From Bacteroides sp. (GTDB lineage: Bacteria > Bacteroidota > Bacteroidia > Bacteroidales > Marinifilaceae), in NCBI GenBank assembly GCA_021771575.1, contig JAETOX010000004.1, forward strand, positions 1-64,000: a stretch of DNA of 64,000 nucleotides, in the 5' to 3' direction. The translations under genes were made by a program, and so were the position numbers. Below are positions 1 through 64,000 of this stretch, piece after piece. Position 1 is the first letter of the stretch, and every line of letters starts with the position of its first letter. Below the pieces are notes generated by a model. That model saw only the letters and a list, made by a program, of their open reading frames with translations, ran no database searches and was not told where the DNA came from.

Positions 1-54
1 CCCCGCTTACAATTTAAAGAGAGCCTGGGTATCGGATTTCAGGTATCGTTCTGA
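1..54 (+). CDS. 3' end of an outer-membrane beta-barrel-like protein (truncated by window start)
   Basis: Frame 1 reads PRLQFKESLGIGFQVSF*, an alternating hydrophobic strand ending in Phe, typical of outer-membrane barrel C-termini. Confidence 0.45.
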   Translation, partial: PRLQFKESLGIGFQVSF

Positions 55-146
55 TATTTTAAATAAATTTCACATTTTGCAGCTTCGTTTCCCGCGAAAT
101 AAGAATAGCTTTGCATACAGAATTGTGATTTTAAATAAAATGCCCT

Positions 147-1007
147 ATGGAAAAGCTACTTTATGGAGATTTTGAAGAGCAATACACCCAGTATGATACA
201 GCGGAAATTGCCATTCTTCCGGTTCCTTACGACAGCACAAGCACCTGGATCAAAGGTGCTGATAAAGGTCCCCGTGCTATATTGGAAGCTTCTCCGAATA
301 TGGAATTTTACGATATCGAAACGGATTCGGAAGTGTACAAACAGGGAATCGCCACCTTGGAAGCTGTTATGGAAGATTCGTCTCCTGAAGCCATGGCCGA
401 TGAAGTAGAGCGCCGGATGGACAAAATTCTTCAGGATAAAAAATTCCCTGTGTTGCTGGGAGGTGAACATTCTGTGAGTATCGGAGCCTTCCATGCCATA
501 GCCCGGCACTACGAAACCTTCTCGATCCTGCAACTCGATGCCCATTCGGACATGCGCGACGAATACGAAGGTTCGGCCTTTAATCACGCCTGCGTCATGG
601 CCCGGGCCAAAGAAATAACGCCCAGCGTCGTCCAGGTGGGTATCCGTAGTAGCGCAGTGGAAGAAAAGCATAATATCGACCCGGAACGCATATTTTATGC
701 CCACGAAATCAAAGAATCCGGCGATTCGACCTGGATGTACGAAGTATCCCAAAAACTTCACGATCACGTATACATTACCATCGATCTGGATGTGCTCGAT
801 CCGGCTTATATGCCTTCGACCGGAACTCCCGAACCGGATGGACTGAGCTATCGTGAAATCCTGACTTTACTCAAACTGATCAACGAACGACATAATATTA
901 TCGGACTGGATGTCGTAGAACTTTGTCCCAATGAAATTAACAAAGCACCGGACTTTTTAGCCTCGAAACTGATCTATCAAATCCTCAGTATCCGATTTAA
1001 ACAATGA
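147..1007 (+). CDS. speB: agmatinase (ureohydrolase family)
   Basis: Motifs GGEHSVS, DAHSDMR, SFNHACVM-type region and TIDLDVLDPAYMPSTGTPEP (Mn-binding ureohydrolase signature). Confidence 0.93.
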   Translation: MEKLLYGDFEEQYTQYDTAEIAILPVPYDSTSTWIKGADKGPRAILEASPNMEFYDIETDSEVYKQGIATLEAVMEDSSPEAMADEVERRMDKILQDKKFPVLLGGEHSVSIGAFHAIARHYETFSILQLDAHSDMRDEYEGSAFNHACVMARAKEITPSVVQVGIRSSAVEEKHNIDPERIFYAHEIKESGDSTWMYEVSQKLHDHVYITIDLDVLDPAYMPSTGTPEPDGLSYREILTLLKLINERHNIIGLDVVELCPNEINKAPDFLASKLIYQILSIRFKQ

Positions 1008-1597
1008 CTTATATTATCATCGCCATCACGATAGCTGTTTCCTTTGCCTGTTTTAATAACAGGCAATTGTTCGATAAACTGGCCTTAAAACCTTATCGGG
1101 TTATTCATGCCCATGAATGGTACCGGGTTATCACCCACGGTTTTGTTCATGCCGATTGGGGCCATTTATTCGTCAACATGTTCACTTTCTGGTCGTTCGG
1201 AGAATATATCGAAATTCTATTTCCTCAAGTTGGTTTTGGTAAAGGTGTTTTCTTACTCCTGTATTTCGGAGGAATGGTTGTAGCTTCGATCCCCGATCTA
1301 CTCCGCCACCGGAATGACTCCTGGTACACCTCGATCGGGGCTTCCGGTGCTGTATCGGCTGTATTATTTACCTCCATTTTCTTCAATCCCTGGGGTAAAA
1401 TCCTATTTTTTGCAGTTCTTCCTATTCCCGGAATTTTGTTTGGATTTCTCTATTTGGCCTATTGCCAATATATGGCACGCCGGGGAAGCGATAATATCAA
1501 TCACAATGCTCATTTTTATGGAGCAATCTACGGTTTCTTATTACCGGGGATCTTAAATCCGGTACTCTTCGATCTGTTTTTTAAACATTTGATCTAA
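1004..1597 (+). CDS. rhomboid family intramembrane serine protease
   Basis: HEWYRVITHGFVHADWGHLFVNM, GASGAVSA (catalytic GxSG) and C-terminal NHNAHFYGA; ATGA overlap with speB. Confidence 0.9.
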   Translation: MTYIIIAITIAVSFACFNNRQLFDKLALKPYRVIHAHEWYRVITHGFVHADWGHLFVNMFTFWSFGEYIEILFPQVGFGKGVFLLLYFGGMVVASIPDLLRHRNDSWYTSIGASGAVSAVLFTSIFFNPWGKILFFAVLPIPGILFGFLYLAYCQYMARRGSDNINHNAHFYGAIYGFLLPGILNPVLFDLFFKHLI

Positions 1598-1653
1598 AGT
1601 CTAAAATCGAAGAGCCTCCCCGAACGGGAATTTTGCATATCCGATAAAAATAT

Positions 1654-1661
1654 TATTTTTG
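1654..1661 (+). promoter_or_regulatory. Bacteroidota-type promoter for the ECF sigma gene (-7 TATTTTTG; -33 TTTTG at 1631-1635)
   Basis: TTTTG-N18-TATTTTTG, 21 bp upstream of the fecI start codon. Confidence 0.5.
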
Positions 1662-1682
1662 TCAAAGAATAATAAGTAAAGA

Positions 1683-2243
1683 ATGCATTCGTCAACATCT
1701 GAAATTTTAACGACTTTTGTCAAGAATCCGGACCAGGGAGGAGAATTGTTGTTCAAACGATACTATAAACCGCTAGTATTGTTTGCAGATTCTTTTTTGA
1801 CGGACATTCATTTTTCGCAAGATATCGTACAGGATGTATTTTACGATTTTATAAAACACCATTCTTACCGCCAGATTAGTTCGGAAACGCTCACCTCCTA
1901 CCTGTTCCGTTGTGTACGTAATGCCTGCCTGAATCGTTTACGAAACCGCAAGGTTATTATGGAAGCGGAATTGTTGAAATTCGAAGCAGCAGAAGAAGAA
2001 GCGATGACTATTTCGCCGGAACTGATTACTGCTATTCGGGAGGCCATCCAACAACTTCCTGAAAAAACACATCAGGTGATCGTCTCTATCCTTATCCAAG
2101 GAAAAAAATACAAAGAAACAGCCGAAGAATTAAATGTCTCCGTCAACACCGTAAAAACCTTATTAAGTCACGGTGTAAAACAATTACGGGAACAATTTCC
2201 CGATACGCTTTTGCTTTTATTTTTACGGAGTAGAAAAGGTTAA
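1683..2243 (+). CDS. RNA polymerase ECF sigma-70 factor (FecI-like)
   Basis: Region 2 'FSQDIVQDVFYDFIKH', region 4 'YKETAEELNVSVNTVKTLLSHGVKQLREQF'. Confidence 0.9.
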   Translation: MHSSTSEILTTFVKNPDQGGELLFKRYYKPLVLFADSFLTDIHFSQDIVQDVFYDFIKHHSYRQISSETLTSYLFRCVRNACLNRLRNRKVIMEAELLKFEAAEEEAMTISPELITAIREAIQQLPEKTHQVIVSILIQGKKYKETAEELNVSVNTVKTLLSHGVKQLREQFPDTLLLLFLRSRKG

Positions 2244-2290
2244 TCACCCCCTGTATAACTACAGATAACAGGCTATATCCCTAATACATT

Positions 2291-2362
2291 CCTTATTCAC
2301 TACCTTATTCACACCTTATTCCCGACGGTGTTAAATAAGAAGGAGAATAAGGAGTGAATAAG
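2291..2362. repeat. Inverted/tandem repeat of CTTATTCAC units in the fecI-fecR gap
   Basis: CTTATTCACTACCTTATTC (2292-2310) pairs with GAATAAGGAGTGAATAAG (2345-2362) with one bulged base. Confidence 0.7.
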
Positions 2363-2446
2363 ATATATTCCCTGTTCACACCCTATGAACACCGAAAAAT
2401 GATCAGTTATTCGACCGACTGACTGAAGGCCTGTCAAGAGGAACCC

Positions 2447-2466
2447 CGAACGTTAAAAAACGTTCG
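2447..2466 (+). other. 8-bp perfect hairpin CGAACGTT-AAAA-AACGTTCG in the fecI-fecR gap
   Basis: Read directly; no T-run follows, so not a classical terminator. Confidence 0.6.
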
Positions 2467-2594
2467 TCGGCCATACAGAACTATTCATCGTGCTTGTTTT
2501 TTGAGAGAAAAATTGATCTTTTCAAAAAAAATTGAAAAAATCATTCACCCATTTTCAAAGTTGTGTTCTTAACTTATAACAAATCATATTCTTT

Positions 2595-3749
2595 ATGAAA
2601 ATATCCGATCCAAGAGAATACATACAAGATTACCTCGCAGGCCAAATGAATCCGGAGGAAGAAAAGCAATTCAATACCTGGCTAAAACAAAGCCCGGAAG
2701 ATCAAAAGCTTTTCAAGCAATTAGCCAAAGACTATCAGGTGATTCGTTGGACTGCACAATGGGAACAACCGGCAGAAGAACAAGCTTATACACAACTGAA
2801 ACTGCGGTTACAACGCCGCCATTTCCGTATCCGCCTTTGGAAATATGCCGCTTTGTTATTTCTCCTGTCAGGAAGCGGGATTTTTCTTTGGCAACAGCAA
2901 GCACCGCAACCTCTTCCTCTCACATCGGTAGACTCCCGGGTAAACCGTATTTTTCCCACCCTAACCCTTTCTAACGGACAACAGGTACTGCTGGCCGATA
3001 CCCAACAAATTATTACCGGCTTGTCTGAAAAAGTGAATATCTTATTGAATGATTCCGGACTCCTGAGCTATACTCCTATCCCAGATAGCCCCCCGGCAGA
3101 AATCATATACAATAGCCTCTCTGTTCCCAAGGGTTGTGAGTTTAGCCTCACTCTTTCCGACGGGAGTCGCATCTGGCTCAATGCCGGAAGCAAGCTAAAA
3201 TACCCGGAAATTTTCGCCGGTAACCGCCGGGAAATCTATCTTGAAGGCGAAGCTTATTTCGAAGTGACCCATAACGAACAAGCCCCTTTCTTTGTTCACA
3301 CCCGCGACATGAATTTACAGGTACTGGGTACCAGCTTCAACATCAAAGCCTACCCTGACGAAACAGAGACGGTGACAACCCTCCTCACCGGCAGTATCGA
3401 ACAACATTATTCCTCTACCGGCCAAACCCTGCGATTGATGCCCTCACAACAATCCCGTTTCGACTACGCCACCAAAAACCTGCAAATCCTCGAAGCAACC
3501 CCCGAAGAAGTATTAGCCTGGAAAAACGGGAAGTTTATCGCCCGGGACAAAACCCTAGAAGAAATTTTCCGGGAGCTGGCCCGGTGGTATGATTTCGAAA
3601 CCGTCTATACCCGCCCAGCCCTCAAGCAGGTACGGTTCCATTTACATACCAACCGTTATGCCACTATCCGCGATATTCTGGATCATCTGCAATCGACCAA
3701 TGGCATTCATTTTTCCTATATCGATAACAAAATATATGTCAGTCAATAA
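2595..3749 (+). CDS. FecR family anti-sigma factor
   Basis: Single TM after the cytoplasmic domain; 'SVPKGCEFSLTLSDGSRIWLNAGSKLKYPEIFAGNRREIYLEGEAYFEVTHN' FecR signature; DUF4974-like C-terminus. Confidence 0.93.
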   Translation: MKISDPREYIQDYLAGQMNPEEEKQFNTWLKQSPEDQKLFKQLAKDYQVIRWTAQWEQPAEEQAYTQLKLRLQRRHFRIRLWKYAALLFLLSGSGIFLWQQQAPQPLPLTSVDSRVNRIFPTLTLSNGQQVLLADTQQIITGLSEKVNILLNDSGLLSYTPIPDSPPAEIIYNSLSVPKGCEFSLTLSDGSRIWLNAGSKLKYPEIFAGNRREIYLEGEAYFEVTHNEQAPFFVHTRDMNLQVLGTSFNIKAYPDETETVTTLLTGSIEQHYSSTGQTLRLMPSQQSRFDYATKNLQILEATPEEVLAWKNGKFIARDKTLEEIFRELARWYDFETVYTRPALKQVRFHLHTNRYATIRDILDHLQSTNGIHFSYIDNKIYVSQ

Positions 3750-3752
3750 AAA

Positions 3753-3780
3753 ACAGGAAGACGCCCTCACATCTTCCTGT
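3753..3780 (+). other. Hairpin between fecR and susC (possible attenuator or processing site)
   Basis: ACAGGAAGA (3753-3761) / TCTTCCTGT (3772-3780), perfect 9-bp stem. Confidence 0.5.
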
Positions 3781-3828
3781 AACAGCTTAGATAATCATCC
3801 CATTAATTAAACAAAGCTAAACAAAGTT

Positions 3829-6800
3829 ATGAGAAAAAAACGAAGATTACAACAAATCCTACGAAAGATGAAACTCCTTGTTCTTCTAACGTTAGTGGGA
3901 TTTTGTACTTGTCAGGCCGCAGTAAACGCCCAGAACAGCAAAATCACACTCTCCGCCGCCAACACACCCTTAGCTTCCGTCTTCCGGCAAATCGAACAAC
4001 TGACGGATTATATGTTTATTTACAAATCCGGCGACATCGCTCCTTTTACCGACATCACCATCGACCGCCAACAGACGGAAGTGAGTCGTATTCTCGACGA
4101 ATGCCTGAACGGCACAGGGTTGAGCTATAGCTTCAAGGACAACCTGATTATCATTAAGAGCGCTGCACAACAAGTCGATAGCAAGAAAGTGGGCGGAAAA
4201 GTAACCGACCAGCAAGGCCATCCGTTGCCAGGCGTAACCGTAATGATCAAAGGCACCAATTTAGGAGTCGTCACAGATACCGACGGCAAATACAACATTG
4301 AATTGCCAGACACGAAGGAGATTCTTTTGCGTTTCACCTTTATTGGCATGAAATCACACGAAGTAGTTTACGGAGGCCAAAAAGAAATCAATGTAACGCT
4401 GCAAGAAGAGGCCACCCAGATGGACGAAGTGGTCATTACCGGTTACCAGGTAGTGGACAGACGTAAAAATACCAGTGCAGTAACCTCTGTCAAGACAGAG
4501 GACATCATGATTCCCGGCGTATCCTCCATCGACAAGATGCTGGAGGGACAGATTCCGGACATGATGTTGATGACCAACTCCGGTGAAGTGGGGGTTGTAC
4601 CCAAGATTCGTATCCGCGGAACCTCGACTTTGATTGGTAACCGCGAACCGCTTTGGGTAGTGGACGGAATCATCGTACAAGATCCCGTAGATATTTCTCC
4701 GGAGGAGTTGAATGACCCCGATTACATCAACCGTATCGGTAACGCCATCGCCGGCATTAACCCGCAAGACATCGAACGTTTAGACGTATTGAAAGATGCC
4801 GCTGCAACTGCATTGTACGGCACCAAGGCGGCAAACGGAGTCATTGTCATCACGACTAAAAAGGGACATGTGGGACGTCCAATTATCAACTATTCCATGA
4901 CGACCACGTTGCGCCAACGCCCAAGCTATAAAGACCGCTCTGTCAATGTAATGAATTCCAAAGAACGCATCCAATTTTCCAGAGAATTGATAGCAAGCCA
5001 ATACCAATTTGCAGATGATATGGCATTGGTGGGATATGAAAACCTGTTGACCAAACTTTATAACCATGAACTGACAGAAGCGGAATTCAATCGCGAGGTC
5101 GCTTATTTAGAAACAGTCAATACGGACTGGTTCGACCTATTGACACAGAACAGCGTTTCCCATCAGCATACTTTAAGCGTATCGGGAGGTTCGGAAGAGG
5201 CACGCTACTATGCCTCCATTGGTTACAACCGGGACAACGACGTGATTATGGACGACCACAATGAACGCTTCACGGCAGCCTTAAATTTGGATGCCAACCT
5301 GACCCCGTGGCTGACAGCCTCATTGGGACTCAACGGAAATGTTTCCTCCAGAGACTATTATCAGAATGAAATCGCTCCGATGGACTATGCCTACAAAAGC
5401 AGCCGGGCAATCCCTGCTTTCGATGAAAACGGGGAATATTTCTATTACAAAAAAAAATATAATAACTACACATTCTACGATTACAACATCCTGAATGAAT
5501 TGGATAACAGTACGTACGGACAGGAAGGCTCCGGTTTGACGGTAAACACCAACCTGCAATTCAAATTTACCGATTGGCTGAATGCCAATGCGATTTTCTC
5601 CTATTCCACTTCCCATACCACCATCGAGGGATGGTGGGGCGAAAAAAGCTATCATGCTGCTTTATTGAGGCATACAGAATACGGAGTAATGCCAGACAAA
5701 GGAGAATGGGACGACTATTGGGAATCCTGGGACGGTGATGCTACTTACAGCACCTTGCCTTATGGCGGAGAATTGAGTCGTCAGGAATCGAACAACCGTT
5801 CCTACACAGCCCGCTTTCAGTTGAATGCTAATAAGTATTTCGGGATGGACAGCCAACACAATATCAATGCGTCGCTCGGTTATGAAATGAATTCCACCAA
5901 ATACAAGTCATACAGCAATACAACCCGAGGCTATTACAAAAACCGGGGGATGAGTTTTGTGAACAACATCAACCTGGACGATTATCCCGCTTATAAAGAG
6001 TGGATTGCGGCAAATGTTCCGTCTTTAACGAATTCATTGACCAATACGCTATCCGCATACGCCTCCGTGTCTTATAGCTATTATAATTACTTTACGGTAA
6101 ATGTCAATGCGCGTCTTGATGGTTCAAACGGATTCGGCGACCGGAGTAACGACAAATTGCTACCTATCTGGTCGGCATCCGCCAACTGGAATATGACGGA
6201 ACATGAGTGGCTGAAAAACGATTGGTTGGATATGCTGCGCTGGAAGTTCTCGTTCGGATATCAAGGCAACATGTTGAGCGACCAAACTCCTGTGATGCTG
6301 ATTTCCAAAAAACCGTTGGATGCTTATTTCGGCGAAAATATTTCATTGGTGGAACGCTATCCTAACCCCGATTTGAAATGGGAACAGACCACATCCTATA
6401 ATCTGGGACTGGAATTTTCATTGTTTAGGAATAAATTGAAGGTAGAAGGTTCCTACTATTGGAAGCATACCAAAGATGCTTTCATGACCAAGAGTATTGA
6501 TTCCATGAATGGAGTGGAAGGCAATTCGTATGTAGTCAACGGTGGGAATGTAGACAATCACGGATACAGCATCGCCTTGACCGTATCGCCGATCAACCGG
6601 AAAGATGTCCGATGGACTTTATCCACTTCTTTCTCCAAGACATTCAACAAGATAAAAAGCAATCCCGATCCCAATGAATATGAATTGGATGACTTCCTAA
6701 GCGGCAAGGCCATCGTTCGGGGACAAACTGTCAACACGTTCTATTCTTACAAATTTTTGGGACTGAGCCCGGTGGACGGAGGTCCGATGTTCGATGACGG

Positions 6801-7470
6801 AGGAGACAACAAAGAAATATTGCGCGGTTTAAGCAAAGAAGCCACCTATACCCGCATTTTGGAAGCCTCCGGACGGCGCGATCCAAGCATTTCTGGTAGT
6901 TTGAACACGACCGTGCGTTACAAAAATTTGCGTCTAAGCGGTTCGTTTGCTTATAGCGTAGGAAATAAAATCCGTCTGTTCGCCATGTATTCAGGACAAA
7001 GGGATGCAACCATGTCCGTCGAAGAAATCCGGGCAGAAAACAACGTGAGCAAAGATTTCCTGAATCGCTGGAAAAAACCGGGCGACGAACTCCACACGGA
7101 CATTCCTGCCATCATCAGTCAAGGTAGCGAATCGTATTACAAATATAATCGTCACTGGACAGATAAAAGTACGTATAGCGATGTACAATTAATAGCTAAT
7201 TCAATTTGGGATATGTATGATTATGGAAATCAGCGGGTAGTCAGCGGCAATTACCTGAAATGTTCGAATCTCAGTCTGACTTACGAATTCGGTGAAGAAT
7301 TGCTAAACAAAATGAAGTTGTCACGTTTGGCATTGACCTTATCAGGTGCCAATTTATTCACTATCTGTTCCAAGAAATTGAACGGACAGACACCCACGCA
7401 AAGCGGATTTACTACGATTCAGTTGAGCGCCCGCCCGAATTATTCATTCGGTTTGAGTGTTTCATTTTAA
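3829..7470 (+). CDS. SusC/RagA family TonB-linked outer membrane protein with N-terminal STN and carboxypeptidase-D-like domains
   Basis: STN region 'TPLASVFRQIEQLTDYMFIYKSGD', 'GKVTDQQGHPLPGVTVMIKGTNLGVVTDTDGKYNIELP', plug 'DRLDVLKDAAATALYGTKAANGVIVITTKKG'-type motif. Confidence 0.97.
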   Translation: MRKKRRLQQILRKMKLLVLLTLVGFCTCQAAVNAQNSKITLSAANTPLASVFRQIEQLTDYMFIYKSGDIAPFTDITIDRQQTEVSRILDECLNGTGLSYSFKDNLIIIKSAAQQVDSKKVGGKVTDQQGHPLPGVTVMIKGTNLGVVTDTDGKYNIELPDTKEILLRFTFIGMKSHEVVYGGQKEINVTLQEEATQMDEVVITGYQVVDRRKNTSAVTSVKTEDIMIPGVSSIDKMLEGQIPDMMLMTNSGEVGVVPKIRIRGTSTLIGNREPLWVVDGIIVQDPVDISPEELNDPDYINRIGNAIAGINPQDIERLDVLKDAAATALYGTKAANGVIVITTKKGHVGRPIINYSMTTTLRQRPSYKDRSVNVMNSKERIQFSRELIASQYQFADDMALVGYENLLTKLYNHELTEAEFNREVAYLETVNTDWFDLLTQNSVSHQHTLSVSGGSEEARYYASIGYNRDNDVIMDDHNERFTAALNLDANLTPWLTASLGLNGNVSSRDYYQNEIAPMDYAYKSSRAIPAFDENGEYFYYKKKYNNYTFYDYNILNELDNSTYGQEGSGLTVNTNLQFKFTDWLNANAIFSYSTSHTTIEGWWGEKSYHAALLRHTEYGVMPDKGEWDDYWESWDGDATYSTLPYGGELSRQESNNRSYTARFQLNANKYFGMDSQHNINASLGYEMNSTKYKSYSNTTRGYYKNRGMSFVNNINLDDYPAYKEWIAANVPSLTNSLTNTLSAYASVSYSYYNYFTVNVNARLDGSNGFGDRSNDKLLPIWSASANWNMTEHEWLKNDWLDMLRWKFSFGYQGNMLSDQTPVMLISKKPLDAYFGENISLVERYPNPDLKWEQTTSYNLGLEFSLFRNKLKVEGSYYWKHTKDAFMTKSIDSMNGVEGNSYVVNGGNVDNHGYSIALTVSPINRKDVRWTLSTSFSKTFNKIKSNPDPNEYELDDFLSGKAIVRGQTVNTFYSYKFLGLSPVDGGPMFDDGGDNKEILRGLSKEATYTRILEASGRRDPSISGSLNTTVRYKNLRLSGSFAYSVGNKIRLFAMYSGQRDATMSVEEIRAENNVSKDFLNRWKKPGDELHTDIPAIISQGSESYYKYNRHWTDKSTYSDVQLIANSIWDMYDYGNQRVVSGNYLKCSNLSLTYEFGEELLNKMKLSRLALTLSGANLFTICSKKLNGQTPTQSGFTTIQLSARPNYSFGLSVSF

Positions 7471-7482
7471 ATACATGGAATT

Positions 7483-9276
7483 ATGAGAAACATATATGGC
7501 ATATTTTTAGTTTTGCTGTTGGCTTCCTGCTCCAATTTCTTGCAGGAGTATTCGCAAGACCTTTCAAGAGTAGAAACCTATACGGACTTGGATGAAGTCC
7601 TGTTAGGAGACGGATACCTGCCAATGGGAAGGATTTATACCCCCAATAGCTCTTATAGAACTGAAAACAAATATTTTCAGGCCGTACACTACATGTCCGA
7701 TGAATTGGATGTATTTTCATGGGATGGGGATGGAGATAGGATGAGTATACAAGAAAAGATGTTCGGTTGGCATACCTGGCAAAGGGAAGTGGGGCAGGCA
7801 GCAGAAGGCAATTCACGCGTGGCTGAGGATGAAGATTGGAACAAGGCATATCATTGTATCAATACCTGTAATATGGTATTGGCTTTGATTGATGAACAGA
7901 AGGCAGAGAATGAGAGGGAGGAGTTGGAAAAAATGCGGGTCAAAGGAGAGGCAGCCTTTTTACGGGGATTGTATTATTTCACCTTGGCAAACCTTTATGG
8001 TGAGCCCTATTCTTCTGCAAACCTCAATAAACCTGCCGTACCGTTGAAATTGAGCGAAGTGGTGGAGGATAAAGCCTACACGACCAACACTGTAAAAGAG
8101 GTGTACGATCAGGTACTGGAAGATTTGGATTTGGCAGAGACTTGTCTCTCTGTCCAGGAAACATCCAAAAATCATCCTTATCGGGCGGATATCACAGCGC
8201 TCTATTTGTTGAAAAGCCGGGTATATCTGTATATGCAGAATTGGAAATCGGCTTACGAGTATGCACAAAAAGCGTTGGAGAAAAAAGACGGTCTGTTGGA
8301 CTTGAATACATTATCCAATAATAGCGAAGATGTGTTGACCAAAGCATCGGTAGAAACTATTTTCTCTATGGGAGGACATTTATTATCAACTTCAATTTAT
8401 CACCAAAAATATTATAGGTCCGGTAAGTTAATAAATTTACCTGCTTATCTGATATCTGATGAATTAGTAGCAGCTTTCGAGGAAGGCGACAATGATTTGA
8501 GAACGCAATATTACATTTCTCAAGAAGATTCCATTGGTGGAGGGTATGAATATACCAATTATGCACCGGGATGGGTATTCGCTAAAGTGAAAGGTTGGAA
8601 AGAGCTCGGGTATAAGGAAGTATCGGACCATTTCCTGTTCCGCACGGCAGAAGCCTATCTGAATGGAGCGGAAGCGGCCGCTTTGGACGGTCAGGAAAGA
8701 GAAGCCTGCCGATTGTTACAGACATTGCGTGACAATCGTTTGGTGGATAGTCATCCGGTTACTGAAAGCGGGGAAGCGTTGATCAATCTGATTCGTGAGG
8801 AACGCCAGCGGGAACTCTGCCTGGAAGGTCACCGCTGGTTTGACTTGCGGCGCTACATGGTGCGGGAGAAATATCCTTACACAAAAACCATTATCCATCA
8901 TTATACGAAGTTCAACTACGAAGAACCGGAATATTCCACACAATATATCTTGCCCCCCAATGATCCGGCTTATACATTGGCTTTGCCGAAAGAGGTGCTG
9001 GAATTCCGGAATACGTTGGGTATAAACCATCGTGTAGCTCGTAGTGGGAGTGATTTTATTCCCGATATCCCGGAAATACCGATGAGTGAAGCTTATTGGG
9101 CCGGTTACGAAGCAGGGAAAACAGCAGGACTGTATGACCTTGAAAATGATTCGTATGACGGATGGAATAGAAGAATAAGCGAAAATCCTTACGATGAGGA
9201 CGAAGATGAAGACGCTTATAATGATTGGAGGGGTGGATTTAGTGAAGGATATGATGAAACTTTCTATGGAGATTAA
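7483..9276 (+). CDS. RagB/SusD family lipoprotein with acidic C-terminal extension
   Basis: Lipobox LLASCSNF; 'RGEAAFLRGLYYFTLANLYGEPY'-type motif; 'FLFRTAEAYLNGAEAAAL', 'IREERQRELCLEGHRWFDLRRYM'. Confidence 0.93.
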   Translation: MRNIYGIFLVLLLASCSNFLQEYSQDLSRVETYTDLDEVLLGDGYLPMGRIYTPNSSYRTENKYFQAVHYMSDELDVFSWDGDGDRMSIQEKMFGWHTWQREVGQAAEGNSRVAEDEDWNKAYHCINTCNMVLALIDEQKAENEREELEKMRVKGEAAFLRGLYYFTLANLYGEPYSSANLNKPAVPLKLSEVVEDKAYTTNTVKEVYDQVLEDLDLAETCLSVQETSKNHPYRADITALYLLKSRVYLYMQNWKSAYEYAQKALEKKDGLLDLNTLSNNSEDVLTKASVETIFSMGGHLLSTSIYHQKYYRSGKLINLPAYLISDELVAAFEEGDNDLRTQYYISQEDSIGGGYEYTNYAPGWVFAKVKGWKELGYKEVSDHFLFRTAEAYLNGAEAAALDGQEREACRLLQTLRDNRLVDSHPVTESGEALINLIREERQRELCLEGHRWFDLRRYMVREKYPYTKTIIHHYTKFNYEEPEYSTQYILPPNDPAYTLALPKEVLEFRNTLGINHRVARSGSDFIPDIPEIPMSEAYWAGYEAGKTAGLYDLENDSYDGWNRRISENPYDEDEDEDAYNDWRGGFSEGYDETFYGD

Positions 9277-9282
9277 AATTCT

Positions 9283-10194
9283 ATGATTATGAAAATTACA
9301 ACGGTTATATTTATATTGATGCTGGCAGGATGTTTATTTTCTTGTCGGAAAGAAGATGACCTGGAACCGAGCGGAACGCTTTCGCCTTTTGCTCCTGTCC
9401 CTGGTGCCACAGACCAAACTTCCAAGTTGCGTCAGGCGTTTTACGAAGCAACGGGTTGTTACCTTTTGTTCAATGACACATTGAGGCATGAATACAAAGG
9501 ATTGGACGCTTACGGAAAACCGTATTATGAAACGGAATTAGTTGATTTGAATTGGAACATGACGGCTGTCGGAAATGCACATCTCCGTTTTGAATATCTG
9601 GAACCGACACAACAGGAAAGGGCTTCCGAATTTTTGTCTAAATACCTGCTTCCTTATGTCAAGGATATATTGCCATACTCCGTATTAGCTGTTCGAAAAA
9701 TCAACCAATACACTCATGCAGAAGATAGTTGGGAATATTCGGCATCACCATTGACTGCTTCCAATATCAATTGCCTGGCATTGAATCTGAGTGAATTATG
9801 GGAAGGTGAAAAAGATGGGGAAACACTCGCCCAGGATTTATGTTGTGAAATGATACTCACCACTTGGGGAGGAAATGCAGATTATGATTATTCAGGCAGC
9901 AAAGCTGAAAGTTTTTTTAGAGTCAGGCGTAGATATGAATACAATAAAAGCAGCTTGGATATACCTTATGGATTGGGAGAAACAGGCATGGAGGAATTAA
10001 AACAGCAAGGGTTTCTAATAAATACCGATGAAAAATATACTCCTACAGCAAAAGAAGACGCCATTTCATATATCAAAGCTTGCATGAAGATGACATCAAA
10101 AGAGTTTGAAGACTTGTATGGAGACTATGATTACATTATGCGGAAATACAATATTCTTAAACCACTGGTAAACGAAACCGGCATTAAATTTTAA
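9283..10194 (+). CDS. lipoprotein of a SusCD-associated family, possibly a degenerate substrate-import-associated metallohydrolase (no HExxH)
   Basis: Lipobox AGCLFSC; 'FYEATGCYLLFNDTLRHE'; position after susD; HExxH absent by inspection. Confidence 0.4.
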   Translation: MIMKITTVIFILMLAGCLFSCRKEDDLEPSGTLSPFAPVPGATDQTSKLRQAFYEATGCYLLFNDTLRHEYKGLDAYGKPYYETELVDLNWNMTAVGNAHLRFEYLEPTQQERASEFLSKYLLPYVKDILPYSVLAVRKINQYTHAEDSWEYSASPLTASNINCLALNLSELWEGEKDGETLAQDLCCEMILTTWGGNADYDYSGSKAESFFRVRRRYEYNKSSLDIPYGLGETGMEELKQQGFLINTDEKYTPTAKEDAISYIKACMKMTSKEFEDLYGDYDYIMRKYNILKPLVNETGIKF

Positions 10195-10198
10195 AGCT

Positions 10199-10915
10199 AT
10201 GGGAAAAAACTTGATATTAATTATACTAAGCGTCATCGCCTTTTCTGCGTGTGATGATGACAATTTGCCGAATATCCGACCGGCAGCTGCCAACAAATTT
10301 GTAGACGAGCGGGATGGGCGTGTGTACGAATGGATACGAATCGGCAACTTGGAATGGATGACTTCCAACCTGAAATATGGAACGCCTTATTTCGAAAGGG
10401 AATATGGAGGAGCATTTATGGATGATTATGGAAATACTCAAGAAATTGCATCCAATTTTATAGATTTTGACATGCAAGCTGATTTTAAAACGAATGGCAA
10501 TCTGTATATGTGGGAAGAGTTGGAAGAGATGGTACCGGAGGGGTGGCGTGTGCCGACAGATGAGGACTGGAAAAATCTCGAAATGGCATTAGGTATGTCG
10601 CAGAAAGAAGCCGACAAGGAAGGGTGGCGTGGCGATCAGGAAGCGACCTTACTCCGGCAAGGGAAAGACGGTTTAGGCATGGGGCTGCAACTTTCCGGCT
10701 GTGCCTGGCAATCGGGTGCCTATGGGTTTGATATTATTTTGACAAATATCGACGAATGCGGCTATTTTTGGGCGGACACCGAAGTGAAAGACAACGGTTT
10801 GCAAGTTCCTACCGTTTATTTTCGGAAAATCATGGCTACCCAATCCTCTGTTTATCGCGGCACAACTCCTTTGAATATTCTGATGCGTGTGCGATGTGTC
10901 CGCGATGCAAAATAA
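10199..10915 (+). CDS. FISUMP (Fibrobacter succinogenes major paralogous)-domain lipoprotein
   Basis: 'GRVYEWIRIGNLEWMTSNLKYGTPYF', 'LYMWEELEEMVPEGWRVPTDEDWKNLE', 'GYFWADTE', 'LMRVRCVRD'. Confidence 0.8.
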   Translation: MGKNLILIILSVIAFSACDDDNLPNIRPAAANKFVDERDGRVYEWIRIGNLEWMTSNLKYGTPYFEREYGGAFMDDYGNTQEIASNFIDFDMQADFKTNGNLYMWEELEEMVPEGWRVPTDEDWKNLEMALGMSQKEADKEGWRGDQEATLLRQGKDGLGMGLQLSGCAWQSGAYGFDIILTNIDECGYFWADTEVKDNGLQVPTVYFRKIMATQSSVYRGTTPLNILMRVRCVRDAK

Positions 10916-10990
10916 ACGATGCGAACGGCTGCTCCGGCAGCCGTTTCATTTACTTTGTGCAGATAAAAACCAAAAGAATCACATTCCATT

Positions 10991-11473
10991 ATGAAATTTT
11001 ACCTATCTATATTGTTTTATATAGGCTTTCTCAGTTGTGCCCGCCATTTCTGCAAGGATGTCCGCTATTCGGATGTACTGTTTTACACAACGGCTTTCGA
11101 CACCCCCCTCCTCTCTGCACACATCCATCCGGGACAAGTTACTTTAATCGACTGTTGGGCGTCCTGGTGCGGTCCGTGCCGTTCCGCCATTCCCGCCGTA
11201 AAGACTCTTTATGATCGTTACGACCGTGATCGGTTCAACGTCATCAGTATTTCGCTCGACAAGAAAAAAGAGGATTGGCAACAAGCCATCGAAGAAGAAA
11301 AGATGCCCTGGCCGCAATTCATTGCCGGCAACAGGGGATACGAACAACTGACTTCGCGCTATAATATCAACAGCATTCCCAACTTGATTCTTGTCAATGA
11401 AAAGGGACATATAGTGTACAATACCTTCTCGCCCGAGGAAATCAAAATCGAAGTGGAAGAAATACTGAGATAA
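10991..11473 (+). CDS. TlpA-like thioredoxin-fold protein
   Basis: 'TLIDCWASWCGPCRSAIPAVKTLYDRY' and cis-Pro 'NINSIPNLILVN'. Confidence 0.9.
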   Translation: MKFYLSILFYIGFLSCARHFCKDVRYSDVLFYTTAFDTPLLSAHIHPGQVTLIDCWASWCGPCRSAIPAVKTLYDRYDRDRFNVISISLDKKKEDWQQAIEEEKMPWPQFIAGNRGYEQLTSRYNINSIPNLILVNEKGHIVYNTFSPEEIKIEVEEILR

Positions 11474-11523
11474 TCCTCACAAACTTAGAGAAAATTGTAT
11501 TTATTCTTAAAAAATCAAAAACA

Positions 11524-12681
11524 ATGAAACGAATTTATTCTATAATTATCCTGCCCTTACTGGCTGCTTGCAGCAGCACGCCCTCCGATCATTTCGTGTT
11601 GCACGGTACGATACCGGGCGCCATGGATAGTACGGAAGTAGACCTACGATTGGAAGATCGGGTTATCGAACCGATAACGAGTTATATCATCGACGGCAAA
11701 TTCGAATTAACGGGCAAACTGCCTGTCGGAAGTTTTTACGCCCGACTGAGCATGAACAACGGCGATGTGGCCGAACGCCGCAGCATCCGCGAGGAAGGAG
11801 CAGTGAAATATGTCGAAGCTAATATCTTTGTGGAAAACGGTAATCTGACCTTCACTACCCCCCACATCGATAGTCTTCCGCAATCGTTCTGGCGTTACGA
11901 CATCCGCCGCGAAAACAATTACACCCTGTCAGGCTCTGCCGCCCATGCCGTTTTCGACCGTTACCGCCGGGCAACCCTGGATTTGCAATACCGCCTCCGT
12001 AGCGAAGAACGCGCTACGCTGGAGGAAAAACGCGAACCGGATGCCAAAGCCATCACTGCCATGCGCGGCGAACTGCGTCAGGCGACCCGCGAATTTATCG
12101 CCGCCAATCGCCATTTAAGTGTCAACCTGCATTTAGCTAAGGTATTGGAAATGGAACCGTTTACCTACACCCAAGCCGATCTCGATGCCGTAACAGCGCT
12201 TTTTACCGACTACACCGACACGTTGCCAGCTCTCCGGAAATTCCGCGAGGATTACCGTGCCGCCTCGGCTTATGTGCAAGGCAAACCTTTCGCAGGAGGC
12301 AAAGTGTATAATCCCCAGGGCGATACGCTCGACCTGAGCGCTGCCCCCGGGCGCTATACGCTGATCGATTTCTGGGCATCGTGGTGCGGACCGTGCCGCG
12401 CCAGCTTCCCGCATTTGCGCAAGGCCTACGAAGCCAACCGGAAAAAAGTAGAGTTCATCAGTGTCTCTCTCGATAAAAACGATAGCGACTGGCGCAAGGC
12501 TATGGATGAAGAGAAACTGCCCTGGCAGCAATATTGTGCCACACCCTCTTTCTCCCGCACCATCGGCAAGGAATATAAAATCACCTCCCTCCCGACATTC
12601 CTGCTCATCGGCCCGGACGGAGGTATCCTGTTCTCCGGTCATGACAGTAATGATCTGGATGCACAGCTGGAGAAATTGTAA
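11524..12681 (+). CDS. TlpA family lipoprotein with DUF4369-like N-terminal domain
   Basis: Lipobox LAACSS; 'LIDFWASWCGPCRASFPHLRKAYEAN'; 'ITSLPTFLLIGPDGGI'. Confidence 0.9.
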   Translation: MKRIYSIIILPLLAACSSTPSDHFVLHGTIPGAMDSTEVDLRLEDRVIEPITSYIIDGKFELTGKLPVGSFYARLSMNNGDVAERRSIREEGAVKYVEANIFVENGNLTFTTPHIDSLPQSFWRYDIRRENNYTLSGSAAHAVFDRYRRATLDLQYRLRSEERATLEEKREPDAKAITAMRGELRQATREFIAANRHLSVNLHLAKVLEMEPFTYTQADLDAVTALFTDYTDTLPALRKFREDYRAASAYVQGKPFAGGKVYNPQGDTLDLSAAPGRYTLIDFWASWCGPCRASFPHLRKAYEANRKKVEFISVSLDKNDSDWRKAMDEEKLPWQQYCATPSFSRTIGKEYKITSLPTFLLIGPDGGILFSGHDSNDLDAQLEKL

Positions 12682-12708
12682 CACCCTGTTCTTCTAAATC
12701 TACAACTA

Positions 12709-13044
12709 ATGAAGACTATTTCAACACATGTTACGGTTGTCTTTTTCATTGGCTTTGTCCTTCTGGGACAAAGCTGCATGGAAGAGAATATTTCAGAAGA
12801 ACCGCCCTTCCCTTCAGACGTTACGAACCGCTATACCGCACTTTTGCAAAAACATTTACAGATTAACGATATTGCTTATAACCAATTTACCGAAATACTG
12901 TCCGGGCGCACTCCGCTTTATGAGCAAGTGCGATTTTCCACGCATTCGGATTACGGTTTATATTGGAAAACCATGAAAACATTATTATTTGCACTATTTT
13001 TTATAAGCGTAGTGAATTTAATACTAAACAAACTAAAAAGTTAA
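12709..13044 (+). CDS. small putative lipoprotein, possibly a truncated remnant
   Basis: Signal/lipobox-like 'LLGQSC'; 111 aa ending in an unrelated-looking hydrophobic tail. Confidence 0.4.
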   Translation: MKTISTHVTVVFFIGFVLLGQSCMEENISEEPPFPSDVTNRYTALLQKHLQINDIAYNQFTEILSGRTPLYEQVRFSTHSDYGLYWKTMKTLLFALFFISVVNLILNKLKS

Positions 13045-13061
13045 ACATCAATCACAAAAAC

Positions 13062-14300
13062 ATGAAACACATTTACACCTTGCTTCTCGGACTGTTGGTT
13101 TGGAGTATGACGATGGCCCAGGAAGGCGTGAACTTTCGAGACATTACATTTGAAGAGGCTTTAAAACAGGCGCAAGCCGAAAACAAATTAGTTTTTATGG
13201 ACTGCTATACCTCCTGGTGTGGTCCGTGTAAGAATATGGCAGATAAAATATTTCCGCAAAAAGCAGCGGGCGATTACTTCAATCCTCGCTTCGTATGTGT
13301 GAAATACGACATGGAAAAAGGTGCGGGTATGGAGTTGGCCCAAAAATTTGAAGTGCACGCCTATCCCACTTTCCTGATGATTCGCCCGGACGGTAGTGTG
13401 CAACACCGCTTAGTGGGAGGAGACGGTCTGGAAGCCTTTATTGCCCGTGTGGAGCAAGGTTTCGACGAACAAAACAATCTTTCCGCCCTGCACCGCCGTT
13501 ACGAAAAGGGCGGGTTGTCTAAATCCGAACTATTCCGCTATTGGGAAGCATTGGAGGAAGCCGGCGAGGATGCCCGGGCGGAAAAGGTGTATGCCGAATT
13601 GCTGGACCTGTTGACAAACGAAGAAAAAACGCAAGCTGCTTACTGGAACCTTTACGAAACACGGGGATGCACTATCGGCGCGCCGATGCACGACTTCATG
13701 CTAACGCATCTCGACGTGTTGCGTACCAAAAACAGCAAGGAAAAGGTCGACCGATATCTGACAGAAAAATATTGGGATGCACTGAGCCTGTATGTCATGG
13801 GATATGCCCGGAAAGAGGATGTGCCTTTCGGAACACTGCAACGAAATGTTCCGCTGTTGAAAGTGGCACAACAGAACGAACTGAACAAAATGCTGGAACT
13901 GGCGGATCTGGTTTATCATCAAAAGGCGGACGAATTAGCGGAATTAATTAAAAAACGGTTACCGGAAATGAGCGTCCAGGAATTGAAAACGATGGCTTTC
14001 GGATTCCGCGGTATGATTTGGGGCTCCGAAAATAAAGAAGTACCACAGCATATTGTCGACTTAGGTACCCAATTAACAGAAGCTGTTGTTGCCGATATGG
14101 AAAAACGAGTAGGCAAGCTCACTGCAGACGATCTTTTTACTTACACCATTCTGATAGATTCCTTTTATGGGAAGATGACCCCGGCACTTTACCGACGCCT
14201 GGCCGATGCCGGAGAAAAAGCAATGGCCATATTACCGGATAATAAGGAAAAAGAGAGAGTTGCCCAATATTATAAAGAGTTCAGAACAAAAGGTAAGTAA
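13062..14300 (+). CDS. thioredoxin family protein, secreted
   Basis: Signal peptide MKHIYTLLLGLLVWSMTMAQ (start at 13062 preferred over 12963); 'DCYTSWCGPCKNMADKIFP'; 'AYPTFLMIRPDG'. Confidence 0.88.
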   Translation: MKHIYTLLLGLLVWSMTMAQEGVNFRDITFEEALKQAQAENKLVFMDCYTSWCGPCKNMADKIFPQKAAGDYFNPRFVCVKYDMEKGAGMELAQKFEVHAYPTFLMIRPDGSVQHRLVGGDGLEAFIARVEQGFDEQNNLSALHRRYEKGGLSKSELFRYWEALEEAGEDARAEKVYAELLDLLTNEEKTQAAYWNLYETRGCTIGAPMHDFMLTHLDVLRTKNSKEKVDRYLTEKYWDALSLYVMGYARKEDVPFGTLQRNVPLLKVAQQNELNKMLELADLVYHQKADELAELIKKRLPEMSVQELKTMAFGFRGMIWGSENKEVPQHIVDLGTQLTEAVVADMEKRVGKLTADDLFTYTILIDSFYGKMTPALYRRLADAGEKAMAILPDNKEKERVAQYYKEFRTKGK

Positions 14301-14524
14301 TTGAATATAAAACAATAATGAAATTTAAAAAAAACAAGGAAAAGTCCATGGACCAAATTCAAACTAAGTAACTTTTGCTAAAGATTGTAAATAATAGAAT
14401 TAAAATATATTTTTGCTTCATTATTGATGAATTTCTAGATTGTTAACTCCGAAATAAACGAACGATTTTTTTTGTTCTAATTTCCCCTCTTCTTTTCATT
14501 TGCCCCCCTAATCTGTTTTGCCAG

Positions 14525-14578
14525 CCAAGGGAAAGAATTAACAATTGCTAATTGACAATTGCCTATTCTTTCCCTTGG
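14525..14578. other. 14-bp perfect inverted repeat with 26-nt loop, intergenic
   Basis: CCAAGGGAAAGAAT (14525-14538) / ATTCTTTCCCTTGG (14565-14578). Confidence 0.7.
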
Positions 14579-14786
14579 TTAAAGCGAATTGATCAATTTA
14601 CCTTAATACCAACAATTTCACCATTTCTTTTCTTTATTTTCATTCTTTATTTTTGTTTCTTTTTTCTTATTCCAACGGAAGCAAAGCTTTCCCTCATTGT
14701 TGATTGTCATCTGTTAATTGTGTGTTCTATTTTGTTGGAAATCCGACAAAATTTATCGTTCGTTTAATTGGAAATAAAAAGAATAT

Positions 14787-14957
14787 ATGGCATTGGAAAC
14801 GAAAAATAAAAAAAAGTATAAGGATCTCATAATCGTGCTGATCATGATCGCGATCCTTATACTTTATGCCTATTATGAAGCAAATCGCCCAAAAAATATC
14901 GGTTGTCCACCTGTTTCCGAAGTTCAATACGAAGAGATGGATAGCCTGCTATTCTAA
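14787..14957 (+). CDS. 56-aa single-pass membrane protein (not in ORF track)
   Basis: ATG at 14787: MALETKNKKKYKDLIIVLIMIAILILYAYYEANRPKNIGCPPVSEVQYEEMDSLLF*; overlaps the convergent speA 3' end by 9 nt. Confidence 0.55.
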   Translation: MALETKNKKKYKDLIIVLIMIAILILYAYYEANRPKNIGCPPVSEVQYEEMDSLLF

Positions 14958-16838
14958 ATATGTATACCCATACAATCCCGAACGATAATTCGATAAAAAT
15001 TCGCGTCCCTCTTCAGGCGAGATGATTCCTTTTTTCACCGAAGTAGTCACCCATACTTCTACCGTACGGGCCATCCGTTTGGGTGTGAACTGAACATATT
15101 CCAATACATCGGCCACAGTTTCTCCTTCGATGATCTTATCGATCACATATTCATTTCCTTTGACCTTGATATGCACCGCATTTGTATCTCCGAACAGATT
15201 ATGCAGGTCACCCAAAATTTCCTGATATGCCCCAACAAGGAAAACCCCCAAATAATAAGGTTCTTTGTGGTTTAATTCATGCACGGGCAAATGGTAAGAA
15301 AAGTTACGAGTAGAAATAAAATTATTGATCTTTCCATCCGAATCACACGTAATATCCTGAATCGTAGCGGATTTCGTCGGTTGTTCGTTCAACCGCGAAA
15401 GGGGTATGATCGGAAAGATCTGATCGATCGCCCAGGAATCGGGTAAGGATTGAAACAACGAGAAATTACAAAAATACTTATCAGGTAACATCTTGGCTAT
15501 CTTTTTCAATTCATCGGGAGCATGTTTGGTCGCTTCTGCCATTTCGTATACTTCCCGTGCAACGGACCAGAAAAGACGTTCTACTTGTGCCCGGGTATGC
15601 AAATCGATCAATCCCAGATTGAATAAATTCAAAGCATCTTCGCGACATTGCAAAGCATCGTGCCAAGTCTCCAGCAAACGGGGCTGATTCAGGTTTTCCC
15701 AAAGATCGTATAATTCCTTCACCAATTCATGAGCACCTTCGCCTAATTCTTCGTTTTCATCGAAAGCCGGTAAACTGGTACTGGCCAAAGCCTCGAAAAC
15801 CAGAACCGAATGATGGGCGGTCAGCGAACGTCCCGATTCGGTGATAATATTCGGTTGCGGCAATTCATTTTTCTCACAGACGTCCACAATAGAAGATACG
15901 GCATCATTTACATACTCCTGAATCGAATAGTTCATACTGTTGGAAGTAGCCGAACGGGTACCATCGTAATCTACTCCAAGTCCTCCTCCTATATCCACAA
16001 AATTAATATTATAACCCATTCGTTTCAATTCCACATAAAACTGTGAAGCTTCCTTCAGGGCTGTTTTAATGCGCCGGATATTAGTCACCTGACTGCCGAT
16101 ATGAAAATGAATCAGCTGTAAAGAATCAGCCATTTTATTCTTCACCAAAATATCTAAAGCATCCAACAATTCACTCGAATTGACTCCGAATTTACTAACA
16201 TCTCCTCCCGATTCTTCCCATTTTCCACTCCCGGAGCTCGCTAATTTGATGCGGATACCGATATTCGGCTTTACATTCATCTTTTTCGCCAAACGGGCAA
16301 TGGTTTTTAATTCCATTAATTTCTCTACAACCAGAAAAATCCTTTTTCCCATCTTTTGGGCCAATAAAGCCAATTCGATATAGCTTTCATCTTTGTAGCC
16401 ATTGCAAATGATCATGGCATCATCGTCGATATCGATGGACAATACGGCATGCAATTCCGGTTTCGAACCGGCTTCCAGACCGATATTGAATTTATTACCA
16501 TGACTGACAATCTCTTCTACAACCGGCCGCATTTGATTCACCTTAATCGGATAAATGATGAAATTTTTAGCAGTGTATCCATACTCCTGAGCAGCAGCCT
16601 GAAAGCAATTGGAGATTTTTTCAATCCGATTGTCGAGAATATCCGGAAACCTTAAAAGCACCGGAGCTTCTACATCCCGGACCTGTAATTCCTCCATCAA
16701 TTCTTTTAAATCAATCGAAGGACCATTGGTCTTGGGTGTTACAGCAACATGACCTTTTTCGTTAATTGAAAAATAGTTCAGCCCCCAACCGTTGATATTA
16801 TACAGTTCTGCTGAATCGTCGATACTCCATTTTCTCAT
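14949..16838 (-). CDS. speA: biosynthetic arginine decarboxylase
   Basis: 'FIIYPIKVNQMRPVVEEI', 'VDIGGGLGVDYDGTRS', 'ITESGRSLTAHH'. Confidence 0.96.
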   Translation of the reverse strand: MRKWSIDDSAELYNINGWGLNYFSINEKGHVAVTPKTNGPSIDLKELMEELQVRDVEAPVLLRFPDILDNRIEKISNCFQAAAQEYGYTAKNFIIYPIKVNQMRPVVEEIVSHGNKFNIGLEAGSKPELHAVLSIDIDDDAMIICNGYKDESYIELALLAQKMGKRIFLVVEKLMELKTIARLAKKMNVKPNIGIRIKLASSGSGKWEESGGDVSKFGVNSSELLDALDILVKNKMADSLQLIHFHIGSQVTNIRRIKTALKEASQFYVELKRMGYNINFVDIGGGLGVDYDGTRSATSNSMNYSIQEYVNDAVSSIVDVCEKNELPQPNIITESGRSLTAHHSVLVFEALASTSLPAFDENEELGEGAHELVKELYDLWENLNQPRLLETWHDALQCREDALNLFNLGLIDLHTRAQVERLFWSVAREVYEMAEATKHAPDELKKIAKMLPDKYFCNFSLFQSLPDSWAIDQIFPIIPLSRLNEQPTKSATIQDITCDSDGKINNFISTRNFSYHLPVHELNHKEPYYLGVFLVGAYQEILGDLHNLFGDTNAVHIKVKGNEYVIDKIIEGETVADVLEYVQFTPKRMARTVEVWVTTSVKKGIISPEEGREFLSNYRSGLYGYTYLE

Positions 16839-16954
16839 CTCTTTGTGTTGAAATCGATAATATTAAGGTTTTCTAAATCCGTGCAAATCTAAGGGAATTA
16901 ATCGACAATTAAAAGGTGTCTATTGAAAATTATTACGATTTCAAACACAGGAAG

Positions 16955-17596
16955 TTACTTATCGGTTAATATTGTTCGATCGATACCATAAATATAGAGA
17001 AGGGCCCCTTCCTTTATGGTATCTATTACTTGCTTACTCACTGCAGGCGGCAAAGCCGGACACCCCAGGCTTCTTCCTAGCCGTCCCTGTCCCCGCACTA
17101 CTCCCGGATCGGCATAGGGAGCTCCATGTACAACGATGGCCCGTTCCCGGGCTTTATCATTGCGTCCCTTTTCCAAACCATCTAACATCAGCGAATAACC
17201 GTTACGGCCATAATAGGTTTCGGCTGTATGGAAAAAACCCAGGGAACTCTTATAAGAGCCCGGTTCATTGGAAAAAGAAACGGCATAATTTTCTCCACTA
17301 TTTCTACCATGAGCAACATGGGATTCAAACAACACCTGTTTGAAAGATAAATCGATGACACACATTCGTTTCCCGGTTGAAGGCCGGGAATAATCGATTA
17401 CTACTAACAATGGTTTCTCCGGGATATACCTGTTATATCCCCTCAATGCTTGCTGAAAAGCCTGATAAGAAACCGTTTCAGCCAATGCCAGTTTCTGGTA
17501 AAGCTGCTGTATCTCCGTTTCCGGAAAAACATGTTTCTCACTTTTACCAATTTTAACACAGCACACCAATAAAATAAACAACCACGCTTTATACAT
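16955..17596 (-). CDS. murein L,D-transpeptidase catalytic domain family protein
   Basis: 'LLVVIDYSRPSTGKRMCVIDL', 'AHGRNSGENYAVSFSNEPGSYKSSLGFF', 'AIVVHGAPYADPGVVRGQGRLGRSLGCPALP'. Confidence 0.88.
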   Translation of the reverse strand: MYKAWLFILLVCCVKIGKSEKHVFPETEIQQLYQKLALAETVSYQAFQQALRGYNRYIPEKPLLVVIDYSRPSTGKRMCVIDLSFKQVLFESHVAHGRNSGENYAVSFSNEPGSYKSSLGFFHTAETYYGRNGYSLMLDGLEKGRNDKARERAIVVHGAPYADPGVVRGQGRLGRSLGCPALPPAVSKQVIDTIKEGALLYIYGIDRTILTDK

Positions 17597-17611
17597 CCAC
17601 TTAATTTAATA

Positions 17612-18523
17612 TTAATCAAAAACAATCACCAATGCTTCCCCCACAGGCGCCCAATCATAGACAAATTGTGCATGCGAAGTGGCATTTCTAACACACATGT
17701 GTGAACTCGGCACAGTACCCAATGACCAGCTGAATTCATATTGCACCGTTTTCGGATAAGCCGTCGGCACTCCATGAATATAAGCACCTCCAGTAAAACG
17801 ACTGGCCCAGGGAGCATGCCCTCCTAATCCTTTTCCTCCGTCTCTGAGATAGGCCATCGATCTGAGTTTTGTCCGAATCACATAAATTCCGAGAGGCGTT
17901 TCCCGTTTAAAAGGGGGTCTTTGTACCCCGGTTGTTGCAGGATTCATACTTCTCACCAACCAGGTAGAATCCCCTTGCTCCAATGTGGCGATATTTTGAT
18001 TCGTCCGATCGACAAAAATCAATTTCCGGAAATCCACTCCCCCCAAACGCTCCGCATATTTAGCCGGCACTAACCATTGTCCCGAAAAAAGAGGAGATTC
18101 AACCATTAAGTAATCAGCCGTGTCTTTTATCACACTCACCAGAGCTCCATCTCTCTCATAACGTTCCGGAATTTCCAAATTACCCGGACAATATAAAGGT
18201 ATGGACTGATCCCGCTTAACCCCATATTTGTCTTGAATTGCCCGGTAAGCGTCCCGACTGGCAGAATCAGCCAGAGGAGCTACTCCGTTCCGATTTTTGT
18301 AATTACTCAATGCAGCAAATTCTTTCGCTGCATTTTCAAATGTAATCAAAGAATCGATCTTACCAGCTATTTTCTCCCACTGAAATGCCCGTTCTGTAGT
18401 TTTATAGGTATAAGCATCTTCCAATGTATGACGATCATACTTCAAATCTTTCTCGATCTTCACTCCTTCTGTCATAACAGCCACTCCAACCAAAACAGGT
18501 ATCAGATAAAATCCCCTCTTCAT
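17612..18523 (-). CDS. L,D-transpeptidase (YkuD family)
   Basis: 'TPLGIYVIRTKL', 'GGAYIHGVP', 'LGTVPSSHMCVRNATSHAQFVYDW' (HxxG...SHxCxR). Confidence 0.85.
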   Translation of the reverse strand: MKRGFYLIPVLVGVAVMTEGVKIEKDLKYDRHTLEDAYTYKTTERAFQWEKIAGKIDSLITFENAAKEFAALSNYKNRNGVAPLADSASRDAYRAIQDKYGVKRDQSIPLYCPGNLEIPERYERDGALVSVIKDTADYLMVESPLFSGQWLVPAKYAERLGGVDFRKLIFVDRTNQNIATLEQGDSTWLVRSMNPATTGVQRPPFKRETPLGIYVIRTKLRSMAYLRDGGKGLGGHAPWASRFTGGAYIHGVPTAYPKTVQYEFSWSLGTVPSSHMCVRNATSHAQFVYDWAPVGEALVIVFD

Positions 18524-18753
18524 CGCCTCTAGATCAAATAGATAAAACTTTTCTATTTGATACGTAAAAATAATTTTTTTTCCTTTATATCGAACCGCGC
18601 TTTTGTACTATTTATGAAACATTCACGTTTACAAGCCTATAGATGTACTTTTGGTATATTATCCATATTTTTTATATCTTTGTAAAGAGTTCATTCTCCA
18701 AAGGAGAAAGGAAATCGGGAAACGGTAAATCTTTGTATTTGTCGTTTCCTGTC

Positions 18754-19245
18754 TTAATAAACCGACGATAATTTTCTACACCACTTTTTCCAGATTTTAT
18801 TCCTATTCCTTCCTTTTACATAATAAGCTGTCAATAAGTAGTAACGATTCTTTCCGCGGGGCTCCAGCACGATAACATAGGATTCCCAGTAATCATAAAG
18901 ATAGGTCCGGATAGCCTTTTTATCTTGCACAGAGAATACATACAATGTCTGAGAATTTTTTTCCGCCAGATGAAAACGAATCCAATGCAAGCGCCTGGCG
19001 CGCTCCGGGTCATATACCCGATGCAGGCTCTTATTTTCAGCCGTAGTGATCAGATGTTCGAAAAGCGTTTTTAATGTCAGCTTTCCGTCTTGTAAAGTAG
19101 GTAAAATTATTTTTTGACGAAATCGATTGGTATGCTCCACAAAGTCCCTTTTAAAAATTCCCATAAGGGAATCGATGCGTTCCGGTTCTTCTAACGCATC
19201 TATATCCAACAGAGCATTATATTGTTGCAGCAAGTTAAGTGGCAT
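18754..19245 (-). CDS. putative BECR-fold (phage-barnase/RelE-like) nuclease
   Basis: 'DPERARRLHWIRFHLAEKNSQTLYVFSVQDKKAIRTYLYDYWESYVIVLEPRGKNRYYLLTAYYVKGRN' resembles PBECR-type domains with the C-terminal LLTAYYV strand; start codon 1 nt after the upstream stop. Confidence 0.55.
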   Translation of the reverse strand: MPLNLLQQYNALLDIDALEEPERIDSLMGIFKRDFVEHTNRFRQKIILPTLQDGKLTLKTLFEHLITTAENKSLHRVYDPERARRLHWIRFHLAEKNSQTLYVFSVQDKKAIRTYLYDYWESYVIVLEPRGKNRYYLLTAYYVKGRNRNKIWKKWCRKLSSVY

Positions 19246-19246
19246 C

Positions 19247-19927
19247 TTAAATTCTGATTCGAAACAAATTGAACTTATAAAAGCTTTTTCCTGTCGTATT
19301 TTCTAAATCGGTACGTGAACGGTTCCGGATTTTTTCGATCAACCGGAGTTTGGGCAAAGACGATTTAGCTGTATGATTCAAATGATAAGAGATAGCACCG
19401 ATAAGCAAATCACACAATTGAAGTAAATCCAACTCGTGCGAACGGACATGCTGTATTTTCTTTATCACTCCCATTTGTACATTCAATATTTTTTGCAGTT
19501 CGGTAATCCGATGATGACTCAAATTATCTTTGATATCCAGATAAATATTGTAGTTTACTCCTGTATCCAACATGTGATAAATCAATTGATAATACATCAA
19601 ATAATAAAATTTATCATAGTCATCCCCACACTTGTCTTTGATATAGCGATATTTATCCACAATGATCGCCCGAAAACGTATATCCGACCGACTAAAAAAC
19701 CAATCCACCAGCCTGGAATAAAATTCAAAATTCCACTCATTCAAATAAGTCCATTTTACTTCCAGGGTATTCTTATATTTTGTCCGCAAAATCTTCAGCT
19801 CTTTTTTCAAGCTACATGTCCGATAATCAGGAACCGAGATATAACCAAGAATCATAAACTGTTTTCCGTCATTACGCAGATGACAGCTTTCATCACAATA
19901 AAAATTATATACTTTGTCAGCGCCCAT
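19247..19927 (-). CDS. DUF3800 domain-containing protein
   Basis: N-terminal 'YNFYCDESCHL', later 'LDIKDN', and 'LDLLQLCDLLIGAISYHLN' match DUF3800 conserved positions; MGADKVY start (19927) preferred over 19993. Confidence 0.8.
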   Translation of the reverse strand: MGADKVYNFYCDESCHLRNDGKQFMILGYISVPDYRTCSLKKELKILRTKYKNTLEVKWTYLNEWNFEFYSRLVDWFFSRSDIRFRAIIVDKYRYIKDKCGDDYDKFYYLMYYQLIYHMLDTGVNYNIYLDIKDNLSHHRITELQKILNVQMGVIKKIQHVRSHELDLLQLCDLLIGAISYHLNHTAKSSLPKLRLIEKIRNRSRTDLENTTGKSFYKFNLFRIRI

Positions 19928-20159
19928 GACACCAAGATTTGCACAAGCTAATTTATGAAAATATTTGCTTATAACAAAAAACAAAGGATACAAATCGGGA
20001 TCATATTTTTATTTTTTTTGACAATTTTTTATCATACGCCCAGTCCAACCATCTCCCCAGAATTGAGTACGCTCAAATCGATGGTGATAAAATTTGTGGG
20101 TTATAATTTTATAACCTACATTTATATGTATCTATAAAGAATTAAATTATACCAAACTA

Positions 20160-20335
20160 TTGATTTTATTTGGACTGAGATTCTATTTTATATACGTGAC
20201 CACGAACCGATGCATACACATGTTGAAAGTAGCGACGGTATAGCAAAGTTTGAAATTGAAAATGAAATACGATTAATTGAAAATAACGGCTTAAAACCAG
20301 AGGATCTGAAACTGGATGAAAGTATTCGGTTCTAA
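20160..20335 (+). pseudogene. DUF4160-like gene remnant (5' part absent or degenerate, apparent frameshift)
   Basis: 'GLRFYF' in one frame then 'YIRDHEPMHTHVESSDGIAKFEIENEIRLIENNGLKPEDLKLDESIRF*' in another. Confidence 0.6.
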
Positions 20336-20348
20336 ATAAATAACGACG

Positions 20349-20758
20349 ATGGATATGACAATGAAAAAACTATGGTTTGAGGATGAAAAGATTTTCATTC
20401 AGACCGGGGATGGGAAAGTCCTCTGGCAGTCTTTTTTATGGTATCCGCGCTTAAAGAATGCAACAGAGGAAGAACGTAATGCTTACCTAATCGTTTGGGA
20501 ATTCGATGGGAAAGCATCGATGAAGACATATCTTTCGAGAGTTTTACCTATGACCAGCCCGAACCTCAGGGAATTAGTCGTTTGTTTCTGACTCATCCGG
20601 AGCTGAATGCTTCGGCCATCGCCCGTCACTTGGGAATGAAACAGAGTTTATTGGCACAGTATATTAACGGGACTAAAAAACCTTCTCCGGAAAGGGAGAA
20701 ACTGATTCTGGATGAAATCCGGAAAATTGGTTTGGAATTGTCAAATGTTGCGATATAA
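20349..20758 (+). pseudogene. DUF2442-HTH protein gene split by a frameshift near 20480-20490
   Basis: 'KLWFEDEKIFIQTGDGKVLWQSFLWYPRLKNATEEERNAY' in frame 0, continuing as 'LPNRLGIRWESIDEDISFESFTYDQPEPQGISRLFLTHPELNASAIARHLGMKQSLLAQYINGTKKPSPEREKLILDEIRKIGLEL' in another frame. Confidence 0.7.
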
Positions 20759-20810
20759 AATAGCTATTGCCTGGCCTGGTTGGTGAGTAGTTCCGGTCGT
20801 ACTTTTGATT

Positions 20811-20912
20811 ATGCTATTTATTGGGAATTGGTGCTGGGCGCTTGTTATTACATTAGCTCTGTCTGGGCTTTTTTTCTTGGATAAATATTTTTATATTGCT
20901 TTAAAGATATGA
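20811..20912 (+). CDS. 33-aa hydrophobic peptide ORF (uncertain)
   Basis: MLFIGNWCWALVITLALSGLFFLDKYFYIALKI*; one predicted TM, no homology evidence. Confidence 0.2.
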   Translation: MLFIGNWCWALVITLALSGLFFLDKYFYIALKI

Positions 20913-20992
20913 TTTTTACTATTTTTCTGTTTAAATCATAGACATACATATCTAAAATATTATATACACCTTGTTTTTTAAGTATTTTTCCA

Positions 20993-21000
20993 TACCTTTG
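20993..21000 (+). promoter_or_regulatory. Bacteroidota promoter for the Panacea/SocA gene (-7 TACCTTTG, -33 TTG at 20971-20973)
   Basis: TTG-N19-TACCTTTG located 22 bp upstream of the ATG at 21023. Confidence 0.6.
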
Positions 21001-21022
21001 ACCTAGAGACAGGCAATATAGC

Positions 21023-21499
21023 ATGGACACAGAAACATACAAATATAATAGTGTTACCGTTGCAAAATTTATTGTGGCTTATGCTCATAAAGAATGTATC
21101 ACAATAAATATGACTAAGTTGCAAAAGTTACTATATATTGCATATGGTTTATACCTTGCTGTCAAAAATTCTCGCTTATTAAATGAACATCCACAAGCAT
21201 GGCCATATGGACCTGTTTTTCCTACCACACGGAATAAGTTATTAAAATTAGACTTAACTACCATTTCATTAGATGATCCAGAATTTAGGAATCTTAAAGA
21301 AGACAAAGAAATAGAATCTCTCCTAAATCTTATTTTTAAGTCTTTTGGGAAGCTTAGTGCAAGTCAGCTTAGTGAATGGTCTCATCAATCCGGATCTCCA
21401 TGGGAGGAAACCGTATCTTCACCTAAATTTAATTGGGGAAAACGTATTGATGACGATATAATTCGGTCTTATTTTAGTAAAATGATTGAGCATGAATGA
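21023..21499 (+). CDS. Panacea (DUF4065/SocA-like) antitoxin domain protein
   Basis: 'VAKFIVAYAHKECITINMTKLQKLLYIAYGLYLAV', 'EHPQAWPYGPVFP', 'LSEWSHQSGSPWEET'. Confidence 0.85.
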   Translation: MDTETYKYNSVTVAKFIVAYAHKECITINMTKLQKLLYIAYGLYLAVKNSRLLNEHPQAWPYGPVFPTTRNKLLKLDLTTISLDDPEFRNLKEDKEIESLLNLIFKSFGKLSASQLSEWSHQSGSPWEETVSSPKFNWGKRIDDDIIRSYFSKMIEHE

Positions 21500-21847
21500 T
21501 TTTTCTTTTATTAAAATAAAACCGTCATCCCACACTGAGCAACAGTCTATCAATTTTATAACTGGGGATGTTGATACTTTATCTTTAGAAGAACAGAAAA
21601 AAAACGTTATGGCCAAGATACCAAATATAGGAAAATTTTAGCTCATTGGGTAATGTTTGTAGTAACAGGATGGTTATTATGTGTCCTCTTCATTATCGCT
21701 TTCAATAGAATATTAAATTTCAACATCGATAATTCTGTATGCATTACACTATTAGCAACAACTACTGTAAATGTTTTAGGTTTAGCATTTATCGTATTAA
21801 ATGGAATATTTGGAGGACGCCTTTTTATTAAAAAACGTAATAAATGA
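21492..21847 (+). CDS. putative membrane-associated toxin/effector partner of the Panacea protein, encoded in two frames (-1 frameshift at A8, 21597-21604)
   Basis: Frame 1: MNDFSFIKIKPSSHTEQQSINFITGDVDTLSLEEQKK...; -1 frame: ...RYGQDTKYRKILAHWVMFVVTGWLLCVLFIIAFNRILNFNIDNSVCITLLATTTVNVLGLAFIVLNGIFGGRLFIKKRNK*; 8-nt overlap with the antitoxin gene. Confidence 0.5.
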
Positions 21848-22065
21848 GATAAGTAAAGGCCATAAGGTTCTGATACTTTTTATTCGACACCTCAGAGAAA
21901 TCCGGGGTTTTCTTTGCCCTTTCAAAAATTTCCGTATTATTACAGTGCTTAATCATACCAAGGCCAGAGATAGACCGCCCTCAATCCGTTGGCGGACTTT
22001 TTATGTCTACACTCAACACGATAACGTATACTCTTTGTCAACCTCCTCAGAAATTTGTCAACTTT

Positions 22066-22095
22066 AAACAAAAAACGCACTGAAAATCAGTGCGT
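22066..22095 (-). terminator. Rho-independent terminator downstream of tRNA-Pro
   Basis: ACGCACTGA/TCAGTGCGT perfect 9-bp stem followed on the minus strand by TTTTTTG. Confidence 0.75.
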
Positions 22096-22106
22096 CCTAT
22101 TTTCTG

Positions 22107-22179
22107 TCGAGATGACTGGACTTGAACCAGCGGCCTCCACGTCCCGAACGTGGCGCGCTACCAACTGCGCTACATCTCG
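22107..22179 (-). tRNA. tRNA-Pro (anticodon CGG)
   Basis: Reverse complement CGAGATG TA GCGC AGTTGGTA GCGC G CCACG TTCGGGA CGTGG AGGCC GCTGG TTCAAGT CCAGT CATCTCG A folds as a 73-nt cloverleaf. Confidence 0.97.
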
Positions 22180-22258
22180 TTTGCGGTTGCAAATGTAATA
22201 AAAGTCTCAATAAAAAGTACTATATTTGTTGAAATTTTTTTCATGTAAATTTTAAGTT

Positions 22259-22594
22259 ATGGATTCTATCAGACAAAATAAAGTAGCAAGACTGATTCAA
22301 AAAGATTTAAGCGAGATGTTTCGGAATGAGTGTCAGGCATTTGCCGAAGGCGCCATGTTATCGATCACTACGGTAAGGGTAAGTCCGGATTTATCGTACG
22401 CTAAGATTTATGTCAGTATTTTTCCTTCCGATCGTACAGAAATAGTTATGAAAAGCCTGGAAAACCATAACAAAAACATTCGTTTCATGCTCGGAAAGAA
22501 AGTAGGAAAACAAATGCGCATTGTGCCGGAACTGAGATTTTTTGTAGATGATAGTCTGGATTATATCAATAAGATCGATGAATTGTTGAAATAA
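22259..22594 (+). CDS. rbfA: 30S ribosome-binding factor RbfA
   Basis: 'RQNKVARLIQKDLSEMF', 'ITTVRVSPDLSYAKIYVSIFP', 'VPELRFFVDDSLDYINKIDELL'. Confidence 0.93.
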   Translation: MDSIRQNKVARLIQKDLSEMFRNECQAFAEGAMLSITTVRVSPDLSYAKIYVSIFPSDRTEIVMKSLENHNKNIRFMLGKKVGKQMRIVPELRFFVDDSLDYINKIDELLK

Positions 22595-22608
22595 GCAAAC
22601 ACTTATTT

Positions 22609-23811
22609 ATGCATCTGCCTCTTTTTATAGCGAAACGTTATCTGTTTTCCAAAAAGAAACAGAATGCTATTAATATTATTTCTGCCATCAGCGTCGTAGG
22701 TGTTATGATCGGCACCACGGCGTTAATCGTTATTCTTTCGGTATTCAATGGTATCGATCTTTTGTTACAAAAAAGCACGGACAGTTTTACACCAGATCTG
22801 GTAATTTCTCCATTCCAGGGGAAATATACCTCTTTCGACAGTGCTGTTTATTCTCTGTTGCGGAACAATCCGGCCATGGTCTATTATAACAATATTGTCG
22901 AAGAAAAGGCACTGGTAAAATACGGCGACAAGTTATCTCCTGTTACGGTAAAAGGGGTGGAAGCCGATTATGCCGAACACACCGCTTTCGAAAACAATAT
23001 TGTCCAGGGAGAATTTCAATTAAAAACAGAAGAGGGATATAAATCCGTAGTGGGCTATGGAGTAGCTGCTGAATTAGGCATTGGTCTTCAATTTCTGACA
23101 CCGATGGTTTTCTATTATCCGGATAAAAAAGCAGTTTCCGGCAGAGCCGCGCTGAACACCGAACGTCTTTATCCCTCGGCTTTCTTTTCTTCACAACAGG
23201 ATATAGACGGCCAATATGTATTGACAGATCTTGGTTTTGCCCAGCAACTTTTCGGAATCGGCAACCGGATTTCAAAAATAGAAATCAAACTGAAAGAATC
23301 CGGCCGGATCCCCGAAATCAAAAAGGAACTGCAAACCCAATTGGCCGATCGTTATAAAATACAGGACAAATACGAGCTGAACAAAGCTTTTTACGCCATG
23401 ATGAAATCAGAAAAACTAGCTGTTTTTTTGATTTTACTATTTATTTTACTCATTGCTTCTTTTAATATTATCGGTTCCATTTCTATGCTCATTTTGGATA
23501 AAAAAGAAGATTTGAGTATTTACAAAGCCATGGGCCTCACTAACCGAAAGATGATTGCCATATTCAAAACAGAAGGTAATTTGATCACTTCGACAGGAGC
23601 TTTCATCGGCTTGGTTCTGGGCGTCACGCTTTGTCTGTTACAAGAAAAATATGGCTTTATTACTTTAGGGGACGGTAGTTATATTATAACAGCCTATCCG
23701 GTCAAAATAGTATTCAGTGATATTTGGTGGATTATGCTCACTGTATTGATGATCGGCTATGCAGCATCTTATTTCCCTGTCAGATATCTGATCAACAAAT
23801 TGGCTAAATGA
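22609..23811 (+). CDS. LolC/LolE-like ABC transporter permease (FtsX family)
   Basis: 'FIAKRYLFSKKKQNAINIISAISVVGVMIGTTALIVILSVFNGID', C-terminal FtsX-like 4-TM organisation. Confidence 0.9.
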   Translation: MHLPLFIAKRYLFSKKKQNAINIISAISVVGVMIGTTALIVILSVFNGIDLLLQKSTDSFTPDLVISPFQGKYTSFDSAVYSLLRNNPAMVYYNNIVEEKALVKYGDKLSPVTVKGVEADYAEHTAFENNIVQGEFQLKTEEGYKSVVGYGVAAELGIGLQFLTPMVFYYPDKKAVSGRAALNTERLYPSAFFSSQQDIDGQYVLTDLGFAQQLFGIGNRISKIEIKLKESGRIPEIKKELQTQLADRYKIQDKYELNKAFYAMMKSEKLAVFLILLFILLIASFNIIGSISMLILDKKEDLSIYKAMGLTNRKMIAIFKTEGNLITSTGAFIGLVLGVTLCLLQEKYGFITLGDGSYIITAYPVKIVFSDIWWIMLTVLMIGYAASYFPVRYLINKLAK

Positions 23812-23848
23812 CAAGAAGCAATTGTATGAAAGAAAAAAATATAAATGT

Positions 23849-24661
23849 ATGAAAAGACTCATTTGTTTTATTTACCTGTTATTTTTAACCTTCGGTATTT
23901 TTGCCCAGGAAAAAGAGATAAAAGCTGTTATCGAAACCAATGTCGGAAACATGACAGTGAAATTATATAATGATACACCTCTGCATCGGGATCATTTTAT
24001 CCGTCTGGCTAAAGCAGGACATTACGATGGCACACTTTTTTACCGGGTTATTAAAAATTTTGTCATACAGGGTGGATCTTCCGATAGCAGAAAAGCGATC
24101 AAAGGAGCTGCCATCGGATACGGGAAGCCGATCACCATCGATGCCGAAATCAAGCCCGAACATTATCATAAGAAAGGAGCCCTGGCAGCTCCCCGTCAAC
24201 CCGACCGGGTAAATTTTTTCAAAGAATCGGACATCTCCCAATTTTATATTGTCCAGGGAAGAAAATATGATCCGAAAGAACTGGAAATTTTGGAAAAGCA
24301 AGTGAATGTTCCTATCCGGAAAGCCATTCAACGGAAATACTATACTCCGGAAAAAAAAGCTATCCTCGACACTTTACGCAAACAAAAGAAAGTAAAAGAA
24401 TTCAGGGAAATTGCCGACAAAATCAAACACGATATCGCTTTTGAATGGAATGCCAATACAGAAAAACTTTATTTACCCGACGATAAAAAAGAGGCTTACA
24501 TCCAACAGGGAGGTATCCACCACCTGGATAAAGAATATACGGTTTTCGGTGAAGTGATCGAGGGTTTCGATGTCATTGATAAAATTGCTTCTTTGCCTAC
24601 AGATGGAAACGATCGCCCCCTTAACGACGTAAAAATTAAAGTCAGCATAATAAATGAATAA
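23849..24661 (+). CDS. cyclophilin-type peptidylprolyl isomerase, secreted
   Basis: 'VIETNVGNMTVKLYNDTPLHRDHFIRLAKAGHYDGTLFYRVIKNFVIQGG', 'EYTVFGEVIEGFDVIDKIA'; start at 23849 gives a signal peptide. Confidence 0.92.
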   Translation: MKRLICFIYLLFLTFGIFAQEKEIKAVIETNVGNMTVKLYNDTPLHRDHFIRLAKAGHYDGTLFYRVIKNFVIQGGSSDSRKAIKGAAIGYGKPITIDAEIKPEHYHKKGALAAPRQPDRVNFFKESDISQFYIVQGRKYDPKELEILEKQVNVPIRKAIQRKYYTPEKKAILDTLRKQKKVKEFREIADKIKHDIAFEWNANTEKLYLPDDKKEAYIQQGGIHHLDKEYTVFGEVIEGFDVIDKIASLPTDGNDRPLNDVKIKVSIINE

Positions 24662-25050
24662 TGAAACCTGTTTTACTACGTTTGATTTTATGGAGCAATA
24701 TCGTTTGGGCCCTGATTATTTTTATCCTCTGTGCCATTCCCGGTGAAGACATACCCAATCCCGGCCTGAATATTCCACACCTGGATAAGGTTGTACATTT
24801 CGGCATGTTCTTTATCATGTCTGTTTTATTGGCGTATGTCCTGGAAGCTAAAACCCGCTTACCCCTTAGGACAATTTATCTGCTCGCCATTGCAACAGCT
24901 TTGGTGTATGGAGGCGCGATCGAACTATTACAACATTACTTTTTTAACCGGGGAGGAGACGTCTGGGACTGGCTGGCCGACATACTGGGAGGAATAGCCG
25001 GTTGTTTGTGTTTTCCACTCAGTAGAAGGATTTTCCCTTCATTACGCTAA
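24661..25050 (+). CDS. VanZ-like family protein
   Basis: 'LDKVVHFGMFFIMSVLLAY', 'AIELLQHYFFNRGGDVWDWLADILGGIAG'. Confidence 0.85.
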   Translation: MKPVLLRLILWSNIVWALIIFILCAIPGEDIPNPGLNIPHLDKVVHFGMFFIMSVLLAYVLEAKTRLPLRTIYLLAIATALVYGGAIELLQHYFFNRGGDVWDWLADILGGIAGCLCFPLSRRIFPSLR

Positions 25051-25114
25051 TTTTCAAGCTCCGATTTTCAATTTTCAATTAATTAAAGTAGTTTTGTAAC
25101 CTCGATAATCAAAA

Positions 25115-26143
25115 ATGCTGACCATGTTAGACAAGATTAAGCAAATCATATCGGAAATCGAAGGTTTCACGACTACCTCGGCAGATGAGGTTGAACAATT
25201 CAGAATTAAGCACTTGAGCAAAAAAGGGACCATCGCCCTTTTGTTCGATGATTTCAAGAACGTACCGGTAGAGCAGAAAAAAGAAATCGGGAAAGCACTC
25301 AACGATTTAAAGACTGCAGCGCTGGCTAAAGTGAACGAACTAAAAGAACAGCTCTCTGATAACGAGCAAGGCAAAACGGATATCGATTTGACTTTGCCCG
25401 GTGATCCTCTGAAAGTCGGTACACGCCATCCCCTTTCTATTGTTAAAAACGAAATACTTTCCATTTTTAACAAATTGGGTTTTACGATTTCCGAAGGTCC
25501 TGAAATTGAAGACGACTGGCATAACTTTTCTGCGCTGAACTTTCCGGAAGAGCACCCTGCACGCGATATGCAGGATACTTTCTTTATAGAGAAAAACCCG
25601 GATATTTTGTTACACACCCATACTTCTTCGGTACAAGTCCGGGATATGGAAACACACAATCTTCCGATTCGCCTGGTCACTCCGGGCCGGGTATTCCGGA
25701 ATGAAGCTATTTCTGCACGTGCACATTGCATATTCCATCAGATCGAAGCTTTGTATATCGACGAGAACGTGTCTTTTGCCGATCTTAAGCAAACCCTGTC
25801 TTATTTTGCTAAAGAATTTTTCGGTCCGGATACCCGCATACGCCTCCGGCCTTCTTATTTCCCCTTTACGGAACCCTCAGCCGAAATGGACGTATCCTGT
25901 AGCCTTTGCCACGGCCAAGGATGTAATGTATGTAAAGGCACCGGATGGCTCGAAATCATGGGTTGTGGCATGGTTGACCCCAATGTACTGGAACTGAATG
26001 GAATCGACAAAGAAAAATACACCGGTTTCGCTTTAGGTATGGGCATCGAGCGTATTGCTATGCTAAAATATGGGATCAAAGACCTGCGGCTGTTTTTTGA
26101 AAACGATATTCGTTTCCTTGAACAGTTCACCGCAGCCATCTAA
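25115..26143 (+). CDS. pheS: phenylalanine--tRNA ligase subunit alpha
   Basis: 'HPLSIVKNEILSIFNKLGF', 'LLHTHTSSVQVR', 'FPFTEPSAEMDV', 'GFALGMGIERIAMLKYGI'; MLDKIKQ start at 25124 also possible. Confidence 0.96.
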   Translation: MLTMLDKIKQIISEIEGFTTTSADEVEQFRIKHLSKKGTIALLFDDFKNVPVEQKKEIGKALNDLKTAALAKVNELKEQLSDNEQGKTDIDLTLPGDPLKVGTRHPLSIVKNEILSIFNKLGFTISEGPEIEDDWHNFSALNFPEEHPARDMQDTFFIEKNPDILLHTHTSSVQVRDMETHNLPIRLVTPGRVFRNEAISARAHCIFHQIEALYIDENVSFADLKQTLSYFAKEFFGPDTRIRLRPSYFPFTEPSAEMDVSCSLCHGQGCNVCKGTGWLEIMGCGMVDPNVLELNGIDKEKYTGFALGMGIERIAMLKYGIKDLRLFFENDIRFLEQFTAAI

Positions 26144-26160
26144 AATAAAAATAATTTTAA

Positions 26161-26199
26161 ATTGCCGCGCCGGATGAACCCCAGCGCGGCAATTTTTTG
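26161..26199 (+). terminator. Rho-independent terminator after pheS
   Basis: ATTGCCGCGC (26161-26170) / GCGCGGCAAT (26184-26193) followed by TTTTT. Confidence 0.8.
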
Positions 26200-26230
26200 T
26201 CCTGCACGGATAGGGCGGTTCCTGCACGGA

Positions 26231-27061
26231 TCACCTGAGCATCTGTAGCAATTTATCCAATTTGGGTGCAATAATGATTTCTGTCCGGCGATTATGTGCA
26301 CGTCCTTCTGCCGTATCATTGCTATCGACAGGCATAAACTCACCCCGGCCACAAGGAAGAATCTGCAAAGCCTCTACCCCATAATCTTTTGTCAGAATCC
26401 GCACCACGGAAGTCGCCCGGATAACACTCAGGTCCCAGTTATCTTTAAACTGTACTGTCCTGATCGGTTTATTGTCGGTATGCCCTTCGATAAACACATC
26501 GATGTCATTTTGTTTTTTCAATACCTCCGCTAATTTTGCCAAAGCTTCCTTTCCTTGTTTGTTTACAGAAGCACTCCCGGATTCAAACAACAATTTATCA
26601 GACATGGCAACATAGATTTTACCGTTTTTCTGAGTAACTGTCAATTCATCGCTATTAAATCCCAATAGGGCATCTTTCAAACTACTCATCAAATTTTCAA
26701 GACGGGAAGTTTGTGCCTGGATTTCGTCCTGCAAATCCTGAATTGTTTTCTCCCGTTCAGCTAGTTTATCCATTTTTTCCTGCAACAACAGGCTTAGCTT
26801 TTCCTGCTCCGACATATTGGAATACAAAGAACGACGATACTCCCGAATGGCTTCTCCCATACGCGTCGTATCGTTCAATAAAGCAGCAATCCGCTCTCTT
26901 AGCTCCGTATTCACTTCTTTTTCTTTTGCCAGGTTTTTATTCAATACCCGCTCACGACTTAAGGCAGCCAAACGGCCATTCTCTGCCATCATATACTTTC
27001 GATTGGATACACAGGAAGTTACTGCTACAAACAGACAGCACACTAAAATAATTTTTTTCAT
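26231..27061 (-). CDS. OmpA family lipoprotein
   Basis: Lipobox VTSCVS; coiled coil; 'LFESGSASVNKQGKEALAKLAEVL', 'IDVFIEGHTDNKPI', 'NRRTEIII'. Confidence 0.9.
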   Translation of the reverse strand: MKKIILVCCLFVAVTSCVSNRKYMMAENGRLAALSRERVLNKNLAKEKEVNTELRERIAALLNDTTRMGEAIREYRRSLYSNMSEQEKLSLLLQEKMDKLAEREKTIQDLQDEIQAQTSRLENLMSSLKDALLGFNSDELTVTQKNGKIYVAMSDKLLFESGSASVNKQGKEALAKLAEVLKKQNDIDVFIEGHTDNKPIRTVQFKDNWDLSVIRATSVVRILTKDYGVEALQILPCGRGEFMPVDSNDTAEGRAHNRRTEIIIAPKLDKLLQMLR

Positions 27062-27181
27062 CGTTTTAGATTTTTTCCGAATTTATGCACAAACTTAAAA
27101 AATATAGGCGGAAAATAAAAAAATAACAGAGCCGGATGGGATAGTTTTGTGATTCCGAAAGATTATCCCGATATTTACAAC

Positions 27182-28051
27182 ATGATTCGACTATTTATAT
27201 ATTTATTGTTGTTCTTGCAGCTGTCTATAAACAGTTGCCTGGCTGAGCGGATCTCTGCGGAAGATCAAAGAATTTTAAAAAAATTCTGGCAGTATGCAGA
27301 GGCCACCCATCTATCAGATTTAGCTGTAAATGAAAGAATCCCGCTCATTGCCGAATTTTTTATCGATACTCCCTATCGAAGCAATACACTCGAAGCAAAA
27401 CGGGAAGAATTACCAGTGATCAATTTACACGAATTCGATTGTGTTACTTTTGTCGAAAATGTTCTTGCCCTGGCCTACTTACCGGAATATCATGCTCAGG
27501 CTGCCGACAAATTCGTAAACAACATTATCCGACTCAGATACAGAAACGGAGAAATCCTGGATTATACCTCCCGTCTACACTATTCATCAGACTGGTTATA
27601 CGAAATGGAACGACAGCACTTGTTAACCGATATCACCGCTTTTACCGGAGGTATCGTTTATCCAAACCAGGTTAATTATATGTCTAAAAATTTCATGCGC
27701 TATCCTCCTCTTCAAAAGGATTCTGTTTTAAAGGAAAAAATGAAAATCATCGAAACCGATATCAACCGAAGAACGTATCATTTTATTCCGAAGCAAAGTA
27801 TCGACCAGGCCTGCGACAAAATCAAAAACGGTGATGTCCTTCTGATTACCACGAATATAAAAGGATTAGACACCTCCCATCTGGGCTTCGCTTACAAGCA
27901 AGGGGGTAAAACTTATTTACTGCATGCTTCCAGCAAAAGTAAAAAAGTAACCCTCACTGAAGTACCTTTACAAGAATACATGGAGGGAATCTCTTCGCAA
28001 AGCGGTATTATGGTGGCACGGGCGATAAAAACCATTTGCACAGAAAAGTAA
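27182..28051 (+). CDS. DUF1460 (N-acetylmuramoyl-L-alanine amidase-like) protein
   Basis: 'NLHEFDCVTFVENVLALAYLPEY', 'DTSHLGFAYKQGGKTYLLHASSKSKKV'; signal peptide from ATG at 27182. Confidence 0.88.
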   Translation: MIRLFIYLLLFLQLSINSCLAERISAEDQRILKKFWQYAEATHLSDLAVNERIPLIAEFFIDTPYRSNTLEAKREELPVINLHEFDCVTFVENVLALAYLPEYHAQAADKFVNNIIRLRYRNGEILDYTSRLHYSSDWLYEMERQHLLTDITAFTGGIVYPNQVNYMSKNFMRYPPLQKDSVLKEKMKIIETDINRRTYHFIPKQSIDQACDKIKNGDVLLITTNIKGLDTSHLGFAYKQGGKTYLLHASSKSKKVTLTEVPLQEYMEGISSQSGIMVARAIKTICTEK

Positions 28052-28109
28052 AAAAACAAATTGGCATAAGAATTGTTCAGCGATTTTACAACGTTAAAAC
28101 AAGAATATT

Positions 28110-28712
28110 ATGAAAAAGAATTTCCTCCCCCTGCTTACCCTAACATTTATTTTGGTTATATGCAGTTGTGCCGACCGAAAAGTTGCACGAGTAAATACCG
28201 ATCAAGTCATCGACCTCAGCGGCAGATGGAATGACACAGATTCCCGCCTGGTTTCCGAAGCAATGATCACCGACCTTCTCGGTTCCCGCTGGTTACCGGT
28301 ATATGAAAGCCGCCACAACAACGCCCGGCCTGTATTAGTGGTCGGAACAATTACCAATAAGAGCCACGAACACATCAATTCCGAGACTTTCATCAAGGAC
28401 ATCGAGAAAGCCATTATCCGCAATGGAAGCGTTCGTTTGGTACAAGCCGGCGAAAAACGTCAGGAATTGCGTACCGAACGGGACGAACAAAATCAAGGAT
28501 ATACCTCTCCTGAAACAGCCAAAAAATGGGGTCTGGAACTCGGTGCCGATTTTATGCTCCAGGGAACGATCAATAGTATTGTCGATAGCTATAAAAAAGA
28601 GAAAGTCGTTTATTACCAGATCGACCTCGAACTCACAGACCTGGAAACGAATGAAGTAGTATGGATGGGAGATAAAAAGATAAAAAAACAAGTAAGCGAC
28701 CGTGCTTTTTAA
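28110..28712 (+). CDS. LpoB-like penicillin-binding protein activator lipoprotein
   Basis: Lipobox ICSCAD; 'DLSGRWNDTDSRLVSEAMI', 'GADFMLQGTINSIVDS', 'VVYYQIDLELTDLETNEVVW'. Confidence 0.88.
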   Translation: MKKNFLPLLTLTFILVICSCADRKVARVNTDQVIDLSGRWNDTDSRLVSEAMITDLLGSRWLPVYESRHNNARPVLVVGTITNKSHEHINSETFIKDIEKAIIRNGSVRLVQAGEKRQELRTERDEQNQGYTSPETAKKWGLELGADFMLQGTINSIVDSYKKEKVVYYQIDLELTDLETNEVVWMGDKKIKKQVSDRAF

Positions 28713-28748
28713 CACGAATCGATTATCCACCTACCGATTATTATTTCT

Positions 28749-30131
28749 ATGCTATTCCGTTTGCTCATATTCTTTGTATTCTGTCAGGTTTGCAGTAGTT
28801 GTGCAACATGGTATCAACGCACTGCAGCCTTTCAGGAAGCTGTAACACAAGGTCAATTCGAACAAGCGGAAAAGCTTCTACAGAAAGACAAAAAACAGGC
28901 AAAAGATAAAAACAGGATTCTTTACTACCTCAATCAGGGATACATCGAATTTATGTTAGGTCATCCGGAACAAAGCAATCAGGCATTCGAGATAGCCGAA
29001 CAGCTCACCGAAGACCAGCAACGGAAAATACTGACCGAAGCGGCGGTACTCATATCGAATCCTGAGATACGCCCTTATAAACCGGAAGATTTCGAGGTCA
29101 TCATGATCAATTTTTATAAGGCATTGAATTATCTCCGGCTAAATAATATGGAAGATGCTTTAGTAGAAGTACGCAAAATCAATATCCGTCTCCAACAACT
29201 CAATGACAAATACCCGGATCATAAAAATCGTTATCAACAAGATGCTTTCGCTCAACTCTTGATGGGGTTGATTTATGATGCGGCAGGAGATGCCAACAAC
29301 GCCTTTATCGCTTACCGGAATGCCTATCATACCTACCAAAGCGATTATATCAGGAATTTTAATTTAACTGCTCCGGAGCAACTAAAAAAAGACTTGCTGC
29401 GGACAGCCTACCAATGTGGTTTTAAGACAGAGTTAGCCCAATACGAAAGAGATTTCGGCATAAAATATACCCCTCAGCGGCCTTCTCCGGATGGCCAGTT
29501 AATTTTGTTCTGGTTGAATGGTTTCGGTCCGGTAAAAGCAGAATGGGGAATTACTTTTACCAAAATCGATCGGGGCGACGGTGCCGTTGTTTTTCATAAT
29601 GAAGAACTGGGTCTTACTTTCCCCTTTTTCTGGGGCAAGGGTTTTAACGAGGACGACCGGAATTCTCTTGCCGACGTGAATGTCGTACGCGCTGTTTTTC
29701 CCAAATACGTAGAGCGTCCCCGGGTCTATACCCAAGCCTTACTCAAATACAATAATCTTAATTTTCCCCTTCAACTGGCCGAAGATATCAACCAGATTGC
29801 TTTCAAAACGTTACACGACCGAATGGTCAGGGAACTCTCGGGATCCTTGCTACGGGTTGCCGTCAAACAAAGTATCCGGTATGCCGCCTCTAAACAAAAT
29901 GAATGGTTAGGGTTTGCTGTAGGCTTGGCTAATGCCTTTTCAGAAAAAGCAGATACCCGTAATTGGCAAACTTTGCCCTATTCCATTTCTTATGCCCGGA
30001 TTCCTCTCAGTGCCCCCGTCAATAAAATCGAATTACAATTCAGCGACCCTCAAGGAGCACATGACAACCAAACACTGGAAATCCCTGCCAAGGGCAAAGG
30101 AACTCAATTTTTCGTATATACTACTTTATAA
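28749..30131 (+). CDS. COG3014-like lipoprotein with TPR-like N-terminal region
   Basis: Lipobox CSSCAT; 'YYLNQGYIEFMLGHPEQSNQAFEIAEQL'; adjacent to LpoB-like gene. Confidence 0.7.
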   Translation: MLFRLLIFFVFCQVCSSCATWYQRTAAFQEAVTQGQFEQAEKLLQKDKKQAKDKNRILYYLNQGYIEFMLGHPEQSNQAFEIAEQLTEDQQRKILTEAAVLISNPEIRPYKPEDFEVIMINFYKALNYLRLNNMEDALVEVRKINIRLQQLNDKYPDHKNRYQQDAFAQLLMGLIYDAAGDANNAFIAYRNAYHTYQSDYIRNFNLTAPEQLKKDLLRTAYQCGFKTELAQYERDFGIKYTPQRPSPDGQLILFWLNGFGPVKAEWGITFTKIDRGDGAVVFHNEELGLTFPFFWGKGFNEDDRNSLADVNVVRAVFPKYVERPRVYTQALLKYNNLNFPLQLAEDINQIAFKTLHDRMVRELSGSLLRVAVKQSIRYAASKQNEWLGFAVGLANAFSEKADTRNWQTLPYSISYARIPLSAPVNKIELQFSDPQGAHDNQTLEIPAKGKGTQFFVYTTL

Positions 30132-30139
30132 AGAAACAA

Positions 30140-30183
30140 GAAAAAGGGAGCACTTCCGAAATTGTGCCCCCTCTTTTTCTTTT
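30140..30183. terminator. Bidirectional terminator between convergent genes
   Basis: GAAAAAGGGAGCAC ... GTGCCCCCTCTTTTTC imperfect stem flanked by A/T runs. Confidence 0.6.
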
Positions 30184-30192
30184 CAAGCCGGA

Positions 30193-31557
30193 TTATTTTT
30201 CCGTAAAATATTTATAAAACAAAGGAATAGTAGTCATTCCATTAAAGAATTGCTCCAATGGATAATTCTCATTAGGAGAATGGATGGCATCCGATCCCAA
30301 ACCGAAGCCCATCAAAACAGATTTTATTCCCAACACCTCTTCGAAAGTTGCAATGATAGGAATACTTCCCCCCGAACGTACAGGTATCGGTTGTTTTCCG
30401 TATACTTCTTCGTAAGCTTTCTCAGCCGCTTTATACGCAGGTAAGTCGATCGGACAAACATAAGAAGGGCCTCCGTGGAGATAATTTACTTTTACAGTCA
30501 CATATTCAGGAGTTATGGATTCGAAATATTCCTGGAATAATTTGGCGATCTTGTCGTGTTTTTGGTTAGGCACCAAACGGGAACTAACTTTAGCATGAGC
30601 CACCGAAGGTAGTACGGTTTTGGCCCCTTCGCCGGTATAACCGCCCCAAATCCCACAAATATCGAAAGTAGGCCGGATACCTGTTCTTTCGTTGGTAGAG
30701 AATCCTTCTTCACCGTGTACCGCTTTTACACCCAATGATTTTTCATATGCTTTCAGATCGAAAGGTGCCTTGGCCATTTTCGCCCTCTCTTCGGCGCTTA
30801 CTTCCAACACATCGTCATAAAAACCGGGGATAGTGATGTGTCCTTTCTCATCGATCATTTCTCCAAGCATTTTACACAACACATTGATGGGATTAGCTAC
30901 AGCTCCACCGAATATACCCGAATGCAAATCGGCATTGGGACCGGTCATCTCAATTTCCCAATAAGCTAAACCACGTAAACCGGTAGTAATAGAAGGAACA
31001 TCCGGAGCAATCATACTGGTATCCGATACTAAAATCACATCCGCTTTCAGCATATCCTTGTGATCCCGGCAAAATTTCGGGAGACTGGGAGAACCGATTT
31101 CTTCTTCTCCTTCCAGCATAAATTTCACATTACATTTCAGATTCCCGGTTTTCACCATATATTCGAAAGCTTTGGCGTGCATAAAGGACTGGCCTTTATC
31201 GTCATCTGCCCCCCGAGCCCAGATTTTTCCATCTTTGATCACCGGTTCGAAAGGATTCGTATGCCATAATTCCACCGGATCAACAGGCATCACATCCATA
31301 TGCCCATAAACCAGCACCGTCGGTAAAGCAGGATCGATGATCTTTTCTCCATAGGTAACAGGATTTCCCTCTGTTTCATATACCTCTGCCCGATCGGCTC
31401 CGGCTTCCAATAAAAGAGATTTCCATTTCTCAGCACACTTATACATATCTGGTTTATGTTCCACCTCCGAAGAAATAGACGGAATACGGATCAGCTCGAA
31501 TAATTCGTTCAAAAAACGCTCTTTATTTTCTTCAATGTATTTCTTTATCTGCTCCAT
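30193..31557 (-). CDS. M20 family dipeptidase
   Basis: 'TVLVYGHMDVMPVDP', 'WARGADDDKGQSFMH', 'FMLEGEEEIGSPSL', 'GGSIPIIATFEEVLG'. Confidence 0.93.
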   Translation of the reverse strand: MEQIKKYIEENKERFLNELFELIRIPSISSEVEHKPDMYKCAEKWKSLLLEAGADRAEVYETEGNPVTYGEKIIDPALPTVLVYGHMDVMPVDPVELWHTNPFEPVIKDGKIWARGADDDKGQSFMHAKAFEYMVKTGNLKCNVKFMLEGEEEIGSPSLPKFCRDHKDMLKADVILVSDTSMIAPDVPSITTGLRGLAYWEIEMTGPNADLHSGIFGGAVANPINVLCKMLGEMIDEKGHITIPGFYDDVLEVSAEERAKMAKAPFDLKAYEKSLGVKAVHGEEGFSTNERTGIRPTFDICGIWGGYTGEGAKTVLPSVAHAKVSSRLVPNQKHDKIAKLFQEYFESITPEYVTVKVNYLHGGPSYVCPIDLPAYKAAEKAYEEVYGKQPIPVRSGGSIPIIATFEEVLGIKSVLMGFGLGSDAIHSPNENYPLEQFFNGMTTIPLFYKYFTEK

Positions 31558-31765
31558 AAGTTAAAAATCGAAATTAAAAAATTACTAATTACTTTCATTC
31601 GGGTATAAAGGTAACACAAAAAAGAGAAAATTAAAAGCTATAAATAAATTTCAATTTTCAATTTCCAATTTTCAATTAATTACTTACTTTTGCCAAATCA
31701 TAACTACTCTATTTACAGAGATGAGTGGTGCGTCTTTTAACACAAATATTTGAAACGGCTAAATT

Positions 31766-32704
31766 ATGTCAGATCTTTCCGAAGTTAAGATTTTTTCCGG
31801 GGAAAACAGCAAGTATATTGCTGAGAAAATCGCTAAATCCATCGGTTTAGAACTCGGTCAAAAGACTTTATTACGTTTTAGTGACGGAGAATTTGCGACA
31901 GCTTACGATGAAACAGTCCGGGGTGACCATGTTTTCATTGTACAATCCACTTTTCCGCCCAGTGACAATCTCATGGAGTTATTAATGATGATCGATGCAG
32001 CCAAACGAGCTTCAGCTTACAAGGTTATCGCCGTCATTCCCTATTTCGGTTTTGCCCGTCAGGACAGAAAAGACCGTCCCCGTGTTGCTATCGGTGCCAA
32101 ATTGGTAGCGAATTTGCTTCATGCTGCGGGTGTGGACCGCATCATGACAATGGACCTTCATGCTGATCAGATTCAGGGATTTTTCGATATCCCCGTCGAT
32201 CATTTATACGGTTCTACTGTTTTAGTTCCCTATATCCGTTCCTTACAATTAGATAATCTGGCTATTGCTTCGCCTGACATCGGCGGATCGAAACGGGCTA
32301 ATTCCTGGGCGAAATTTTTCGATTCCGGATTGATTATTTGCCATAAAACGCGGGAAAGACCTAATGAAATCGCTGATATGAAAGTAATCGGAGATGTCGA
32401 AGGCAAAAACATCGTTATCGTAGACGATATGATCGATACAGCCGGAACAATTTGTAAAGCTGCCGACATTCTCAAAGAAAAAGGAGCCCTTTCGGTGAGA
32501 GCTGTTGCTACTCATGCCGTACTTTCGGGGAAAGCTTACGAAAACATCGAAAAATCGGCACTTGACGAAGTTGCTTTTACCGATTCTATTCCTTTACGTC
32601 AGGAATGTTCGAAAATAAAGATCATTTCGGTAGCTGATATGTTTGCCGAAACAATACGGAACGTCGTAGAACACCGTTCTATCAGTGATCATTTTATCAT
32701 GTAA
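31766..32704 (+). CDS. prs: ribose-phosphate pyrophosphokinase
   Basis: 'RFSDGEFATAYDETVRGDHVFIVQST', 'DLHADQIQGFFDIPVDHLYG', 'VIVDDMIDTAGTICKAA'-type PRPP motif. Confidence 0.96.
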   Translation: MSDLSEVKIFSGENSKYIAEKIAKSIGLELGQKTLLRFSDGEFATAYDETVRGDHVFIVQSTFPPSDNLMELLMMIDAAKRASAYKVIAVIPYFGFARQDRKDRPRVAIGAKLVANLLHAAGVDRIMTMDLHADQIQGFFDIPVDHLYGSTVLVPYIRSLQLDNLAIASPDIGGSKRANSWAKFFDSGLIICHKTRERPNEIADMKVIGDVEGKNIVIVDDMIDTAGTICKAADILKEKGALSVRAVATHAVLSGKAYENIEKSALDEVAFTDSIPLRQECSKIKIISVADMFAETIRNVVEHRSISDHFIM

Positions 32705-32722
32705 AAATAATCCGATAACACT

Positions 32723-32756
32723 AAAAAAAGCGAAGTAAAGACTTCGCTTTTTTTTT
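32723..32756 (+). terminator. Rho-independent terminator after prs
   Basis: AGCGAAGT-AAAG-ACTTCGCT flanked by A7 and T-run. Confidence 0.85.
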
Positions 32757-32972
32757 ATTGCTTCATTTATCCTTTCGGAGTCAACAGCACATTTCTCCCG
32801 AAAAGCTGTGCTATAGGCTCATTATATTATTGATAATCTTTTTTCAGACTTTTTGACTCTGCCATCTTTTCGACTTTTCCGCTTCCAATCCGTACTAATG
32901 AAATATCACATTCCTAAACGGGACATCGGTATAGGCATGTATTAAAATCCTAACTTTGTAAAATACCGGAAT

Positions 32973-33836
32973 ATGAAGAGACACAAACACAACCCTTTAC
33001 TGATATTTCAAATTAATGAAATCACCGAATATCAGATTTACCGGAAATTGGCAGGCCTCCAAAAAAACGAACAGAACCGCCAGATTTTAATGGAGTTATC
33101 TGATGAGGAATTAATCCATTATCAGATACTCCGAAAATATACAGGAAAAAATCCGGCAGCCAATAAACGGAAAGTAGGATTTTACCTTCTGATAGCCCGG
33201 TTACTCGGCCTGACATTCAGCATCAGACTGATAGCAAAAGGAGAAAAGTTTGCTCAACAGACTTACCGGAATATGCCCGTAGAAGACCTCCGGAAGATTG
33301 CGCACGACGAAGAGATTCATGAAGAGAAACTGATCGGCCTCATCAATGAGGAGGGACTGAATTATATGGGTTCTGTCGTTTTGGGTCTGAATGATGCTTT
33401 AGTAGAATTTACAGGAGCATTGGCCGGCTACACTTTTGCTTTACAACATTCCAAACTGGTAGCCCTTACAGGAGCTATTACCGGTATTGCAGCCGCTTTA
33501 TCTATGGCTGCTTCCGAATATTTGTCCACCCGTGCAGAAAAAAATCCCGGGAAGAATGCAATCAAAGCTTCCATCTATACCGGCATTGCCTATATCATTA
33601 CCGTAGCTATTCTGATTATTCCTTTTGTCCTGCTGCCGAATGTTTATTGGGGATTAGGAATTTGCTTGTCCGGAGCACTCGTCGTCATCGCCATTTTCAA
33701 TTATTATTATTCGGTGGTAAAAAACGAAAGTTTCAAACGACGTTTTGCAGAAATGGCCATAATCAGTATCGGCATAGCCGCTATCAGTTTTTTTATCGGC
33801 TATGCCTTGCGTGCATTGACAGGTATTCAACTTTGA
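32973..33836 (+). CDS. ferritin-like/rubrerythrin-VIT1 fusion, putative iron/manganese transporter
   Basis: N-terminal NEITEYQIY..DEELIHYQ..HDEEIHEEKL helices; C-terminal 'GLNDALVEFTGALAGYTFAL...AASEYLSTRAEK' (VIT1/CCC1). Confidence 0.85.
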   Translation: MKRHKHNPLLIFQINEITEYQIYRKLAGLQKNEQNRQILMELSDEELIHYQILRKYTGKNPAANKRKVGFYLLIARLLGLTFSIRLIAKGEKFAQQTYRNMPVEDLRKIAHDEEIHEEKLIGLINEEGLNYMGSVVLGLNDALVEFTGALAGYTFALQHSKLVALTGAITGIAAALSMAASEYLSTRAEKNPGKNAIKASIYTGIAYIITVAILIIPFVLLPNVYWGLGICLSGALVVIAIFNYYYSVVKNESFKRRFAEMAIISIGIAAISFFIGYALRALTGIQL

Positions 33837-34253
33837 TTATTTCACCGGATAAACCCACGTCAGCTCTTTTCCCTCTTCCTGTACAATACGGTTCAGGGCA
33901 GCCTGTGCTTCTTCGCGGGTTTCGTATCCACCGTAAGTAACCATACTCATATCGTAGAACGGTACGATTTTCGAATCGTATCCTTCATTCACCAGTTTGT
34001 CGTGTAAACGTTCGGCATTCGAAGGAATTTTAAAACATCCGGCAACCAAATAGTAATTAACTTGTTTTACAACCGGCTTCGATGTTTCTTTGGGAGCTAC
34101 CGGTTCTTGCTTGATCACTTCCTTCACTTCGACTTTTTTTGAAGTGAACACTTCTTTTTGCCTCTTCTCCTTACAAGAAGTAAGGGCGCCTAGCAACGAT
34201 ACTGTCAACAAAATAACTATCACTCTCATCGTGTTGTAATTTATTTCTTTCAC
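33837..34253 (-). CDS. SPOR domain lipoprotein
   Basis: Lipobox ALTSCKE; C-terminal 'YYLVAGCFKIPSNAERLHDKLVNEGYDSKIV'. Confidence 0.85.
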   Translation of the reverse strand: MKEINYNTMRVIVILLTVSLLGALTSCKEKRQKEVFTSKKVEVKEVIKQEPVAPKETSKPVVKQVNYYLVAGCFKIPSNAERLHDKLVNEGYDSKIVPFYDMSMVTYGGYETREEAQAALNRIVQEEGKELTWVYPVK

Positions 34254-34323
34254 TATTACGCTATATCGGCGATAAAGATAGTATTTATAATAATTTTAAC
34301 AAACAAATCCCAAAACGATTTAA

Positions 34324-35763
34324 TCAGCTGTTTTTCCGTCTTATCCCCCATAATCCCAGAAAACAGAGCAAACCGTTCAACAGCAGAATTTCGAAACCGA
34401 AACGATATCCCCATAACCAGGCTTCGGAATGACAATGGATCAGGTATGAAAGTAAAGGTGAAAGCAAACATATCCAGGGAAGATATTTTTCCTTCACTTG
34501 CCAGGAAGTGAAAAGTCCGAAGGCAAACATTCCCAACAAAGGACCGTAAGTATAGCCTACAGCCTTCAATACACCATTGACTACGCTGCTACTGTTGATC
34601 TCCCGGAACAAAATAATGATAAAGCCCATCAATAAAGAAAAAGTGAGATGAACCAGGATACGCCTGCGTTTCTGATTTTGATCCTTGGGATCGATCCGAA
34701 GAAAATCGATACTGAAAGAGGTGGTCAAGGCCGTCAACGAAGAATCGACAGAAGAATAAGCAGCCGCTGTAATTCCGAGCAAGAAAAACAAACCGGTCAC
34801 GATACCGAAATGATTCAGAGATAAAAAGGCAAATACATCATCAGTTTTCACCGGCAGCCCGATCCCTTTCACTGTTGCAAAAATGTATAACAATGCCCCC
34901 ATGGCAAGGAACAGCAGATTAGTCAGAAAAAATAAAAAAGAAAAAGAATACATATTCACCTGACAGTCTTTCAGAGTACGACAAGTCAGATTTTTTTGCA
35001 TCATATTCTGATCGAGTCCATTTATGGCCACCGTGATGGCAATACCTGACAAGATTTGTTTTACCGTATTATGTGAAGATCGCCAGTCCATATCGAAAAT
35101 ACGGGAATACGGGCTGTCTTGTATAGCTGTTACCATCCCCCGAAAATCGAATTGTAAAGCCCTGCAAATCGCCACTACCGTCAAAACGACAGCGGTCAGC
35201 ATAAAAACTGTCTGAAGGGTGTCGGTCCAGACAATGGTCTTGATGCCTCCCCGATAGGTGTAAATCCATACCAAAGCCAGAGTAATAAATACCGTCACGC
35301 CGAAAGGAACCCCCGCAGCATTGAAAAAAGCGAGTTGTAATACGCCGACAACCAGAAAAAGCCGGAAGGAAGCACCGATCAATTGCGAAATGATAAAAAA
35401 GAAAGAGCCTGTCAACCGTGCTTTCTCGCCGAAGCGTGTTCCCAGCCAGGAATAGATTGAAATCAGATTCAGCCTATAAAATAGAGGAAGTAAAACTACC
35501 GCTATGACGATGTAACCGATACAATTTCCCACCACCAAAGGGAGATAAGTCCAGGAAGTACTACCCACTTCACCGGGAATAGAAATAAAAGTCACCCCGG
35601 AAAGCGAAGTCCCGATCATTCCGAAAGCCACCAGATACCAGGGAGAAGTCCGGTTAGCCGTAAAAAAAGTCTCGTTATCGGTTTTTCGTGTCGTAAAATA
35701 ACCGATTAAAATCAACAGCCCGAAATAAGCCACTAAAATGAATAAAACCAGCCCCGCAGACAT
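34324..35763 (-). CDS. sodium:solute symporter (SSS family)
   Basis: Multi-TM; '[16 protein letters not shown]', '[20 protein letters not shown]', '[19 protein letters not shown]'. Confidence 0.92.
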
Positions 35764-35911
35764 AAATCATAGTTTAAATATAGACGATTGCACGAAAGTA
35801 ATTATTTTTTACATTTTATCGTTTACCTTTTCCCTTTTCTCTTTTAGTTTTATCTTTGTACACTTGTTGCATGGAGTATATCAACACATCAGGACATTAA
35901 ACGATACCACA

Positions 35912-38680
35912 ATGGAGTATAATTTTAAGGAAATAGAAAAAAAGTGGCAAAGCTACTGGAAAGAGAATCGAACTTACAAAGTAGAAGTCGATCCGTCAAA
36001 ACCCAAATATTATGTACTCGACATGTTCCCTTATCCTTCCGGGGCCGGTCTGCATGTCGGGCATCCGCTCGGTTACATTGCCTCCGATATTTATTCCCGT
36101 TACAAACGTCTGAAAGGATTTAATGTGCTGCATCCGATGGGCTTCGACGCCTACGGTTTGCCAGCGGAGCAATATGCCATCCAGACCGGTCAGCATCCGG
36201 CTGTTACGACAGAAAAAAATATTGCCCGTTACCGGGAACAATTGGATAAAATCGGATTTTCTTTCGACTGGGACCGTGAGGTCAGAACCTGCGACCCTCA
36301 TTATTATAAATGGACTCAATGGGCTTTCATCCAGATGTTCAATCATTGGTTCAACAAAGATACTCAAAAGGCGGAACCGATCAGTAAGCTGGTGGCTTGT
36401 TTCGAAAAGGAAGGCAACCGGAATATTCATGCAGCCGGAGCAGATGTGCCCGAATTTACAGCAGCAGAGTGGCAGGCCATGGATGAAAAAGCCCGGCAAG
36501 CGCTATTGTTTCACTACCGAATCGCTTATCTGGCCGATACGATGGTCAACTGGTGTCCGCAATTAGGAACGGTGCTGGCCAACGACGAGGTAAAAGACGG
36601 TTTATCGGTGAGGGGAGGCTATCCGGTTGTTCAAAAAAATATGCGGCAATGGTCATTGCGTGTTTCTGCATACGCCCAACGATTATTGGATGGTTTGGAC
36701 ACATTGGAATGGTCGGATTCCTTGAAAGATATTCAACGGAACTGGATCGGACGTTCTCAGGGTGCCGATATCACTTTCGACGTCAAAGATTCGGATATTC
36801 GGTTGAAAATTTTCACTACCCGTCCCGACACTATTTATGGAGTGAGTTTTATGGTACTGGCACCGGAAAGTGAGTATGTGGAGCAACTCACGACGGCAGA
36901 ACAAAAACAAGCTGTCACTGCATATCTGGATTATGTAGCTAAACGTACCGAACGGGAACGGCAAAGCGAAGTGAAAACCGTGACCGGTGTATTTTCCGGT
37001 TCTTATGCAATCAACCCTTTTACCAACGAAGCCATTCCGGTATGGATCAGTGAATATGTCCTGGCCGGTTACGGCACCGGAGCCATCATGGCGGTACCGG
37101 CACACGACAGCCGCGACTATGCTTTCGCCCGTAAATTTAATTTACCGATCGTACCGGTAATTGATAACGGCCAACCCATCGACCTGAGCGAAAGCTCCTA
37201 CGATGCCAAAGAAGGAACGCTGATCAACAGTGAACTGATCAACGGGATGGAGGTAAAAGAGGCTATTGCTTTTATCGCCGGCGAAGTGGAAAAACGCGAG
37301 ATCGGCCGCAGTAAGATCAATTACCGTTTACGCGATGCCATTTTCAGCCGCCAACGTTATTGGGGGGAACCTTTCCCGGTATATTATAAAGAAAATATGC
37401 CCTATATGATGGACGAGTCGGCCTTACCGCTGGAATTACCGGAAATCGATAAATACCTGCCCACCGAAACAGGAGAACCTCCGCTCGGACGGGCCAAAAA
37501 TTGGAAAACAGCAGAAGGGTATCCCATCGAATTGAACACCATGCCGGGATTTGCAGGTTCGTCCGCCTATTATTTACGTTACATGGATCCTCACAACGAT
37601 CAGGCGCTGGTGGGCCATGAAGCCAATCACTATTGGCGTGATGTAGATCTGTATATGGGAGGTGCCGAACACGCCACCGGCCACCTGATTTATTCCCGTT
37701 TCTGGAATATGTTTCTTTATGACCTGGGCATCGTATGCGAACCGGAACCTTTCAAAAAACTGATCAATCAGGGTATGATCCAAGGGCGTTCTAATTTTGT
37801 CTATCGTGTGGTCGGGACCAATACTTTTGTATCTGTGGGATTGAAAGACCAGTATGAAACGACGGAGATTCACGTAGACGTCAATATCGTACACAACGAC
37901 GTGCTGGATCTGGAAGCTTTTCGTCGCTGGATGCCCGAATATGCCGATGCCGAATTTATTCTGGAAGACGGCAAATACATTTGCGGATGGGCTGTTGAAA
38001 AAATGTCCAAATCCATGTTCAATGTCGTCAACCCGGACGATATTATCGCCGAATTCGGCGCCGACACTTTGCGACTGTACGAGATGTTCCTCGGACCGTT
38101 GGAAGCCCACAAGCCCTGGGACACTCAGGGAATCGACGGAGTATATAAATTTCTGCGTAAATTCTGGCGGCTTTTTCAGCAAGGGGAAACATTCAGTGTC
38201 AGCGAAGAAATTCCGACACGTGAAGAACTGAAGGTACTCCACAAAACCTTGAAGAAGATCGAATACGACATAGAGAATTTTTCGTTCAATACTTCTATTC
38301 CGGCCTTCATGATCTGTACAAATGAGTTGACAGCTCTGAAATGTAACAAAAAAGCCATATTGGAGCCACTGGTCATTGCCATCGCTCCATACGCTCCGCA
38401 TATCGCCGAAGAACTATGGCATTGTTTAGGACATGAAACAAGCATCACTACAGCCACTTTCCCGCAATGGGAAGAACAATACCTCACCGAAGATCGTTTC
38501 GAGTATCCGGTATCGTTCAACGGCAAAGTTCGTTTTAAACTGGCTATGCCTTTAACCGCTTCCAACTCCGATATCGAAGCAGCAGTGAAAGCAGCTCCGG
38601 AAGCGGCCAAATGGCTGGAAGGCAAAGAAATCCGCAAGATGATCATTGTTCCCCGGAAGATTATCAATGTGGTGATCTGA
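35912..38680 (+). CDS. leuS: leucine--tRNA ligase
   Basis: '[15 protein letters not shown]', '[16 protein letters not shown]', '[16 protein letters not shown]'; [13 protein letters not shown] start at 35912. Confidence 0.97.
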
Positions 38681-38732
38681 CCATACCCGGTCAAAGGTAT
38701 CACAACCGGCATTTCCTCTCTAGGGATGCCGG

Positions 38733-39098
38733 TTATTTTTTAGCCGTAGGCACCAGAAACAAAATACTGGAGGTACCGATTACGCCCAGCACTAAAAGTA
38801 AAATGCGGATATGAAAATTTTCCAATATCCAAAAAGCGGATATGGAAATCATCCCCCACATACAAGCTATCGAAATACCTTTCGATAGCCGGCTCACTCC
38901 TTCCCGGGATTCGTAATGCCGGATATACTTGCCTAAACGGGAACGATGCAATCTATCGTGCAGACGCTTCGAACTCTTATAAAATAACCAGGAACTCAAC
39001 AACAGAAAAGGTGTAGTGGGCAAGCCCGGTACAAAAATCCCGATTACACCCAGCACCACCGAAATCATCCCTATGACAATAAACAATACTCTTTTCAT
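38733..39098 (-). CDS. YbaN/DUF454 family inner membrane protein
   Basis: 'VLGVIGIFVPGLPTTPFLLLSSWLFYKSSKRLHDRL'. Confidence 0.9.
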   Translation of the reverse strand: MKRVLFIVIGMISVVLGVIGIFVPGLPTTPFLLLSSWLFYKSSKRLHDRLHRSRLGKYIRHYESREGVSRLSKGISIACMWGMISISAFWILENFHIRILLLVLGVIGTSSILFLVPTAKK

Positions 39099-39105
39099 AG
39101 CTCGT

Positions 39106-40050
39106 CTATAGACAAAATATTTCTTTTACTATTTGCCGGTAAAGCGAAACAGTAGTGGCCTTTTTGATTTTTTTCAAGCATTTTCGATCGGTTTCGGGTA
39201 AAAAATAATCCCAAAGTGTTTTCATCTTCATCAAGAGATGACTGTCGCCTTCCAACCGTTCGGAATAGGCAGAAAACAGCTCTTCGTGAAAGGAAAAATA
39301 AAGAGCCATACATTCTTTTTCAGAAAAAGTTTCATTTTTCTGAAATTCCTTTGCCATCAAGGGCGAAGACAACAACCCTCTACCCACAGCAACCCCTCTG
39401 AGCGCCGGAAAATCCAACAGGATTTTTTTGATTTCTTCGATTGTACAAAGATCACCGTTATAAAAAAGAGGGTGTCGGGAAGACTCATAAAACTGTCGGA
39501 AAGCTTCCGGGTTGGTCTTACCTTTATATTGCTGTTTTCCGATTCTGGCATGAATCGTGATGTGTGTAAGGCGAAGGCAATTCAATATCGTAACCAGATC
39601 CATGCATTCGCTAACATTCTCCCACCCCAACCGCATTTTCAACGAAAAATCGATTTCCGGATAGGCTTCCAAAGGAGAGAGTACTTCTTCCACCAGCTCA
39701 GGATAAGGCAACATGCCAGCCCCTTTCCGTTTCCCGGCAATCAAAGGAAAAGGGCATCCCAAATTGATATCAATGGTTTTATACCCTTCACTTTGTATAA
39801 GATCTATGAGCATCCGGCATTCTTCGGCGCTACCGGGTAGAATTTGCGGAACCAGGTGCTCAACCTGTTCACTTTGCGGATCTATATCCCGCAAGTCGCG
39901 ATTGCGAAAGGTTCCTTTCTCCACCCGGATAAAAGGAGTATAATAAGCATCTACTCCACCGAAGCAGCGGTCGAAAGCGTTCCGGAATATCCGGTCCGTA
40001 TATCCCTGTAAAGGAGCAAAATGCAATTGATAAAGGGAAAGGTCTGTCAT
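39106..40050 (-). CDS. tRNA-dihydrouridine synthase family protein
   Basis: 'FAPLQGYTDRIFRNAF', 'INLGCPFPLIAGKRKGAGML', 'ITIHARIGKQQYKG', 'FYNGDL', 'GVAVGRGLL'. Confidence 0.88.
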   Translation of the reverse strand: MTDLSLYQLHFAPLQGYTDRIFRNAFDRCFGGVDAYYTPFIRVEKGTFRNRDLRDIDPQSEQVEHLVPQILPGSAEECRMLIDLIQSEGYKTIDINLGCPFPLIAGKRKGAGMLPYPELVEEVLSPLEAYPEIDFSLKMRLGWENVSECMDLVTILNCLRLTHITIHARIGKQQYKGKTNPEAFRQFYESSRHPLFYNGDLCTIEEIKKILLDFPALRGVAVGRGLLSSPLMAKEFQKNETFSEKECMALYFSFHEELFSAYSERLEGDSHLLMKMKTLWDYFLPETDRKCLKKIKKATTVSLYRQIVKEIFCL

Positions 40051-40120
40051 TTTTTTTTATTCTAAAGCTCAAAGGTAAAATATTTCGTAGTTTTGTACTA
40101 TTATTTTAAACTCCAGTTAT

Positions 40121-40639
40121 ATGAAATTTTTTTGTTTAATCACATTACTTAGTTATTGTATTGGTGCCCATGCACAACAAGACGACCGGGGATATATCGT
40201 CCAGGTAGGAGATCAGGCGCCGGATATCGAAATACGGTATACGGACGGGACACAGAAAAAATTATCGGATTTTCGGGGGAAAATCGTCATGATTCAATTC
40301 ACTGCCAGTTGGTGTGGTGTTTGCCGGAAAGAAATGCCCTTTATCGAAAAAGATATCTGGCAAAAGCACAAAAAGAATCCGGATTTTGCCCTTATCGGCA
40401 TCGATTTGAAAGAAAGTAAAGACAAGACGATTTCTTTTGCCGAAGAACTGAAAATCACTTATCCCCTGACGCTGGATCCCGAAGGAAAAGCTTTCTATTC
40501 TTATGCAGCCCAGGGCGCCGGGGTTACACGCAATATTATCATCGATAAAAAGGGGAAAATCGTTTTCATGACCCGTCTGTACGATCCGGAAGAATTTCAG
40601 GAAATGTGCCAGGTCATCGACGGGCTTTTGAAGGAATAA
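40121..40639 (+). CDS. TlpA family protein, secreted
   Basis: 'IQFTASWCGVCRKEMPFIEKD', 'GVTRNIIIDKKGKIV'. Confidence 0.9.
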   Translation: MKFFCLITLLSYCIGAHAQQDDRGYIVQVGDQAPDIEIRYTDGTQKKLSDFRGKIVMIQFTASWCGVCRKEMPFIEKDIWQKHKKNPDFALIGIDLKESKDKTISFAEELKITYPLTLDPEGKAFYSYAAQGAGVTRNIIIDKKGKIVFMTRLYDPEEFQEMCQVIDGLLKE

Positions 40640-41485
40640 TTACCATTTTCCATATTCCGACCGGGCTTCGAGCCGGTTTTCCAGCGTATCCGGAAGTTGC
40701 GGGAAAAAATCGATTCCGGTCAACCGTTCGACCGAATCGACTGCAACGACGTATTCTTCTATGGTTTTCCGGGATTTTTCGTTCGGAAGTACAAACCCGA
40801 TCATTTGCCGGCGTGAAGGGGAGTAAATCACTTTATAATAATGCCCCGGTACAGATACCCGGCTCGATCCGATCTTTCCCTTCATTTGCTTAAAAACCGG
40901 ACCTGTTACGACGTATATCGGTTCTCTTTTTCCCCAGCGGCGAACCTGCTCTTCGAGTTGTTTCCAAATGCCCCGGTTAAAGGCAGGTTCCTGCGGCGAC
41001 ATATTGGACATGTAAAACGTTTCGCTCATGGCCTCTTTCGAAAGGGTCATATCCCCCGCAGGACAAAGATGTCCCCGGTCGTAACCGCTTCCGGTGTAAT
41101 CAGAAGGTTTTGCCGAACCGGTCGCCACTTTCGGATCCTCGCGGAAATTATTCGTACGGGGTGCTCCTTCTTTCCCGGTCTTCAAACGCGGGCGGTAATA
41201 CACCCAATTCGCCTGTTTGTGTCGTTCGTTAAAACTCAGGGTATAATAGGTATGCCGGACAACTTCGCCTTCACTCTCAGGCCAATATTCCATGTCTTCT
41301 TCTGTTATCTCTTCCTGTATGATCGAAGATTTTTCCGATGCCACAGGAGCTTTCTCTACAATAGAAGCAGTTTGGGAAGGTTCGGTTCTGAATCGATTAT
41401 AAAAGAAAATGGCGGCGAGGATCAAAAAGATCCCCAATAATAGCCACCATTTTAAACTACTTTTCCGTTTACGCCGGCGTTTCAT
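40640..41485 (-). CDS. DNA/RNA non-specific endonuclease (NucA family), membrane-anchored
   Basis: 'GSGYDRGHLCPAGDM', 'NMSPQEPAFNRGIWKQLE'; N-terminal TM. Confidence 0.93.
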   Translation of the reverse strand: MKRRRKRKSSLKWWLLLGIFLILAAIFFYNRFRTEPSQTASIVEKAPVASEKSSIIQEEITEEDMEYWPESEGEVVRHTYYTLSFNERHKQANWVYYRPRLKTGKEGAPRTNNFREDPKVATGSAKPSDYTGSGYDRGHLCPAGDMTLSKEAMSETFYMSNMSPQEPAFNRGIWKQLEEQVRRWGKREPIYVVTGPVFKQMKGKIGSSRVSVPGHYYKVIYSPSRRQMIGFVLPNEKSRKTIEEYVVAVDSVERLTGIDFFPQLPDTLENRLEARSEYGKW

Positions 41486-41487
41486 GA

Positions 41488-43110
41488 TTATAGCTGTACT
41501 CCTTTACCTTGTTCTTCTATCGCTACTTTTACCGTTTTATCGTCTAAATAGTAAATCGGATAAAATCCGTCATCATCCAACACGTGGCGTCCGATAAACG
41601 ATTTAATGGAAGTTTCCAATATTTTGCGGGAAGTACGGAGGCCTTTCTCATCTCTTTTTACTCCTCTGCGGGCAGCGTAATCCGCCATTTCATTCACCAG
41701 ATCAAATTTTTGCAAGTATTTCAACAGTTGTTTATAATCCTGGATATTCTGCATTTCAGCACGATGCCGATCCATGAAGTCGAAAGTATATTCATACAGG
41801 AAAGCCGTTTTGCGGGTAACGTTCACCAAATATTCCGAAAATCCCACAGTATCCTCCGGCACGAAGACGTCCGGCATCACACCGCCTCCCCCGTAAACAG
41901 TACGTCCTCCGGCTGTCTCATACTTGAGATTCTCGTCGAAACGAATACTGTCTTTTTGGGAAAATTCCCCATGCAATAGGCGCTGATAGATATCGGTGTA
42001 GTATTTTTCTTTCCCTTGATCGTATGGCTTTTGAATTGAACGCCCCGAAGGTATATAATAGCGGGCTACTGTCAAACGCAGTGCCGACCCATCCGGTAAC
42101 AACCGTTGTTCCTGCACCAACCCTTTTCCGAAAGAGCGGCGTCCGATAATATTTCCCCGGTCGTTATCCTGGATAGCTCCCGCAAATATTTCACTGGCCG
42201 AAGCGCTGAAGTCGTTGATCAGCACGGTCAAAGGCAACTGTTGGTATTTTCCTTTACCGTTAGAATGATAATCCATCCGGGGAGAGGCTTTTCCCTGGGT
42301 GTAAAGGATCAGTTTATTTTCGGGCAAAAACTCATTGATCATCCGGATAGCGATAGGCAAAATACCTCCTTCATTATCTCTCAAATCCACAATCAAACGC
42401 CGCATTCCCTGGGATTGCAATTTAGCCAGCGCAGCCATAAACTCGTCGTAAGTATTCATTCCGAACGTTTTCACCTTGATAAACCCGGTGGTATCGTCTT
42501 TCATGTAAGCCACATCTATACTCTTAATGGGTATACTCCCGCGGGTCACCTTTTTCAGCAGCGGTTGTTTTTCTCCATGGCGTACCAGGGTCAGATCGAC
42601 TTTTGTCCCGATTTCTCCACGCATTAATTTCATAATCTGGTCTGTGTCCATATTTTTTCCGGCCACCACCGAATCATTGACTTTGATAATGCGGTCGCCA
42701 TCTTTCAAACCAGCGTCTTCAGCAGGTCCTCCGGGAACAACTTTCACGACGGTCACGGTATCCAGGTATTTATAGAACTGTACACCGACCCCTCCAAAAT
42801 TTCCGACCATTTCTTCATTCACCCGCTGCATATCTTTGGCCGGAATATAAACAGTATGCGGATCCAGATCCTGAATGATCTGCGGAATAGCATTTTCCTC
42901 GATCTCCCGGATATCGACCGAATCGACATACGAATAATTGATCATATTCAGGATCATATCCAACTTACTTCCCTGCACCGGCGTAAAAAGTTCCTGTTTA
43001 CCCATTACCACTTCCCGGCGGTCGAAAAAGGTATTGAGCACCATGCCTAAAATAACGGCCAATGCAATGATCACCGGCAAAATAATCGCTCTCAACTTGT
43101 TATTGTACAT
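41488..43110 (-). CDS. S41 family C-terminal processing peptidase
   Basis: PDZ 'GGPAEDAGLKDGDRIIKVN'; catalytic 'LINDFSASASEIFAGAIQDNDRGNIIGRRSFGKGLVQ'. Confidence 0.95.
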   Translation of the reverse strand: MYNNKLRAIILPVIIALAVILGMVLNTFFDRREVVMGKQELFTPVQGSKLDMILNMINYSYVDSVDIREIEENAIPQIIQDLDPHTVYIPAKDMQRVNEEMVGNFGGVGVQFYKYLDTVTVVKVVPGGPAEDAGLKDGDRIIKVNDSVVAGKNMDTDQIMKLMRGEIGTKVDLTLVRHGEKQPLLKKVTRGSIPIKSIDVAYMKDDTTGFIKVKTFGMNTYDEFMAALAKLQSQGMRRLIVDLRDNEGGILPIAIRMINEFLPENKLILYTQGKASPRMDYHSNGKGKYQQLPLTVLINDFSASASEIFAGAIQDNDRGNIIGRRSFGKGLVQEQRLLPDGSALRLTVARYYIPSGRSIQKPYDQGKEKYYTDIYQRLLHGEFSQKDSIRFDENLKYETAGGRTVYGGGGVMPDVFVPEDTVGFSEYLVNVTRKTAFLYEYTFDFMDRHRAEMQNIQDYKQLLKYLQKFDLVNEMADYAARRGVKRDEKGLRTSRKILETSIKSFIGRHVLDDDGFYPIYYLDDKTVKVAIEEQGKGVQL

Positions 43111-43121
43111 CTTTATTTATT

Positions 43122-43553
43122 CTAAAAGTTTATTTCTATCAAATCGACTTTCACTCCGGCTTTTTCCAATAATTCGATTCCATCGTAACATCGATATAAT
43201 TCAGAATAAACCACTCTGACGATACCGGCCTGAATGATTAGTTTGGCACATTCGATGCAGGGGGAAGCCGTTACGTATAAGGTAGCCCCATCGCTGCTAT
43301 TGCCCGATTTCGCTACTTTGGTAATGGCATTGGCCTCGGCATGTAATACATAAGGTTTTGTCCGATCGTTTTCATCTTCGCATAAATTCTCGAAACCGGA
43401 AGGAGTACCATTGTAACCATCTGATATGATGGATTTGTCTTTCACAATCAAAGCCCCTACCTGACGGCGTTTACAATACGAATTTTCGGCCCATATCCGG
43501 GCCATCCGTAAATACCGTTCATCCAATAATCTTTGTTTTGGAGATTCTTCCAT
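43122..43553 (-). CDS. dCMP/deoxycytidylate deaminase family
   Basis: 'VLHAEANAITKVAKSG', 'LYVTASPCIECAKLIIQAGI'. Confidence 0.92.
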   Translation of the reverse strand: MEESPKQRLLDERYLRMARIWAENSYCKRRQVGALIVKDKSIISDGYNGTPSGFENLCEDENDRTKPYVLHAEANAITKVAKSGNSSDGATLYVTASPCIECAKLIIQAGIVRVVYSELYRCYDGIELLEKAGVKVDLIEINF

Positions 43554-43555
43554 AA

Positions 43556-44530
43556 TTATTTTTTACGTCCTCCGATATAAGCGATCATTTCCTGAAAACG
43601 AACTTTTCTTTCCGCAGGCACTTCTATTTCTTCCAAAGCAATCCGGCTTTTTTCCAGATAATCGTCTATTTTAGCCATGACAGCCTCTTTAACTCCAACC
43701 CGATCGTATATGGCAGTCACTTCCCTGATTTTTTCCTCCGGATCGAAATGTCCTTTCGTCATCCATTGCTTTAACAGGGCCCGGTCTTCTTCTCCCGCCA
43801 ATTCGAAAGCTTTGATCAAAAGATAAGTCTTTTTATTACAAAGGATATCCCCGCCGATTTTTTTCCCGAACTCTTCTACATCTCCGTATACATCCAGATA
43901 GTCGTCCTGCAACTGGAATACAAGTCCCAGATAGCCTCCGAAATCATAAAGTGCATCATATTCTTTTTTCGGAGCTCCGGCAATCAAAGCTCCATGACGC
44001 ATACTTCCAGCAATTAAGACAGAGGTTTTAAGGTAAATCATGTGGATATATTCTTCTTCGCTCACCTCTTCGCGGGTTTCGAATTCCATATCGTATTGTT
44101 GTCCCTTGCAGACATCCATAGCAACCTGGTTGAAACCGTCGATCACGTTTCGCAGATAAGCATCTTCGCAGGTTTCGATGTATTTATAAGCGGTAATCGC
44201 TGCAGCATCCCCACTCAAAATAGCCACATTGCTATTCCATTTTTTGTGTACCGTCATTCTGCCCCGGCGCAATTCCGCATCATCCATGACGTCGTCATGC
44301 AGCAAAGTATAATTATGAAAAATCTCTATCCCGATGGCCGACTTAAGAGCTTTCTGAATGTCATCGCGATAGAGATTATAAGCCATCAGAGTAAGTACGG
44401 GACGCAAGCGCTTTCCGCCGTCTTCCATTATATATTTTATCGGTTCGAATAAGGAATAAGGTATTTCGATGTATTCCTGTTTGTCTAATTCCCCTTTTAT
44501 AATTTCCCGAAGCTGTTCAATCGTATACAT
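43556..44530 (-). CDS. polyprenyl synthetase family protein
   Basis: 'GGKRLRPVL', 'LLHDDVMDDAELRRG', 'LVFQLQDDYLDVYGD'. Confidence 0.95.
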   Translation of the reverse strand: MYTIEQLREIIKGELDKQEYIEIPYSLFEPIKYIMEDGGKRLRPVLTLMAYNLYRDDIQKALKSAIGIEIFHNYTLLHDDVMDDAELRRGRMTVHKKWNSNVAILSGDAAAITAYKYIETCEDAYLRNVIDGFNQVAMDVCKGQQYDMEFETREEVSEEEYIHMIYLKTSVLIAGSMRHGALIAGAPKKEYDALYDFGGYLGLVFQLQDDYLDVYGDVEEFGKKIGGDILCNKKTYLLIKAFELAGEEDRALLKQWMTKGHFDPEEKIREVTAIYDRVGVKEAVMAKIDDYLEKSRIALEEIEVPAERKVRFQEMIAYIGGRKK

Positions 44531-44635
44531 GTCTTAAGTTTTGATTTGAAAGCTGCTAAATTAACAAAAGAAGGCGGAAAATCATCGGAAAGCGCCGAAT
44601 TTTTAAAATAAGCGTCTCATCTACATTATCCGCGA

Positions 44636-45778
44636 CTATTTACAATTTTCCAACACCTGTCTGGCCACTGCTGCCGTCACATCCTGATCTTCTCCAAAAG
44701 CCACTTTGCGTTCTGTAAACCGTCTTTCAATTTCCCGGATGGTTTCCTCTCCGATCTGAGCCTCTCCCAAACGGGTCGGTAAGCCCAAACTTTTGAAAAA
44801 AGCTTCCGTACGGGCAATGGCTTCTTCAATGCGATCTTCCTCGCTGCCTTCGGTGATTCCCCAAATCCGCTCCCCGTATTGCAGCAATTTAGCCCGTTTC
44901 TTTTCTTTCAGCGTGCGGAGCAACCCAGGCAATACGATAGCCAGTGTAGCTCCGTGAGTCAGGCCATGTAAAGCGGTCAGTTCATGCCCGATCATGTGGG
45001 TAGCCCAATCCTGCTTTACCCCCAGGGCAATAAATCCGTTGAGGCCCATGGTAGCGCAAAGCATAAAATCGGCCATTTTATCGTAATTGTCTTGGCGTTC
45101 TATAATTTCCGGAGCAATCTCAATCAGCGAATGAAAGATTCCTTCGGCCCAGCGGTCCATCAAACGCGATTGGCCCGGAGTTGTCATATATTGTTCCATG
45201 ACATGTACGAAGGTGTCGGCAATCCCGCAAGCCACCTGGTAAACCGGCAAAGAAAAAGTAACCGTAGGGTCTAAAACAGAAAATACCGGAAAATTGGAAT
45301 AGAACGGATACTTTTCGGCTGTCTCCAAACGCGAAATCACCGCTCCGCTATTCATCTCCGAACCGGTAGCCGGCAAGGTCAACACAGCCCCGAGGGGTAC
45401 GGTATGCCGATAGCTACCTTTCAACACCAAATCCCAGGCATCTCCCTCATACATTAACCCGGCAGAAATCAGTTTCGTTCCATCGAGCACAGAACCTCCT
45501 CCTACAGCCAACAGAAAATCCACTTTTTTCTCTTTTCCCAATTGTATGGCTTTCCTCAGCGTCTCTATTTTGGGGTTCGCTTCAATTCCCCAGAACTCAG
45601 TTACATCGAAACCTTTCAAAGCTTCTTTCACCTGATCGTAAACTCCGTTCTTTTTTACACTTCCGCCGCCAAAAGTAACCATCACCCGCTTCCCTGCCGG
45701 AATTTCTTTTGCCAATTGGGCGATCATTCCTTTTCCGAAAATCAATTTCGTCGGATTTTGAAAAATAAAATTCTCCAT
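44636..45778 (-). CDS. iron-containing alcohol dehydrogenase
   Basis: 'VTFGGGSVKKNGVYDQV', 'LAVGGGSVLDGTKLIS', 'GHELTALHGLTHGATLAIVLPGLLR'. Confidence 0.94.
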   Translation of the reverse strand: MENFIFQNPTKLIFGKGMIAQLAKEIPAGKRVMVTFGGGSVKKNGVYDQVKEALKGFDVTEFWGIEANPKIETLRKAIQLGKEKKVDFLLAVGGGSVLDGTKLISAGLMYEGDAWDLVLKGSYRHTVPLGAVLTLPATGSEMNSGAVISRLETAEKYPFYSNFPVFSVLDPTVTFSLPVYQVACGIADTFVHVMEQYMTTPGQSRLMDRWAEGIFHSLIEIAPEIIERQDNYDKMADFMLCATMGLNGFIALGVKQDWATHMIGHELTALHGLTHGATLAIVLPGLLRTLKEKKRAKLLQYGERIWGITEGSEEDRIEEAIARTEAFFKSLGLPTRLGEAQIGEETIREIERRFTERKVAFGEDQDVTAAVARQVLENCK

Positions 45779-45913
45779 ACAAATCTAATTTTGATTGTTT
45801 ATCGTATATGATTATATGCTTTCCTTTCAGACCGATCATTTATCGTTTTGACAAATATACCGAATATACCGTAATTAAAAAATATTTTCTATCTTCGTAA
45901 AAATAATTGAGCT

Positions 45914-46216
45914 ATGGAAATTATACATCGTCCTGAAGAACAAATCTTTCAAACCAACGTCGACGGTTACACCGCCTATGTGAGTTATTCGATCCACCAT
46001 GGCGAACTGGACATCCGGCACACCATCGTACCGCCCGAAATCAGCGGACGCGGTATTGCCGCCCAACTCGTCAAATCGGCATACGATTACGCCCTTTCCC
46101 AACACCTGGCTGCTGTCGCTACCTGCTCTTATGCTGTCGTGTGGCTGCAACGGCACCCGGAATATCATGGCAAACCCGGTAAAGATTATGGGGGATGCAG
46201 CAGTTGCAGTTTATAA
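45914..46216 (+). CDS. GNAT family N-acetyltransferase (YjdJ-like)
   Basis: 'IVPPEISGRGIAAQLVKSAYDYA', 'VATCSYAVVWLQRHPEY'. Confidence 0.85.
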   Translation: MEIIHRPEEQIFQTNVDGYTAYVSYSIHHGELDIRHTIVPPEISGRGIAAQLVKSAYDYALSQHLAAVATCSYAVVWLQRHPEYHGKPGKDYGGCSSCSL

Positions 46217-46219
46217 AGT

Positions 46220-47545
46220 TTAAGGTAACCGCTGCAATTTATTTTTCAATACAGCACTCGACGGACGGGGAGCATGGTATTCCAAAAGCTTACTATTTTT
46301 ATCATACAGTAAGAAATGGGGTATTGCTCTGATATTCATCAACTCGCTAAAAACACTGTCGGTAACAATCCATTGGTTTCCTTGCATATTCAATTGCTGC
46401 ATTTTTTTCTTCCATTGCGAAAGGTTCTTATCGACAGAAATACTGACAAAAATCACGTCTTTGTTATTCAATTCTTTTTCCAGCCTTTGCAAATAAGGTA
46501 CCTCAGCACAACAAGGCACACACCAGGAAGCCCAAACGTCTATATATACATATTTTCCTTTAAATTCCGATAAGCTGCGCTTAGCGCCATTCAAATCTTC
46601 AAATGTAACATCCGGCAGCGAAGCCCCCGCCGAAATAAACGCCTTCTTTTCGTAAAGTGCTATTATTTCTTTTTCATCGGTCCTATCTCTACACAGGCCG
46701 ATCAAACGTTGCCGATTCGCTTCCGAATAAGGATATCTTTTCAAAAACTGCATAATGATTTGTTTCGAAATATTTTGCCGTATGCTTTCTGTTTGAAACC
46801 GTTCTTTTAACACGTTGAGCTGTCCTTCCGGCTCTTCTTCGCAATCCTGCAAGTAAAAAAGAATATCCTTCTCGCTATGTGGAAACAGTTTCCAGTATGG
46901 TTTATCCAGAACTTGCGGAATATCAGGCAAATTACCCGTCAATGATTCCGGCAAGCGGAAAGTGGAATCTTCCGGAAAAAGATACCGGATTCCCTTCATA
47001 ACATTTATATATTCTATTTGTCGCCAAGCAGTTAGAAATGTCCGGACTTCATCATTATATCTTCTCTTTTCGACAATACCTACCGCTTTCCGGGAATAGT
47101 CCGCAACCCAATTTTCCAATTCCCCGGATAAGGGCGGATTTTCCCACAATTCTTTCATGATTTGCCCGTGATATAACCGAAATGCCTGAATCGTCCGGTT
47201 TACTTTATCATCTGTATCGATTTCCATATACCCATCCTTCCACATCAGATTGACCGTTACGGATTTTCCCGGCTGTAAATATACCGGAGAAACAAAATTC
47301 CATTGCTCTTTGTTCCGGTCCCAAACTTTCCCTTCCAGCATAAAAAAAGGTGTACTCTCCGAACATACAATGCTGAAATGATCTTCAGCATCCGGTTTAA
47401 TGATAAAACTGGTGTCAACGCCTTGCAATTTAAGCATGTACCTGGAAACATTTTCGCCTGCCGATATTTTACCGGAAAAGACAGGCTCTGTATGATTTTG
47501 GCAAGCTATACAAAGCGACACAAACACGATATAAAAGAATTTCAT
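46220..47545 (-). CDS. TlpA family lipoprotein
   Basis: Lipobox CIACQN; 'VYIDVWASWCVPCCAEVPYLQRLEKEL', 'IRAIPHFLLYDKN'. Confidence 0.9.
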   Translation of the reverse strand: MKFFYIVFVSLCIACQNHTEPVFSGKISAGENVSRYMLKLQGVDTSFIIKPDAEDHFSIVCSESTPFFMLEGKVWDRNKEQWNFVSPVYLQPGKSVTVNLMWKDGYMEIDTDDKVNRTIQAFRLYHGQIMKELWENPPLSGELENWVADYSRKAVGIVEKRRYNDEVRTFLTAWRQIEYINVMKGIRYLFPEDSTFRLPESLTGNLPDIPQVLDKPYWKLFPHSEKDILFYLQDCEEEPEGQLNVLKERFQTESIRQNISKQIIMQFLKRYPYSEANRQRLIGLCRDRTDEKEIIALYEKKAFISAGASLPDVTFEDLNGAKRSLSEFKGKYVYIDVWASWCVPCCAEVPYLQRLEKELNNKDVIFVSISVDKNLSQWKKKMQQLNMQGNQWIVTDSVFSELMNIRAIPHFLLYDKNSKLLEYHAPRPSSAVLKNKLQRLP

Positions 47546-47587
47546 ACGCTAACAAATATCTGTTTACAACTAACTACAAGCAACAGA

Positions 47588-47622
47588 AAACCCCAAAAGG
47601 ATATAACCTTCCGGGGTTTCCA
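47588..47622 (-). terminator. Terminator/attenuator-like hairpin between the PKD-like lipoprotein and TlpA genes
   Basis: AAACCCC.AAAAGG...CCTTCCGGGGTTT stem (imperfect). Confidence 0.5.
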
Positions 47623-47625
47623 ATA

Positions 47626-49206
47626 TCAATAGGAACAATTGCGCCAGCCTACACTCTTGATTTTCGGAAATCCCGTCCAGGAAATGGCAGTTTTTGTCCA
47701 CTCCAGTTTATTATGGTCTTCCGATTCCTGATATTTAGTCAAGGTGCCTCCGGTTTGCGGATTATAAGTAGCCACCCAGATATAATCAAAAGTGGTTTCT
47801 GTCCATAAATCGACATCCCACCAGGTCACTTCGTCCGAACCGAAATCGGCAACAACTTCACATTTTTCACTTCCGACAGCATTGAATGAATAACAATATA
47901 TTTTGCTTCCGACCAAATAGTAGAATGCCTGACTGGTTGAAGAAAATAAAAATTTCTCAGCCTGATCGATATTTTCTGCCAAATTTTTATTTACTCTCCA
48001 ATATCCTTTCTTCAAAGACATATTATTGATTACGCGGTCGGTAATATAAAAGCAATAAATAAAATAATCGTCATTTCTATTTTTCATAAGGGCATAAGAA
48101 CGTCCTCTGTCGGCATTTATCGGATTACGAGTATTTTCCATGTGTACCAGCGTTCTTCCTAAATTTCTCTGATCGAATGGGAAACGATCTCCCGGCATAT
48201 CCCGCAATACATCCAGATAAAGTGAATATTCGGGTCTGTTACTCCCTAAAAATCTCTCATTTTCCAGATCATACACCAAAATAGCTTTCAGATATCTTGC
48301 AGCATAAAGACATCCCGGAAAAAGTTTCAATAGTTTTTTCGGTTCATTTTTCAACCGATTGATCGGATTATTATATAATTCGGTCAATAAATGTTCGCAA
48401 AACACAAATGAACCGTCATTTAACCTGAAGCCTCTGACAAATCCGCTCGTCGTACCACTTTCCCGTCCCATGGCAATTCTGGGATAACATTCTACCGGAT
48501 GTGCATCCGCAGGAACATCCAGGGAAGTATAAAACAAACGATCAAAAGTGTTGGAGGAATTTCCGGACATCGTAGCACTTTCCAAATACCAGGAACCGGA
48601 TTCGCTCATAATCCACAAACGTACATTGCCGGGACTGTCGTTTTCTCCGGTATGAAACACGTTGATACCATGTTTCATTGGAGGCAAATCCGTATCTTTC
48701 AACATATCCCTCAGGATGATCGTGTCGTTTTTCGATTCTATCATCGCCACCATGTCCAATTGTACATCTCCATTTTCCCGGTCGCCTAATACCAGCAAAC
48801 CTTTTGAATAAGTGAGTTCTACGTTCAACGGCTCACTCACCGACTGTACAATACCAGTATGCTTATCCTTCACTCTCAGATGAAGTTCATATTTTCCCGG
48901 TGTTACGTTCATAGGAAATTCCAACAACCGGGTTTCAGCAATAATTTTTTTATGGAAGTTTTGCTTATCTTCCAATTCCCAACGCCAGGTATAATTTTCA
49001 TCCGATACTTCGCGATCCATCGAACATTCGAGATTAGCGGCAATACGAAGTGTATCCACCAAATAAAGCAACGACAACGTTGTGTCCCGGTTCCCGAATC
49101 CCCGAATGGACACTTCATTGATGGGTCCATAACTATAGTTGCCTTTGTCATCGAAACAGGAAGCTAACATCATCCAACCTGCCAAAAAATATAGTATCTT
49201 TTTCAT
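47626..49206 (-). CDS. PKD-like family lipoprotein associated with SusCD
   Basis: Lipobox LASCFD; tandem Ig-like region followed by 'GLLVLGDRENGDVQLDMVAMIES'; position downstream of DUF4843 gene. Confidence 0.7.
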   Translation of the reverse strand: MKKILYFLAGWMMLASCFDDKGNYSYGPINEVSIRGFGNRDTTLSLLYLVDTLRIAANLECSMDREVSDENYTWRWELEDKQNFHKKIIAETRLLEFPMNVTPGKYELHLRVKDKHTGIVQSVSEPLNVELTYSKGLLVLGDRENGDVQLDMVAMIESKNDTIILRDMLKDTDLPPMKHGINVFHTGENDSPGNVRLWIMSESGSWYLESATMSGNSSNTFDRLFYTSLDVPADAHPVECYPRIAMGRESGTTSGFVRGFRLNDGSFVFCEHLLTELYNNPINRLKNEPKKLLKLFPGCLYAARYLKAILVYDLENERFLGSNRPEYSLYLDVLRDMPGDRFPFDQRNLGRTLVHMENTRNPINADRGRSYALMKNRNDDYFIYCFYITDRVINNMSLKKGYWRVNKNLAENIDQAEKFLFSSTSQAFYYLVGSKIYCYSFNAVGSEKCEVVADFGSDEVTWWDVDLWTETTFDYIWVATYNPQTGGTLTKYQESEDHNKLEWTKTAISWTGFPKIKSVGWRNCSY

Positions 49207-49224
49207 AGCCTACAAGATTATAAT

Positions 49225-50073
49225 TTACCATTCATATTGATAAGGTTTCCATTTTTCAACAGATTCCACCCACATTAAACGCCCGTCTTTTTCCAATACC
49301 GGTTCTCCTTTTTCAAATTGTGCGGTTAAATATTTGGCAAATACTTCTGCAACAACCCTGGCCCTGTCTTTGGATTTAATGATTTCACAAAATTCATCTT
49401 CTGTGTAATTCAATACTTTCAATATTAACAGGTATTTTTTGGAAGTAAATGCGCCGAATACCTGTGCCTCAAGCTGATATTCAGGTAAATCATTTCCCCA
49501 CCAATCTTCCGGCTTGTTCACACTTAAAGTCAGTTCAACAGTATGGAAACGCGGATCAGGATTGTATTTTTTATCTTCATCCAAAAGCTTATCCCGTCCC
49601 GAAAGGTCTTGATCAAAGTTTAAACGGGTTGAAAAATGTTCATTATCTTTCACCCGTAAAACGATTGTCCGGAAATCGTCTTCCAGATAATCTTTTCTGT
49701 AAACCTGAAGTTTCACTTCGCCGATAGCCGCCCCGGCCGGTAATGTCCATTCCCGCCGGAAATCGAAATCAACCCCTTCTATAGCACTCGAACTATCCCG
49801 GACAACTTCGACAACAAATGAACGGGGATAGTCTGTCACCTGCCCGGAAATCGCTACAGGCAAAACCACTTCGGCCGTATCCCCCACTCTGTCGATAAAA
49901 TTGATCTGCGTATAATAATGTCTGGCCCAAAAGGAACTGTCGCGCCATTCGTTTCCCCGCCGAACATCAAAATAAATCGTATTCTCTTCCTTAAAATCCA
50001 TCAAATCCTGTTCACATCCCACCAGCATAGCCAAAAGCGGAATCAAGATCATCAATAAACGAATCTTCTTCAT
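49225..50073 (-). CDS. DUF4843 domain lipoprotein
   Basis: Lipobox LVGCEQ; 'IYFDVRRGNEWRDSSFWARHYYTQINF' and downstream-of-SusD position. Confidence 0.75.
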   Translation of the reverse strand: MKKIRLLMILIPLLAMLVGCEQDLMDFKEENTIYFDVRRGNEWRDSSFWARHYYTQINFIDRVGDTAEVVLPVAISGQVTDYPRSFVVEVVRDSSSAIEGVDFDFRREWTLPAGAAIGEVKLQVYRKDYLEDDFRTIVLRVKDNEHFSTRLNFDQDLSGRDKLLDEDKKYNPDPRFHTVELTLSVNKPEDWWGNDLPEYQLEAQVFGAFTSKKYLLILKVLNYTEDEFCEIIKSKDRARVVAEVFAKYLTAQFEKGEPVLEKDGRLMWVESVEKWKPYQYEW

Positions 50074-50084
50074 AATCTCAAAAA

Positions 50085-51560
50085 TTAAAAGTTAGGGCGA
50101 TTTTCTATTTCTGTATCGGGAATTATCCACACATAATTCACCGAAGGCATGTCTATATAACTATTTACCGAATGCCCGTCCGGAATAGTTGCCATAGCTT
50201 TTCTCTTATAAAACAAAAACAACTGGCCTTCCCCTATCATTTCTCTGGCAAATTCTTCTGCTATATATTTATCTCTGTCATTATCTTTAATCGTAATATC
50301 CAATGCATTACGGGCAAAACGAATTTTATTGATATAATCCGCCGCTGCCTGATCGGATTCTGCACATTCAGCCAATAACAGGTACATCTCACTCGTGCGG
50401 ATCAACGGAAGCATATATTGATTTTTAGGATCGTTATTCGGTTGAAAGCGTGTAGAATAAAGTACATCGACTGTATCCACCATTTCACTCCGCCACAGGG
50501 AATAACGCACATCACCTTCATCGCCGAAAAAAGTATTCAAACGTCCTTCCATATAATCTCCGAAGAAAGTCAATCGGGTAGCCACACCGATATCTTTTGA
50601 AAACAGCCCTGTATAGATGTCTTTTCGGGAAGTATTGTACAAAGCAAAAAGGACCTCGGTAGAAAATATCCTATCGGGCCGAACCTCGTTCTGTACAGCC
50701 ATTTTCGAAGTAAATGGAAACCATGCTCCTTCTCCCTCGCTCACTTTCGTAATTTCCAAAGCATTACGGACGGCATTCATTTTATCCCCACCCCACAGAT
50801 AGGCCCGGGCCAACAAAGCTGTCACTGCATAATAGTTTAACCGGTACTGCCGATAATTCAATTCATTATTCACATCTTCCACAGAAGCCTCGTTCTTAGG
50901 TCCTTCCTCAATAATCGGATCCGATTTCCGTAACAACCCCGCCGCCTGTTGCAAATCGGCAATCACCAGGTTCAGTATTTCTTCTGCGCTCATCATCGGA
51001 CGAATTCTACGATCGGAAGCATCCATATAGGGCATCACTTTTACGTCTTTGGTATCTTCCCGGTAAGAGGGACCGTAAAGGCGCAAGAGATCAAAATGCA
51101 ACATGCCACGCAAAGCGTAAGCCTCTCCAGTGATCAATTCTTTCATAGAACCCGATAGGGGAGCATCCGCCCGGTTGCAATTTTCAAGCAGTAAATTAAT
51201 ATTAGCCAACAGATTATACAACTTTGTCCATACAGCCGAAAACATGCTTTTATAAGTATTTTGCCCGAATTCATATTTCCCGAAATCCTGCATGTTATGG
51301 TTTTTGGAAGAAAAAACATCATAGTACTGTGCCATAACGTCGATTGCCCCCATCGATAAATTACGTCCGTAAATTTCCGTAGAATTCAATTCGGCATAGA
51401 TGCCGTTCAAAGCAGTTGTATATCCCTCCAGATTTTCAAAAAGAACATTTTCCAGAATTTTGTCTTTCATTTTTACTTCCAGCCAGGATTCACAAGAAGT
51501 CAATACCAGGACCATCCCAAGAATCCCGTAAATATATTTTCTCATTATATACTTTTTCAT
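50085..51560 (-). CDS. RagB/SusD family lipoprotein
   Basis: Lipobox LTSCES; 'GEAYALRGMLHFDLLRLYGPSY', 'LIRTSEMYLLLAECAE'. Confidence 0.93.
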   Translation of the reverse strand: MKKYIMRKYIYGILGMVLVLTSCESWLEVKMKDKILENVLFENLEGYTTALNGIYAELNSTEIYGRNLSMGAIDVMAQYYDVFSSKNHNMQDFGKYEFGQNTYKSMFSAVWTKLYNLLANINLLLENCNRADAPLSGSMKELITGEAYALRGMLHFDLLRLYGPSYREDTKDVKVMPYMDASDRRIRPMMSAEEILNLVIADLQQAAGLLRKSDPIIEEGPKNEASVEDVNNELNYRQYRLNYYAVTALLARAYLWGGDKMNAVRNALEITKVSEGEGAWFPFTSKMAVQNEVRPDRIFSTEVLFALYNTSRKDIYTGLFSKDIGVATRLTFFGDYMEGRLNTFFGDEGDVRYSLWRSEMVDTVDVLYSTRFQPNNDPKNQYMLPLIRTSEMYLLLAECAESDQAAADYINKIRFARNALDITIKDNDRDKYIAEEFAREMIGEGQLFLFYKRKAMATIPDGHSVNSYIDMPSVNYVWIIPDTEIENRPNF

Positions 51561-51577
51561 AGTTATTCCTTATTTCG

Positions 51578-54500
51578 TTAAAATCTAAGCCCGACAGAAA
51601 AATTGACACTACGCTGAAACGGATAATTCAATCCTCTTTCATTTTTCACGGAAGATATTCTGAAAATATCGCCGGATGAAGCTCCTAACGTCAAAGACGT
51701 AATACCCGCATATCTGAGCCACTTTGCCTGAGATTCATAGTTAACGGTTATGGATTCGCAACTGAATGTATTTTCATCAGCAACAAAACGGGAAGAAATG
51801 GGTGTGGTTTCGGTTAAAGATATGGCTTTGAATTTGGCATTATCCCCGGGTTTTTTCCAACGATCGTACAAGGCCCGTTTATCCTGATTCTGGCGTAAAT
51901 CTTTTTCAGCAATGTTCTCAACTTTATCGTACAAGGTTTGCAAAAAGATTTGTCCTCCCCGCCTATACCGGAAATTGATGCTGCACGAAAGTCCTTTATA
52001 ATATAAAGAGGTACCTATGATCCCCTCAATCTTCGGCGTAGAGTTTCCAACCTTTACCTGATCATTGGTATCATAAATATAGGTTTGCGTCCCGTCATCT
52101 TTTTTGATAAAGATTTCGCGCCCGGTTGCCGGATCGATTCCGGCAGAACGCACAGCATATAGGTCGGTTGTGCTCGCACCGTCGTAGAAACGCATCAGTT
52201 TGTTACTGATATTGCCGTCTGTATTGGCATATTCAGCCAAAGCATCACCGATATCATAATACTCCGACCGGGAATGACGCAAATTGGTATTGATCGCCCA
52301 TCTCAGATTCTCTTTGCGCATCAGATATAAATGAAGACTCATCGTAACCCCATAAGATTTCAGCCCCCCCAAATTAGAAGGCATAGAGCCGGAACCTGTC
52401 GAAGGGGGTAAATCGATTGCTATCACCTGAGGATCGGTTTTTTTCTGATAATATTCCAAGGTTATTTTCAAATACCTGTCCAGAATTTCCATATCTATCC
52501 CATAGTTGGTATTCAGGGTCTTTTGCCACTCCAGATTTTTATTTCCCCAGGTATCGACAACAGCAGCCAACCCAAATACATTAGGATAAGAAGTTATGTA
52601 AGAGTAAGCATTATTCGCCATTTTGGCATCCATATTCTGGTTTCCCGGATTACCGATGGAAAAACGGAGTTTCAAATAGCTGATCAGATCGCTCTTTCTG
52701 AAAAAACTTTCATTGTGAATATTCCATCCGATCCCTGCCGCCCAGGTTTTAGTAAACAGATTGTTTACCCCGAATACCGATGTGCCGTCCATCCGAAAAT
52801 TGAAGTCCAGCAAATAACGATTGTCATAGGTATAACCACTGTTAAAATAATAACTGGCAGATCTTGTTATGAGTTCTCCATAAGCAGGCCTGGCGCCATC
52901 CGGAAACCCATTTGAAAAAGCGGGATTATCAAATCGGTCGGTCAGAAATCCTCTGACACTATAGCCCGAATTATTGGAGGAATTGGACTGGAAATTCATT
53001 CCGGCCACCGCATTGAGTAAATGTTTGTCTGCAAATACTTTGCCGAAATTCAAGGTAACATCTCCATCGTAAGTTACTTTTTCTGAGTTTGTCTCGGCAT
53101 ACGATCCTCTTTCGGTCAACTCGGTTTCCAGATATTGAGTCAGATTAGGCGACTTGAAATTCAGATTTTTTGCGATTGTTTTCGACACACTGAAACGTCC
53201 CCGTAATGTCAATACGGGTTTGATTTTCCATTCTATACTAAAATTATTCCTGAATGCAAAATTCCTGGTACGTCCCAAACTGTTCTGTTGCATATCATAG
53301 AGCGGATTATAAACCCTTTCGTATTCATCGCTCAGCGTGGGAAAAGCCTCCAGGACTCTGGTAATCTGGCCGTATTCGTTCCGTTTTCTGTAATAAGGAT
53401 TGGCCCGGGAGAAGTCGGCAAAATTGGCATTTTCCGAGATGGCATTTCCCTGGTCAATATTCAGGTAATTGGTGAAGGACAAATTTTTATACCGGTAAAT
53501 CATTCGTATATTTCCATTCAGTGCATCGCGGCTGGAACCCTCCATTACTCCGGAAGTATTACGATATGACAAACCGAGGCTATAGCGGAAAATATTGTCC
53601 CCTCCTTCGATGAAAAGTGTATGCCCATGTGTAAAAGCAACCCGCAAAGGTTCACTCATCCAATAAGTATTCACCCCTTTCAGCACTTCGGACAAGCGGC
53701 TATAATATTTCTTTTCCAAAGATTTATCAGCAAAGAAACCTTCATCATCATAAGTACCGTAATATCCCGATAGTTTTTCAAATTCCAGTTTTTCAGCAGC
53801 ATTCATCAGATTATAGTCGGCCAAGTCGGCCCATGCAACCTGAAAGTTACCATTGTAATTCACACGTAATTTTCCCGCAACAGGAGCTTTGGTCTCCACC
53901 ACAACCACTCCGTTGGCCGCCTTGGCTCCATAAATAGCCGTAGAAGCCGCATCTTTCAGCAAAGTGATGCTTTCGATGCGATCCATGCTCAAATCATTAA
54001 TAATCTCTAAAGTAGTCTCAAACCCATCCAAAATAAAAAGCGGAGCATTAGGGTCCTTGTCGTATTCCGAATGCAGGGCTTTGATCGAACTTTGTCCGTT
54101 GATGTTGATTTCGGGCATTCTATTAGGATCGGAACCGTATAAATCGTTTTCAATAATGGCAAAAGACGGATCAAGGGTCTTGAGGCTTTGCAAAACATTT
54201 ATCGAACCGGTCATTTTCAACTCTTTATTGGTATAGGTCTGAGCCGACCCCGTGAAACTTTCCTTTTTACGACTGTAAATGCCGGTTACAATAGCAGCCT
54301 CCATTTCCGAAGCCATTTCTTCCATGACAATTTTCAACGGTTCTTCATTTTTGATTTTTATTTCCTGCGAAGCCATTCCGACAAAACTAAAGCATAGGAT
54401 TTTTCCCACCGGATCCGGAAGAGACAATTGGAATTCTCCTTTTTCATTTGTCACCGTCCCAAGCGTAGTCCCTTTGATCATAATAGTCACTCCTGGCAAT

Positions 54501-54937
54501 AATTCATGTTGCTGGGTAACTACTTTTCCTTTGATGACTTTTAAATTCTTTTCCTCCTGCGGCAAGGTACTTTTTTTCAAAATAATCGTATTTTTTTCAA
54601 TTTGGGCAATGAATCCCGTACCTTTCAGCGCTTTTTGCAACACATTTTCCAAAGTTTCGTCTTCGGCAGAAACGGTGATTTCCTTTATCTCTTTAGCCTG
54701 TTTGGTGTCATAAATAAAGCCTACTTCACATTTTTGTTTAACTACAGAAATAAAATCCTCCAGTGTGACATTTTTCAATTGAACACTCAACCGATACGAC
54801 TGTGCAGATACATTTGCACTTAATCTCGAATTGAAAGTCAATAGACAAATCAGAAGAAAAACCATCCCGGAAATTCTTCCCGAACACCTACATTTTTTTT
54901 CAATGTAAGGTTTCATTTTTCGTTTTTTTTCATTCAT
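51578..54937 (-). CDS. SusC/RagA TonB-linked outer membrane protein with STN domain
   Basis: STN 'VTLEDFISVVKQKCEVGFIYD', 'VTIMIKGTTLGTVTNEKGEFQLSLP', 'MDRIESITLLKDAASTAIYGAKAANGVVVVETK'; start at 54937 preferred. Confidence 0.96.
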   Translation of the reverse strand: MNEKKRKMKPYIEKKCRCSGRISGMVFLLICLLTFNSRLSANVSAQSYRLSVQLKNVTLEDFISVVKQKCEVGFIYDTKQAKEIKEITVSAEDETLENVLQKALKGTGFIAQIEKNTIILKKSTLPQEEKNLKVIKGKVVTQQHELLPGVTIMIKGTTLGTVTNEKGEFQLSLPDPVGKILCFSFVGMASQEIKIKNEEPLKIVMEEMASEMEAAIVTGIYSRKKESFTGSAQTYTNKELKMTGSINVLQSLKTLDPSFAIIENDLYGSDPNRMPEININGQSSIKALHSEYDKDPNAPLFILDGFETTLEIINDLSMDRIESITLLKDAASTAIYGAKAANGVVVVETKAPVAGKLRVNYNGNFQVAWADLADYNLMNAAEKLEFEKLSGYYGTYDDEGFFADKSLEKKYYSRLSEVLKGVNTYWMSEPLRVAFTHGHTLFIEGGDNIFRYSLGLSYRNTSGVMEGSSRDALNGNIRMIYRYKNLSFTNYLNIDQGNAISENANFADFSRANPYYRKRNEYGQITRVLEAFPTLSDEYERVYNPLYDMQQNSLGRTRNFAFRNNFSIEWKIKPVLTLRGRFSVSKTIAKNLNFKSPNLTQYLETELTERGSYAETNSEKVTYDGDVTLNFGKVFADKHLLNAVAGMNFQSNSSNNSGYSVRGFLTDRFDNPAFSNGFPDGARPAYGELITRSASYYFNSGYTYDNRYLLDFNFRMDGTSVFGVNNLFTKTWAAGIGWNIHNESFFRKSDLISYLKLRFSIGNPGNQNMDAKMANNAYSYITSYPNVFGLAAVVDTWGNKNLEWQKTLNTNYGIDMEILDRYLKITLEYYQKKTDPQVIAIDLPPSTGSGSMPSNLGGLKSYGVTMSLHLYLMRKENLRWAINTNLRHSRSEYYDIGDALAEYANTDGNISNKLMRFYDGASTTDLYAVRSAGIDPATGREIFIKKDDGTQTYIYDTNDQVKVGNSTPKIEGIIGTSLYYKGLSCSINFRYRRGGQIFLQTLYDKVENIAEKDLRQNQDKRALYDRWKKPGDNAKFKAISLTETTPISSRFVADENTFSCESITVNYESQAKWLRYAGITSLTLGASSGDIFRISSVKNERGLNYPFQRSVNFSVGLRF

Positions 54938-54975
54938 GTTTGATAAGGTATTAAAAAGTAAGAGTAGTATATGAT

Positions 54976-57357
54976 CTATGGGGTAACAGGGCGGATAAAA
55001 CCTCCGCAACAACGGTAATCAGCCTGCCAGCGGCAATAAGATTGGCAGAAATAAAGCCTGTCCGCCCGGCTGCAATTCGAGTAACCAGTGGTCAAAGAAC
55101 CCGACCAATAAAATCCCTGGGCTCCCCTCAAGTGTAGTCCCTTTTCATCCTGTTGTCCTGTCGCCGGCAAAAAGATACTATTCCCGTTAGGACCGGTAAC
55201 TTTACGCCCGCTTACCCCTTTATAACTTGTCCATTCCCAGGTGCATTTATTCAACAATTCATCCATTTCCGCTGAAGTGGGCATACGCCACGTATCTCCC
55301 CAACGAGCATGGGCAATATCGTATGGGGTGCCCTCGATATTTCCGATATCCTCCACCTCATCCCAGGTGATTTTTCCGTCATGATCCAGGTCCTTCCAAA
55401 AAGTATATGTTTCCCAGGTATATGTTGTCTTTTCTTCTGTTTCTCCCCAGGCAAAACAATCTCCATATTCTTCGGGCGAAGCGGCTCCCACATTCCATCC
55501 GGCCCATCTCACACTAAGCCCTAAATCGACAGGCTGGGCCGGCAGCTCTTCACCTTTCAACAAGGCAGTCAACGAAACCTGGTCGATATAAACCTGATCT
55601 TTTCCCACGATACCGGCAGTCAGCACCGCTTTCTTTTCGAGGTTTTCAGGTTTCCATTCTACCGTGACTTCTCCTTGCCGGTCAGACATCCCGAAATATT
55701 GGGTTAAGCCGTTCGGAGCTTCAAAAGCCACCCATGCACCGGGACAAAGCTCATATTGTCCGGTAACGGGACTGTAAGATTTCACCCGAAATTTCGCTTT
55801 TATGACTTCGTTCTCTTTCACTTTGATGCTATCCGAAGAGGCAAGTAATTCTATTTTTTTAGGCGCTTCAACTATTTTTTCTTCCATTACCTGTCGGTGT
55901 TCCGAATCCCATTTTTCTTTCCCGCTAAGTCCGAAACCAAAGTTCAGCCCCATTTGTAAATCCAATCCTGCATAAATATCCGACTTCCAGATATAGTAAT
56001 CACCCGGTTCTTTTTTTGCCTCACTTTCGATGTGTTGCTTCAAATAAGGCAACGGTTTCAGCCATGGCCCGGAAAAATTGTATACCTCAAACTCCAACAC
56101 AGGATAATAAGACACTTTTGCATCGAGATTTCCCTTGACCTCCTGAACCGGAGGATATAATGAAAAAGCCGGAACGTATTCCCGGACGGAATTGATCTCC
56201 CCGTTTTTATTCCAGGTTATTCCCATTTTTATATTCCCGTTCATGCTGAATCCGCTATTCACACTGACCGATGCCCCGGCACCGATTTCCAGCTGTTTTC
56301 CCAAATGAATATTGGTCAGTATGATAACAGGTGTAGCCCCTACCTCAAAACGATACACGAATTGCTGTACCAAATTTTTTTGTATAATTTCGTCTATTTG
56401 GTTCCGGATCTCCTGCCTGAACTCAGCATTCAGCAGAAAATCGGAATGAAATAAACCTTCTACAGCACAACCGAATTCTTCCAAATCTCCCTTCTTTCCT
56501 GTATTTTCTTCTTTTTCTCCGAATTTAAAATGAAATACTCCTTTCAATCTTGCTTCAAGCAAACATTTTTCCCAAACCAGACGATTTCCTTCCTCATTAT
56601 ATAGTTCGCCATCACTGAAATTTTTTTGAAATGAAAAAAACTCAGCCGCCTTTTTGTCTGTCATCTCCAAGCGGTGGTATTCTCCATTTTGAGTCAGGTA
56701 ACCCACTTCCGAAGGAAGAATCACATTCCCCTGACCTAAAGAGGGATCGGTAGTCAGTGTGAAATCGACCTGACGAAACAAATTACACATATTTCCCGGC
56801 AATGTTTGCAGTATAATTTGTTTTCCGGACTCTCTGGCAGATTCTATCACCCTGATTTCATAATTGTATTTTGCAGGTAAGATGATGGCTTTTCCGGCCC
56901 GGGGCAAAGCCGGAACACTTTGGGTATACCCAGCAGTAACCTTGCCGGTGGTTTTATCATATACCACCGTTACATCCGGGCTATCGAATCCCATATCCGC
57001 ATAACCGGTCTCTGTGTCACCGAATTGCTGTACCGTCACAGTCACGGCTTTCTCCCCACACGAAAAAACCAGGGAGGTGGAACGTCCACCTGTTCCGTCT
57101 GCCTGTTTCACATTCACCACTATTTGCTGAGGCTGCGTGTTCGGGACCAGAGCCATATAACACCATTCGGTTTCTCCGGTTATTTTCCATTCTGCGCTAC
57201 TATTGACAACCAGCGTATCGCTGCCTCCGGCATACTCATATATAAGCGGTCCCCCCGGAGACACTTCAATAAAAGCAGGAACTTTTTCTTCGTTTCCCGA
57301 ATGACAGGCATAAAACAGGAACATGATCCACCAATATGCAATCAACCTTTTTTTCAT
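54976..57357 (-). CDS. large lipoprotein with N-terminal BACON-like and C-terminal FISUMP/C-type-lectin-like domains
   Basis: Lipobox-like FYACHS; 'GGSDTLVVNSSAEWKITGETEWC...'; C-terminal 'VDLGLSVRWAGWNVGAASPEEYGDCFAWGETEEK...RWGDTWRMPTSAEMDELLNKCTWEWTSYKGVSGRKVTGPNGNSIFLPATGQ...GFYWSGSLT'. Confidence 0.75.
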   Translation of the reverse strand: MKKRLIAYWWIMFLFYACHSGNEEKVPAFIEVSPGGPLIYEYAGGSDTLVVNSSAEWKITGETEWCYMALVPNTQPQQIVVNVKQADGTGGRSTSLVFSCGEKAVTVTVQQFGDTETGYADMGFDSPDVTVVYDKTTGKVTAGYTQSVPALPRAGKAIILPAKYNYEIRVIESARESGKQIILQTLPGNMCNLFRQVDFTLTTDPSLGQGNVILPSEVGYLTQNGEYHRLEMTDKKAAEFFSFQKNFSDGELYNEEGNRLVWEKCLLEARLKGVFHFKFGEKEENTGKKGDLEEFGCAVEGLFHSDFLLNAEFRQEIRNQIDEIIQKNLVQQFVYRFEVGATPVIILTNIHLGKQLEIGAGASVSVNSGFSMNGNIKMGITWNKNGEINSVREYVPAFSLYPPVQEVKGNLDAKVSYYPVLEFEVYNFSGPWLKPLPYLKQHIESEAKKEPGDYYIWKSDIYAGLDLQMGLNFGFGLSGKEKWDSEHRQVMEEKIVEAPKKIELLASSDSIKVKENEVIKAKFRVKSYSPVTGQYELCPGAWVAFEAPNGLTQYFGMSDRQGEVTVEWKPENLEKKAVLTAGIVGKDQVYIDQVSLTALLKGEELPAQPVDLGLSVRWAGWNVGAASPEEYGDCFAWGETEEKTTYTWETYTFWKDLDHDGKITWDEVEDIGNIEGTPYDIAHARWGDTWRMPTSAEMDELLNKCTWEWTSYKGVSGRKVTGPNGNSIFLPATGQQDEKGLHLRGAQGFYWSGSLTTGYSNCSRADRLYFCQSYCRWQADYRCCGGFIRPVTP

Positions 57358-57406
57358 AATTTGTTTATTTTAAGATATGGTTTATTTATTGATCCGAAAA
57401 CGATGT

Positions 57407-58567
57407 TTATCTATCCGCCACAATCACCGTATGTTGTTTGATGGAGAACTTTACATTACTTACTTCCTCGATTATGCCGAGAATATCCCGGAAACTTTCA
57501 AAACGCATCAATTCGCCGGAAAAAAGTCTTTCTTTAACTGAATGGGTTTGATAGAAAACTTGAAAATCATACCAGCGGGCCAATGTTTCTAATATATCTT
57601 CCAAAGGTTTTCCGTTAAATACATATTTACCGTCTTTCCACGCCACATATTCATCGGCATTTACCATCTGCTTTCTGATTTTCTGATCTTTTCGATCATA
57701 ACATAGCCGGCAACCGGGTTCCAACAGAAAAATTTCATCCGAAATTTCCGGAAATTTCACCTGTACTTTTCCACTGACCAAGGTTGTACTTACTTCCCGG
57801 ATATCGGAATAATTGGTTATGCCGAATGTGGTACCCAATACTTGTATGTGTTGTATTCCCGAATGCACGATAAAAGGTCTATATGCATCTTTTGCTACGT
57901 CGAAATAAGCTTCGCCATCCAGATAAACTTCCCGGCTTTCTCCTACGAACACTTCCGGATAGGTCAATTCCGACTCGGAGTTCAACCAAATTTTTGTTCC
58001 ATCTTCCAAAGCTAACTGAAATGTACCTCCCCGAGGAACACGAAGTTTGTTATAAACAAGAGCCTGTCCCGAGAGAGTATCCGGCGACACATAGTTCAAT
58101 ACACAACTATCCGCAATTATATTTTCGGTGATTTTACTTTTTTTTATCAGATGCTCCAGGTTATAAGTCCGCCCATCCGATAATTTCAGGATGGCTTTGG
58201 TGCCTCCTGCCTGAATTTGTTTTTGTTGTACTTGTTGTTTATCGGGGAAACGATATATCGTCAAACAGGTAGCGGCTACTATTATCGGAAGGGTTATCAC
58301 TGCCGCATATTTCAATACTTGTTTATATCGCCGTTGCCCCAAAGTCTTCCCGGCAAATTCATGCCAACCTTTTCTGGCAATTTCCTCCCGGTTGTTATCC
58401 AGCTCCCGTTGTCCAACCAAATCACGAATTTCCCGCAATTCTTCCTGACGGACGGACGATTCCCCGAGCCATGTCTTGAATTCTGCCCGCTCTTCCTCTG
58501 GCAAGGTATCCAATATATCGCCGGCAAGCCAGCGGGCCAATTTCAAATATTCTTTTATTCCATCCAT
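57407..58567 (-). CDS. FecR family anti-sigma factor
   Basis: 'LRVPRGGTFQLALEDGTKIWLNSESELTYPEVFVGESREVYLDGEAYFDV'. Confidence 0.94.
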   Translation of the reverse strand: MDGIKEYLKLARWLAGDILDTLPEEERAEFKTWLGESSVRQEELREIRDLVGQRELDNNREEIARKGWHEFAGKTLGQRRYKQVLKYAAVITLPIIVAATCLTIYRFPDKQQVQQKQIQAGGTKAILKLSDGRTYNLEHLIKKSKITENIIADSCVLNYVSPDTLSGQALVYNKLRVPRGGTFQLALEDGTKIWLNSESELTYPEVFVGESREVYLDGEAYFDVAKDAYRPFIVHSGIQHIQVLGTTFGITNYSDIREVSTTLVSGKVQVKFPEISDEIFLLEPGCRLCYDRKDQKIRKQMVNADEYVAWKDGKYVFNGKPLEDILETLARWYDFQVFYQTHSVKERLFSGELMRFESFRDILGIIEEVSNVKFSIKQHTVIVADR

Positions 58568-58641
58568 TTCTTTTCCTGTTCGTTTGTTTTAAAACAAACA
58601 GAAAAAACAAGTGGGTGAATGAAGGTGAAAATTTTCTAATA

Positions 58642-59196
58642 TTAATTATTTAATAGTAAAAAAAGAATCCAGAAATGATCTTTTCGCAGCAACTTTCTTA
58701 ATGTACGGTAAGCATTTTTTTTTAATGTCTTGACTGTATTGACAGAAACATTCAGAATTTGAGCAATTTCTGCATTGTTTTTGCCTTTCAACCCCAAATA
58801 AATAATAGTACGTGTTTGCTCGTGCAACTGGTCGATAGCAGCATAAAGTATGCGTAAAGTCTCCTCTGCCGCCACATTTTTCAAAAATCCATTGGTATCG
58901 AAATCCGGAAGTTCAAGATTTTTATATATATTCAATCGCAATTGTTCGCGCCTGTAATGATTTATGAAAAGATTTCTGGCCACCGTATAAACAAATGCTT
59001 TGGCACTTTCTGTATCTTCGAAATCAGCCCATCGTTCATATATTTTTATAAAAGCTTCCTGAGCTAAATCCCAGGCTGTTTCTTTTTCTTTCGTGTATTT
59101 TGTTAACAAAAAATATACACCCGGAAAAAAATCCTCAAAAAACTTTCTGAATTCTTGTTTTGTTTGTATCCCGCTCCCCCGATTGACTTCAAACAT
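58642..59196 (-). CDS. ECF sigma-70 factor (FecI-like)
   Basis: 'AWDLAQEAFIKIYERW', 'KNNAEIAQILNVSVNTVKTLKKNAYRTLRKLL'; start MFEVNRG (59196) preferred over 59286. Confidence 0.9.
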   Translation of the reverse strand: MFEVNRGSGIQTKQEFRKFFEDFFPGVYFLLTKYTKEKETAWDLAQEAFIKIYERWADFEDTESAKAFVYTVARNLFINHYRREQLRLNIYKNLELPDFDTNGFLKNVAAEETLRILYAAIDQLHEQTRTIIYLGLKGKNNAEIAQILNVSVNTVKTLKKNAYRTLRKLLRKDHFWILFLLLNN

Positions 59197-59290
59197 ACTC
59201 CTGATAATGGTTGTGATTTTTATGCAAAAATAAAGTTTCCTGCCAATTTCTCGCAAAAAAACAGGATAAAAGACATTTCTATTCATAGGA

Positions 59291-59319
59291 AAGCCCGGCC
59301 TTGAAAAAAGGCCGGGCTT
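59291..59319. terminator. Strong hairpin between the fimbrial cluster and fecI
   Basis: AAGCCCGGCCTT (59291-59302)-GAAAA-AAGGCCGGGCTT (59308-59319). Confidence 0.7.
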
Positions 59320-59343
59320 GCATAGGCTATAAACTGTCCACTA

Positions 59344-61791
59344 TTATCGGTTGTTCTTGTAGAATGCACGGATACGCAATGGCTCGGAACGCAATGCCCG
59401 ACCGCCTTTTCCACCTTCACTATAATTATCCCTATCATTTGTAGAACCACTTTCTGCATAATTGACGGGTTCTCCCGGAATAACAATGGCTCTTGTTGCA
59501 CGCGCTCTGTCGGTCTGCTCCCTAACACCAACACCTTTAGCTGCCGAGGCCGACCAATAGAACTTACCCTGAAAATCGGAAAAGGTAAGATAATGCTCTA
59601 CCAATGCCCTCTCCAATTCACGGATACCCGGCATATACCAATATCCTCCTGCATTATCCGGCACAGAACCGTCAGTATTCCGCTTATTCTTCCCATAACA
59701 ATAATGAAACGCCGATTCGGGAGCTTGCTCCATATAAAGGTGAACATTGGAAATAGGACCTACATAATCAAAATTAAGCACATTTTTTATAATTCGCTGA
59801 GTCATATCCAAACCATCATCATACACCTCATCAACATCCCTTCGGCCTGTTAGTGTTCCTACAAGTGGTAGACGACCTGTTGCCGTAACATCACGATAAC
59901 TACCATTCTGTCCCCACGGCAACCCTTCATAATACGCTCCCGGCTGCAAATGCTGGTCCAAAGGATCGTTGTGGGAAAGGTATTCTTCATAATATTCGAT
60001 ATAAACATTATCCAAGGTACCATATCCTCCTGTGTGACCTTGAGCTACCCGCAACATACCGCGCTGTTCGATTTCAAGCACGCGGTCACGAACCTCACCG
60101 AGGGAATTCTCGTAATGTACGTTAATGTATGCTTTGCGGTCGGGAACTTCTGCATTACTGCTTTGGGGTACGTTTTCATCAATATAAAAATAGATGCGCG
60201 TACGGGAATCGTCCTCATTGCCGTCTATAGTAATGGTCTTCCCGGATTCTGCCAATTCCTGTGTCACCAAATCGGTGGTAAAATATGTGCGTGCACCTGT
60301 CCCGGCTGCAAAATTTCCGGCTTCCATTACGCGACGGGGCACTTTTTCCATTCTGATCCATGGGGTTTCATCGGGATTAGCAATGGAAACGACCACCTTA
60401 GTCGTATGGGAAACGGTAGGACGTTCGGCATTGGGCGTTCCGGCTTCCCGTAGCAGCAACCACACGTCCATCGGCAAGGCCGTAGCATGGGCATCCACTT
60501 TCCGTTCGTTGACAATGGCTAGGTATAACGGATTGTCGGTCACAACATTGACACGCCCGTCAAAACTGTATACATTCGGGTCGCTATTGCGCACATAGTC
60601 GAGCCCGCGAATGCTGATATTGTTCTTGTAGCAACGATTACGGCGCACTTCGAAGTTGTTGTATGTATTGCTGCCCATGTAGATGTTGAATTCGGCCTTA
60701 TATACCAACCCCTGGTGGGTTACATACTCTCCTTTGAGGACAACCGCCGAAGCATTTTTGCTGGCCACCGTACGTTTCCAGCGCTGTTTAACCGCCGCGT
60801 CCGTCGTATCTACTCCTTTAGGATAATCAGGAATACCGGTAGGTTGCTGCACATTCTCGTAAGTATAATAAGTGAAAGTAGCGGCTTTCTGTCCATCGTA
60901 TAAAACCGCCCCCTTATAGGGCACTACCCGCTCTCTGGCAATATAGGGATTCGGATCTTTGTCGATACCTTCCACCTCGGGAATTATGGTAGAATCTCCC
61001 GGATGCACAGCCGAGAAAGGTACGGAATAAGGCATATTGCGCACACCGTACTCCGTAATCTGAAGTTTAGGGAGCGTACCGTCATTATTCGTTTGGTTGG
61101 CATCCAGTTGCACCGATACATCCACCCGGGCCATAAGCGCCTGCATATCGATTTGAATGGTCTTATTCCCCTGGCTTAAATCGACGCCCGTCGTAATGCC
61201 CACCATCGGCATTCCCGGTAAGGGAAGCTGCGAAATATCTTCACGTGGCGTGGGGTGGTAGTACCAATTTTTCAGATCTTCGAGTTGGGTGATCCTGACC
61301 TCTTTTTTCGGATCGTTCCTATCGCCATAAATAATGTCCCCTTCCACCGTCCACTGTGTACGAAATTTGTCACCATACACATTGGCAACGGCATACACCG
61401 TTACATTGGTCAACCCGCTCTGTCCCTCGAACGTTTCTTCGGAAATGGTTAGCACAGCCTGTTTTCCTCCCTCACCACCCGGTTCATTTACTTTCAACCG
61501 ATAATAGGAACTGAATATATCGCTGTTTGTAGGCTTCAAAAATTGACCATCCTGATCGAAAAAGAAAAGATGCAGGGTATTAATTTGTTTCTCCTGGGCC
61601 GTCTTGGGAGTTATTTCAGCAGCACGCGTCATCAGCGCCTCCGGCACCATGTCGTTACAAACTGCCGCAATGGTAATGCCGTCCTGCTGTGCTTCGGGCC
61701 GCAGGCTCTTCATTTCGTCTTCACCGGTACAGGAAGTTACTAAAAGGGCACCGAGCATGAGTAAGTCGGTCCATATATTGAATGCTTTCAT
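59344..61791 (-). CDS. DUF4906-like fimbrial/adhesin lipoprotein with C-terminal lectin-like region
   Basis: Lipobox VTSCTG; 'INTLHLFFFDQDGQFL', 'LTNVTVYAVANVYGDKF'; C-terminal 'GYWYMPGIRELERALVEHYLTFSDFQGKFYWSASAA'. Confidence 0.7.
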   Translation of the reverse strand: MKAFNIWTDLLMLGALLVTSCTGEDEMKSLRPEAQQDGITIAAVCNDMVPEALMTRAAEITPKTAQEKQINTLHLFFFDQDGQFLKPTNSDIFSSYYRLKVNEPGGEGGKQAVLTISEETFEGQSGLTNVTVYAVANVYGDKFRTQWTVEGDIIYGDRNDPKKEVRITQLEDLKNWYYHPTPREDISQLPLPGMPMVGITTGVDLSQGNKTIQIDMQALMARVDVSVQLDANQTNNDGTLPKLQITEYGVRNMPYSVPFSAVHPGDSTIIPEVEGIDKDPNPYIARERVVPYKGAVLYDGQKAATFTYYTYENVQQPTGIPDYPKGVDTTDAAVKQRWKRTVASKNASAVVLKGEYVTHQGLVYKAEFNIYMGSNTYNNFEVRRNRCYKNNISIRGLDYVRNSDPNVYSFDGRVNVVTDNPLYLAIVNERKVDAHATALPMDVWLLLREAGTPNAERPTVSHTTKVVVSIANPDETPWIRMEKVPRRVMEAGNFAAGTGARTYFTTDLVTQELAESGKTITIDGNEDDSRTRIYFYIDENVPQSSNAEVPDRKAYINVHYENSLGEVRDRVLEIEQRGMLRVAQGHTGGYGTLDNVYIEYYEEYLSHNDPLDQHLQPGAYYEGLPWGQNGSYRDVTATGRLPLVGTLTGRRDVDEVYDDGLDMTQRIIKNVLNFDYVGPISNVHLYMEQAPESAFHYCYGKNKRNTDGSVPDNAGGYWYMPGIRELERALVEHYLTFSDFQGKFYWSASAAKGVGVREQTDRARATRAIVIPGEPVNYAESGSTNDRDNYSEGGKGGRALRSEPLRIRAFYKNNR

Positions 61792-61808
61792 GGCGTAGAA
61801 TGTGTATC

Positions 61809-63059
61809 TTAATTAATGATAATATCGTTGTCCGAACCGGCTTCCCAATACTCGATTGAGTCCGCAGTGAACATCAACAGGAGTTGGTTACCGACAAAAT
61901 TCAGATTGAGGGTGTAGCAAACCCCTTGTTCGGGAATTCTTCCTAAAGAGAAATTCCGTACGTGTTTAGTCTGTTGGCCCTTATCGGGATAACTATAAGT
62001 AACAGTGATGGTTTTGTTTGCCCCGAGGTAAGGTATGGGATCGTTCGGAGCGGAATCAGAGGCTTTGGCATCGGCATTCGGCAAAAGCAGAATCGCCGTA
62101 CCAGCATCCGTTTTGCCGGGAATGCTACCGACAACCTTCCCCGAATTAGCAGGCACTTCCCAGGCGACATCCCGTAAAAAATGGAATGTACCGGAATACC
62201 GGTCGTCACTTACAGTCATTTCGGGGGAGGCAGGTGCAAAATCGATGGTAGCAGAGCGGTAAAAATCACCTTCCAATGTAATGGCATGGATGGTGACAGT
62301 ATTTGCTCCGGAATCATCCTCCGGATTGTAATTATTAACCTGCAAGCGCAAACCTGTCAATACATGCTGGAATTCAAGTTCCACAGCCCCACTCCCCGGC
62401 AGGTGATCTGTCTTCATTGCCCACATAACGTCTTCGACAGCCTCGATATCGAGTTCCCGGCTGCGGTCGGTGTTTGCAGAGTAGGGCATCGTATAGCTTA
62501 ATTTCGGGACTCCGCGGGTAGTAGCATCGGCAGGCTGGATACCAAAACCGCCCTCTCCTTGCTGATTATACGGATGATAAGCGATAAACGTATATTTAAA
62601 CTGTTCGAAATTGATGGTTGCTTTGGAAGCGTCCGCCCCGGCATCTGCTTGTGTATACCAATGTCTGGGCAAATCGGAATCCGCCTCATGTCCACGGTAA
62701 ACACATTTGTCACCATCGTAATAAATGGGTTGATTATACATCACATCGGCATGTGAAAAATTTTTTTTGCCCGCCCATTCGGTGACTCCGTTGGCCCAAT
62801 TCGCTTTATCCTCTGTGGGGGAATAAGGCACACAATACCCGAACACCCCGAACGTCGTGTTCTCGGTAACCGTATTCAATAGTGTAGCACGCGTACCCAC
62901 TTCTGGAGCAGCCATGACTATCGTCGGAGCAGCAAAACGGATAACATCGTCTCCGTATTCCGGCGTTATTCCGTCCCTACCGTCATCCACCGACGAACAT
63001 CCCGGCAAGGAAAATGCCAACAAGGCAAATAACAGGTATTTTGATATACTATGCTTCAT
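61809..63059 (-). CDS. fimbrillin family protein
   Basis: Lipobox LPGCSS; 'INFEQFKYTFIAYHPYNQQGEGG', 'FQHVLTGLRLQVNNY' fimbrillin A-like organisation. Confidence 0.85.
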   Translation of the reverse strand: MKHSISKYLLFALLAFSLPGCSSVDDGRDGITPEYGDDVIRFAAPTIVMAAPEVGTRATLLNTVTENTTFGVFGYCVPYSPTEDKANWANGVTEWAGKKNFSHADVMYNQPIYYDGDKCVYRGHEADSDLPRHWYTQADAGADASKATINFEQFKYTFIAYHPYNQQGEGGFGIQPADATTRGVPKLSYTMPYSANTDRSRELDIEAVEDVMWAMKTDHLPGSGAVELEFQHVLTGLRLQVNNYNPEDDSGANTVTIHAITLEGDFYRSATIDFAPASPEMTVSDDRYSGTFHFLRDVAWEVPANSGKVVGSIPGKTDAGTAILLLPNADAKASDSAPNDPIPYLGANKTITVTYSYPDKGQQTKHVRNFSLGRIPEQGVCYTLNLNFVGNQLLLMFTADSIEYWEAGSDNDIIIN

Positions 63060-63086
63060 GATATATAATGTAGTAAAAAGAATAGG

Positions 63087-63998
63087 CTAATCTTGTAAAT
63101 GGTCTATGTTAAAATCGGTATTGTGGACCGGTGCATATTCCCAGGGCACCAACAGAGGTGTTTCAAAGAAAATATGCTCATCTATAGTAAAAGGATAACG
63201 GTAACTCTTACCGGCTTCCCATTGTGTGGAAACGTCCGCTAACCGCACCTCCCTTGTGAAGGATTTGGGTTCACCGACGTTATAATGAAATGTAATCGTC
63301 AGCACACAGTTGTTCAGTTGCTGCGGAATAAACAATTCGTTGGCAAACAGGCTCACGCCTTCGGGTGTGAGGGGCAGCCCGTCAGGATAGGTTGTCTTAC
63401 TGATAACATAAGGCGTATTGCCGGCGTTTGTTATAACCGAACCGGTAGTCCACGTGCCGGCTTCAACCGTCACGCCGCTCCAATTGCCGGTTGTATGAAG
63501 ACCGTAAAGTCTGGCTTCATCAATAATGATATGCCGCCCCTTGCCCAGGTGTTTTTCATCGGACCGGCCGACAAAAGCAATACGCGAAAGGAGGTGACCA
63601 AAACGAAGTGCCACCTTCTCCATTTTTTGATCAACGCCACAAGAAATGGGCTCCGGAGCAGCCAACAACAAATCAGTGCCCAGCGTAGCGTCGAAGTTCT
63701 CAATTTTAAAATTATCTTTTCCCGAAGTCACATTCGCAACATCCGAGGGATAAAGAGCCCGGAAAGTATATGTAAACCCCGGAAACCAGTATTGCGGGTC
63801 ACCATATGTCCATTCAGCGCCATTGAAAGTTACTTTCGTACCGTCAAAGACGGTGAAGTTCTGCCCGGATGTTCCGCTACCGACGGTTTTGGCATAGGTT
63901 CCCCATACCTGGAATGCCTGCCCGTTTTGTTGCAAATCATTTGCCCCGTTGATAACGGCACGGGTAGATATTCCGGCTACTCCGAAACGCATTGGCAT
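63087..63998 (-). CDS. fimbrillin family protein (5' end beyond window)
   Basis: 'FQVWGTYAK', 'WTYGDPQYWFPGFTYTFRALYP', 'LRFGHLLSRIAFVGRS'; open at window edge. Confidence 0.85.
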   Translation of the reverse strand: MPMRFGVAGISTRAVINGANDLQQNGQAFQVWGTYAKTVGSGTSGQNFTVFDGTKVTFNGAEWTYGDPQYWFPGFTYTFRALYPSDVANVTSGKDNFKIENFDATLGTDLLLAAPEPISCGVDQKMEKVALRFGHLLSRIAFVGRSDEKHLGKGRHIIIDEARLYGLHTTGNWSGVTVEAGTWTTGSVITNAGNTPYVISKTTYPDGLPLTPEGVSLFANELFIPQQLNNCVLTITFHYNVGEPKSFTREVRLADVSTQWEAGKSYRYPFTIDEHIFFETPLLVPWEYAPVHNTDFNIDHLQD

Positions 63999-64000
63999 CA

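Follow-up and report, generated by a model that had tools for sequence, protein, structure and literature searches.

The window analysed here, a 64,000-nt stretch of a Bacteroides sp. genome (GCA_021771575.1, contig JAETOX010000004.1, positions 1 to 64,000), carries a coupled gene pair encoding a DUF3800 protein (hereafter A) and a small predicted RNase (B), together with a third part overlooked by the initial annotation: a gene for a structured RNA, convergent with the pair and directed into its end. We consider this anatomy, pair plus RNA, to be solid. As a leading but tentative reading, which we hold at somewhat below even confidence, we propose that the three parts form a tripartite, RNA-containing abortive-infection module in which B would be an RNase toxin and A, with the RNA, its control or sensor part.

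A coupled gene pair and a convergent RNA

The features of the locus, in window coordinates, are as follows.

18650-18653, + strand: TTTG, read from the sequence as a candidate -33 promoter element of the RNA, 21 nt ahead of its -7 box
18675-18682, + strand: TATCTTTG, exact Bacteroidota -7 box (TAnnTTTG) of the RNA
18687-18753, + strand: convergent structured RNA of ~67 nt, ending at the B stop codon
18690-18713, + strand: hairpin 1, UUC-AU-UCUCC-AAA-GGAGA-AAG-GAA, with a conserved AU/AAG internal loop
18716-18751, + strand: hairpin 2, terminator-like, directly behind the B stop codon
18754-19245, - strand: gene B, encoding an RlfB-like predicted RNase of 163 aa, with translational coupling to A
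19247-19927, - strand: gene A, DUF3800/RlfA-like protein with a predicted RNase HII fold, 226 aa from its ATG

Both open reading frames and their junction read from the sequence as the initial annotation gave them, with the TAA stop codon of A (19249-19247) and the ATG of B (19245-19243) separated by a single G (19246). A TTG start at 19993 would lengthen the gene A product. Gene A matches Pfam DUF3800 (PF12686, E=7e-14) and PADLOC PDC-M04A (2.4e-76), and gene B matches PDC-M04B (1.5e-58); NCBIfam returned no match for either. The pair is thus an already listed PADLOC defence candidate, PDC-M04, which both proteins match over nearly their full length and in the same gene order. PADLOC models two proteins, however, and the convergent RNA is not one of its parts.

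The genes surrounding the pair include two toxin-antitoxin-like (TA-like) elements upstream of A, consisting of a DUF2442 ORF overlapped by the HTH ORF that follows it (20349-20758, + strand) and a SocA/Panacea-type antitoxin-like gene (21023-21499, + strand). A tRNA-Pro (22106-22179) lies near these neighbours, and two adjoining YkuD-type L,D-transpeptidase genes (16955-18523, - strand) are located directly downstream of the pair.

Conservation of the pair

Relatives of A were taken from whole genomes, GTDB contigs and IMG/VR, yielding a set of at least 155 homologues that represents the best-scoring part of a larger family and is biased to close relatives. The pairing count uses the 150 of 155 homologues that were complete and had sufficient downstream sequence. 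Among these best-scoring homologues, B lies immediately behind A in 147 of 150 loci, with spacings from -14 to +16 nt; in two of the three exceptions the B position is taken by a 213-220 aa ORF that the B profile does not recognise. Hosts of the pair among the matches listed include Bacteroidota, Pseudomonas, Alishewanella, Verrucomicrobia, a Bryobacteraceae MAG and viral contigs. Such adjacency greatly exceeds what chance would give and the pair is obligate, which bears out across several phyla the coupling proposed from the spacing of the two genes, and the neighbourhood comparison shows that the pairing is not confined to the window genome. At one locus, in Pseudomonas sp. Irchel 3E20 (L102:1999-5995, + strand), the genes immediately preceding A encode an RVT_1 reverse transcriptase and a 561-aa protein that matches no Pfam family.

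Predicted folds of the two proteins

In both proteins a number of active-site-like residues are invariant. The AlphaFold model of A is confident (pLDDT 91), and a fold search with it retrieved RNase HII/H2 structures as best matches (2dff, E=1.5e-5, probability 1.00). A is therefore predicted with confidence to adopt an RNase HII fold, as the initial annotation had proposed more broadly in assigning DUF3800 an RNase H-like fold, and the RNase H fold of both RlfA and DUF3800 has been published earlier (PMC3710099; PMC10910872). A does not match the Pfam RNase_HII family, DUF3800 alone passing. Ten residues of A are invariant in 79 sequences (D12, E13, S14, E56, K58, D131, S163, D173, G177 and K193). 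In the model the first strand ends with D12-E13, D131 directly follows a core strand further on and D173 belongs to a helix later in the chain, an arrangement of acidic residues that would be as expected for an RNase H active site.

The model of B is likewise confident (pLDDT 90) and starts with helices, continues with four consecutive strands and closes with one more helix. Colicin D tRNase chains were the top PDB matches in the fold search (E 0.18 or worse, probability up to 0.80), with RelE/HigB-type and BrnT toxins further down the list. The layout of helices followed by four consecutive strands, the conserved His and Arg and a Thr or Ser in the last strand are common to B and the colicin D/BECR nucleases, although neither sequence nor fold scores for the window protein are significant. 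H64 and R82 are invariant in B, and R76, R85, W88, Y123 and T139 nearly so. The Pfam search assigned the window protein to no family, the PBECR families included. One of 101 family members matches PBECR2 (1.1e-5), and membership in that family was unsupported by a profile comparison (hhalign) of B with six PBECR2 domains (2.8% probability). The BECR-like character first proposed for B thus stands in part: colicin D tRNase heads the fold-search list with no more than E~0.2, and the profile comparison speaks against it, so that a BECR fold, though likely, is suggested too weakly for B to be called a BECR nuclease. As far as the tools used show, the colicin-D-like fold hint is new.

A conserved, separately promoted RNA

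Folding of the flanking sequences in the window and its closest relatives revealed a strong hairpin right behind B, on the strand opposite to A-B; in the flanks upstream of A, inspected by eye, no conserved fold stood out. A five-sequence profile found the RNA in ~80 loci, on the strand not used by A-B and with its end at the B stop codon or close to it, in a common layout of promoter, [C/U]UC-AU-stem-loop-stem-AAG-GA[G/A] and second terminator-like hairpin. The sequence motif is present in 122 of 142 loci. Matched against a covariance model, the window copy reaches 70 bits (E=3e-13), and its genome holds no other credible copy; its fold is 4.6 SD below those of shuffled sequences (z=-4.6).

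Among 27 Bacteroidota RNA sequences, 98.4% of pair cells are paired and 73 double changes occur, versus 20.9 in shuffles; sliding the structure leaves <60% paired. For 36 sequences outside the model, with an alignment fitted to the structure, 92.7% are paired, with 118 double changes versus 37.1, distributed over 16 of 19 pairs. The strand of the RNA is indicated by G.U pairs outnumbering A.C pairs, 49 to 1 and 64 to 19, with 17 of those 19 falling in one column. In 52 of 61 Bacteroidota loci (0.5 expected) hairpin 1 is preceded, at a distance of 1-8 nt, by an exact TAnnTTTG box. For the other phyla, an end point 8 nt upstream is frequent for the best sigma-70-like -10 box, individual promoter scores being mixed. 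Computation thus shows the RNA to be a conserved, separately promoted, structured element. Since hairpin 1 covaries, has a promoter of its own and retains a conserved internal loop, the reading of the downstream hairpins as no more than an A-B terminator is rejected for it.

In 1.15 Mb of loci searched with the covariance model, all matches with E<0.01 adjoin B, and weaker reverse-strand matches correspond to the same hairpins read backwards. Four extra matches to model R1 in genus relatives (L222-L225) were discarded as terminator-like or other hairpins with no A or B nearby and no hairpin-1 signature; model scores below ~30 bits away from A-B therefore mean little. A search of 297 genomes under strict filters found two RNAs, a figure that is not a fair estimate of prevalence. 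Comparison with Rfam 15 returned no match, nor any to an existing DUF3800 RNA family.

Phage P1 and Escherichia coli plasmids

Phage P1 carries the pair as rlfA/rlfB (A 36% identical; B 28% over 82 residues), with the same genes in the same order, overlapping, and a convergent RNA. The P1 pair differs from that of the window in that its genes are annotated as possibly involved in lytic replication and reside on a phage, where the RNA is unannotated. Within the P1 pair region (NC_005856, L203:4945-5479) the RNA occupies L203:5411-5479 (- strand), in the expected place, and is the best covariance-model match in 10 kb (E=9e-4).

A close copy of the pair occurs in 121 of 5426 complete E. coli genomes, nearly always on plasmids. 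RlfB is seemingly unannotated in some E. coli records, the frame being intact in the copy checked. B is split in a few P1-like E. coli plasmids, in one case beside an IS91-family transposase; these events are too few to be read as a sign of toxicity.

Genomic setting and likeness to known systems

Type I restriction-modification (R-M) genes lie near 32 of the 89 loci with enough flanking sequence, and 10 of the 89 are strictly organised as hsdS/M-A-B-hsdR. Six of the loci listed have an upstream hsdS that either overlaps A or lies close against it. Together with the PDC-M04 match, this agrees with the defence setting originally suggested for the pair, and the window copy itself is situated outside any R-M operon, beside the TA-like DUF2442-HTH and SocA/Panacea genes. 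The embedded loci place the pair in the slot of PrrC, which lies among hsdMSR in EcoprrI, is silenced by the R-M enzyme and is freed by a phage anti-restriction peptide (PMC3710099). PrrC differs in combining HEPN and ABC-ATPase domains, absent from the Pfam families listed for A and B, whereas here there are two proteins and an RNA. The initial annotation had missed this R-M context, as it had the PADLOC and P1 rlfAB counterparts of the pair. As far as these tools show, the PrrC-like slot of the pair is new.

A comparable arrangement is that of Rfam DUF3800-VIII (RF03075), likewise a small structured RNA, which converges on a DUF3800 gene from its 3' side; it has another sequence and structure, however, and its DUF3800 genes lack B. 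It was found convergent behind two such B-less genes (L205 and L210), which would point to A as the partner of the RNA. At a further locus (L020) DUF3800-VIII (7755-7819, - strand) lies 3' of a TIR-domain-like ORF (7843-8799, - strand), and this RNA may serve several systems. In type III toxin-antitoxin systems, a tandem-repeat RNA antitoxin precedes the toxin, whereas the RNA described here is downstream, convergent and single, with no tandem array found at its site.

Proposed function and alternative explanations

A toxin or abortive-infection role, as originally suggested for the pair, is plausible. In the mechanism that we put forward, B would be a toxic RNase cleaving tRNA or mRNA, by likeness to colicin D and RelE, and A, probably RNA-bound, would restrain B or sense attack. 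Infection would disturb the RNA, A or a linked restriction system and so release B, which would stop translation, and the infected cell would abort the phage; the module might thereby provide a second line of defence, as PrrC does for EcoprrI. This proposal draws on the near-constant pairing, the RNase HII fold of A, the colicin D match of B and the PBECR2 match of one relative; on the covariation, promoter and G.U versus A.C asymmetry of the RNA and its presence beside the P1 pair; and on the PADLOC listing, the R-M neighbours with their PrrC slot and the link of DUF3800-VIII to A. It also draws on a strain-specific Legionella DUF3800 gene that is essential by Tn-seq and discussed beside antitoxins (PMC7811196). 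Against it weigh the weak BECR assignment, a Legionella gene for which pairing with B would be an assumption, contacts between RNA and A and between A and B that we infer, and the presence of two enzymes that both keep their active sites, which is unusual for a plain toxin-antitoxin system. The literature searched yielded no published tests of PDC-M04 or RlfAB, phage protection included, and no experiments on the A-B family.

We rank B as a toxin under the control of A and the RNA ahead of an active ribonucleoprotein and of pure cis regulation. In the former of these alternatives, which we regard as unlikely, A, B and the RNA would form one ribonucleoprotein attacking phage nucleic acid directly, with the RNA as structural cofactor or sensor and A as effector rather than as a brake on B. 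The invariant acidic set of A on its predicted RNase HII fold and the highly conserved internal loop of the RNA would suit such an effector, as would the DUF3800 proteins that are accessory to RNA-guided V-A2 and VI-F CRISPR loci (PMC12669027, PMC10910872); yet the RNA has no long variable stretch able to serve as a guide, and B resembles a small toxin RNase, not a structural subunit. Slightly less probable is an RNA that merely regulates in cis, as convergent antisense and shared bidirectional terminator tuning A-B, the proteins acting without it. In favour of this, the RNA is directed into the operon's 3' end and hairpin 2 resembles a terminator on either strand; antisense pairing, however, needs no conserved fold, whereas the internal loop of hairpin 1 is preserved and the hairpin covaries in different phyla, with wobble pairs that suit one strand only.

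An ordinary two-protein toxin-antitoxin system, with B as toxin, A as antitoxin and the RNA uninvolved, appears improbable: tight translational coupling, the TA-like neighbours in the window and the Legionella essentiality all speak for it, but an RNA with its own promoter stands beside most pairs (122 of 142 by motif). A function in phage lytic replication, as annotated for P1, we consider very improbable. It accords with the P1 position behind repL/oriL and the C1 operator and with the PHROG label of B, 'replication protein'; most relatives examined, however, belong to bacterial genomes, where type I R-M genes are frequent neighbours, and P1 rlfA and rlfB are nonessential under CRISPRi (PMC10695390), although silencing A probably silences B too, so that this nonessentiality fits either view.

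Significance

The pair as a defence candidate, its RNase H fold and DUF3800-linked small RNAs as a kind are already known. A dedicated RNA family for RlfA-RlfB/PDC-M04, present also in P1, is new as far as these tools show, as judged against Rfam only. We see an almost even prospect that the locus represents an unrecognised class of RNA-containing defence module, in which a BECR-like toxin RNase and an RNase HII-like protein would be controlled by a dedicated convergent structured RNA, acting in trans as an essential part. The module would extend from P1 to Bacteroidota and would have been built repeatedly into operons of type I restriction systems, where it would serve as a second line of defence. 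DUF3800 proteins recur in defence regions, CRISPR loci and phage P1, yet without a settled function, and a dedicated RNA for the pair provides a concrete third component that is testable in a classic laboratory phage. These observations suggest that PDC-M04 is RNA-dependent, in which case a two-gene test without the RNA could miss its activity.
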